Source: Conexibacter sp. (GTDB taxonomy: Bacteria > Actinomycetota > Thermoleophilia > Solirubrobacterales > Solirubrobacteraceae). From it: a DNA stretch of 33,212 bases. Within the stretch, counting starts at the first letter, position 1; every line of letters begins with the position of its first letter. The position numbers were made by a program, and so were the translations under genes. The DNA lies in assembly GCA_025964325.1 (NCBI GenBank), contig JAOPZA010000043.1, positions 1 to 33,212 of the forward strand, written 5' to 3'. The notes beneath the pieces were generated by a model that searched no databases, was not told where the DNA came from, and saw only the letters and a list, made by a program, of their open reading frames with translations. Positions 1 through 33,212 of this stretch are shown here, one piece after another.

Positions 1-428
1 CGGCGTCGCTGCTGCCGGCCTGTCGCACGGCCGACCTCGCGGGCGCCCTGCGCGGCCAGCAGGCCGGCGCCGGCCAGCGTTACGCGACGCTCGTGCTGCG
101 CAACCGCTCGACGCACAGCTGCCACACCTTCGGCTACGTCGGGCTGCAGCTGCGCGCGAAGAACGGCCGCAACCTGCCGACGCGCACGGAGCGCGATCGC
201 TCGCCGGCGCCCAAGCGGCTCGTGCTCGCGCCGGGAGCGCACGCCTTCGCGAAGCTCCAGTGGGGCGCGATCGCGGACGCGAACGAGCCGCAGCGCTATC
301 CCTGCGAGCCGACGGCGCGGCAGCTGCAGGTCACCCCGCCGGACCAGACGACCCGGCTGACGCTCAGCTGGAGCGGCGGTCCCGTCTGCTCGCGCGGCTG
401 GTTCCGCGTCGGAGCGCTCGCGCGCTGA
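1..428 (+). CDS. DUF4232-type protein, C-terminal part (5' end outside window)
   Basis: The frame is open from the first bases (first full codon at 3) to TGA at 426-428, so only the last 141 residues are visible. The visible part starts ASLLPACRTADLAGALRG and continues with a beta-rich pattern (RYATLVLRNRSTHSCHTFGYVGLQL). It later has a Cys in RYPCEPTARQLQV and one in GGPVCSRGWFRVG. This matches the C-terminal DUF4232 domain, an extracellular immunoglobulin-like fold of actinobacteria with paired cysteines and no known activity. The missing N-terminus would normally hold a signal peptide or lipobox. A perfect hairpin follows 11 bases after the stop. The family call rests on pattern recognition only. 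Confidence 0.7.
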   Translation, partial: ASLLPACRTADLAGALRGQQAGAGQRYATLVLRNRSTHSCHTFGYVGLQLRAKNGRNLPTRTERDRSPAPKRLVLAPGAHAFAKLQWGAIADANEPQRYPCEPTARQLQVTPPDQTTRLTLSWSGGPVCSRGWFRVGALAR

Positions 429-438
429 GCCGGAAACG

Positions 439-468
439 CAGACGGCCCGCCGAGAGGCGGGCCGTCTG
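439..468. terminator. Bidirectional intrinsic-type hairpin
   Basis: A perfect 13-bp stem (439-451 with 456-468) closes on a GAGA tetraloop. It lies between the stop of the DUF4232 gene (+) and the stop of the cold-shock gene (-), so it can end both convergent transcripts. There is no T-tract, which is usual for terminators in very GC-rich actinobacteria. Confidence 0.8.
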
Positions 469-506
469 GGACTGCAAGCTGCGGCGCGAGCCGCGTGCGA
501 CTGCGA

Positions 507-710
507 CTAGATCGTCTGCACGTTCGCGGCGTTCGGGCCCTTGGGGCCCTGCTCCGCGTCGTAGGAGACCTTCGCGCCCTCTGCGAGCGTCTTGAAGCCG
601 CTGCCGCCGATCGCGGAATGGTGGACGAAGAGATCCTTGCTCTCGTCGTCCGGCGTGATGAAGCCGAAGCCCTTGTCGTCGCTGAACCACTTCACGGTTC
701 CAGTTGCCAT
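507..710 (-). CDS. Cold-shock protein (CspA family)
   Basis: A 67-residue single cold-shock (OB-fold) domain. The protein starts [20 protein letters not shown] and carries both RNA-binding motifs, RNP1-like KGFGFI (residues 13-18) and RNP2-like DLFVHHSAI (26-34). It ends in [13 protein letters not shown]. Its length is the normal size for the family. Such proteins bind single-stranded nucleic acid and melt mRNA structure in the cytoplasm. The ATG is preceded by a strong Shine-Dalgarno (GGAGGAA, plus-strand positions 715-721). The gene stands alone, with about 175 bases between it and the next gene. This leaves room for a long 5' leader like those of other csp genes, but I saw no convincing promoter there. 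Paralogues are common, so no gene number is given. Confidence 0.95.
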
Positions 711-874
711 CGTGTTCCTCCGGTGTTTGTGTGCGCTGCGAGTCGCGGAGGGTGCTAAGGCAACAACTGCGGACGCTGGGCACTGCGGTGATCGAGAGAG
801 TTCCCGATCCTTCGTGCAAGGATAGCGATGCGAGCGCAGCAGCGTTCGCATCGGTGGAGATCGCTGCACGCCGC

Positions 875-880
875 TATCGT
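875..880 (+). promoter_or_regulatory. Candidate -10 box of the VOC gene (leaderless)
   Basis: TATCGT ends 7 bases before the ATG at 888, the spacing expected when transcription starts at the A of the start codon. No good -35 hexamer is visible. Confidence 0.35.
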
Positions 881-887
881 GCGCGCC

Positions 888-1232
888 ATGCCCGACGCCC
901 GCCCGTCCCTGATCGAGTTCCCCGCCGACGACGAGGCGCGCGCACGCCGCTTCTGGAGCGGTCTGCTGGGCGCGCCGCTCGAGGCGCGCGGCGCCGGCGA
1001 GGGGGAGGGCTGGCAGACGCACGGCGGCGGCACCGAGATCGGCGTCCATCCGCGCGGCCGCGGACCCGGCGACTCGTTCTCGCTGCCCTACTTCGCCGTC
1101 GAGGACCTCGCCGCCGCGCTCGAGCGGGTCGGCGAGCTGGGCGGCAGCGTGGTCCATCCGGGCAGCGCGTTCGCCGTTTGCAGAGACTCCGAGGGCAGCC
1201 CCTTCGGGCTCGCGGCGCCCGGCGCGGTCTAG
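888..1232 (+). CDS. VOC (glyoxalase/bleomycin-resistance fold) family protein
   Basis: A 114-residue single VOC domain. The N-terminal half reads [26 protein letters not shown], the typical beta-alpha entry of this fold. The later part has [26 protein letters not shown] and ends with [15 protein letters not shown], where D-x-x-G-x-x-F-G-L is the usual C-terminal VOC signature. Members are dioxygenases, isomerases or binding proteins, and the substrate cannot be told from sequence. An in-frame ATG at 828 would add 20 atypical residues, so I prefer 888. That start has no Shine-Dalgarno, but TATCGT (875-880) lies 7 bases before it, which fits a leaderless mRNA. The gene is divergent from csp and single. 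Confidence 0.8.
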
Positions 1233-1321
1233 CGCCGCGCCCTCCCGCCACCGAGCGGCGCCGCAGCCGGCGAGCGGCGCGCTCAGCCGCCGACCGGCGC
1301 GTCAGCCGACTCGTTCCTGGC

Positions 1322-2260
1322 ATGCCGACCGCCGCGTGTGCGAACCTTCCGCGCGCTGTGGCCGACCGAGCTGACCTCGAGTTCACCTATTCGCTGATCG
1401 ACCGCATCCTGCGGTTGAGCCTCGGCGAGCTCGCCGACTTCAGCGGCGCGAAGTTCGACGGCGACTTCTCGCTCACGCTCGAGCAGGCACAGCGGCGCAA
1501 GCATGAGTACGTCGCCGAGCAGATCGGGATCGAGGCCGGCCGGCGCGTGCTCGATCTCGGCTGCGGTTGGGGGCCGCTCCTGAACTACATCCGCGAGCGC
1601 GGCGCCGCGGGCGTCGGCGTGACGCTCTCCTCCGCACAGGCGGCCGCCTGCCGCCGCCACGGCCTCGACGTTCGCATCGAGGATGCGCGCGCGATCCGCC
1701 AGCAGCAGTTCGGCAGCTTCGACGCGGTCGCCAGCCTCGGCGCCTTCGAGCACTTCTGCTCGCCGCAGGACTACTACGCCGGACGCCAGGAGGAGATCTA
1801 CCGCGACCTCTTCGCGAACATCCGCGGGCTGCTGCCGCCCGGCGGCCGCCTCTATCTGCAGACGATGTCGTTCGGCCGCAACATGATCCCCTTCGAGCAG
1901 GTCGGCATCGACGCGCCCCGCGAGTCCGATGCCTGGTATCTCGCGCTCATGATGCACCAGTTTCCCGGCTCCTGGCTGCCGGACGGCGGCGAGCAGATCG
2001 CCGCGTGCGCGGCGCCGCATTTCCGTCTCGTCTCCGACGTCAGCGGCCGGCTCGACTACATCGAGACGATCAAGCGGTGGCGCGCGCGCTTCGCGGAGCC
2101 GAGCTGGCGCAAGACGCTGGTGAAGGCGCGGCTGGTCCCGAAGTACCTCACCAGCCGTGACTTCCGGCTCGCTTTCACCTCGGGCGTCAGCGCCAACAGC
2201 GTGTGCTTCGAGCGCGAGCTGATGGACCACCACCGGATGGTCTTGGAAGCGCAGCCGTAG
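1322..2260 (+). CDS. SAM-dependent methyltransferase, cyclopropane-fatty-acid-synthase type
   Basis: A 312-residue class I methyltransferase. Residues 20-70 (FTYSLIDRILRLSLGELADF, then SLTLEQAQRRKHEYVAEQI) resemble the entry region of cyclopropane/mycolic-acid synthases. SAM motif I is VLDLGCGWGPLL (76-87). SLGAFEHF (about 140-147) is the motif IV area, followed by LLPPGGRLYLQTM. It probably methylates or cyclopropanates lipid acyl chains or a related small molecule, and the substrate is unknown. The protein is shorter than classical CFA synthase (about 380 residues) and lacks its N-terminal extension, as many actinobacterial paralogues do. The ATG at 1322 gives the conserved start, with no clear Shine-Dalgarno. 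The next gene follows after 56 bases on the same strand. Confidence 0.85.
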   Translation: MPTAACANLPRAVADRADLEFTYSLIDRILRLSLGELADFSGAKFDGDFSLTLEQAQRRKHEYVAEQIGIEAGRRVLDLGCGWGPLLNYIRERGAAGVGVTLSSAQAAACRRHGLDVRIEDARAIRQQQFGSFDAVASLGAFEHFCSPQDYYAGRQEEIYRDLFANIRGLLPPGGRLYLQTMSFGRNMIPFEQVGIDAPRESDAWYLALMMHQFPGSWLPDGGEQIAACAAPHFRLVSDVSGRLDYIETIKRWRARFAEPSWRKTLVKARLVPKYLTSRDFRLAFTSGVSANSVCFERELMDHHRMVLEAQP

Positions 2261-2316
2261 GGAGCTTTGGCGAGGTTCGGCGCGCGTGGCGAATGGGCAC
2301 ACGCGGGATACCGAAG

Positions 2317-2706
2317 ATGGAAACCGAGCCCCTACCGCGCGAGCTGCTCAGCGGCGGTCGCCTGAACGCCGCGATCACCCGCGCAGTCGTTCGCAGCCAC
2401 AGCGAGCACGCCGGTCGCGGCCCGACGAAGGCGAGCGCCTTCTTCCACGACAACGTGATCGTCGTGATGCTGGAGCAGACGATGACGCGCAGCGAGCAGA
2501 GCCTCGCCGCCGCCGGCCGGCTCGACGCCGTGCACGACGTGCGTACGGAGCTGCAGCGCGTGATGGGCGCCGACCTGGTGGCGGCGATCGAGACGCTGAC
2601 GGGATGCATCGTGGCCGCGTTCATGAGCGACAACACCGTCGCGCCCGACCTCGCGGTCGAGCTGTTCGTGCTCGACCGGCCGGTACCGGTGACCCGCGGC
2701 GACTGA
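2317..2706 (+). CDS. MpsC-family protein (DUF2294)
   Basis: A 129-residue protein with the family pattern throughout: SGGRLNAAITRAVVRSHSEH, then GRGPTKASAFFHDNVIVVML, EQTMTRSEQSLAA, and near the C-terminus DLVAAIETLTGCIVAAFMSDN followed by PDLAVELFVLD. The family is annotated as 'Na+-translocating membrane potential-generating system MpsC', but the soluble DUF2294 proteins have no settled biochemical role. The ATG at 2317 starts close to the conserved region, and an in-frame ATG at 2293 would add eight residues. It probably shares a transcript with the methyltransferase, since the gap is only 56 bases. The family call is firm and the function is open. Confidence 0.85.
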   Translation: METEPLPRELLSGGRLNAAITRAVVRSHSEHAGRGPTKASAFFHDNVIVVMLEQTMTRSEQSLAAAGRLDAVHDVRTELQRVMGADLVAAIETLTGCIVAAFMSDNTVAPDLAVELFVLDRPVPVTRGD

Positions 2707-2904
2707 GCCCCCGGTCGCGGCGGGGTTGCTTTCCACCCAGCGTCGTTGTCACGGTGACTGAGCTCTGGTTGCATCGGATGCGGCCCCGGCACAGCTCGCT
2801 GTGCGCAGGCTGAACTCACAGGCGGGGACGGGGCCGGCTTCAACGCGAGCCGGCACGGACCGCTGGTTCCCGATCGATCGACCGATGTCGGAAGGGAGTC
2901 GCCC

Positions 2905-3759
2905 GTGGCTGTCTCTACTCCTCGAGAGCCGTTCCACCGACCGTCGCGCCGGGCGTCGCATGCTCGCAAGCGGCCTTCGGAGCACGAGCTCGTGCTGGCC
3001 GCCAAGGAGGGAGCGCCGGGCGCGAGCAGGCAGCTGCTCGACGCGTTCACGCCGCTGATCGCCTCGGTCGCGCGGACCTACCGCGGCTCCGCCGCCGTCG
3101 ACCGCCGCGAGTTGATGCAGGAGGGCTGCGCCGGCCTGTTGACCGCGCTGCGCCGCTACGACCCCGACCGCGGCACGCCCTTCTGGGCCTACGCCTCCTG
3201 GTGGGTGCGCCAAGCGATGCAGCAGCTCGTCGCCGAGCTGACGCAGCCGGTCGTGCTGTCGGATCGCGCACTGCGCCAACTCGCGCACGTGCGCTCGGAG
3301 CGGCGCGCCTACGCCAACGCGCACGGCGCCTGGCCGACGACGAAGCAGCTGGCGTCCGCGACCGACCTGCCGCTCGTGCAGGTCGAGCACCTGCTGGTCG
3401 TCGAGCGCGCACCGCGGGCGCTCGACGAGCCGCGCGACGGCAGCGAGGCGCCGGTCCGCGAGCTGGGCGAGACGCTGACGGATCCGGCCGCCGAGGAGGA
3501 GTACGACCGCGTGCTGACGCGCATCGAGACGGACCGCATGCTGACGCTGCTGGCCGGGGCCGACGCTCGCGGGCGAGCGATCATCCGGGCGCACTACGGC
3601 CTCGACGGACCCGAGCAGACGCTGCGTCAGATCGCCGGCGGACTCGGGATCAGCGCCGAGCGGGTGCGCCAGCTCGAGCAGCAGGTGCTGGAGGAGCTGC
3701 GGGTCGCGGCGGAGACGACGGAGGAGCCGCCGAGCCCGGTCCCGCGTCGCGATGCCTAG
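2905..3759 (+). CDS. Sigma-70 family RNA polymerase sigma factor (regions 2-3-4)
   Basis: A 284-residue sigma factor with three globular regions and no region 1.1. Region 2 is around residues 66-108, with ELMQEGCAGLLTALRRYDPD and the -10 melting segment TPFWAYASWWVRQAM. Region 3 spans roughly 120-175. Region 4 ends with the helix-turn-helix LRQIAGGLGISAERVRQLEQ. The size and three-region layout fit a group 2/3 alternative sigma rather than an ECF factor. GTG at 2905 is the start, with GAAGGGAG (2891-2898) at good distance. No anti-sigma gene is adjacent on its strand. Its stop shares the palindrome CTAG (3756-3759) with the stop of the convergent anti-sigma gene. The promoters it serves cannot be inferred. 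Confidence 0.9.
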   Translation: MAVSTPREPFHRPSRRASHARKRPSEHELVLAAKEGAPGASRQLLDAFTPLIASVARTYRGSAAVDRRELMQEGCAGLLTALRRYDPDRGTPFWAYASWWVRQAMQQLVAELTQPVVLSDRALRQLAHVRSERRAYANAHGAWPTTKQLASATDLPLVQVEHLLVVERAPRALDEPRDGSEAPVRELGETLTDPAAEEEYDRVLTRIETDRMLTLLAGADARGRAIIRAHYGLDGPEQTLRQIAGGLGISAERVRQLEQQVLEELRVAAETTEEPPSPVPRRDA

Positions 3760-4475
3760 GTGACGTTCGCCTGCGCCAGCGGCGCCGAGGTCGGCCGCGG
3801 GCTGCCGCCCGCCGGCTCGCGCGTCACCAGCAGCTGGTCGCCCGGGTGGAGCGGCTGCGGCACGCCGACCGTCGCCGTGCCGTCGCGCGCGAGCACGAAC
3901 ACGCCGCCGGACGTGACGCCGTCGCGAGGGCGACGGACCCATACCTGGTACACGGCGTTCGACGGCAGCGACGGCATGCGCTCGACGTTCAGCCGCCACG
4001 CGCCGCCGTCGCGCACGAGCGTCGCGCCAACGGGGGCATTGGCCGTCGCCCGCACGGGCACGGTCGGGTCGTGGGCGCCGCCGCCGCCGCCCCGCAGCGC
4101 GAAGCCGGCGAAGAAGGCGACCGCCAGCGTCGCGGCGAGCCCGGCGATCGGCGCGGGGCGCCAGAACCACGCGCGCCAGCGGGCCAGCTCGCGCGACGGG
4201 CGCGGCGCGGGGGAGGCGGGCAGGGGCGCCTGGGACTGCGCCGCCTCCGCGTCGACGACGTCCATGATGCTGCGGCGCAGGGATGCGGGCGGCTCGCGTC
4301 GCTCGACCGACAGCGGCAGCAGCTCGACGGCCGGCGCGAGCCGGTGCAGCTCGGCGCGGCAGCGGTCGCAGTGCACGAGGTGACCCTCGAAGGCGGCGGC
4401 CTCGTGCGGATCGAGCGCGCCGAGCGCGAACGCGGCCAGCTCGTCGTCCCAGGGCTGGTGGTCGGAGTCGCTCAC
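3756..4475 (-). CDS. Anti-sigma factor, RskA family, zinc-binding
   Basis: A 239-residue membrane anti-sigma factor. The cytoplasmic N-terminus begins with DELAAFALGALDPHEAAAFE and a ZAS motif H32-x3-C36-x2-C39 that would bind zinc and clamp the sigma factor. One transmembrane helix (about 108-127, APIAGLAATLAVAFFAGFAL) leads to an extracellular RskA domain, with segments such as NAVYQVWVRRPRDG and GGVFVLARDGTATVGV. By family knowledge, release occurs by regulated intramembrane proteolysis or redox change. The start is GTG at 4475. It overlaps the TGA of the upstream sigma gene as GTGA (4472-4475), so the two are translationally coupled and made in linked amounts. It must act on that sigma factor. 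Confidence 0.92.
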   Translation of the reverse strand: MSDSDHQPWDDELAAFALGALDPHEAAAFEGHLVHCDRCRAELHRLAPAVELLPLSVERREPPASLRRSIMDVVDAEAAQSQAPLPASPAPRPSRELARWRAWFWRPAPIAGLAATLAVAFFAGFALRGGGGGAHDPTVPVRATANAPVGATLVRDGGAWRLNVERMPSLPSNAVYQVWVRRPRDGVTSGGVFVLARDGTATVGVPQPLHPGDQLLVTREPAGGSPRPTSAPLAQANVT

Positions 4476-5056
4476 GAGATCACTTCGTCGATGTTCGCGC
4501 GCAGCTTCTCGAGACCGAGTCGCATGCGCCCCTTGATGGTGCCAAGCGGGACGCCGAGCAGGCCAGCGATCTCGCGGTGGGTGAAGCCACTGAAGTAGGC
4601 GAGGGCGAGGACGTGCGCCTGGTCGCGGGGGAGCTCCTGCAGCGCGCCGCGCACGACGCGGGCGTCCTCGCGTCGCAGCGCTTCGACGTCGGTGCGCCCG
4701 GGCGCGGCCTGCGCCTCCATCGCGCCGTCGTCATCGAAGTCGAGCGGGGCGCGCGACGACGCCCGGCGGAGCGCGTCGATCGCGCGGTTGCGGACGATCG
4801 CGAGCACCCACGAGCGGACGCTGCCGCGTGCCGGGCTGTAGCCGCCGCTGGCGCGCCAGAGCGAGACGAACGCCTCCTGCGTCACGTCCTCGGCGACCTG
4901 GCGATCTCCCATGATCCGATGCGCGAGCGAGTAGGCGGGGCCGCTGTGGCGGTCGTAGAGGACCTCGAGCGCTCGAGGATCGTGCGCGCAGACGAGCTCC
5001 ATCAGCTCCTCGTCGGCGAGGCGGTCGACGCTGCGGCGCCTCACCTCGTCGTCCAT
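4472..5056 (-). CDS. ECF sigma factor, SigK-like
   Basis: A 194-residue two-domain sigma factor. Region 2 covers residues 30-100 (ALEVLYDRHSGPAYSLAHRI, then DVTQEAFVSLWR and SWVLAIVRNRAIDALRR). Region 4 covers about 140-190 (LPRDQAHVLALAYFSGFTHR, then EIAGLLGVPLGTIKGRMR). This is the SigK/ECF19 pattern, which pairs with RskA anti-sigma factors, as here. The frame stays open far upstream, and I chose ATG at 5056 because MDDEV leads into the conserved region. No strong Shine-Dalgarno precedes it. The promoter region holds one arm of a mirrored motif shared with the divergent ferritin-like gene, suggesting the factor transcribes both its own operon and that gene. Confidence 0.9.
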   Translation of the reverse strand: MDDEVRRRSVDRLADEELMELVCAHDPRALEVLYDRHSGPAYSLAHRIMGDRQVAEDVTQEAFVSLWRASGGYSPARGSVRSWVLAIVRNRAIDALRRASSRAPLDFDDDGAMEAQAAPGRTDVEALRREDARVVRGALQELPRDQAHVLALAYFSGFTHREIAGLLGVPLGTIKGRMRLGLEKLRANIDEVIS

Positions 5057-5082
5057 CTCGCGAGCGTACCCATCGATCGCTC

Positions 5083-5118
5083 TTCGCAGGCGGTCGGCGA
5101 ATGGATCAATCGAGCCGC
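5083..5118 (-). promoter_or_regulatory. Promoter-like arm A, upstream of the sigK-like operon
   Basis: Read on the minus strand this arm contains GCGGCTCG, then 2 bases, TGATCCAT, 4 bases, CGACCG, 2 bases and TGCGAA. The last block lies 26 bases before the sigma start codon. The same blocks in the same order occur on the plus strand at 5146-5180. It is probably the autoregulated ECF promoter or a twin operator. The blocks are visible and the role is inference. Confidence 0.55.
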
Positions 5119-5145
5119 GCCGGCGCGGCCGGACGCGAGCTCGCG

Positions 5146-5180
5146 GCGGCTCGGTGATCCATCGCGCGACCGGGTGCGAA
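5146..5180 (+). promoter_or_regulatory. Promoter-like arm B, upstream of the ferritin-like gene
   Basis: A plus-strand copy of arm A: GCGGCTCG, 1 base, TGATCCAT, 4 bases, CGACCG, 2 bases, TGCGAA. From TGATCCAT onward the spacing is identical. TGCGAA ends 38 bases before the ferritin-like ATG, leaving space for the AAGGAG ribosome site. Confidence 0.55.
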
Positions 5181-5218
5181 AGGAGCAGGCGAGCGTTCCC
5201 CACGGAAGGAGACACACC

Positions 5219-5908
5219 ATGCCGCATGCACTCACGGACCTCATCTCGATCGAGACGCTCGATCGCGACGGCGCGCTGCGCGAGACGGCCCACGCCGTCG
5301 AGGGCGACACGCGCGCAGGCCTGTTCCGCAAGGCCGGCATCGCCGGCGGCTCGCTGCTCGCCGGCGGCGTGCTGATGGGCGGGCTGCCGGCCCTCGCGTC
5401 GGCCGCGCCGTCGAAGAAGCAGGACGTCGCGATCCTCAACTACGCCCTCACGCTCGAGTACCTCGAGGCCGCGTTCTACCGGCAGGCCGTCCAGCAGGGC
5501 AGGTTCAAGGGCGAGGTCGGCAGCTTCGCGAAGCTCGTGCACGCGCACGAGGAGGCGCACGTGCGGGCGATCAAGGGCGTCCTCGGCCGGGCCGCTGTCG
5601 CGTCGCCGAAGTTCGACTTCGCCGACACGACGGCGAACGCGGCGAAGTTCAAGGCGACCTCGTTCGCGCTCGAGAACGCCGGCGTCGCCGCCTACTCGGG
5701 CCAGGCGACGAACATCAAGCAGACGGCCGTCGTCAGAGCCGCCGTCTCGATCCTCACGATCGAGGCGCGTCACGCCGCCGCGATCGCGGTGCTGCTCGGC
5801 CACGTCACGGGCAAGAGCGGCATCACGCCGAACGGCGCCTTCGACGTCGCGAGCGACATGAAGACGATCCTCGGCGCCGTCAGAGCCACGGGCTTCATCA
5901 CCGGCTGA
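5219..5908 (+). CDS. Exported ferritin-like domain protein
   Basis: A 229-residue protein with a leader of about 32 residues, then a signal-like segment (TRAGLFRKAGIAGG, LLAGGVLMGGLPALASAAP) that may be Tat-type, although the twin-arginine is imperfect. The mature part is a four-helix ferritin-like fold (Ferritin_2 type): ALTLEYLEAAFYRQAV (helix 1, Glu ligand), VHAHEEAHVRAI (helix 2, E-x-x-H), and TIEARHAAAIAVLLG (last helix, E-x-x-H). These Glu/His pairs are the expected di-metal ligands. Family members may store or oxidise iron or protect against peroxide, but the activity is unproven. The ATG has a strong Shine-Dalgarno (GGAAGGAG at about 5204-5211). The gene is divergent from the sigK-like/rskA operon and shares a mirrored promoter motif with it, so it is a likely regulon member. 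Confidence 0.85.
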   Translation: MPHALTDLISIETLDRDGALRETAHAVEGDTRAGLFRKAGIAGGSLLAGGVLMGGLPALASAAPSKKQDVAILNYALTLEYLEAAFYRQAVQQGRFKGEVGSFAKLVHAHEEAHVRAIKGVLGRAAVASPKFDFADTTANAAKFKATSFALENAGVAAYSGQATNIKQTAVVRAAVSILTIEARHAAAIAVLLGHVTGKSGITPNGAFDVASDMKTILGAVRATGFITG

Positions 5909-6024
5909 CCGAGCCGGCGAGGAGCGCCGGAACGGGGTCGATCGCACGGAGGCGATCGGCCCGGTTGCGGTCCTCGCCGCGCATCCGCCGCGCAGCCGCC
6001 GCACAGCCGCCGCGCATCCGCCGC

Positions 6025-6429
6025 TCAGGTGCCGATCGAGGAGCCGGCGAAGAAGAAGAACCAGGCCTCGAACGCGATCGCCGCCAGCACGACGGAGCCG
6101 ATCACGACCCCGTCGACGGCGCGCAGCGTCTCGCCGTCGTGCAGCCGTCCCGCGCGCATGCTCTTGAGCCACGGCAGCTGCTCGCGCGCGCCGCGTCTGC
6201 GCCCGCTCACACGGTCGTAGGCGCTCTCGAGGCGGGCGACGAGTCGCACCAGCACGATCGACGTCGCCAGCAGCGTGATCGCGACGATCGCAAAGGCCCC
6301 CATCGTGGGCGGCCCGTGCTGCTGGAAGCGCGAGCCGACCCAGACGGCGAGCAGCGGCGAGCCGGTCCAGATGTTCATCGTCAGGATCGCGATCGCCGCC
6401 AGCAGCGCCGTCCGCTTCACGCGCGTCAT
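6025..6429 (-). CDS. Small membrane protein of unknown function
   Basis: A 134-residue protein with three likely transmembrane helices. The first is near the N-terminus (ALLAAIAILTMNIWTGSPLL), the second at about 42-64 (PTMGAFAIVAITLLATSIVL), and the third near the C-terminus (VVIGSVVLAAIAFEAWFFFF). A basic cytoplasmic loop (SGRRRGAREQLPWLKSMRAG) lies between helices two and three. I do not recognise a family. The ATG at 6429 has no Shine-Dalgarno but has the best promoter in the window just upstream, placed for leaderless translation. It lies downstream of the aldo/keto reductase on the same strand (62-base gap) but seems to have its own promoter. Confidence 0.75.
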   Translation of the reverse strand: MTRVKRTALLAAIAILTMNIWTGSPLLAVWVGSRFQQHGPPTMGAFAIVAITLLATSIVLVRLVARLESAYDRVSGRRRGAREQLPWLKSMRAGRLHDGETLRAVDGVVIGSVVLAAIAFEAWFFFFAGSSIGT

Positions 6430-6435
6430 GTTCAG

Positions 6436-6464
6436 ACCGTAGGACCGCGCCCGGCCGCTGTCCA
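6436..6464 (-). promoter_or_regulatory. Housekeeping-type promoter, leaderless
   Basis: On the minus strand TGGACA (-35, 5 of 6 to consensus) is followed by a 17-base spacer, TACGGT (-10), 6 bases and then the ATG at 6429. The spacing puts the transcription start at or next to the start codon. Confidence 0.6.
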
Positions 6465-6491
6465 GTCGCGACCCGCGCCGGGCGCCCTGCG

Positions 6492-7349
6492 CTACGCCGC
6501 CGCGTCGAGCTGCGCGACCTCGGCATCGGTCAGCCGCAGCTCGGCGGCCGCGACGTTCTCCTCGAGGTGGGCGACCGAGCTCGTGCCCGGGATCGGCAGC
6601 ATCACCGGGCTGCGCTGCAGCAGCCATGCGAGCGCGACCTGACCCGGCGTCGCGTCGTGCGCGGCCGCGATCTGCGCGACGACGCCGCCCGGCTGCGCGA
6701 GGTCGCCGGAGGCGATCGGCGCCCACGGGATGAAGCCGATGCCGTGCTGCTCGCAGTAGTCGAGCACGTCCTCCGAGTGGCGGTCGATCAGGTTGAATCT
6801 GTTCTGCACCGTCGCGACGGTGAAGACCTCCTGCGCGGCCTCGATCTGCTCGAGCGTCACCTCGGAGAGTCCGAGGTGACGTACCTTGCCCTCGTCCTGG
6901 AACGCCTTCAGCTCGGCGAACTGCTCCTCGCGCGGCACCTTCGCGTCGATGCGGTGGAGCTGGAACAGGTCGATCGTCTCGAGCTCGAGCCGCCGCAGGC
7001 TCAGCTCCACGCACTGACGCAGGTACTCGGGGCGGCCGACCGGCGCCCAGCGGCCCGGTCCCTGGCGCGTGAGGCCCGCCTTCGTCGCGACGCTCACGCC
7101 CCGATAGGGGTGCAGCGCCTCGTGGATCAGGTCCTCCGAGATCTCGGGCCCGTAGGAGTCGGCCGTGTCGATGAAGTCGACGGCCAGGTCGGGCAGGCGC
7201 CGGAGGACCCGCAGGACCTCGTCGCGATCCCGCGGCGGACCCCAGATGCCCTCGCCGACGATGCGCATGGCGCCGAAGCCCAGGCGCGTCACCTCGAGGT
7301 CGCCGCCGATCGCGAACGTTCCGGATGGAGTTGCGGAAGGAGTCGCCAT
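6492..7349 (-). CDS. Aldo/keto reductase
   Basis: A 285-residue (beta/alpha)8 oxidoreductase of normal family length. The catalytic tetrad is visible: D61 and Y66 in [11 protein letters not shown]90 in VATKAG, and H132 in LFQLHRID. The NADPH-binding end is [20 protein letters not shown] near the C-terminus. [20 protein letters not shown] followed by RFNLIDR is the usual barrel segment. It reduces aldehydes or ketones with NADPH, and the physiological substrate is not predictable. The ATG at 7349 has no Shine-Dalgarno, but TAGGTT lies 7 bases upstream, a possible leaderless start. It follows the F420-type reductase gene on the same strand with a 34-base gap, so it may also be co-transcribed with it. 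Confidence 0.93.
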
Positions 7350-7356
7350 GACTACG

Positions 7357-7362
7357 AACCTA
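7357..7362 (-). promoter_or_regulatory. Candidate -10 box of the aldo/keto reductase gene
   Basis: Minus-strand TAGGTT lies 7 bases before the ATG at 7349. There is no convincing -35, and read-through from the upstream gene is the alternative. Confidence 0.3.
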
Positions 7363-7383
7363 GCTTCCCGTGTTCGCCGAGCA

Positions 7384-7785
7384 TCAGACGCGCTCCAGCA
7401 CGACGACCGGGATCTGACGCTCGGTCTTCTGCTGGTAGTCGTCGTACGCGGGCCAGCGCGCGGCCATCGTCCGCCACAGGTCCGGCTTCTCCTCGGCCGT
7501 CGCGGTTCGCGCGCGGGCGCGGAAGCGATCGCCCTTCACCTGCACGTCGACCTCGGGCTGCGCCTCGAGGTTCAGATACCAGGCCGGCGGCTCGTCGGCG
7601 CCGCCCTTCGAGGCGACGACGAGGAAGGCGTCGCCGGCGGTGCCGTAGATCAGCGGCGTGGAGCGCGACTCGCCCGATCTGCGGCCCGTCGTCGTGAGGA
7701 TCAGCGTGGTCGTGCCCTGCCAGTCGTGGCCCTCCTCGCCGTCGGTCTCGACGTAGCGCTTGACGTGCTCCGGTCCGAACAGCAT
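7384..7785 (-). CDS. F420-type nitroreductase family protein (DDN-like)
   Basis: A 133-residue split-barrel protein of the deazaflavin-dependent nitroreductase family. Typical pieces are [20 protein letters not shown] followed by [36 protein letters not shown], and [19 protein letters not shown] followed by VVVLERV. In this family the TTGRRSG-x-x-R-x-x-P-L stretch contacts the F420 phosphates. Members reduce quinones or nitro compounds with F420H2 at the membrane. The ATG at 7785 has a very good Shine-Dalgarno (AGGAGG 7 bases upstream), and in-frame upstream extensions lack family similarity. TACGGT (plus positions 7822-7827) is a possible -10. The gene is divergent from the M15-type peptidase gene and leads into the aldo/keto reductase. 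Confidence 0.9.
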
Positions 7786-7952
7786 GCGGATCCTCCTGTC
7801 GTTCGCGGTCTCTTCGCAGGGACCGTACCCGTCGCGCGCGGGCGGCTCCCGGCGACTGCAACTTCCCCTGCACAGCGAGCCGCGCGCGGCGGCCGTTGCT
7901 ACCGTGATTCGGCTCCGTCCGCGAGGTCGCTCGTCGCGGTCGGCCACCTTCC

Positions 7953-9110
7953 ATGCGACGCTCCCATGCCCCTGACGCCCGTCTGCGCCGCTTCGCGCTG
8001 CTCGTCGCCGCACTCGCGGTGACCGTCGCCGCGTGCCTGCCGATGGTGGCCGACGGGGCGCCGAGCAAGCGCGAGCTGCAGCAGAAGATCGCCGCCGCGC
8101 AGCAGCGCGAGCGCGCCCTGCACGGCTCGGTCCAAGCGGAGAGCGGCAAGATCGCCGGCTTCCAGGGCTCGATCGATGACCTCACCGCGCGCCAGCACGC
8201 GGTCGAGACGACGCTCGCCGTCGAGCGCCGGCAGCTCGAGACGACGCAGCGTCAGCTGCGCGAAGAGCGCGTCCGGCTGACGACGCTGAAGGCCAAGCTC
8301 GCGACCGACATGAAGCAGCTCGCCGCCCAGCTGGTGGCGCAGTACAAGGCGCCGCCGGACGACATCGTCACCGTCGTCGTCGACGCGAAGGGCTTCAGCG
8401 GCCTGATCGAGCGGATGGACGACATGAAGCGTCTGCGCACCCACAACGTCGCCGTCACCTCCGACGTCTTGGACGCGCGCCGCGCGGTCGCCGCCGAGAC
8501 CGCTCGCCTGACCGACCTCGAGCAGCGCCGTCAGCGGATCGCGAACGCGTCGCTCGTGCAGCGCGACCAGGTCGCGCGGCTGCGGATCGCCGTCGTCTCC
8601 GAGCAGATGACGTTCGTCCGCGTCCGCTCGCGCGACGCCGCCAAGCTGCACGCGCTGCAGAGCACGCGCAGCGACCTGCAGGGCACGCTGCGCAAGATCC
8701 AGGCGCGCGAGGCGGCGGCCAGAGCGGCGCCGACCTCCGGCAGCCTCGGGGCCCCGCCGCCGCCGCCGGCCGGCGGTGGCGGGACCTTCAGCGCGCACGG
8801 CGGCGACACCGGCTTCTTCCAGGCGGCGGGCACCAACTACAGCGTCGGCTCCACGCCCGAGCTCGCCGCGCGCCTCGACCAGCTCGGCAAGGCGCTCGGA
8901 CTCCACCTGATCGGCATCTCGGGCTACCGCACGCCGCAGCACTCGGTCGAGGTCGGCGGCTTCGCGAACGACCCCCACACGCGCGGCCAGGCGTCCGATA
9001 CGCCGGGCATCGAGGGCGTCTCCGAGGCGACGCTCGAGCAGTACGGCATGACGCGCCCGTTCGGTGGCGCCGCCGAGGCCGACCACATCCAACTCCTTGG
9101 AAGTATCTAA
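7953..9110 (+). CDS. Secreted coiled-coil protein with M15-type peptidase domain
   Basis: A 385-residue envelope protein. A signal sequence (FALLVAALAVTVAACLPMV) contains VAAC, which could be a lipobox. A long coiled coil follows (about 37-250: SKRELQQKIAAAQQRERALH, LERRQLETTQRQL and similar), like the N-domain of PcsB/RipC-type cell-wall hydrolases. A Pro/Gly linker (about 265-283) leads to a C-terminal D-Ala-D-Ala-carboxypeptidase-like domain. Its M15 zinc site seems complete: H342 and D349 in H-T-R-G-x-A-x-D, E375 and H378 in E-A-D-H. Thus it is probably a peptidoglycan peptidase held inactive or localised by the coiled coil, as known for PcsB-like proteins. The ATG at 7953 lacks a strong Shine-Dalgarno. 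An L,D-transpeptidase gene follows. Confidence 0.8.
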   Translation: MRRSHAPDARLRRFALLVAALAVTVAACLPMVADGAPSKRELQQKIAAAQQRERALHGSVQAESGKIAGFQGSIDDLTARQHAVETTLAVERRQLETTQRQLREERVRLTTLKAKLATDMKQLAAQLVAQYKAPPDDIVTVVVDAKGFSGLIERMDDMKRLRTHNVAVTSDVLDARRAVAAETARLTDLEQRRQRIANASLVQRDQVARLRIAVVSEQMTFVRVRSRDAAKLHALQSTRSDLQGTLRKIQAREAAARAAPTSGSLGAPPPPPAGGGGTFSAHGGDTGFFQAAGTNYSVGSTPELAARLDQLGKALGLHLIGISGYRTPQHSVEVGGFANDPHTRGQASDTPGIEGVSEATLEQYGMTRPFGGAAEADHIQLLGSI

Positions 9111-9116
9111 GAAACC

Positions 9117-9137
9117 GGTGTGACACCTTGAGTTTTT
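9117..9137 (+). terminator. Weak terminator-like hairpin
   Basis: GGTG-TGA-CACC just after the peptidase stop is followed by a T-rich stretch (TTGAGTTTTTC). The stem is only 4 bp. The T-rich segment may instead be the -35 region of the next gene. Confidence 0.25.
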
Positions 9138-9156
9138 CGCCGCGCCAGCCGATGAT
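9128..9156 (+). promoter_or_regulatory. Candidate promoter of the L,D-transpeptidase gene
   Basis: TTGAGT (9128-9133), a 17-base spacer and GATGAT (9151-9156). The ribosome site GTGAGGG (9164-9170) follows, then the TTG start at 9175. Confidence 0.4.
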
Positions 9157-9174
9157 GGGAGCAGTGAGGGACGC

Positions 9175-10887
9175 TTGAGCATCGACGCTCCACGACCGAT
9201 CCCGCACCATCGCCCCTCGCGGGGACCTTCAGAGGGCGGTGGAGCGTTTGCGCCGACGCGGCGGCGCACCCGCGTGCGGGTGCTCGTCGGCTTGCTCGTG
9301 CTCGCCGTCCTGGTGGTCGCGAGCTTCGCCACGCTCGTGCTGACGCTCTCCCGCACCAAGCTCGTCGCCGACCCGGTCGCGCTCGCGCGCATCGACGTCG
9401 GGAAGCTCGGCGGGACGCTCGAGAGCGTGACGGCGACCGGCCCGCGCGGCGGCGCGATCCCGTTGACCGTCCGCGACGGTCGCATCACGCCGGCCCGGCT
9501 CGTCCCGGCCGGCACGACGATCTCCGTCGACGTGCGCGTCAAGCGTCCCGGCTGGTACGGCTGGGCGCTCGGCGGCGTCAAGCACCAGCAGCTCCAGATT
9601 CGCACCCCCAGCGCGACGCTGACGACGCGCTGGACGAGCGTCCGCACGGGCGCGCCGCTGCGCGTCGCCTTCGACGCGCCGGTCCGCAAGGTCGCCTACG
9701 GCACCGCCGGCCACATGCAGCGCGCGAGCCTCCGCAGCCCGCTGCGCACGCTCTCGCTCGGCCGCCAGGCCGCCGCCGGAACGATCGCGGTCGCCGCCGC
9801 GCCGCGCACGTGGGAGCAGTTGCCCGCGACCAAGCCGGTCACGTGGTTCCCGGCCAGCAAGACGCCGACGGCCGTCGCGAGCCCGGCCGCCGGCGGCAAG
9901 ATCTCGCCGACGGCCCCGATCCGCCTGACCTTCTCGCAGCCGGTCGCCCGCCTGTTCGGCTCGGCGCGACCGACCTTCACGACGGAGGTCCCCGGCAGCT
10001 GGCGGACGGTCGACAGCCACACGCTCCAGTTCACGCCGAGCGGGATGGGCTTCGGCTTCGGCGCGCACGTCCACCTGGCGCTGCCGAAGAACGTCACGCT
10101 CGCGGGCGGCCCGACCCCCGGCGCCGGCGGCGGGACCGCCGGGACCGCCGGGAGCGCCAACCAGGTCAACTGGACCGTCCCGCTCGGCTCGCCGCTGCGC
10201 CTGAACCAGCTGCTCGCCCTGCTCGGCTACCTGCCGCTCACCTGGAAGGCCTCCGGCGCCGACGTCGGCAGCGCGACGGGCGCACAGCTGAACGCCGCGA
10301 TCGCCCCGCCGAAGGGCAGCTTCGCCTGGCGCTACGCCGGCTTCCCCAGCCAGCTGACGTCGCTGTGGAGCGCGGGCGGGCTGAACACGATCACGCGCGG
10401 CGCGCTGCTGGCGTTCCAGACCGACAACGGCCTGAACGCCGATGCGCTGCCCGGTCCGAACGTCTGGACCTCGCTGATCACCGCGCTCGCGCAGCACAAG
10501 ACGAACAAGGTGGACGGCTACAACTACGTGCTCGTGCACCGCGACGCCGCGCAGCAGACGACCCAGCTGTGGCACAACGGCAAGCAGATCTTCTCGACAC
10601 CGGCGAACACCGGCGTCGCGGCGGCCCCGACCGAGCTCGGCACCTTCCCCGTCTACCTCCGCTACGACGTCACGACGATGAGCGGCACCAACCCGGACGG
10701 CAGCAGATACAGAGATCCGGGCATCAAGTGGGTGTCGTACTTCAACGGCGGCGACGCGCTCCACGCCTTCAACCGCGCCTCCTACGGCACGCCGCAGAGC
10801 GTCGGCTGCGTCGAGATGCCGGAGGCGGCCGCCGCGAAGATCTACCCCTATACGCCGATCGGGACGCTGGTAACCGTCGCCCCGTAA
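9175..10887 (+). CDS. L,D-transpeptidase (YkuD domain) with peptidoglycan-binding region
   Basis: A 570-residue membrane-anchored enzyme that makes 3-3 peptidoglycan cross-links outside the membrane. After a basic N-terminus comes one transmembrane helix (about 35-57, VRVLVGLLVLAVLVVASFAT). Next are Ig-like segments (about 70-330), a low-complexity Gly/Thr/Ala linker near 315-325 and a peptidoglycan-binding-like repeat (GALLAFQTDNGLNADALPGP, about 405-425). The YkuD catalytic domain is at the C-terminus. The catalytic motif runs from H530 to C545 (SYGTPQSVGCVEMP). C545 is the nucleophile. The Gly after the motif histidine is replaced by Ala, a tolerated variant as far as I know. The start is TTG with GTGAGGG 4 bases upstream, since no ATG or GTG fits. 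The preceding gene also encodes a cell-wall enzyme. Confidence 0.9.
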   Translation: MSIDAPRPIPHHRPSRGPSEGGGAFAPTRRRTRVRVLVGLLVLAVLVVASFATLVLTLSRTKLVADPVALARIDVGKLGGTLESVTATGPRGGAIPLTVRDGRITPARLVPAGTTISVDVRVKRPGWYGWALGGVKHQQLQIRTPSATLTTRWTSVRTGAPLRVAFDAPVRKVAYGTAGHMQRASLRSPLRTLSLGRQAAAGTIAVAAAPRTWEQLPATKPVTWFPASKTPTAVASPAAGGKISPTAPIRLTFSQPVARLFGSARPTFTTEVPGSWRTVDSHTLQFTPSGMGFGFGAHVHLALPKNVTLAGGPTPGAGGGTAGTAGSANQVNWTVPLGSPLRLNQLLALLGYLPLTWKASGADVGSATGAQLNAAIAPPKGSFAWRYAGFPSQLTSLWSAGGLNTITRGALLAFQTDNGLNADALPGPNVWTSLITALAQHKTNKVDGYNYVLVHRDAAQQTTQLWHNGKQIFSTPANTGVAAAPTELGTFPVYLRYDVTTMSGTNPDGSRYRDPGIKWVSYFNGGDALHAFNRASYGTPQSVGCVEMPEAAAAKIYPYTPIGTLVTVAP

Positions 10888-10939
10888 CGGCGCAGGGTGC
10901 CGCACCTGCAGGTAGCGGCGACCCCCTGGTTCCCGCTGC

Positions 10940-10966
10940 TTGATCGCGGCGGCCGCGGGGTAGGTC
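10940..10966 (+). promoter_or_regulatory. Candidate promoter of the dienelactone hydrolase gene
   Basis: TTGATC, 15 bases and TAGGTC, ending 7 bases before the ATG at 10974, would give a leaderless mRNA. The spacer is shorter than usual. Confidence 0.3.
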
Positions 10967-10973
10967 GCCGTGC

Positions 10974-11750
10974 ATGTGCTTCGACCACGACTCCCGCCCG
11001 CCGGTCCCGCAGATCGCGGGCGCGGCGATCTCCCACGAGCGCCTGACGCTCACCTGCGCGGACGGCACCCCGTTCGCGGCCTTCGCTGCGACACCGGACG
11101 GCGCGAGCAGCGCCGACGTCGGCGTCGTCGTGCTGCCGGACGTGCGCGGCCTCTACCGCTTCTACGAGGAGCTCGCGCTGCGCTTCGCCGAGCGCGGCAT
11201 GCAGTCGATCGCGATCGACTACTTCGGTCGCACCGCCGAGCCGCCGCCGCGCGAGGAGGGCTTCGCGTACTCGGAGCACGTCGCGCAGACGACGGCGGAG
11301 GGAATCGGCGACGACGTCGGCGCCGCCGTCGCCGAGCTGCGCGCGCGCGGCGCGACGTCGATCTTCACGATCGGCTTCTGCTTCGGCGGCCGCCACTCCT
11401 GGCTCGCCGCCGCCGGCGGCCACGGGCTCGCCGGGGCGATCGGCTTCTACGGGATGCCGGCCGCGCGCGACGGGCAGCCGGGGCCGACCCAGCGCGCCGG
11501 TGAGCTGGCGGCGCCGATCCTCGGGCTGATGGCGGGGGAGGACCAGCACATCACGCCGGACGTCGTCGCCGACTTCGGCGCGGCGCTCCGCGACGCCGGC
11601 GTCGAGCACGAGCTCGTCACCTACGCGGGCGCGCCGCACAGCTTCTTCGATCGCAGACAGGAGCAGTTCGCGGAGGCCTCCGACGACGCGTGGGGCCGCA
11701 CGCTCGACTTCATCGCCGCGCACCGCCGGACGCGTTCAGCAAACGCTTAG
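10974..11750 (+). CDS. Dienelactone hydrolase family protein
   Basis: A 258-residue alpha/beta hydrolase of normal length. The catalytic triad of the DLH family is visible: C136 in GFCFGGR, D190 in MAGEDQHITPD, and H222 in GAPHSFFD. LPDVRGLYRFYEELALRFAE is the conserved oxyanion/lid segment. DLH enzymes open lactone rings such as dienelactone in aromatic degradation. Many family members act on other esters, and there are no aromatic-pathway genes around, so the substrate stays open. The ATG at 10974 lacks a Shine-Dalgarno. The preceding 86-base gap has a small palindrome (ACCTGCAGGT) and a possible leaderless promoter. Confidence 0.9.
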   Translation: MCFDHDSRPPVPQIAGAAISHERLTLTCADGTPFAAFAATPDGASSADVGVVVLPDVRGLYRFYEELALRFAERGMQSIAIDYFGRTAEPPPREEGFAYSEHVAQTTAEGIGDDVGAAVAELRARGATSIFTIGFCFGGRHSWLAAAGGHGLAGAIGFYGMPAARDGQPGPTQRAGELAAPILGLMAGEDQHITPDVVADFGAALRDAGVEHELVTYAGAPHSFFDRRQEQFAEASDDAWGRTLDFIAAHRRTRSANA

Positions 11751-11807
11751 CAACGTTTCTCTGGCGCTTAGGCGCTGTTAGAAGACAGCTCAGGGTCCGG
11801 GCGCATC

Positions 11808-12992
11808 ATGCCCCTCATGCGATCCCCCAAGACAGTCCTCACGCTCGGCGCCGCCGCGGTGCTGGGCGCCGCCGGCGGAGCCGTCGTCGTCGGCGTCGCG
11901 GACGGCGGCGGCAACACGACCACCACGACGATCCAGGCGACGGCGCCCGCGAACCAGGCGGTCGCGAGCGAGAGCTCCTCGAAGGCGCTCAGCGCGCGCC
12001 AGGTCTACGACCTCGCGAAGGGCTCGGTCGCCTTCGTCACCGCGAACGTGACGCAGCAGGCGAACAGCCCCTTCGGCGGCAGCTCGTCGCAGTCCGGCAC
12101 CGCCACCGGCACGGGCTTCGTCGTCTCCAAGAGCGGCGAGCTCGTCACCAACTTCCACGTCGTCCAGGGCGCCACCTCGGTGAAGGTGAAGATCGGCGAC
12201 GGCACGACCAAGGACGCGAAGGTGATCGGCACCGACGAGTCCGACGACCTCGCGCTGCTGAAGGTCGACCCCGGCTCGCAGACGCTGACGCCGCTCGTGC
12301 TCGGCGACTCCAACACCGTGCAGGTCGGCGACCCGACCTACGCGATCGGCAACCCCTTCGGCCTCGACCGCACGCTCACGACCGGCGTCGTCTCGGCGCT
12401 CCAGCGCCAGATCAGCGCCCCCAACGGCTTCACGATCGACGGCGTGCTCCAGACCGACGCCGCGATCAACCCCGGCAACTCCGGCGGCCCGCTGCTCGAC
12501 AGCGCCGGCCACGTGATCGGCGTCAACTCGCAGATCGAGTCGACCGGCTCCTCCAGCAGCGGCCAGGCCGGCAACGTCGGCATCGGCTTCGCGGTCCCGT
12601 CGAACACGGTCCGCAGCGTCGTGCAGCAGCTCGAGAACGGCGGCACCGTCAAGCACGCCTACCTCGGCGTCCAGTCGGCCGACGTGACCGGCGGCAGCGG
12701 CGCGCAGGTCGCGGCGCTGACCGGCGGCGGCCCGGCGCAGGCGGCCGGAATCCAGAAGGGCGACGTGATCACGTCCTTCGACGGCAAGCCGGTGCAGGAC
12801 GCCGCCGCGCTCTCCGGGCTCGTCAACGCGAAGCAGGCGGGCGACAAGGTGACGCTGACCGTGAAGCGCAGCGGCAGCGCGAAGAGCGTCGCGGTGACGC
12901 TCGCGACGCAGCCGGCGCAGGCGAGCCCCACGAGCAGCAGCCAGAGCCAGGGCGGCAACGGCCAGGGCTTCGGTCTGCCGGGCATGCCGTAG
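11808..12992 (+). CDS. HtrA/DegP-like trypsin-fold serine protease with PDZ domain
   Basis: A 394-residue exported quality-control protease. An N-terminal membrane anchor (about 10-31, VLTLGAAAVLGAAGGAVVVG) is followed by a Thr/Ser-rich linker and the protease domain (about 65-260). The triad is complete: H117 (TNFHVVQG), D147 (DESDDLALLK) and S225 (NPGNSGGPLL). A PDZ domain follows (about 285-370, AYLGVQSADV, then QAAGIQKGDVITSFDGKPVQ). The protein ends in a Ser/Gln/Gly-rich tail. It should degrade or refold damaged envelope proteins. ATG at 11808 is the start, and ATG at 11817 is an alternative. The upstream region has an AAACG/CGTTT inverted repeat (about 11740-11757), whose function is unknown. 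Confidence 0.93.
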   Translation: MPLMRSPKTVLTLGAAAVLGAAGGAVVVGVADGGGNTTTTTIQATAPANQAVASESSSKALSARQVYDLAKGSVAFVTANVTQQANSPFGGSSSQSGTATGTGFVVSKSGELVTNFHVVQGATSVKVKIGDGTTKDAKVIGTDESDDLALLKVDPGSQTLTPLVLGDSNTVQVGDPTYAIGNPFGLDRTLTTGVVSALQRQISAPNGFTIDGVLQTDAAINPGNSGGPLLDSAGHVIGVNSQIESTGSSSSGQAGNVGIGFAVPSNTVRSVVQQLENGGTVKHAYLGVQSADVTGGSGAQVAALTGGGPAQAAGIQKGDVITSFDGKPVQDAAALSGLVNAKQAGDKVTLTVKRSGSAKSVAVTLATQPAQASPTSSSQSQGGNGQGFGLPGMP

Positions 12993-13050
12993 CCCCGACG
13001 AGCTTCCTGCGCCCGCCGCCTGTCCCCCCGGCGGCCCGGCGCGGAAGAGC

Positions 13051-13109
13051 GCCACCCATCCCTGCCGGTTCGGCGGTCCCCCGAGTGGCCGATCGGCGGG
13101 GTGGGTGGC
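13051..13109. other. Structured RNA-like element with three-way-junction shape
   Basis: A 12-bp outer stem (13051-13062 with 13098-13109, one G-U pair, otherwise perfect) encloses 35 bases. Those bases can form two inner hairpins, GCCG-GTT-CGGC (13064-13074) and the palindrome GCCGATCGGC (13088-13097). It lies between htrA and the chemoreceptor gene. It matches no riboswitch class I know. It could be part of the htrA 3' region or of a long chemoreceptor leader. Confidence 0.45.
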
Positions 13110-13132
13110 TACCCATGGCGGGTTCGCGCATC

Positions 13133-13162
13133 CGGCGCGGCGGCTCAAGCGCCGCCGCGCCG
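13133..13162 (+). terminator. Strong GC hairpin downstream of htrA
   Basis: A perfect 12-bp stem (13133-13144 with 13151-13162) closes on the 6-base loop TCAAGC. There is no T-tract. It is a plausible terminator for the htrA transcript. The loop also contains the -35-like TCAA of the sigma-28-type promoter candidate. Confidence 0.5.
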
Positions 13163-13171
13163 AGCCGATGA
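13145..13171 (+). promoter_or_regulatory. Sigma-28 (FliA/WhiG)-like promoter of the chemoreceptor gene
   Basis: TCAA (13145-13148), exactly 15 bases and GCCGATGA (13164-13171) match the known sigma-28 pattern TAAA-N15-GCCGATAA in 10 of 12 positions. The start codon at 13232 is about 60 bases downstream, with a good Shine-Dalgarno. Chemoreceptor genes are classical sigma-28 targets. Confidence 0.5.
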
Positions 13172-13231
13172 CGGGGAGTGGCGGCGGTATGGACGTCCGC
13201 AGGTATGCAACCCGGAAGAGGGAGACACAAC

Positions 13232-15721
13232 GTGGCTCGGGGGACACTTCGGAGCGTCATCGCGCGGCTGCGCGTCCGCTCCGTGAGGGGGAAGACCGTC
13301 CTGCAGGTGATGCCGATAGTGGCGCTCGCGATCGTCGTCCTGACGGTCGTCGCGGTACGGCGCAACACGACGCAGGAGCGCAGCGCCGTCTACGACGCGA
13401 CCGCGCAGCTGGCCCAGCAGCACGCGAACGCCTACGACGCGACCGTGCGCGACGGCCTCGCCGTCGCGAGCACGCTCGCGAACCTCGCCGCCGGCGACCG
13501 CGGTGGCGACCGCGCCGGCCTCAACGCGATGACGAGATCGCTGCAGCTGAGCCAGCCGGGACTGCTCGCGACCTACGTGCAGTTCCTGCCCAACGGCTTC
13601 GACGGTCGTGACGCGGCGAACCGCAACACGCCCGGCTCGACCAAGACCGGCCAGTTCATCCCGTACTGGACCCCGCAGAACGGGAAGCTGACGCTCGGCG
13701 TCGGCGGTGGCCTCGAGCTGCCGTTCTTCGCCGTCCCGCAGCGCACGCATCGCGCGACCGTCACCGAGCCCTTCGTCTGGCAGAAGATCCTGATGACGAC
13801 CTACTCGGCGCCGATCCTGCGCAACGGGCGCTTCGTCGGCGTCGGCGCGGTCGATCGCGGGCTCTCCTCGATCGACGCCGCCGTCAGCAAGGTGAAGGTG
13901 CTGAAGAGCGGATACGCCCTGCTCGTCTCCAACGACGGCGTCTTCGTCTCGGCGCCGCGCAAGTCGCTGATCGGGACCGGCTCGCTCGCGAGACTCGCGA
14001 CGCAGAGACGCGATCCGCAGCTGCGCACGATCGCCGCCGGCATCAAGTCCGGCCGGGCGGGCCACGTGACGACGACCGACCCGTTCACCGGCAAGCGCGT
14101 CGTGATGTTCTGGGCGCCCGTCGCGACGGGCAACTGGGGCTTCGTCACGGTCGCGCCGGAGAGCGAGATCCTCGCCGGAGTGAACGGGACCCGCGACCTG
14201 CTGATCCTGATCGGCGCGATCGCGCTCGTGCTCGTCGGACTCGCCGTCTTCGTGATCGCGCGCCGGATCGCGAAGCCGATCGAGGAGGTCAGCGCGGCGG
14301 CCGAGCGGATCGCCGTCGGCGACCTCGACGTCGACGTGCGCCAGCGCTCCGACGACGAGATCGGCCGGATGGCCGGCTCGTTCGAGCGGATGGTCGCCTA
14401 TCTCGGCGAGATGGCCGGGGCGGCGGAGCGGATCGCCGGCGGCGACCTCGCCGTCGAGGTCGCGCCGAAGTCCGAGCAGGACGCGCTCGGCCACGCGTTC
14501 GCGGGCATGACCGCCGAGCTGCGCGCCGCGCTCGGCGACGCCTCCTCGCTGGAGGCGCTGGTCGAGCGGCTCGACTCGCTCTCGACGAACGACCTGGCGG
14601 CGCTCGAGCACGCGCTGAGCGCCGTCGCGCAGGGCGACCTGACGGTCGCGATCGAGCCGGTGACCGGCGAGATCGTGGCCGCGCCGGGAACGGACGCCGG
14701 CCGCCTGGCGACGATCTTCAACGAGATGCTGACACGGGTCCGCAGCTCGGTCGACGGCTACAACGGCATGCGCGAGCGGGTGGCGACGATGGTGCGGGAG
14801 ATCGCGCAGGAGTCGCAGACGGTCGCGTCGTCCTCGCAGCAGATGGCGACGACGTCGGACGAGGCGGGACGGGCGGTCGGCGAGATCGCACACGCGGTCG
14901 GCGACGTCGCCGGCGGCGCCGAGCGCCAGGTGCGGATCGTGGAGTCGGCGAAGGGCGCGGCCGAGCAGGTCGTCGAGGCCGTGCGCGGCAGCGCGCGGCA
15001 CGCCCGCGAGACGGCGGCCGTCGCCGACGAGGCCCGCTCCGCCGCGCACGACGGCGTGCGCGCGGCCGAGGCCGCGACGGAGGCGATGGCCGCCGTGCGC
15101 GACTCCTCGCAGGACGTCTCCACCGCGATCCGCGAGCTGGCGGCCAAGAGCGACCGCATCGGCGGCATCGTCAAGACGATCACCGACATCGCGGAGCAGA
15201 CGAACCTGCTGGCGTTGAACGCGGCGATCGAGGCGGCGCGTGCGGGCGAGCAGGGCCGCGGCTTCGCCGTCGTGGCGGAGGAGGTGCGCAAGCTGGCCGA
15301 GGGCTCGCAGGCAGCGACGGCCGAGATCGGCTCGCTGATCGACGAGATCCAGGCCGAGACGCGGCACGCCGTCGCGGTCGTCGGCGACGGCGCGCAGCGC
15401 ACCGCCGAGAGCTCCGAGACCGTGAACCAGACGCGTGCGGCGTTCGAGTCGATCGGCGCCTCGGTCGACGACATGGCGCGGCGCGTCCAGGAGATCGCGG
15501 CGGCCGCCGAGACGGTCGCGGACACGGCCTCCGGGATGCACGACGAGATGACCGAGGTGGCGGCGGTCGCCGAGCAGTCGTCGGCCTCGGCCGAGCAGGT
15601 CTCGGCCTCGACGCAGCAGACGTCGGCCTCGACGCAGGAGATCGCCGCCTCCGCGCAGGAGCTGGCGCGCACGGCGGAGGAGCTGGAGCGGCTCGTGGGC
15701 CGCTTCACGGTCGCCAGCTGA
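13232..15721 (+). CDS. Methyl-accepting chemotaxis protein
   Basis: An 829-residue transmembrane chemoreceptor. TM1 is about 23-42 ([20 protein letters not shown]). An extracellular Cache/PDC-type sensor domain (about 43-318) is suggested by size and by segments such as [22 protein letters not shown]2 is about 320-344. A HAMP domain follows ([20 protein letters not shown]), then two further HAMP-like repeats ([14 protein letters not shown] and [14 protein letters not shown]). The cytoplasmic coiled coil has the near-invariant tip [39 protein letters not shown] (about 653-692), which binds CheA/CheW. The ligand is unknown. GTG at 13232 is chosen for its Shine-Dalgarno (AGAGGGAGA), and an upstream in-frame ATG at 13178 lacks one. 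No che gene is adjacent, so the receptor is an orphan. Its presence implies a motile organism. Confidence 0.95.
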
Positions 15722-15739
15722 TAGGTCCGCAAGACCGCG

Positions 15740-15776
15740 TGGCCGGCCGGCGTCCCACGTGGACGCCGGCCGGCCA
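15740..15776. terminator. Perfect 16-bp hairpin after the chemoreceptor gene
   Basis: The stem 15740-15755 pairs perfectly with 15761-15776 around the 5-base loop CACGT. It begins 19 bases after the chemoreceptor stop and ends only 22 bases before the GroES start. It ends the chemoreceptor transcript and sits in the GroES promoter region. Confidence 0.8.
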
Positions 15777-15785
15777 GCTCCCACC

Positions 15786-15791
15786 TACACT
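15786..15791 (+). promoter_or_regulatory. Candidate -10 box of the GroES-like gene (leaderless)
   Basis: TACACT ends 7 bases before the ATG at 15799. There is no Shine-Dalgarno and almost no space after the terminator hairpin, so a leaderless transcript is the simplest reading. Confidence 0.4.
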
Positions 15792-15798
15792 CCGCCGC

Positions 15799-16116
15799 AT
15801 GCGCAACCATCTCCGCCCGCTCTTCGACCGCGTCGTGATCAAGGAGCTCGAGCCCGATCGCGTGCGCGAGTCGGGCCTCGTCGTGCCGGCCGGCTCCCAC
15901 GAGCCGCCGCCGCAGCACGGGATCGTGCTGGCCGTCGGCGCCGGGCTCGACTGGTGGTCCCACGTCGGCGTCGTGATGCCGGTCAAGCCCGGCGACCACG
16001 TCGTCTTCCCGGCCGCCGCCGGCGCCTGGGTCGAGGTCGACGAGGAGCGGCTGCTCGTCTGTCGCGTGGGCGAGCTGCTCGGCGTCCTCGAGCAGGAGCG
16101 CGTCGCGCAGGGCTGA
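15799..16116 (+). CDS. GroES-like co-chaperonin, orphan
   Basis: A 105-residue single Cpn10 domain. The start MRNHLRPLFDRVVIKELEPD is typical. HGIVLAVGAGLDWWSHVGVV, KPGDHVVFPAAAGAWVEVDE and EERLLVCRVGELLGVLE follow the GroES strand order. The mobile loop that contacts GroEL is SGLVVPAGSHEPPPQ, so the usual hydrophobic I-V-L tripeptide is replaced by L-V-V. No groEL is adjacent. This suggests a second, specialised co-chaperonin rather than the housekeeping copy. An in-frame ATG at 15739 would start inside the terminator hairpin and is rejected. The gene converges with the YdeI-family gene (39-base gap). Confidence 0.85.
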   Translation: MRNHLRPLFDRVVIKELEPDRVRESGLVVPAGSHEPPPQHGIVLAVGAGLDWWSHVGVVMPVKPGDHVVFPAAAGAWVEVDEERLLVCRVGELLGVLEQERVAQG

Positions 16117-16155
16117 GCCGTGGGGCTCGTCGGTGGGCGCGCCGAGGCCGGCGGC

Positions 16156-16755
16156 TCAGGGGTGCAGCTTCTCGCCGGCGGCGAGCATCGCGACGAATCT
16201 CGCGATCCGCCGCGCGCGCGTCTGCGGCCGTCTCGCGTCCCCGACGCGGTAGAGGACGGCGTAGCGGTTGTGCGAGTCGAGCGTCGCGAAGCAGGCCGCC
16301 GCCGGGGGATTCGCGTCGAGTGCCTGCCGCAGGTCGTCGGGCACCTCGATCGTGCGCGGGCCGGCGTAGGCCGCCTCCCAGCGGCCGTCCGCCTTCGCCC
16401 GCTCGACCTCCGCCAGGCCGTTCGGCTGCATCGCGCCCTCGGCGATCAGCCGCTCCGCATACCCGACGTTGCGCTCCGACCAGCGGCTGCGCGCGCGGCG
16501 CGGGGTGAAGCGCTGGAGGTACGCCTCGTCGTCGAGGCGGCGGACCTGCCCGTCGATCCAGCCGTGGCAGAGCGCGACGTCGAGCGCCTCGGCGTACGTG
16601 ATCGTCCGCAGCCGGGCGCCTCTCTTGGCGAAGCGCAGCCAGGCGCCTGGGCCGCCGGGCGGCTGGGAGGCGATCCACGCGGCCAGCTCCGCGGGCGTCG
16701 CGAAGGTGAGCACCGGCGACTCGCCGGCGGCACCGCCGTCGCCGGCGGCGGTCAC
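16156..16755 (-). CDS. YdeI/OmpD-associated family protein
   Basis: A 199-residue protein with the family pattern: TPAELAAWIASQPPGGPGAW, TITYAEALDVALCHGWIDGQ (the very conserved E-x-x-C-x-G-W-I-D-G segment), YLQRFTPRRARSRWSERNVG, and C-terminal VPDDLRQALDANPPAAACFA. Function in bacteria is poorly known, with links to stress and drug tolerance. The start is GTG at 16755, whose GTGA overlaps the TGA of the iron permease gene (16752-16755). It is therefore translated by coupling to that gene and is the last gene of the unit. Confidence 0.85.
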   Translation of the reverse strand: MTAAGDGGAAGESPVLTFATPAELAAWIASQPPGGPGAWLRFAKRGARLRTITYAEALDVALCHGWIDGQVRRLDDEAYLQRFTPRRARSRWSERNVGYAERLIAEGAMQPNGLAEVERAKADGRWEAAYAGPRTIEVPDDLRQALDANPPAAACFATLDSHNRYAVLYRVGDARRPQTRARRIARFVAMLAAGEKLHP

Positions 16756-17831
16756 CCGGCGTTGGAGGCGGCGGCGTGCGGGGTCGCGCCCGTGACGCCG
16801 GCGGCCGTCGCCGCGGCGGCCTGGCGCTGCCGCTGGCGGCGCGGCCGCTTGACCTTCATCTGCTCGGCCATCACGTAGGAGCCGACGACGAGGACGGCGG
16901 CGACCAGCTGGGCGCCGATCGTCTCCCAGTTGGGGAAGATCGAGAACCACATCCCCATCCAGCCGGGGAAGCCGACGCCGATCGAGCTCGTGCCGATCCA
17001 GCCGGCCTGCTGCATCTCGAAGACCTGCTCGCCGACCATCACGAGCAGCACGACGCCGAGCAGCACGCCGGTCGCGACGAGCATTCTCTTGTAGGGCAGC
17101 TTCGCGTGGAGCTTGAAGGTCGCGAAGCCGAGCACGGCGGTGCAGGCGAGCCCGAGCGCGACGCCCTCGAGCACGACGCCGGCGCCGTAGCGCAGCCGCA
17201 GGTTCTGCAGGAAGAGGACGATCTCGAAGCCCTCGCGGTAGACCGACGTGAAGCCGAGCAGCGCGAGCCCCAGCACCGTCTTCTGCAGCGTCGTCGTGCC
17301 GGTCGCGGCGTCGGCGACGATCTGCTTGCGGCGCTGGTGGTGATGGGAGATCCAGCCGGTCCAGTAGACCTTGTGGAAGAACCAGTTCATCACGACGAGC
17401 AGCACGGCGATCGCGAGCAGCCCGGTGGCCGCCTGCAGGTCGAGGCTGCCGGGCCCGACGGCCGTGGTGATCGCGACCGCGACGAACCAGGTGGCGACGC
17501 TCGCGGCCAGCGCGACCACGCCGCCGAGTGCGACCGGCTTGCGATAGCCGGAGGTCGCGCCGCGGAAGCTGGCGGTGACGGCGGCCAGCACGAGGATGCA
17601 CTCGAGGCCCTCGCGCAGCACGAGGATCGCGCTGTCGAGCACGACCGCCCCGTGGCTCAGCTGGTTCGACGTGTCGGTCGGGTCGGGCGTGCCGCCGCTG
17701 CTGCTCCACGTCAGCCCGACGAGCAGCGCGAGCGCGGCGACGGCGACTCCCCAGGGGGCGAGCCGGCGAGCGAGCGCTCGGCGCGACTGCGCGGGTGCGG
17801 CGGCGGGGCTGTCGGGTGCCGATTGCGTCAT
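16752..17831 (-). CDS. FTR1-family high-affinity iron permease (EfeU-like)
   Basis: A 359-residue polytopic membrane protein with about seven helices. Both iron-binding R-E-G-x-E motifs are present: R73-E77 (LREGLECILVLAAV) and R199-E203 (YREGFEIVLFLQN). A first helix (about 27-44) precedes an extracytoplasmic stretch ending at the first motif. A basic, Ala-rich C-terminal tail (RPRRQRQRQ) is cytoplasmic. It takes up Fe(III), normally after oxidation by a partner. The partners EfeO and EfeB are not in this window. The ATG at 17831 has no Shine-Dalgarno, and the probable IdeR/DtxR operator touches the start codon. It heads a two-gene unit with the YdeI-family gene. Confidence 0.92.
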   Translation of the reverse strand: MTQSAPDSPAAAPAQSRRALARRLAPWGVAVAALALLVGLTWSSSGGTPDPTDTSNQLSHGAVVLDSAILVLREGLECILVLAAVTASFRGATSGYRKPVALGGVVALAASVATWFVAVAITTAVGPGSLDLQAATGLLAIAVLLVVMNWFFHKVYWTGWISHHHQRRKQIVADAATGTTTLQKTVLGLALLGFTSVYREGFEIVLFLQNLRLRYGAGVVLEGVALGLACTAVLGFATFKLHAKLPYKRMLVATGVLLGVVLLVMVGEQVFEMQQAGWIGTSSIGVGFPGWMGMWFSIFPNWETIGAQLVAAVLVVGSYVMAEQMKVKRPRRQRQRQAAAATAAGVTGATPHAAASNAG

Positions 17832-17859
17832 TAGGCTGGCCTAACTGAGGGCAGCCTAA
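17831..17859. promoter_or_regulatory. Probable IdeR/DtxR iron box overlapping the ftr1 start
   Basis: TTAGGCTGGCCTAACTGAG (17831-17849) matches the IdeR/DtxR consensus (TTAGGTTAGCCTAACCTAA) at 14 of 19 positions. A perfect 8-bp inverted repeat, TTAGGCTG (17831-17838) and CAGCCTAA (17852-17859), extends the site. The position at the start codon and promoter implies repression by iron-loaded regulator. Confidence 0.65.
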
Positions 17860-17901
17860 CACGATCGCGCGCCAGCTCGACGGGTGGCGCGCCGGCGCTC
17901 C

Positions 17902-19242
17902 TCACCGCAGGATGCCGGTGTGTCCGATCGAGTAGCGGCCGGGCTGGGGCCAGACGGCGAGGCCGTGCGGCCCGCTGCCGACGGGGATGCGATGCAGCAG
18001 CCGCCCGCTGCGCGTGTCGATCGCGTAGACCTCGCTGCTGTAGCGACCGCTCAGCCACAGCACGCGGCCGTCGGCCGACAGGCCGCCCATGTCGGGGCTG
18101 GCGTGGCCGGGCAGCTGCCATCTGCGATAGGGCCGGCGGGTGGCAAAGGAGATCAGCGAGATCGAGCCCTCGCCGCGGTTCGTGACGTAGAGCGTGCGCG
18201 CGTCGCGGCTGGGGTAGAGCCCGTGGGTGCCCTGCCCGGTCGGCTGCAGGCGGATCACCTTCCACGTCCGGGCGTCGATCAGCCAGACGCCGTTGCTCAT
18301 CATGTCGGCGACGTAGAACGTCCGGCCGTCGGGCGAGAGCTTCACGTCCTGGGGCATCGACATCGCCGCCGGTCGCAGTCGGATCGTCTTGACGACGCGC
18401 TCGCCGACGAGGTCAACGACGATCATGTTGCCGCCGAACTCGCACGAGAAGAGGGCGGTGCGGCCGTCGGCGGTGTAGTCGGCATGGTCGATCCCCGCGC
18501 ACTGCGGCGTCGGCAGCGCATGGAGCAGCCGCATCGTGTGCGGATCGCGGAAGTCGAGCTCGCGGTGGGCCTCGGCGACGACGATCGCGCGGCGGCCGTC
18601 GGCGGTGAAGTAGAGGTTGTAGGGGTCGAGCACCGGCAGCGTCGCCCCGGCCTGGCCGGTGCGGGGATCGACCTGGCGCACGCTGTTGCCGAGGTCGCTG
18701 GAGACCCACAGCGTCCGGAGGTCCCAGGAGGGTGTGACGTGCTGCGGCTCGTGGCCGACGGGGAAGCTGCGGACGATGCGGCCGCTCGCCTGCGAGATCA
18801 CGTCGACGCGGTCGGATCCCGAGTTGGGGACGTAGACCAGCGCCGGGTCGTGCTTGACCGCCGCGGCGAGCAGGCCCGGGCGCTCGGCCAGATAGACGTT
18901 CGCCGGATCGAGCAGCGGCGGGATGCTGCCGGGCGCGAGCGCGGCGAAGCCGAGCGGCGGGATCGCCGGGGTCCGCCCCGCGGAGCCGCCGCCCGGCGCG
19001 GGGCCGGTGCTCGAGGCGCCGTGCGAGCCGGCCGTGCCGGTCATGCCCTTCATCCCGCTCATGCCCGTCGTGCCGCCCGTCCCGTTCGACGGGCCCGAGC
19101 CCCCGCCGCAGCTCGTCAGCGCGATCGCGATCACGACGACGAGCAGCGCGAGCGCGGTCGCCAGCGCCGCCCGCCGGCGCCGGATCACGGCGGGACTCAC
19201 GCGCCGGCTGCGTCGGCGGACGCGCCGTCCGCGCCGGCTCAT
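17902..19242 (-). CDS. YVTN-type beta-propeller lipoprotein with Met-rich N-terminus
   Basis: A 446-residue exported protein. The basic N-terminus, hydrophobic stretch and lipobox IALTSCGGG predict a lipoprotein anchored at the outer face of the membrane. Next comes a low-complexity Met/Gly/Thr segment (GTTGMSGMKGMTGTAGSHG). A seven-bladed YncE-like propeller follows, with repeats such as ALVYVPNSGSDRVDVISQAS, LYFTADGRRAIVVAEAHREL, KLSPDGRTFYVADMMSNGVW and TLYVTNRGEGSISLI. The function is unknown. Met-rich M-x-G-M segments occur in copper- or iron-handling proteins, so a metal link is possible but unproved. Its ATG overlaps the stop of the Kelch gene as ATGA (19239-19242). The iron permease gene lies 70 bases downstream. 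Confidence 0.8.
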   Translation of the reverse strand: MSRRGRRVRRRSRRVSPAVIRRRRAALATALALLVVVIAIALTSCGGGSGPSNGTGGTTGMSGMKGMTGTAGSHGASSTGPAPGGGSAGRTPAIPPLGFAALAPGSIPPLLDPANVYLAERPGLLAAAVKHDPALVYVPNSGSDRVDVISQASGRIVRSFPVGHEPQHVTPSWDLRTLWVSSDLGNSVRQVDPRTGQAGATLPVLDPYNLYFTADGRRAIVVAEAHRELDFRDPHTMRLLHALPTPQCAGIDHADYTADGRTALFSCEFGGNMIVVDLVGERVVKTIRLRPAAMSMPQDVKLSPDGRTFYVADMMSNGVWLIDARTWKVIRLQPTGQGTHGLYPSRDARTLYVTNRGEGSISLISFATRRPYRRWQLPGHASPDMGGLSADGRVLWLSGRYSSEVYAIDTRSGRLLHRIPVGSGPHGLAVWPQPGRYSIGHTGILR

Positions 19243-20261
19243 CGCGCGAGGGCCCATGCCTGGTCGTGCACGCCGCCGCTCGCGTCGCGCCCGCCGAGCA
19301 CCCACAGGCGGCTTCCGAGCGTCCCCGCGCCGAGGTCCGAGAGCGCGAGCGGAAGCGCGCCGGCGCGGCGGATCCGGCCGCTCACGGGGTCGACCGCGAG
19401 GATCGTCCGGCGCTGGCTCGTGGTCGTGTCGCCGCGCCCGCCGAGCACGTAGAAGGTGCCGCCGAGGGCGGCGCCGGCAGCGTGCTCGAGCGGCTGGGGC
19501 AAGTGCGCGATCACGCGCACGCGCCCGCTCGCGGGCTCGACGCGGATCACCTCGGAGCGGGCGTGGACGTCGTCGGTGCCGCCGGCGATCAGCAGCGCGC
19601 CGCCGACCGCGGCGACGGCCGCGTAGCGCAGCGGGTGCGGGAGCGCGGCGACGACGCGGAGCGGCTGCCCGGGGACGAACGCGAGCACGGAGCGCAGCGG
19701 CACCGTGCCGGTGTAGCCGCCGATGACGTAGGCGGTCGTGCCGATCGTCGCGGCCTCGAGGTCGGACGAGGGCGCCGGCAGGTGCCCGACGAGGCGCGTG
19801 CGGCCGCTCGCGTCGGTCGCGGTGATCGCGTCCGTCGCGCCGCTCGCCGAGCCGCCGCCGAAGACGTAGAGGCTCGAGCCGATGCCGGTCGTGCCGACGT
19901 CGTGGATCGCGCTCGGCAGCGTCCCGACCTGCCGCGGAGTCGCGATCCCGGTGCCCGCGACCGCGACGACGCCGGCGACCGACGTGTCCGCGGCGTCGAG
20001 CCCGGCGGCGGCGAGCAGCCGTCCGCCGGCGAGCGCGACGCCCGGCAGTTGCACCGGCGCGGGCAGCGTGCGGCGCGCGACGACGTGCAACGCGACGGGC
20101 TGGGCCGGCCGCGCGGTCGCCTGGGAGCGGGGGTTGGTGGCCGATCTGGTCGCGTCGGTTCTGCCGCTCGTGCTGGCCGGCGCGCCGCTGCCGCAGCCGC
20201 AGAGGGCGACCGTCGCGGCGGCGGCAAGCGCCGCGAACGTGCCCGAAGGGGATGGCGTCAT
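19239..20261 (-). CDS. Kelch-like beta-propeller lipoprotein
   Basis: A 340-residue exported protein. The signal peptide ends in a lipobox-like ALCGCGSG, so it is probably lipid anchored. The rest is a six-bladed propeller with Kelch-type blades ending in G-G dipeptides: SSLYVFGGGSASGATDAITA, TTAYVIGGYTGTVPLRSVLA, GALLIAGGTDDVHARSEVIR, GTFYVLGGRGDTTTSQRRTI and SRLWVLGGRDASGGVHDQAW. It probably binds a protein or sugar at the cell surface, and no catalytic motif is seen. ATG at 20261 gives the signal peptide. It is translationally coupled to the YVTN-type lipoprotein that follows, which suggests a complex of the two propellers. Confidence 0.8.
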   Translation of the reverse strand: MTPSPSGTFAALAAAATVALCGCGSGAPASTSGRTDATRSATNPRSQATARPAQPVALHVVARRTLPAPVQLPGVALAGGRLLAAAGLDAADTSVAGVVAVAGTGIATPRQVGTLPSAIHDVGTTGIGSSLYVFGGGSASGATDAITATDASGRTRLVGHLPAPSSDLEAATIGTTAYVIGGYTGTVPLRSVLAFVPGQPLRVVAALPHPLRYAAVAAVGGALLIAGGTDDVHARSEVIRVEPASGRVRVIAHLPQPLEHAAGAALGGTFYVLGGRGDTTTSQRRTILAVDPVSGRIRRAGALPLALSDLGAGTLGSRLWVLGGRDASGGVHDQAWALAR

Positions 20262-20375
20262 CCCGATGAGGATGGCAGGAGGCACCTGCGAGGAACCTGA
20301 CAGGCCGCACGGCGCCGTCGGCGCACGCCCGTCATGCTTGCCGCAGATGTTCGCGCGCCGGCCACGTCCCTTGCG

Positions 20376-21134
20376 ATGAGCGTCCTCGAGGCCGTCGCGA
20401 TCTTCGTCGCGGGGATCTGGGCGGGAGCGATCAACACCGTCGTCGGCAGCGGCACGCTCGTGACGTTCCCGGTGCTGCTGGCATGCGGCTACCCGCCCGT
20501 GACCGCCAACGCGACGAACTCGCTCGGGCTCGTGACGGGATCGCTGTCGGGGGCGTTCGGCTATCGCGCCGAGCTGCGTGGGCAGCGGGCGCGGCTGATG
20601 CGCTTCGGCCCCGTGGTCGGGCTCGGCAGCGCGGCCGGCGCCGCGCTCCTGTTCGTGCTGCCGGCCGCCGCGTTCGAGGCGATCGTGCCGGTCTTCATCG
20701 CGCTCGCGCTCGTGCTGGTCGTCCTGCAGCCGCGGATCGCGAGCGTGATCGCCGCGCGCCGCCACCCCCATCGCTCCCCCGACGGCGGCCGCGGCGTCGA
20801 GGCCGCCGTCTTCGCGACCGGGCTCTACGGCGGCTACTTCGGCGCCGCGCAGGGGATCCTTCAGGTCGCGATCTTCGGCGTCGCGCTCGACGAGGACGTG
20901 CAACGCGTCAACGCGCTGAAGAACGCACTCACCGCGCTCGTGAACCTCGTCGCGGCGATCGTCTTCCTGTTCGTCGCGCATCTTGCCTGGGGCGCGGTCG
21001 GGCTGCTGGCCGCCGGCGCGGCGATCGGCGGGCAGATCGGCGCCCGTGTGGGTCGCCGTCTGCCGCCGACCGTGCTGCGCGGGCTGATCGTCGTCGTCGG
21101 ACTGGCGGCGATCGCCAGACTGCTGCTCGACTGA
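20376..21134 (+). CDS. TauE/SafE family transporter
   Basis: A 252-residue membrane protein with about eight helices. The first half shows the typical repeat GIWAGAINTVVGSGTLVTFP and ANATNSLGLVTGSLSGAFGY. The second half has the partner repeat ATGLYGGYFGAAQGILQVAI and RVNALKNALTALVNLVAAIV. The two halves are the inverted repeats of the family, which exports sulfite, sulfoacetate or related anions. The true substrate is not predictable. ATG at 20376 gives the usual MSVLEAVAIFVAG start. An in-frame ATG at 20334 would add 14 residues and cannot be excluded. The gene is divergent from the Kelch lipoprotein and convergent with the HesB-like gene. Confidence 0.9.
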   Translation: MSVLEAVAIFVAGIWAGAINTVVGSGTLVTFPVLLACGYPPVTANATNSLGLVTGSLSGAFGYRAELRGQRARLMRFGPVVGLGSAAGAALLFVLPAAAFEAIVPVFIALALVLVVLQPRIASVIAARRHPHRSPDGGRGVEAAVFATGLYGGYFGAAQGILQVAIFGVALDEDVQRVNALKNALTALVNLVAAIVFLFVAHLAWGAVGLLAAGAAIGGQIGARVGRRLPPTVLRGLIVVVGLAAIARLLLD

Positions 21135-21160
21135 GCGCGCAGTCGGCTGGCGTGCTGGGG

Positions 21161-21451
21161 CTAGACCGGCTGCTCGACGATCAGGAAGCCGACCTGCGTG
21201 CCGTCGATCTCGGCGTCGAGCAGTCTGTCGTCGAGCAGGTCCGCAGCGCCCTCTTCGACGAAGACGCGCGCGCCGCGCTCGTCGACGACCTGGTCGGAGT
21301 CGGCCGGGACCTCGGCGATCGAGACCTCGAGCGCCTCCGGCTCGGCGGCACCCGGCTGCGTGGCGATCCGCAGGCCGGCTCCCGTGGGAATGTCGGGGGA
21401 CGCGACGATCCCACGGATCGCTTCTGCGGCATTCTCGGTAAGGGTCAGCAC
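21161..21451 (-). CDS. HesB/IscA-like fold protein without cysteines
   Basis: A 96-residue protein that starts MLTLTENAAEAIRGIVASPD and continues GAGLRIATQP, QVVDERGARVFVEEGAADLL and DDRLLDAEI. This is the HesB/IscA (Fe-S biosynthesis) fold pattern. No cysteine occurs anywhere, so the three ligands that bind the iron-sulfur cluster in IscA are absent. It cannot be a classical A-type carrier, and such cysteine-less forms are known in actinobacteria with unknown role. The start is GTG at 21451 with a good AAGGAG 7-8 bases upstream. It lies 87 bases downstream of the dhaM-PTS fusion on the same strand and might be at the end of that operon. A GTTTCGG/CCGAAAC inverted repeat (21468-21474 and 21499-21505) lies in the leader. 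Confidence 0.75.
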   Translation of the reverse strand: MLTLTENAAEAIRGIVASPDIPTGAGLRIATQPGAAEPEALEVSIAEVPADSDQVVDERGARVFVEEGAADLLDDRLLDAEIDGTQVGFLIVEQPV

Positions 21452-21538
21452 GTGGGTGCTCCTTCCGGTTTCGGTTCCTCTTGCGCTGCCCGCCCACTCC
21501 GAAACGGAAACACCATGCTTGAAGCTCTGGCCGCGCCC

Positions 21539-24217
21539 TCAGTCGGCCGCGGGATCGGCGCCAGCCGATTCCACCACGAGCGCACGGACGGCGGCGGCCG
21601 ACTCGGCCGCCAGCGCGCGTTCGGCCAGCTCGCCGGCGGCGGTCGTGTCGAGGGCGCGCACCGCAGCCTTGACGGCCGGGATCGAGGGCGCGGCGACGCT
21701 CAGCTCGCGCACGCCGAGGCCGGTCAGCAGCGGGATCGCGGCCGGGTCGGCGCCGAGCTCGCCGCAGACGCCGACCCAGCGGCCATGCGCGTCGGCAGCG
21801 CGGCAGACCTCGCCGATCAGCCGCAGGACGGCGGGGTGCAGGCCGTCTGCGAGCGCGGCGACGTGCTCGTTGCCGCGCTCGGCGGCGAGCACGTACTGCG
21901 TCAGGTCGTTCGTGCCGAGCGAGAGGAAGTCGACGGCGGCCGCGAGGTGGTCGGCGATCAACGCGGCCGCGGGAACCTCGACCATCACGCCGACCTCGAA
22001 GCCCTCGCGTGGCGTCGCGCCGCTCTGCTCGAGCGCGCCGTGGAGCAGCGCGCGGGCGGCGCGCAGCTCCTCGACGGTGGCGACCATCGGGAACATCAGC
22101 TTGACGTTCGGCAGCTCCGCGGCGACGCGGACGATCGCGCGCAGTTGCGCCGCGAGCAGCTCGGGCCGGGCGAGGCCGAGCCGCAGCCCGCGCACGCCGA
22201 GGAACGGGTTCTGCTCCGGCGGCATGCCGAGGTAGGGGAGCGGCTTGTCGGCGCCGGCGTCGAGCGTGCGGATCACGAGCGGCCGGCCGGCGAGCGCCTC
22301 GCCGGCGGCGCGGTAGATCGCGACCTGCTCGTCCTCGCTCGGCGCGCTGTCGCGGTCGAGGAACGCGAACTCCGTGCGCATCAGCCCGACGCCGTCGGCG
22401 CCCGCCGCGACCGCTTCGGCGGCCTCGCGCGCGCCGCCGATGTTGGCCGCGACCTCGATCCGCACCCGATCCCTCGTGAGCGCGGGCTCGTGCGCGACCG
22501 CGCGCGTCGCTGCGGCAGCGCGCGCCGCCTCGTCGCGACGCTCGCGGTAGGTCTCGCGCGTCGCGTCCGGCGGGTCGGGCAGCAGCAGGCCGGCGGCGCC
22601 GTCGAGGATCGCGGGCGTGCCGTCGGCGAGCGCGAGCAGGGCGTCGCCGAGGCCGACGACAGCGGGCACGCCGAGCGCTCGCGCGAGGATCGCGCCGTGC
22701 GAGGTCGGGCCTCCGCCGGCGGTCGCGATCCCGCGGACGGTGGCCGGATCGAGCCCCGCCGCGTCGAGCGGCGTGAGGTCGCGGGCGAGCAGGATGAAGG
22801 CGGAATCGGCTGGCGCCGATTCCGGGCGAGATCGGCTGGCGCCGATCTCGCGGCGTGCGGCGGGGGCAAGCGCCGCGCCGGACGCGGGTGGCGCAGCCGA
22901 TTCCGCCAATTCCGCAAGGACCCGGCGCGCGACGTCGTCGAGGTCGTCGGCGCGGGCGCGCTGGTAGTCGTCGGCGAGCGCGCGGTAGCGGCCCACCATG
23001 TCAGCGGTCGCGTCGGCCCAGCCGCGGCCGGCGCTGCGGCCGGCGTCGATCGCCGCGCGCGCAGGATCGAGCAGGGCTGGGTCGTCGAGCGCCAGCGCGA
23101 GCGCGTCGAGGATCTCCGCCTCCTCGCCGCCGACCCGCGCGGCCAGCCGCTCGTGCCGTGCCGCGATCTCGTCGCGCACGATTCGGCGCGCCCGTCCGAG
23201 CGCCGCCCACTCCTCGTCGGGCGAGCCGGACGGCTGCTCGGCGATCGGCGGCGCGCCGACGCCGGCCGCGCCGCCCCCGATCCGCCGCAGCGGCGCGATC
23301 GCGATGCCGGGAGAGGACGGAATCCCCCGCAACCCCCCCGCCGGAGCATCGACGCCAGCCGAGTCCGCCGATCCTTGCCGCGCGCGCAAGATCGGCGCCA
23401 GCCGATCTTGCCCGGAATCGGCGCCAGCCGATTCCGCCCGTTCCGTCGCGATCTGACGCAACCGCACGATCGCCTCCGCGGCCTCCGGTCCACGGGCGCG
23501 CACGATCAGCTCGTGGCCCTCCCGCACGCCGAGCGTCGCGATCGCGTTGAGCGAGGTGGCGCTGGCCGGCGCAGAGCCGGTCGTCGCGTTCTCGACCTCC
23601 ACGACGGCGTCGAGCTCGGAGGCGGCGCGCACGAAGCGGGCGGCTGGGCGAGCGTGGAGTCCCTGCGCGACGGTCACGACGAAGCGCGACTGCTGCCACG
23701 AGGCGTCACCCGGTCGATCAGCGTCGCGGGGGGGACCAACAGACCCCGACTCGTCGGCCCGGGCTCCAGTCTCCGCCGGCCGGCCACCGCCGAGGTGCGC
23801 GAGCTTCGGCCCCAACCCGCCGCGCGCCTCCGCAGCGACCTCGTCGAGCGATTGCCCGGCCTGCGCGGCGACGGCCGCCGCGACCGCGCCCTCGACGAGC
23901 GGCGCGGCCGCCAGTCGGACGCGGTCCGCGATCGCGGGGTCGAGCAGGTCGAGCGCGGTCTCGGCGCTCAGCACCGCGCTGCCGAGGTCCATCAGCACCA
24001 GCACCCCGGCGGGCTCGTCCGCGGCCGGCCCGAGCGCTGCCTCGATCGCCTCCATCACGCGCACCGCATCGGTGCCGAGGCCACGCGGCGCTCCTGCGGC
24101 CGGCGGGTCGATCCCCCCGGCCGCTTCGATCCGCACGTCGCCGGCCATCTCGCGCGCCAGCTCGACGACGCCCTCCGCGAGGCGGGCGCTGTGCGAGACG
24201 ACGACGATCCCTACCAC
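21539..24217 (-). CDS. dhaM: DhaM-type multiphosphoryl transfer protein: EIIA(Man)-HPr-Enzyme I
   Basis: An 892-residue fusion carrying a whole PTS phosphorelay for dihydroxyacetone kinase. Residues 1-135 are an EIIA(Man)-fold DhaM domain with H9 (VVVSHSARLAEGV). HPr covers about 177-258 with H188 (QGLHARPAARF). Enzyme I covers about 296-880: start GIPSSPGIAIAP, phosphorylated H507 (GGGPTSHGAILARALGVPAV), and the PEP-binding barrel with FPMVATVEELR, SLGTNDLTQYVLAAERGN and VGVCGELGADP. E. coli DhaM has only a truncated Enzyme I, whereas here it is full length. Phosphate should pass PEP-H507-H188-H9 to the DhaL-bound ADP. The start is GTG at 24217, 22 bases after glpK. The junctions at about 261-290 and 435-472 and the C-terminus (882-889) are encoded by palindromic repeats. 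Confidence 0.95.
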   Translation of the reverse strand: MVGIVVVSHSARLAEGVVELAREMAGDVRIEAAGGIDPPAAGAPRGLGTDAVRVMEAIEAALGPAADEPAGVLVLMDLGSAVLSAETALDLLDPAIADRVRLAAAPLVEGAVAAAVAAQAGQSLDEVAAEARGGLGPKLAHLGGGRPAETGARADESGSVGPPRDADRPGDASWQQSRFVVTVAQGLHARPAARFVRAASELDAVVEVENATTGSAPASATSLNAIATLGVREGHELIVRARGPEAAEAIVRLRQIATERAESAGADSGQDRLAPILRARQGSADSAGVDAPAGGLRGIPSSPGIAIAPLRRIGGGAAGVGAPPIAEQPSGSPDEEWAALGRARRIVRDEIAARHERLAARVGGEEAEILDALALALDDPALLDPARAAIDAGRSAGRGWADATADMVGRYRALADDYQRARADDLDDVARRVLAELAESAAPPASGAALAPAARREIGASRSRPESAPADSAFILLARDLTPLDAAGLDPATVRGIATAGGGPTSHGAILARALGVPAVVGLGDALLALADGTPAILDGAAGLLLPDPPDATRETYRERRDEAARAAAATRAVAHEPALTRDRVRIEVAANIGGAREAAEAVAAGADGVGLMRTEFAFLDRDSAPSEDEQVAIYRAAGEALAGRPLVIRTLDAGADKPLPYLGMPPEQNPFLGVRGLRLGLARPELLAAQLRAIVRVAAELPNVKLMFPMVATVEELRAARALLHGALEQSGATPREGFEVGVMVEVPAAALIADHLAAAVDFLSLGTNDLTQYVLAAERGNEHVAALADGLHPAVLRLIGEVCRAADAHGRWVGVCGELGADPAAIPLLTGLGVRELSVAAPSIPAVKAAVRALDTTAAGELAERALAAESAAAVRALVVESAGADPAAD
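21551..21572. repeat. In-gene palindromic element, copy 1 (dhaM C-terminus)
   Basis: Arms GGGATCGGC and GCCGATTCC around GCCA, with one G-T wobble. It encodes the final VESAGADP of the fusion protein, just before the stop. The same core occurs at 22801, 22827, 23386 and 23413. Confidence 0.7.
22801..22824. repeat. In-gene palindromic element, copy 2
   Basis: A perfect 10-bp stem, CGGAATCGGC and GCCGATTCCG around TGGC (plus strand). The coding strand reads it as PESAPADS. It is two bases from copy 3. Confidence 0.85.
22827..22850. repeat. In-gene palindromic element, copy 3
   Basis: A perfect 10-bp stem, CGAGATCGGC and GCCGATCTCG around TGGC (plus strand). The coding strand reads it as REIGASRS, a different frame from copy 2. 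It lies between the helical and phosphohistidine parts of Enzyme I. Confidence 0.85.
22890..22905. repeat. Decayed half-copy of the palindromic element
   Basis: GGCGCAGCCGATTCCG equals the right side of the element (GGCGCCAGCCGATTCCG) with one base lost. It lies 40 bases from copy 3. Confidence 0.4.
23348..23366. repeat. Decayed copy of the palindromic element
   Basis: ATCGACGCCAGCCGAGTCC matches the element ATCGGCGCCAGCCGATTCC at 17 of 19 positions. The coding strand reads it as ADSAGVD in the HPr-Enzyme I linker. Confidence 0.5.
23386..23411. repeat. In-gene palindromic element, copy 4
   Basis: A perfect 11-bp stem, GCAAGATCGGC and GCCGATCTTGC around GCCA (plus strand), so its orientation is opposite to copies 2 and 3. 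The coding strand reads it as QDRLAPIL, a third frame. Confidence 0.85.
23413..23436. repeat. In-gene palindromic element, copy 5
   Basis: A perfect 10-bp stem, CGGAATCGGC and GCCGATTCCG around GCCA (plus strand). The coding strand reads it as ESAGADS in the HPr-Enzyme I linker. It is one base from copy 4. Confidence 0.85.
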
Positions 24218-24239
24218 GCGAGTGGCGCCCTGCCGTCGG

Positions 24240-25742
24240 TCACTCCGGCTTGGCCCACCCGAACGTCCGCTGGACCGCTTCCTTCCAGCGGCCGTAGCGC
24301 TGCTCGACCTCGGCCGAGTCCATCTGCGGCTCCCAGCGCTTGTCCTCGCCCCAGTTGCGCGTCACGTCCTCGGCCGACTGCCACACGCCACAGGCGATGC
24401 CGGCCGCGTAGGCGGCGCCGAGCGCCGTCGTCTCCGACACCTTCGGACGGATCGTCGGCACGCCGAGCACGTCGGCCTGGAACTGCATCAGCAGCTCGTT
24501 GCCGACCATGCCGCCGTCGACTCTCAGCTCTCTGAACGGCGCCTCGGCCGCCTCGTTGGCGGCGTCGACGACCTCGCGGCTCTGCCATGCGGTCGACTCC
24601 AGCACCGCGCGCGCGATGTGGCCTCTGTTCGTGTACGCGGTCAGACCGATCAGCAGGCCGCGCGCGTCGTCGCGCCAGTAGGGCGCGAACAGGCCGGAGA
24701 ACGCGGGCACGAAGTAGACGTCGCCGGTGTCCCGCACCGTCTTCGCGAGGTCCTCGCTCTCGGGTGCGGTTCTGATGATCCCGAGCTGGTCGCGCAGCCA
24801 CTGGACGCCCGCGCCGGTGACGGCGATCGCGCCCTCGAGCGCGTAGACCGCGTCCTGGTCGCCGATCTTGTAGGCGACCGTGGTCAGCAGCTTCTCCGAC
24901 GGCACCGGGTCGTTGCCGGTGTTGACGAGCAGGAACGAGCCCGTCCCGTACGTGTTCTTGGCGGTGCCGGGCTCGAAGCACGCCTGCCCGAAGAGGGCGG
25001 CCTGCTGATCGCCGAACGCGCCGGCGATCGGCACGTCCTCGAGCACCGTGCGCCGCGTCTCGCCGTAGACCTCCGACGAGGAGCGGATCTGCGGCAGCAT
25101 CGCCTTCGGCACCCCGATCACGTCGAGCGCCTCGTCGGACCAGTCGAGCGTTCTCAGGTCCATCAGCATCGTGCGCGAGGCATTCGTGACGTCGGTCACG
25201 TGGACGCCGCCGTCCGTGCCGCCGGTCAGGTTCCAGATGACGTAGGTGTCCATCGTGCCGAAGAGGATGTCGCCGGCCTCGGCGCGCTCGCGCACGCCGT
25301 CGACGTTGTCGAGGATCCACCGTGCCTTCGGCCCCGAGAAGTACGTCGACAGCGGCAGGCCGCAGATCGCGCGCAGCCGATCGGGTCCGCCGTCTCTGCT
25401 CAGCTCGGCGACGAGCGGCGCGGTGCGCGTGTCCTGCCACACGATCGCGTTGTAGACGGCCTCGCCGGTGTTCTTGTCCCACAGCACGGTCGTCTCGCGC
25501 TGGTTCGTGATGCCGATCGCCTTGATGTCCCGCGAGCGCAGCCCGCCTCTCGCGAGCGCCTCCGCGATCACCTCCCGGATGCGCAGGCGGATCTCGTCCG
25601 GGTTGTGCTCGACCCACCCCGGTCTGGGGTGGATCTGCTCGTGCTCGCGCTGCCCGACCTGCACGATGTTGCCGTCGGTGTCGAAGATGATGAAGCGCGA
25701 GCTCGACGTTCCTTGGTCGATCGCGCCGACGTAGTCAGCCAT
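24240..25742 (-). CDS. glpK: Glycerol kinase
   Basis: A 500-residue FGGY-family kinase of standard length that makes glycerol-3-phosphate from glycerol and ATP. The start is [18 protein letters not shown] (ATP phosphate loop). Family motifs include [36 protein letters not shown] (substrate), [33 protein letters not shown], and [20 protein letters not shown] near the C-terminus. The stretch before VPIAG, where many Firmicutes glycerol kinases carry the histidine phosphorylated by HPr, reads RRTVLED and has no histidine. Thus it should not be activated by the HPr encoded next door. The ATG at 25742 has a clear ribosome site (GAGGAGAA). It lies 9 bases after dhaL and 22 before the PTS fusion. 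Arg codon AGA is frequent (at least 8 cases), although GC is very high. Confidence 0.97.
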
Positions 25743-25751
25743 GGGTTCTCC

Positions 25752-26393
25752 TCATTCGTCGCGGGCGCCCCAGGTCTCCGCCGCGATGCGCAGCAGCAAC
25801 GCGGAGGAGGTGGCGCCCGGGTCCTGGTGTCCGGCGCTGCGCTCGCCGAGATAGCTTGCGCGACCCTTGCGCGCGACGAGCGGGGTGGTCGCTTCCGCGC
25901 CCGTCTCGGCCGCCGCGGCGGAGCCGGCGAGCGCGGCCCCGAACGCCGCCCCGTTGCCGGCCGCCGCCTCGAGCGTCTCGGCCGCCGGGGTCAGCGCGTC
26001 GACCATCGTCTTGTCGCCGAGCTCGGCCTTGCCGCGCCGCACGACGCCGGCGACCGCCTGCGTGAGCGCCGCCGACCACGTCGCCGCGTCGACCTCGGCC
26101 GCGTCCCCGAGACCGCCGGCGAGCCCGATGAAGAAGGAGCCGTAGAGCGGCCCGGCGGCGCCCCCGACGGTCGAGAGCAGCGTCATCCCGACGGTTCTGA
26201 GCGCGGCGGCCGGCGTCTCGGGCGCGGCGGCGGCGAGTCTCTCCGCCGCCGCCGTGAAGCCGCGTGCCATGTTGGCGCCGTGGTCGCCGTCGCCGATGTC
26301 GGCGTCGAGGCGGTTGAGACGGTCGCGCTCGTCCTCGAGCGCAGCGGCGCTCAGCCGCACCCAGTCGACCACCTCGGGTGTGCCGATCGCCAT
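25752..26393 (-). CDS. dhaL: Dihydroxyacetone kinase ADP-binding subunit
   Basis: A 213-residue all-helical DhaL subunit. The Mg-ADP site is clear in LNRLDADIGDGDHGANMARG (D30, D35, D37). Further motifs are MTLLSTVGGAAGPLYGSFFI, GKAELGDKTMVDALTPAAET, and RKGRASYLGERSAGHQDPGA at the C-terminus. In PTS-type DHA kinases the nucleotide stays bound as a cofactor. It is rephosphorylated by DhaM, and DhaL then transfers phosphate to dihydroxyacetone on DhaK. The full set K, L, M is present here. The ATG at 26393 follows dhaK after 9 bases. Confidence 0.96.
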   Translation of the reverse strand: MAIGTPEVVDWVRLSAAALEDERDRLNRLDADIGDGDHGANMARGFTAAAERLAAAAPETPAAALRTVGMTLLSTVGGAAGPLYGSFFIGLAGGLGDAAEVDAATWSAALTQAVAGVVRRGKAELGDKTMVDALTPAAETLEAAAGNGAAFGAALAGSAAAAETGAEATTPLVARKGRASYLGERSAGHQDPGATSSALLLRIAAETWGARDE

Positions 26394-26402
26394 GGCCTGA
26401 CG

Positions 26403-27400
<998 letters not shown>

Positions 27401-27404
<4 letters not shown>

Positions 27405-28345
27405 TCGAAGTCCTCCACCGTGCGCCCGCGCGCCTCGACGCCCGGTCTCGGCGGCTCGCCACGCGCTCTCAGCGCGTCGCCGACGAAGAAGTTGTAGACC
27501 CAACCGCCGATCAACCCGCCCACGATGGGTGCGACGATCGGGATCCACATGTAGCTGTTGATGTTGCCGTAGTCGCCTGGGACGGCGATCTTCCCGTAGC
27601 CCTCGATCCATGCCCAGAGGCGCGGGCCGAGGTCACGCGCGGGGTTGATCGCGTAGCCGCTGTTGCCGCCGAACGAGAGGCCGATCGCCATCACGATGAA
27701 GCCGACGGCGATGGGCGCGAGGTTCGCTCTCGGCGGCTGGTTCATCGTGTCGATCAGCGCGAAGATGATCATCACGAGGAGCGCCGTGCCGACGACCTCG
27801 TCGATCAGCGGTCCCGGCCAGGAGCCGTAGTATCTGGCTGGGAAGGTCGCGAAGATGCTGAACGTCGGTACGGAGTTGGACGCTCCGCGGACGATGCCTC
27901 TGGCGCGTTCGAAGCTGTCGATCGCGGCGTTGTAGTTGCCGTAGATGACGGCCGCGGCGACGAACGCTCCGGCGACCTGCGCAACGATGTAGTGCGGCAC
28001 CTTGCGCCACTCGAACCCGCGGTATGTCGCGAGCGCGAGCGTGACGGCCGGATTCAGGTGGGCGCCGGTGAGGCCGCCGGCGACGTAGACGCCGAAGGTG
28101 ACGCCGAACCCCCACCCGAAGATGATGATGAGCCAGTCGGCCTGGGTCACGAACGGCGCAGGGCCGCGGCCGGACTGGTTGAGGGCGGCCACCGTCATCG
28201 CGACGGAGCCGACTCCGAACATGATGAGGACGAACGTGCCCATGAACTCGCCGAGCACTTCGCCCCAGACTGTGCGCCGCCAGGCGGCGGTGGGACCAAA
28301 CCGTGCGTTCCACCCGCCCCTGGCCGCTGGCTGAGTGGCTGACAT
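27401..28345 (-). CDS. glpF: Glycerol facilitator (aquaglyceroporin)
   Basis: A 314-residue MIP-family channel with six helices and both pore motifs: first NPA in [19 protein letters not shown], second in [17 protein letters not shown]. The Asp after the second N-P-A-R (NPARD-x-G-P-R) marks glycerol channels over water channels. Longer loops and a 30-residue cytoplasmic tail explain the size above 280. It lets glycerol and probably dihydroxyacetone diffuse into the cell. ATG at 28345 is preferred. An upstream TTG at 28378 would start within the operator. There is no Shine-Dalgarno, and minus-strand TATCTG lies 6 bases upstream, which fits leaderless translation. It is the first gene of the glpF-dhaK-dhaL-glpK-dhaM unit. 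Confidence 0.95.
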
Positions 28346-28362
28346 GCACCGCAGATACCCAA

Positions 28363-28378
28363 TTGTCCAAATGGACAA
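28363..28378. promoter_or_regulatory. Palindromic operator of the glycerol operon
   Basis: TTGTCCAAATGGACAA is a perfect 7-2-7 inverted repeat 17 bases before the glpF start codon. On the minus strand it covers the -35-like TTGTCC and most of the spacer to TATCTG. A repressor bound here would block the promoter. IclR-type glycerol regulators (as GylR in Streptomyces) are the most likely class, but this is inference, and no regulator gene is nearby. Confidence 0.6.
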
Positions 28379-28457
28379 CCGACGCGGTCGGTGCGTTGAC
28401 CGACGCGCCGCGACACCGGTCTGCGCATCGATCTGGCGGTCGAGGAGAGCGGCGGGC

Positions 28458-28478
28458 GCGGGCGCTGGCGGCGCCCGC
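28458..28478 (-). terminator. GC hairpin after the 60-residue protein gene
   Basis: An 8-bp perfect stem, GCGGGCGC with GCGCCCGC, around a 5-base loop. It begins 9 bases beyond the stop codon on the minus strand. It would separate this gene from the glycerol operon. Confidence 0.5.
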
Positions 28479-28487
28479 GGGGCGCAG

Positions 28488-28670
28488 CTACGCGGCGCGC
28501 GCCTCGCCCGCCCCGAGCGGCTCCGCCGGGGCCTCGTCGTCGGCCAGCACGCGCAGCCGCGGCTGCGCGTGCGGGGTCAGCTCGTGCAGGTAGCTGGCGA
28601 TCACGCCGAGCGTCGCGCGATCCTCACGTGTGCTCGGCTGCTGGGGCTGGGGGGTCGTCGGGCGGGCCAT
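28488..28670 (-). CDS. Small protein of unknown function (60 residues)
   Basis: A short but well-supported gene. The ATG at 28670 has an excellent Shine-Dalgarno (AAGGAGG). The protein has a Pro/Gln-rich start (PTTPQPQQPSTRED), a probable amphipathic helix (TLGVIASYLHELTPHAQPRL) and an acidic/Ala-rich end. I recognise no family. It has its own AT-rich control region with a perfect operator and ends at a hairpin. It is therefore regulated alone, between the DoxX gene and the glycerol operon on the same strand. Confidence 0.65.
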   Translation of the reverse strand: MARPTTPQPQQPSTREDRATLGVIASYLHELTPHAQPRLRVLADDEAPAEPLGAGEARAA

Positions 28671-28709
28671 CGGCGCCTCCTTGGTCGACGTCGTCGAAGT
28701 TCGATATCC

Positions 28710-28740
28710 ATCGTACCAAAACAGTTCGATAAATATCGAA
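28710..28740 (-). promoter_or_regulatory. AT-rich operator/promoter of the small protein gene
   Basis: TTCGATAAATATCGAA (28725-28740) is a perfect 7-2-7 inverted repeat. A second half-site TTCGATA lies at 28700-28706. Minus-strand TACGAT (28710-28715) is a good -10, and the operator covers the -35 area. The regulator class cannot be assigned from the site. Confidence 0.6.
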
Positions 28741-28779
28741 TGAGAGTCGCCCGCTTGCGCCCACTCGCGTGGCTCGACG

Positions 28780-29349
28780 CTACGAGGCGGGTCTGTCGGC
28801 CGCCGGCTCGGTGCTCGTGACCGCCGGCGTCTCGCCCGTCGCATCCTGACCGGCCGGCTGCCCGTCCGCGCGTTGCCCGGCCGTGATCACGAGCTGCGAG
28901 CCGGCGGCGCCAGCCGCTGCCGCGGCAAGCGCCCAGCCGGGGCCCCAGCGCTCGCGTCCCAGCAGCGCGTCGAGCGACAGGTCGCCGGGGCCGGCGTCCG
29001 TGATCGCGATCACCGCCGCGATCAGCACGGCGTTGTACTCCCAGCCGCCCTCGGTCACCCACACCCCTCTGGAGCCGTGGACCTTCTGGATCGCGGTCGC
29101 CATCGTGCCGATCAACATCGCGCTCGCCAGCGGCGTGAAGAGGCCGAGCGCCAGCAGCGCACCGCCCGTGGCCTCCGAGACACCCGCCATGATCGCGTTG
29201 CGCTTGCCGGGCTTGAGCCCCAAGGACTCGAAGAACTGGCCCGTGCCCTCGGGCCCGTACCCGCCGAACCAGCCGAACAGCTTCTGCGCGCCGTGGCCGA
29301 CGAACAGTGCGCCGATCGTTCCGCGTGCGAGTGCCAATCCAAGTTTCAT
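28780..29349 (-). CDS. DoxX family membrane protein
   Basis: A 189-residue four-helix membrane protein. The signature FVGHGAQKLFGWFGGYGPEG and the helices MAGVSEATGGALLALGLFTP and NAVLIAAVIAITDAGPGDLS followed by LDALLG are typical of DoxX. A further hydrophobic Ala-rich helix and a polar tail follow. DoxX proteins were first seen as a subunit of thiosulfate:quinone oxidoreductase. In mycobacteria they join a detoxification complex with superoxide dismutase and a thiosulfate sulfurtransferase. No such partner is here. ATG at 29349 has GGAG 8 bases upstream. The gene is divergent from the diguanylate cyclase gene across 200 bases. Confidence 0.92.
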   Translation of the reverse strand: MKLGLALARGTIGALFVGHGAQKLFGWFGGYGPEGTGQFFESLGLKPGKRNAIMAGVSEATGGALLALGLFTPLASAMLIGTMATAIQKVHGSRGVWVTEGGWEYNAVLIAAVIAITDAGPGDLSLDALLGRERWGPGWALAAAAAGAAGSQLVITAGQRADGQPAGQDATGETPAVTSTEPAADRPAS

Positions 29350-29551
29350 GCCGCCGTCTCCATCGTTGCTTGCGCGTGCGATCTCTCCGTTCCGCGGCCG
29401 ATCGAAACGCCCCGATCCGCACCCTGCGGCCGGCATCGCGACGGCCGGCGCGTCCGCCGGCGAGGCCCCGGGAACAACATCGTCTACAGCACCTGTCGAG
29501 TGCCGCGCGCCGGGGGTCGAGCACTTCTCGCCCGCGGCCGATGAGCTGCTC

Positions 29552-30598
29552 ATGTCCCGTACGACCTGGCTCGTCCGCAACGAGCTCGACCGCGAACGGC
29601 TGATCGACATGGAGCGGCGCCTGCAGCCGCCGCGCCGGATCGCCTTCGCCGTGCTCGGCGTGGCGCTCGTGATCTGCGGCCCGTGGCTCGGTTGGTGGAC
29701 GCTGATCCCACTCGCGCTCGCGGCCGGCCTCTTCAAGCTCGCCGACGCGCGCGTGCCGCTGGCGCGTCGCCCGGAGCTGGGGATGTTCCTCGCCTGGGTC
29801 GGCTCGGAGGTGGTGATCGCCGGCAGCGTCGCGCTCGGCGGCGGGGCCGGCGCGCCGACGCTGTCGTGGCTCGCGATCCCGGTCGTGACGCTGAGTGCCC
29901 GCTTCTCGGGACGCGGGATCGCAGCCGGCGTCGCGATCTCCCTCGTGCTGCTGCTGGCGACGGCGCTCGGCGTGAGCGCGGGCACGGTCGTGCACGATCC
30001 CGCGATCGTGCTGACGCCGGCGGCGCTGATCGTCGCCGTCGCGATCCTCTCGACGGCCCTGATGCACTCCGACCTCGAGCACCGCAACGAGGCGCTGTTC
30101 GACGAGCTGACCGGCATGCTGAACCGAAAGGCGCTGCTCACGCGCGTGCGCGAGATCGAGCAGCAGACGTCGATCAGCGGCGAGCCGGTCGCGATCATGC
30201 TCGCCGACCTCGACCACTTCAAGGCGATCAACGACACCTTCGGCCACGCGGCCGGCGACCTCGTCCTGCGCGACGTCGCGGGGCTGATGCGCCAGCAGCT
30301 CTCCGCCGTGCACTTCTCCTACCGGCTCGGCGGCGAGGAGTTCATCGTGCTGCTGCCGGGCGTCGACCGGGCCGGCGCGGCCGCGCTCGCCGAGCGGCTG
30401 CGCACCGCCGTCCGCGGCGGCACCGTCGACGGCGGCCACCACGTGACGATGAGCTGCGGGGTCGCGGCGTCCGATCCGGGCGCCGGCTTCGACTACGAAC
30501 GCGTCTTCTCGGCCGCCGACGCCGCGCTCTACGAGGCGAAGCGGACCGGCCGCGACCGCGTCTGCGGGGGCGCCGGCGCAATCCCGATCGTGGCGTAG
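29552..30598 (+). CDS. Membrane diguanylate cyclase (GGDEF domain)
   Basis: A 348-residue protein that should make cyclic di-GMP from two GTP. About six transmembrane helices (residues 30-175) form an unassigned sensor region without a large periplasmic loop. The GGDEF domain covers about 185-340: DELTGMLNRKALL, metal/GTP site LADLDHFKAINDTFGHAAGD, active loop RLGGEEF (258-264, the permitted GGEEF form), and AADAALYEAKRTGRDRV. The usual inhibitory R-x-x-D is absent before the active loop, where FSYRLGG is preceded by SAVH, so product feedback may be missing. ATG at 29552 is chosen. No strong Shine-Dalgarno is seen. Confidence 0.92.
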   Translation: MSRTTWLVRNELDRERLIDMERRLQPPRRIAFAVLGVALVICGPWLGWWTLIPLALAAGLFKLADARVPLARRPELGMFLAWVGSEVVIAGSVALGGGAGAPTLSWLAIPVVTLSARFSGRGIAAGVAISLVLLLATALGVSAGTVVHDPAIVLTPAALIVAVAILSTALMHSDLEHRNEALFDELTGMLNRKALLTRVREIEQQTSISGEPVAIMLADLDHFKAINDTFGHAAGDLVLRDVAGLMRQQLSAVHFSYRLGGEEFIVLLPGVDRAGAAALAERLRTAVRGGTVDGGHHVTMSCGVAASDPGAGFDYERVFSAADAALYEAKRTGRDRVCGGAGAIPIVA

Positions 30599-30652
30599 CC
30601 CATCGGGGAGAACCGTCACATCGGCGTGCGCGCTCAGGCATGCTTGGCAGCG

Positions 30653-31687
30653 ATGAGAATCGGCGTCGTCTACGAGTGGAAGGTCAACATCCGCTACCGC
30701 TCGATGATCCCGTTCGAGGCGCTGAGACGCCGCGGGCACGACGTCGTCTTCACACGCCAGCAGCCGGGCGACGCGAACGCGCGCCGGCTCGCCGGCTGCG
30801 ACGTGGTCCACGGCTACCGCCTGCTGGACGACGGCGACCTGAAGCTCGTCCGCCAGCTCGTGAGGGGCGGCGCCGCGTTCGTCTGGGACACGGACGACGA
30901 CCTCGCGTCGCTGCCGAAGGAAAGCCCCTACTACCGGCAGAACGGGGCGCTCAACGCTCAGCGGATCTTCGCTCGCACCGTCCGGATCGCCCAGGATGCC
31001 GACGTCGTGACGACCTCGACCGAGCCGCTGCGCGAACGCTATGCGCAGGCGGGAATCGAGCGGATCGAGGTGCTCGGCAACTACCTCGACCCGGCCGTGA
31101 TCGGGTCGCGCCGGCGGGGGCACGACGGCGTCGTGATCGGATGGACGGCCGGACTCGAGCATGCCTCCGAGCTGCCGCGGATCCCGATCGTCGAGACGTT
31201 GCGGCGCCTGCTCGACGCGCATCCGCAGGTGCGCGTCGCGAGCCTCGGGCTCGACCTCGGCCTGCCGCCAGAACGCTACGAGCACCACGACGAGATCCAC
31301 ATCACGAAGCTGCAGGAGCAGATCGGGCGCTGGGACGTCGGGATCGCTCCGCTCGCCGACATCCCCTTCAATCGCACGCGCTCCGACGTGAAGCTGAAGG
31401 AGTACGCGGCCGCCGGAACGCCATGGCTGGCCTCGCCGATAGGGCCGTATGCCGGTCTCGGCGAGGAGCAGGGCGGGCGCCTGGTCGCCGACGACGGCTG
31501 GGCGGAGGCGCTCGACGCGCTCGTCCGCCGTCGCTTCGATCGCTTCCGGCTCGGCCGCAAGGCGCGGGCGTGGGCGAAGGCCGAGTCGATCGAGCGGCAC
31601 GTCGACCGTTGGGAGCGCGTCTGCGAGGAGGCGGTGCAGCGCCAGCGCGCGCGCGCCGCGCAGTGCGGCGGGCGGGTGTGGCGTTAG
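30653..31687 (+). CDS. Glycosyltransferase, GT-B fold (family 4-like)
   Basis: A 344-residue cytoplasmic protein. The N-terminal Rossmann half starts MRIGVVYEWKVNIRYRSMIP and includes LRRRGHDVVFTRQQPGDANA. The C-terminal half has VVIGWTAGLEHASELPRIPI, an IGRWDVGIAPLADIPFNRTR segment and the donor-binding RSDVKLKEYAAAGTPWLASP. The latter has the E/D-x7-E-type position usual for GT4 enzymes. The acceptor and product are unknown, since no polysaccharide cluster is visible. ATG at 30653 (MRIGVVY) is the natural start. Upstream in-frame GTG would add nine residues. CATGCT lies 8 bases before it, a possible -10 for a leaderless mRNA. Confidence 0.82.
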   Translation: MRIGVVYEWKVNIRYRSMIPFEALRRRGHDVVFTRQQPGDANARRLAGCDVVHGYRLLDDGDLKLVRQLVRGGAAFVWDTDDDLASLPKESPYYRQNGALNAQRIFARTVRIAQDADVVTTSTEPLRERYAQAGIERIEVLGNYLDPAVIGSRRRGHDGVVIGWTAGLEHASELPRIPIVETLRRLLDAHPQVRVASLGLDLGLPPERYEHHDEIHITKLQEQIGRWDVGIAPLADIPFNRTRSDVKLKEYAAAGTPWLASPIGPYAGLGEEQGGRLVADDGWAEALDALVRRRFDRFRLGRKARAWAKAESIERHVDRWERVCEEAVQRQRARAAQCGGRVWR

Positions 31688-31720
31688 ACCGCCCGGACCG
31701 GGGGTACCGGATGGACGCGG

Positions 31721-33212
31721 ATGGCCGCTGCCGCTGCTGACGAGGACGCGATCGCCCGGATCGCCCGCGAGGTGTTCGGGTATGCCGGGCTGCGTCCGGG
31801 GCAGCGCGAGGCGATCGAGGCCGTCATCGGCGGGCGCGACACGCTCGCGGTGATGGCCTCCGGCTCGGGCAAGTCGGCGATCTACCAGATCGCCGCGCTG
31901 GTCCTCGACGGCCCGACGCTCGTCATCTCGCCGCTGATCGCGCTCCAGCAGGACCAGGTCGAGGCGATCGACGAGCACCTGCCCGGCGAGGCGGCGCCAC
32001 TGAACTCGCGACTCGGCGAGGGCGCACGCCGGCGCACGCTGCGCCGGCTCGAGGACGGCGAGGTCGAGTTCCTCTTCCTCGCCCCCGAGCAGCTCGCCAA
32101 CGCCGAGGTGCTGGAGGAGCTGACGGCCGCGGCGCCGTCGCTGCTGGTCGTCGACGAGGCGCACTGCATCAGCGAATGGGGTCACGACTTCCGCCCCGAC
32201 TACCTGCGGATCGGCCCGCTCGTCGAGCGGCTCGGCCACCCGACGACGCTCGCGCTGACCGCGACCGCCGCGCCGCCGGTGCGGCGAGAGATCGTCGAGC
32301 GGCTCGCGATGCGCGACCCGGAGCGCGTCGTGCGCGGCTTCGACCGGCCCAACATCCACCTCGCCGTCGAGCGCCACTACGACGCCCACCGCAAGGATGC
32401 GTCGCTGCTGGAGCGCGTCGCCGCGCTGCCGCGGCCCGGCATCGTCTACGTCACCACCCGACGCGACGCCGAGGAGGTGGCCGGAGCGATCGCCGCCACG
32501 GGGCTGCGCGCCGCGGCCTACCACGCGGGGCTCAAGACGCACGAGCGCGACGCCGTCCAGGAGCGCTTCATGGACGACGAGCTGGAGATCGTCGTCGCGA
32601 CGACGGCCTTCGGCATGGGCGTCGACAAGCCGAACGTCCGCTTCGTGGTCCACCACGCCGCGAGCGAGTCGCTCGACGCCTACTACCAGGAGATCGGCCG
32701 CGCCGGCCGTGACGGCCGGCCGGCGCACGCGATCCTGCTCTACCGCCCGGAGGACCTCGGCACGCGCCGCTTCCTGCGCGGCGCCGGACCGGTCACGCCC
32801 GACGAGCTCGACCAGGTCGCGCGCGCCGTCGCCGACGCCGAGGCGCCGGTTGACCCCGCCGACCTGCGCAGGCGGCTCGACCTGTCGCGCTCGAAGCTGA
32901 CGGCGGCCGTCAACCGGCTGCAGGAGGTGGGGGAGGTCGACGTGCTCGTCGCCGGCGAGCTGGTGCGCGCGCCCGGCGCCCCGCCGGTCGGCGAGGCGGT
33001 CGCGCGCGCCGTCGCGGCCGAGGCCGACCGCGCCGAGTTCGCCGAGTCGCGGATCGAGATGATGCGCAGCTACGCCGAGCACGACAGCTGCCGGCGTCAG
33101 CTGCTGCTGAGCTACTTCGGCGAGGAGGCGCCGGGCTTCTGCCGCAACTGCGACGTCTGCGATCGCCGCGCGGCCGCGCAGGGCGCCGACGCGGCCGCGG
33201 CGGCCGCCGCGC
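31721..33212 (+). CDS. RecQ-like ATP-dependent DNA helicase (3' end outside window)
   Basis: The frame is open from ATG 31721 to the window end, giving 497 residues of an incomplete protein. Superfamily 2 motifs are clear: LRPGQREAIEAVIGGRDTLA (motif 0), AVMASGSGKSAIYQ (Walker A), LVVDEAHCISEWGHDFRPDY (DEAH box and aromatic loop), LALTATAAPPVRREI (III), GIVYVTTRRDAEEVAGAI (IV), VATTAFGMGVDKPNVRFVVH (V) and YYQEIGRAGRDGRPA (VI). The RecQ zinc site is C-x17-C-x2-C-x2-C in SCRRQLL and FCRNCDVCDRR. It unwinds branched DNA in repair. It starts 33 bases after the glycosyltransferase stop. Another ATG at 31711 is closed after nine codons. Whether an HRDC domain follows cannot be seen. Confidence 0.93.
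   Translation, partial: MAAAAADEDAIARIAREVFGYAGLRPGQREAIEAVIGGRDTLAVMASGSGKSAIYQIAALVLDGPTLVISPLIALQQDQVEAIDEHLPGEAAPLNSRLGEGARRRTLRRLEDGEVEFLFLAPEQLANAEVLEELTAAAPSLLVVDEAHCISEWGHDFRPDYLRIGPLVERLGHPTTLALTATAAPPVRREIVERLAMRDPERVVRGFDRPNIHLAVERHYDAHRKDASLLERVAALPRPGIVYVTTRRDAEEVAGAIAATGLRAAAYHAGLKTHERDAVQERFMDDELEIVVATTAFGMGVDKPNVRFVVHHAASESLDAYYQEIGRAGRDGRPAHAILLYRPEDLGTRRFLRGAGPVTPDELDQVARAVADAEAPVDPADLRRRLDLSRSKLTAAVNRLQEVGEVDVLVAGELVRAPGAPPVGEAVARAVAAEADRAEFAESRIEMMRSYAEHDSCRRQLLLSYFGEEAPGFCRNCDVCDRRAAAQGADAAAAAAA

What the first reader, a model, noticed from the sequence alone, without database searches (positions are those of the whole stretch)
5083..5180. Mirror-image promoter motif between the SigK-like operon and a ferritin-like gene
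Minus-strand 5083-5118 and plus-strand 5146-5180 share GCGGCTCG, TGATCCAT, CGACCG and TGCGAA in the same order. The spacing is identical from TGATCCAT onward, and both point outward from a 27-base centre. The last block is 26 and 38 bases before the two start codons. The plainest reading is a pair of divergent promoters used by the same ECF factor, placing the ferritin-like protein in its regulon.
Basis: partly seen in the sequence, partly recalled or inferred. Interest (0 to 1): 0.65.

Follow-up and report, generated by a model that had tools for sequence, protein, structure and literature searches.

The report
Twin divergent ECF sigma-factor promoters
Two back-to-back copies of one on-switch let a bacterial stress regulator turn on both its own genes and a neighbouring gene for an exported ferritin-like protein of a family linked to drought tolerance; the switch type is known, but this use of it appears not to have been described.

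Summary
The two 26-base arms (minus 5083-5108, plus 5155-5180) share 20 of 26 bases.

Relatives reduce the functional part to TGATCCR-N15-CGHA (H = A, C or T). It precedes 29 of 37 orthologous sigma genes, always with 16 bases between TGATCC and CG, and 0 of 24 paralogous ECF genes. The distance between the two sites varies from 24 to 110 bp in relatives, so this is not one fixed operator.

The same -35, spacing and -10 occur in published RpoE/ChrR-type promoters of Shewanella and Pseudomonas.

The regulon reaches further. An unlinked second Ferritin_2 gene carries the site (11 of 13 loci); a tatAC operon is tentative. The ferritin-like protein belongs to PF13668, a desiccation-related family with metabolite-phosphatase activity shown in two members.

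New member of a known kind; no transcription data were available.

The parts
5103..5108 (-). -35 element TGATCC of the promoter for sigma-rskA
   Evidence: sequence; TGATCC in sense orientation before 33 of 37 orthologous sigma genes
5083..5086 (-). -10 element CGAA of the sigma-rskA promoter, 16 bases after the -35
   Evidence: spacer of exactly 16 in 29 of 29 sites although 15-17 was allowed
5155..5160 (+). -35 element TGATCC of the promoter for the ferritin-like gene
   Evidence: sequence; TGATCC on the ferritin side in all five Conexibacter genomes that hold the linked pair
5177..5180 (+). -10 element CGAA of the ferritin-like gene's promoter
   Evidence: CGCA in G001, G002 and G003; not matched in G005
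4472..5056 (-). ECF sigma factor, 194 aa
   Evidence: Sigma70_r2 and r4_2; nearest solved chains R. sphaeroides RpoE/SigE 2q1z and M. tuberculosis SigK 4nqw
3756..4475 (-). anti-sigma factor: zf-HC2 plus RskA_C, overlapping the sigma gene end
   Evidence: PF10099 and PF13490 above cut-off; NF052375 112.5 bits against cut-off 100
5219..5908 (+). Ferritin_2 (PF13668) protein with a signal-peptide-like N-terminus
   Evidence: PF13668 E 1.1e-39; profile match to tardigrade RvY_06210 E 7.7e-7
5119..5145 (.). 27-base G+C-rich centre between the two outward promoters
   Evidence: length not conserved (TGATCC cores 24-110 bp apart in relatives)

Best explanation
The two arms are separate, outward-facing ECF promoters, each with -35 TGATCC, a 16-base spacer and -10 CGAA. 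The left one drives the sigma-rskA operon, so the sigma factor activates its own genes; the right one drives the ferritin-like gene. When the membrane-bound RskA-like anti-sigma factor releases the sigma factor, both are switched on together. In this genome the same holoenzyme probably also transcribes an unlinked second Ferritin_2 gene and perhaps tatAC. Shown: the sequences, their conservation, position and orientation. Inferred: which sigma factor uses them, the transcription starts, the release mechanism and the inducing signal.
For: Motif before 29 of 37 orthologous sigma genes, 0 of 24 paralogous ECF genes, about 0.1 expected in shuffles. Spacer exactly 16 in 29 of 29 sigma sites; purine after TGATCC in all 52 N16 sites though not required. 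Divergent pair with TGATCC on both sides in five Conexibacter genomes; sigma-side TGATCC 52 nt before the aligned start in four of them, while the gap between sites varies. The same element before 29 of 88 ferritin clusters in genomes with the sigma factor and 1 of 15 without, and before 11 of 13 loci of the second Ferritin_2 family. Of 41 strict TGATCC-N14-TGCGAA matches in 146 genomes, 12 lie within 3 kb of a sigma or ferritin gene. Same -35, spacing and -10 class in promoters with mapped starts or ChIP peaks in Shewanella and P. syringae.
Against: No transcription start, ChIP or mutant data exist here. The association with sigma-factor presence is not significant on its own (29/88 against 1/15, Fisher p = 0.06). 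Most ferritin clusters outside Conexibacter lack the site (59 of 88 in sigma-bearing genomes). 8 of 37 orthologous sigma genes lack the exact site; two of these, L036 and L198, have the sigma gene closely downstream of ferritin genes. The G001 sigma site ends CGAT and the linked G005 ferritin site has no matching -10. G102 has the second ferritin with a perfect site but no sigma hit.
Confidence: 0.88

Rival explanations
1. The sites are promoters but are read by a different ECF factor of the same genome.
For: The genome has 17 sigma-like matches; G102 carries a perfect site before its second ferritin without a detected orthologue of this sigma factor.
Against: The element is at the adjacent sigma gene's own promoter in 29 of 37 orthologues and at none of 24 paralogues, the usual mark of autoregulation.
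Confidence: 0.08
2. The mirror pair is one operator: two inverted half-sites bound by a repressor or dimeric activator.
For: Inverted symmetry and 20 of 26 matching bases.
Against: The distance between TGATCC cores is 46, 92, 36, 24 and 36 bp in five Conexibacter genomes and 61 and 110 bp elsewhere, which fits no fixed operator. The element occurs singly before unlinked genes, and the layout is that of known ECF promoters.
Confidence: 0.03
3. A chance inverted repeat in G+C-rich DNA.
For: The arm similarity alone exceeds shuffles only slightly (20 against a maximum of 19 in 200).
Against: Conservation of both sites in relatives and genome-wide uniqueness.
Confidence: 0.01

Closest known systems
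RpoE/ChrR-type (group ECF11) promoters: Shewanella RpoE2 (PMC4336711), P. syringae PSPTO_1043 (PMC5507510); passages read
   Same: -35 TGATCC, 16-base spacer, -10 CGTA; site at the sigma gene's own promoter; the R. sphaeroides RpoE chain is the best solved relative of the sigma factor
   Different: the anti-sigma here has RskA_C, not a ChrR match above cut-off; targets are Ferritin_2 proteins; the -10 here is CGAA
SigK-RskA of Mycobacterium tuberculosis (group ECF19; PMC7509140, passages read)
   Same: sigma and RskA_C-type anti-sigma in one operon; SigK 4nqw is the second-best solved relative
   Different: sigma scores 137 bits against the NCBIfam SigK cut-off of 226; lacks the SigK cysteine pair; different targets. 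The SigK promoter CCATCC/CCGAAT is recalled, not found in the held papers
Ferritin_2 / desiccation-related family: tardigrade RvFeMP-1, Deinococcus DRB0118 (PMC11616004, abstract and passages read)
   Same: PF13668; profile E 7.7e-7 to RvY_06210; RvY_06210 also tops the fold search
   Different: no IgG-like domain in the 229-aa protein; RvFeMP-1 Asp135 aligns with an invariant Gly155; phosphatase activity untested here

Membership tests
TGATCC...CGTA class of ECF promoter (RpoE/ChrR type) | -35 TGATCC | tested here: met
   both arms
TGATCC...CGTA class of ECF promoter (RpoE/ChrR type) | 16 bases between TGATCC and the -10 CG | tested here: met
   16 in both arms and in 29 of 29 orthologous sigma-side sites; also 16 in the published sites printed (my count)
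TGATCC...CGTA class of ECF promoter (RpoE/ChrR type) | -10 CGTA | tested here: inconclusive
   window has CGAA twice; the clade has CGTA in 18, CGAA in 10 and CGCA in 1 of 29 sigma-side sites
TGATCC...CGTA class of ECF promoter (RpoE/ChrR type) | transcription starts just downstream and depends on the sigma factor | not testable with these tools
   needs RNA data
SigK (ECF19) sigma factors | NCBIfam SigK model NF007228 above cut-off | tested here: not met
   137.2 bits against 226
SigK (ECF19) sigma factors | cysteine pair (133 and 183 in SigK; conserved in 94% of ECF18 and 56% of ECF19, PMC7509140) | tested here: not met
   the only cysteine is C23 (alignment)
SigK (ECF19) sigma factors | assignment by ECF group models | not testable with these tools
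   no ECF classification models held
RskA-type anti-sigma factors | RskA_C domain next to an ECF gene | tested here: met
   PF10099 55.4 bits against cut-off 29.4
Ferritin_2 (PF13668) | Pfam gathering score | tested here: met
   136.2 bits against 24.7
Ferritin_2 metabolite phosphatases | dinuclear metal ligands of RvFeMP-1 | tested here: inconclusive
   E80, E111, H114, E152 and E182 are invariant in 17 sequences and align with ligand positions (D162 replaced by Glu), but Gly155 stands at Asp135 (mapping is mine)

The most novel reading that the evidence does not exclude
In Solirubrobacterales an RskA-controlled ECF factor runs a dedicated export-and-protection regulon: two families of exported Ferritin_2 proteins of the desiccation-related type plus, in some lineages, a TatAC translocase to export them. 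This would be the first transcriptional regulator assigned to bacterial PF13668 proteins, and the divergent promoter pair in this window is its simplest form.
Probability: 0.4. Interest if true: 0.65.

Novelty: new member of a known kind. Interest (0 to 1): 0.45.

Why it matters
It gives a testable promoter code for an ECF factor in Thermoleophilia, a class where I found no ECF regulon described in my searches. It also ties that factor to PF13668 proteins, whose members are linked to desiccation and UV tolerance in tardigrades and Deinococcus (PMC11616004). How bacteria switch these genes on can now be tested with a short, exact motif.

Tried and rejected
A single palindromic operator was rejected because the gap between the two sites varies from 24 to 110 bp in relatives. 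CGACCG and GCGGCTCG as functional parts were rejected because neither is kept in the closest species, G001; why this genome has CGACCG in both spacers is unexplained. A general tatA link was not upheld: 3 of 29 tatA/tatC regions carry a site, so tatAC stays tentative, with sites before tatA in G000 and, with a C after TGATCC, in G003.

Genome-wide counts of the relaxed motif are not a clean regulon: 18 matches in the own genome against 1 for the reversed control, and many lie inside long open frames. The reversed control is not matched for codon bias. Co-occurrence of sigma and ferritin genes is significant by Fisher test (53 of 146 genomes have both, p = 1.4e-6) but ignores relatedness. Among 71 more distant sigma relatives (L042-L113; 72 loci, one not usable) only 1 has the sense site, so the code is specific to this clade and not to ECF factors at large.

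The AlphaFold model of the ferritin-like protein is of low confidence overall (mean pLDDT 61.9), and its fold matches have E of 3.6e-3 or worse; they are supporting evidence only.

Paper searches for the SigK promoter sequence found nothing usable, and the ECF reclassification paper is not held. Searches that found no paper on this system.

Rows dropped before counts: one sigma region and one tatA/tatC region as duplicates or too short, one ferritin region of 190 bases, and one ferritin region off its contig end.

Full report
WHAT IS THERE. The window lies in a 4.34 Mb draft genome. Its sigma factor matches Conexibacter (class Thermoleophilia) best among named genomes, at 78% identity. An ECF sigma gene (4472-5056, minus) and an RskA-like anti-sigma gene (3756-4475, minus) face away from a Ferritin_2 gene (5219-5908, plus). 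They are the only two matches in the genome with up to 3 mismatches. Taken alone, the mirror similarity is modest: 20 of 26 bases, against at most 19 in 200 shuffles.

WHAT PART OF IT MATTERS. Four other genomes of the genus (G001, G002, G003, G005) have the same divergent pair, with TGATCC on both sides. The shared part is TGATCC, a purine, 15 bases, then CG-A/T/C-A. CGACCG and GCGGCTCG are absent from the relatives. Upstream of orthologous sigma genes the element is present in 29 of 37 distinct regions (38 loci given). The spacing from TGATCC to CG is 16 in all 29, although 15 to 17 was allowed. Shuffles gave 0.09 on average, and 24 paralogous ECF genes of the genus gave none. The letter after TGATCC is a purine in all 52 N16 sites (29 sigma, 23 ferritin), though this was not required. 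The eight sigma misses are L120, L179, L182, L185, L186, L198, L036 and L029. Of these, L120 (G001) has TGATCC and the right spacing but ends CGAT.

WHY PROMOTERS AND NOT ONE OPERATOR. In the five Conexibacter genomes the TGATCC cores are 46, 92, 36, 24 and 36 bp apart, and 61 and 110 bp apart in more distant divergent loci (its last two rows of eight are the same sequence pair, L041 and G124). Each site keeps its place relative to its own gene: 52 nt before the aligned sigma start in G000, G001, G002 and G003, and 64 to 70 nt before the ferritin start in all five. The element also occurs singly before unlinked genes. Published promoters with the same -35, the same 16-base spacer (my count on the printed sequences) and -10 CGTA are those of Shewanella RpoE2, where starts were mapped (PMC4336711, passages read), and P. 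syringae PSPTO_1043, from ChIP-seq (PMC5507510, passages read). The best solved relative of the sigma factor is R. sphaeroides RpoE (E 8.1e-24), then SigK (E 2.6e-21), which fits.

THE REGULON IN THIS GENOME. The relaxed pattern gives 18 matches. Placed before genes are: the sigma gene; the linked ferritin gene; the only other Ferritin_2-like gene that the linked protein finds in this genome, on contig C249, with the site ending 36 bases before its ATG; and a tatA-tatC operon on C131, with the site ending about 21 bases before tatA. Pfam confirms Ferritin_2, TatA and TatC. The remaining 14 matches were not tied to this regulon; several lie in long open frames.

TEST IN RELATIVES. The second Ferritin_2 family was searched in 146 genomes; 12 genomes and 13 loci were found. 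11 of 13 loci carry the exact element (one of them carries two), against 0.02 expected by shuffling. The misses are L365 and L370. For the first family, 29 of 88 ferritin clusters in sigma-bearing genomes carry it against 1 of 15 in genomes without a sigma hit (p = 0.06). Among Conexibacter clusters in that table it is 8 of 9; the G005 linked gene, which was not in the table, would be a second miss. Of 41 strict matches in 146 genomes, 12 lie within 3 kb of a sigma or ferritin place; by my arithmetic about 0.1 would be expected. tatA is weak: 3 of 29. However, 13 genomes have a listed tatC within 10 kb of a listed sigma or ferritin gene (the tatC list was truncated), and G116 has a strict site before a TatA-like gene downstream of its sigma-rskA pair.

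THE PRODUCT. The N-terminus resembles a signal peptide with an invariant arginine (R32) in 17 sequences. It lacks the twin arginine of classical Tat signals, whereas the second ferritin has NRRQFI. The profile of 17 homologues finds tardigrade RvY_06210 (E 7.7e-7) and, not significantly (E 0.18), the N-terminus of deferrochelatase/peroxidase chains, which I recall as Tat substrates. RvY_06210 is a ferritin-like metabolite phosphatase; its relatives include Deinococcus DRB0118, needed for desiccation survival (PMC11616004, abstract and passages read).

OUTSIDE THE GROUP. Of 71 more distant sigma relatives only one, L045 from Acidimicrobiaceae, has the element. There too it is a mirror pair: one copy before the sigma gene, the other before a divergent gene for a Lipoprotein_15 (PF03640) protein. 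The architecture recurs with a different target.

VERDICT. It is an ordinary kind of regulation with an interesting, apparently undescribed target set. Which sigma factor uses the sites, and what induces it, remain inferences.

Noticed in passing
L235 1480-1535 (own genome C249:3199-3224): Same promoter element before the own genome's second, unlinked Ferritin_2 gene, which has a twin-arginine signal (NRRQFI).
   Followed up: yes
L224 1480-1560 (own genome C131:9569-9594): Same element about 21 bases before tatA of a tatA-tatC operon; present in only 3 of 29 relatives' regions.
   Followed up: partly
L045 3818-3974: Independent mirror pair of the same promoter type in an Acidimicrobiaceae genome, between an ECF sigma gene and a secreted Lipoprotein_15 gene.
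   Followed up: partly
G124, G129, G134, G137 and G145 (one search lists 13 genomes in all): tatC copies lie close to the sigma or ferritin genes, suggesting a dedicated Tat translocase in some lineages.
   Followed up: partly
window 2905-3759: A sigma-70 family gene with regions 2 and 4 (region 3 below cut-off), nearest to RpoD/SigB-type models, ends convergently against the rskA gene.
   Followed up: no
L226 and L290, base 1501: Identical 26-base element in G000 and G001 about 50-80 bases before a conserved membrane-protein gene; possible further regulon member or shared descent.
   Followed up: no
window 5095-5090 (minus) and 5167-5172 (plus): CGACCG is shared by both spacers in this genome only; not conserved and unexplained.
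   Followed up: partly

What the first reader, a model, noticed from the sequence alone, without database searches (positions are those of the whole stretch)
22801..23436. A family of in-frame palindromes colonises the dhaM-PTS gene, read in all three frames and both orientations
Seen directly: four perfect hairpin sequences (22801-22824, 22827-22850, 23386-23411, 23413-23436; stems 10-11 bp, loop TGGC or GCCA), one near-perfect copy at the 3' end of the gene (21551-21572) and two decayed copies (23348-23366, 22890-22905). All share the core ATCGGC-(TGGC/GCCA)-GCCGAT. They come as close pairs, and the pair at 22.8 kb is inverted relative to the pair at 23.4 kb. The coding strand translates them as ESAPADS, EIGASRS, QDRLAPIL and ESAGADS, so the similarity lies in the DNA, not in the protein. 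The core has no stop in any frame. The copies fall in the HPr-Enzyme I linker (about 261-290), between two parts of Enzyme I (about 435-472) and at the extreme C-terminus, places that tolerate extra residues. Rickettsia palindromic elements are the known precedent for such in-gene insertions. I know of no described family of this kind in actinobacteria.
Basis: partly seen in the sequence, partly recalled or inferred. Interest (0 to 1): 0.82.

Follow-up and report, generated by a model that had tools for sequence, protein, structure and literature searches.

The report
REP-like double hairpins in Conexibacter
A soil actinobacterium of the genus Conexibacter carries about 70 scattered clusters of a 52-base DNA element made of two perfect hairpins, sitting behind genes or inside protein linkers, an offshoot of the known bacterial REP repeats whose matching arms seem to change together.

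Summary
The four perfect hairpins are at the stated coordinates and belong to a genome-wide family: the 16-mer core occurs 37 times in the 4.34-Mb genome (reversed control 0).

The unit is not a single palindrome. It is a 51-52-base double hairpin, head to tail: hp1 (11-bp stem), a 1-2 nt linker, hp2 (10-bp stem), both with loop GCCA. Outer stems differ between copies but stay Watson-Crick paired: 50 both-side changes against 2 one-side changes. G·U and A·C mismatches are equally rare, so there is no sign of single-strand RNA selection. The two DhaM copies differ by exactly one compensated base pair.

Copies are most numerous behind genes (23 clusters convergent, 23 co-directional, 0 divergent). 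Another 22 lie inside genes, mostly between domains or at termini, including ligA, dnaE, pyrG, rplJ and a lipoyl E2. In genes the ESAPADS/ESAGADS frames are preferred, which qualifies the 'all frames' claim. Copy number is 85 matches here against 0-9 in congeners, including C. woesei. Empty sites were found.

It works like REP elements, including their known intragenic insertions, and Rickettsia palindromic elements. But no GTAG/CGTC tag or Y1 (RAYT) transposase was found, and dimers are direct. New variant of a known kind; the mobilising enzyme is unidentified.

The parts
21539..24217 (-). dhaM: DhaM-type PTS protein (EIIA-man, HPr, Enzyme I domains), 892 aa, host gene of the copies
22801..22851 (-). 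double hairpin A: hp1 22826-22851, 1-nt linker, hp2 22801-22824; codes EIGASRSRPESAPADS between Enzyme I N-domain and mobile domain
   Evidence: CM hit 74 bits, E 5e-13; folds at -41.4 kcal/mol, z -7.5
23386..23436 (+). double hairpin B, inverted relative to A: hp1 23386-23411, linker 23412, hp2 23413-23436; codes ESAGADSGQDRLAPIL in the HPr-Enzyme I linker
   Evidence: CM hit 72.9 bits, E 9e-13; -39.6 kcal/mol, z -9.0; differs from A by one compensated pair
21549..21573 (+). fused single hairpin (hp1 left arm + core + hp2 right arm), extreme C-terminus of DhaM
   Evidence: (30 bits)
23348..23369 (+). decayed hp2 copy (ATCGACGCCAGCCGAGTCCGCC)
22890..22905 (+). decayed fragment: loop and right arm of hp2 only (GGCGCAGCCGATTCCG)

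Best explanation
This is a REP-like, non-autonomous palindromic element of Conexibacter. The moving unit is a 51-52-nt head-to-tail double hairpin with a fixed core (CGGC-GCCA-GCCG) in each hairpin. Copies insert at many sites. Those that survive lie mainly just behind stop codons and between convergent genes, or in disordered linkers, where the stop-free sequence is read in frames giving hydrophilic Ser/Ala/Glu/Asp/Pro peptides. The unit expanded in this lineage, and two copies sit in opposite orientation in dhaM. Shown: family, anatomy, placement, lineage-specific copy number, empty sites, frame bias, no detectable Y1 transposase. Inferred: spread by transposition or copy-paste with a helper that is not a RAYT (unknown or lost), and perfect stems kept by template-switch repair, in which one arm is recopied from the other during replication, turning a one-sided mutation into a compensated pair. 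Many 3' copies may also act as RNA or DNA hairpins at gene ends, as REPs do.
For: Copy number: CM hits 85 in this genome, 9, 3, 2, 2, 0, 0 in six congeners; other family genomes 0-7, none found in the rest of the order. Placement: 23 convergent, 23 co-directional, 0 divergent, 22 in genes, where convergent space is 11% of intergenic (P 1e-10) and divergent is 27% (P 5e-7). In C. woesei and relatives many elements start or end within 0-5 nt of a stop codon. Empty sites: an in-frame insertion in a G029 DUF3866 gene absent here, and the pyrG insertion here absent from G029; DhaM orthologues without it. Unit of movement: the two DhaM copies match over the element. Covariation: 98% of cells paired, 11 of 21 pairs with both-side changes, sliding controls far lower; 572 WC, 19 GU, 19 AC, 26 other over 106 hairpins; copies differing at two arm positions do so within one pair 247 of 324 times; pairing equally good mid-gene (88%) and elsewhere (90.5%). 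Direct dimers 30 to 1. Template switching is a described route to compensatory stem changes (PMC8794818).
Against: No helper enzyme was found. Target-site duplications could not be resolved because relatives are too diverged (about 70% protein identity in DhaM). Some sites are shared between species and even genera (C11 with C. woesei 4917007; rplJ tail with G025), so part of the family is old and vertically kept, which suits a functional hairpin as well as a mobile one. The template-switch step rests on a mutation pattern only; alignment A1 was selected for intact copies, though the broader count agrees. Pairwise counts are not phylogenetically independent. Gene calls are home-made.
Confidence: 0.68

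Rival explanations
1. Functional 3'-end hairpins: the elements are primarily transcription terminators or mRNA-stabilising structures that are inherited vertically and kept by selection on RNA structure; in-gene copies are strays.
For: Strong 3'-end and convergent placement, often abutting stop codons; some sites shared across species and genera with diverged but still paired stems; very stable fold.
Against: No T-tract after hp2 (T frequency 0-0.23 per position over the first eight positions). No orientation bias relative to the gene (co-directional 13 same, 10 opposite). GU and AC mismatches equally frequent, so no single-strand RNA signature. Mid-gene copies are equally well paired. Copy number jumps from 0-9 to 85 between congeners.
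Confidence: 0.2
2. A classical REP/RAYT system whose transposase was missed (MAG gap or lost recently).
For: Size, palindromy, dimers, clusters, intragenic copies and 3' placement all match REPs (PMC3733652). The MAG is 96.65% complete, so a gene could be missing.
Against: PF01797 finds nothing in this genome, in complete C. woesei (9 copies) or in G139, while it finds hits in other family members and controls. No GTAG tag in flanks or linker of 22 units. [quoted passage not shown]
Confidence: 0.1
3. Protein-level repeats: selection for ESAPADS-like disordered linkers, with the DNA palindrome a by-product.
For: In-gene copies prefer the ESAPADS/ESAGADS frames and orthologue linkers are also repeat-rich.
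Against: Two thirds of clusters are intergenic; other frames are used; stems covary in non-coding copies.
Confidence: 0.02

Closest known systems
REP sequences / BIMEs / REPINs, GTAG- and CGTC-tagged families (PMC3733652, PMC3116915)
   Same: 20-40-nt palindromes, dimers and clusters, 3' of genes and between convergent ORFs, close to stop codons, intragenic copies including DNA replication and repair genes (here ligA, dnaE, a UvrD-like helicase, thyX); CGTC REPs also lack a transposase
   Different: Dimer is strictly head-to-tail (30:1), no GTAG/CGTC tag in flanks or linker, no RAYT, wobble pairs no commoner than A-C mismatches although that paper cites frequent GT pairing, order Solirubrobacterales
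Rickettsia palindromic elements (RPE)
   Same: Palindromes inserted in frame inside genes of unrelated function, at tolerant places
   Different: No sequence relation was tested; here most copies are intergenic and the unit is a double hairpin. RPE-4 and RPE-6 are classed as CGTC REPs in PMC3733652
Template-switch-maintained hairpins (PMC8794818)
   Same: Compensated stem changes without wobble intermediates
   Different: There studied in RNA genes; here in a dispersed bacterial repeat
Double-hairpin elements of fungal mitochondria (from memory, not checked; the search found nothing)
   Same: Two adjacent hairpins as one dispersed unit with stem variation
   Different: Organelle, other sequence; relation is analogy only

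Membership tests
REP-like elements (broad sense) | Short palindrome in many dispersed copies, mainly intergenic, 3' of genes | tested here: met
GTAG/CGTC-tagged REP superfamilies | Unpaired GTAG or CGTC motif at one end | tested here: not met
   0 of 22 units with GTAG or CTAC; CGTC in 3 (5' flank), 2 (3' flank) and 0 (linker) of 22
REP/RAYT system | Y1 (RAYT) transposase gene flanked by the repeats | tested here: not met
   PF01797 absent from G000, C. woesei (G031) and G139
BIME/REPIN | Two palindromes in inverted orientation | tested here: not met
   30 direct, 1 inverted neighbour pair
Rickettsia palindromic elements | In-frame insertion inside protein genes, absent from orthologues | tested here: met
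Rickettsia palindromic elements | Sequence relationship to RPE families | not tested
   no RPE consensus compared; Rfam search gave no match
Intrinsic terminator | GC-rich hairpin followed by T-run | tested here: not met
   flank composition
Mobile element | Presence/absence at orthologous sites | tested here: met
Mobile element | Defined ends and target-site duplication | tested here: inconclusive
   flanking C on both sides in 91% of units; relatives too diverged for exact empty sites

The most novel reading that the evidence does not exclude
A distinct class of bacterial double-hairpin elements that spread without a transposase, by replication-linked fold-back or template switching, and that rewrite their own arms in matched pairs, so that the structure, not the sequence, is what is inherited; the same architecture with other loops may exist in distant actinobacteria (G403 hit).
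Probability: 0.2. Interest if true: 0.75.

Novelty: new variant of a known kind. Interest (0 to 1): 0.5.

Why it matters
It extends REP-like repeats, including many intragenic copies in essential genes, to Solirubrobacterales. It offers a clean natural test of how palindromes stay perfect: dozens of closely related copies in one genome whose differences are mostly compensated pairs. If the template-switch reading is right, covariation in a repeat is not by itself evidence of RNA function.

Tried and rejected
Core by base composition: rejected (0 in reversed controls). RAYT partner: none. Rfam families: none. Phage or plasmid carriage: no match in viral contigs, plasmids or phages. Outer arms derived from the target site rather than the element: rejected, because the two DhaM copies carry the same arms at different sites and the DUF3866 empty site lacks them. 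Structure prediction was not used: it would not bear on the question. Literature searches for double-hairpin elements and for mycobacterial repeat terminators gave nothing usable.

Full report
Observation. The four perfect hairpins are at the stated positions inside an 892-aa DhaM-type protein with EIIA-man, HPr and Enzyme I domains. The pair at 22.8 kb is the inverted repeat of the pair at 23.4 kb. The window is contig C228 of a 4.34-Mb, 251-contig genome. Genome G031 of the same genus is a single contig of 6,359,369 bases, exactly the published length of Conexibacter woesei (PMC3035278), so the window comes from an unnamed Conexibacter species (inference from that length).

Genome-wide family. 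The exact core ATCGGCGCCAGCCGAT occurs 37 times, reversed control 0; TTCGGCGCCAGCCGAA 21 times, control 0. Reading the contexts shows that the unit is a double hairpin in direct orientation: hp1 GCGGGTTCGGC-GCCA-GCCGAACCCGC, linker AA, hp2 TGGAATCGGC-GCCA-GCCGATTCCA, usually with a C on either side. Some loci are tandem arrays in which parts of the unit repeat with spacings of 27, 18 and 45. In DhaM the spacing is 26, one base shorter, which puts the two hairpins in different reading frames and explains the mixed peptides EIGASRS/ESAPADS and ESAGADS/QDRLAPIL. The 21551 copy is a deletion between the two cores (hp1 left arm joined to hp2 right arm).

Covariation. On 21 units, 98.2% of pair cells are standard pairs and 11 of 21 pairs show both-side changes; 50 cells have both sides changed against 2 one-sided. 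Sliding the structure by one column drops pairing to 32-44%. Over 106 hairpins chosen only by core and at least 4 of 6 outer pairs, 572 outer pairs are Watson-Crick, 19 G-U, 19 A-C, 26 other. Equal G-U and A-C means no preference for wobble on one strand, as selection on a transcript would give. Pairs of copies that differ at two of twelve arm positions do so within one base pair in 247 of 324 comparisons, against 58 comparisons with a single one-sided difference (comparisons are not independent). The two DhaM elements differ by exactly one compensated pair in 51 nt; two random substitutions would do so with P about 0.005. Pairing is as good in mid-gene copies (122 of 138) as elsewhere (429 of 474). 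The simplest reading is that one arm is recopied from the other (template switching, PMC8794818). Strong DNA-level structural selection or very recent insertion are alternatives.

Placement. With a simple codon-usage gene caller, 68 clusters fall 23 between convergent genes, 23 between co-directional genes, 22 inside genes and 0 between divergent genes (P values). In co-directional gaps the median distance is about 29 nt from the upstream stop and about 104 nt from the downstream gene (read off). In C. woesei and other relatives elements often touch the stop codons of one or both flanking genes. Orientation relative to genes is neutral. There is no T-run behind hp2, so these are not canonical intrinsic terminators.

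Inside genes. Hosts include CTP synthase, NAD-dependent DNA ligase, DNA polymerase III alpha, RelA/SpoT, a lysyl-tRNA synthetase/lysyltransferase fusion, a lipoyl E2 (two sites), ribosomal protein L10, a UvrD-nuclease fusion, ThyX and a CoA transferase. By hand count, 18 of 22 copies with domain information lie outside Pfam domains. 17 of 26 copies use the two frames that give ESAPADS or ESAGADS, so tolerated frames were retained, although the DNA, not the peptide, defines the family.

Distribution and mobility. The covariance model finds 85 matches here, 9 in C. woesei, 3, 2, 2, 0 and 0 in other congeners, up to 7 in genus g24, 1-2 in a few other genera, none found in other families of the order and one outside this family in a phylum-wide draw of 396 genomes. 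Large searches score fewer candidates, so these counts are lower bounds. DhaM orthologues at 68-72% identity have unrelated Ala/Pro/Gly-rich linkers at the same places. Direct comparisons show a G029 in-frame insertion absent here and an insertion in pyrG here absent from G029. Other sites are shared between species and genera, sometimes with wholly different but still paired stems.

Comparison with the known. In size, clustering, 3' preference and intragenic copies it matches REP elements as described in PMC3733652, including their occurrence in DNA-repair genes. It fails the tests for the tagged superfamilies (no GTAG/CGTC), for RAYT association and for inverted dimers. It works like a REP, and like RPEs inside genes, but is not a member of a named REP superfamily by these tests. 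Verdict: new variant of a known kind.

Noticed in passing
L332 1501-1546 (G403, distant actinobacterial family): A similar direct double hairpin with other loops (GAGTTTC-GTCA-GAAACTC CAATG TCTTCGGC-GCTA-GCCGAAGGCAC), keeping the AATG linker and final C: the architecture may be wider than the GCCA family.
   Followed up: no
L287 2296-3012 and L318: Element in the C-terminal tail of ribosomal protein L10 (rplJ), at the same place in another genus (G025), with identical hp2 but a wholly different, still paired hp1 stem.
   Followed up: partly
L252 2733-2968 (G000:C102): A 47-bp tandem array with single hairpins of the same core (GGAAGATCGGCGCCAGCCGATCTTCC plus CGTCCGTTCGCGTCAGC), a different composite of the core; G027 C113 (L172) carries a similar single-hairpin form.
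   Followed up: no
C. woesei genome (literature): PMC5294841 lists unexplained 'false CRISPRs' in C. woesei DSM 14684 and suspects base composition; arrays of these elements could be an alternative cause.
   Followed up: no
window 21539-28258: Operon order aquaporin - dhaK - dhaL - glycerol kinase - dhaM (Pfam: MIP, Dak1, Dak2, FGGY, EIIA/HPr/EI).
   Followed up: partly
L222 (G026) and L221 (G029) DhaM linkers: The same DhaM linkers in other species are expanded by unrelated protein repeats (APADASAPGD, EGAPPAEPTAATGSGEA), so these sites gain sequence by more than one route.
   Followed up: no
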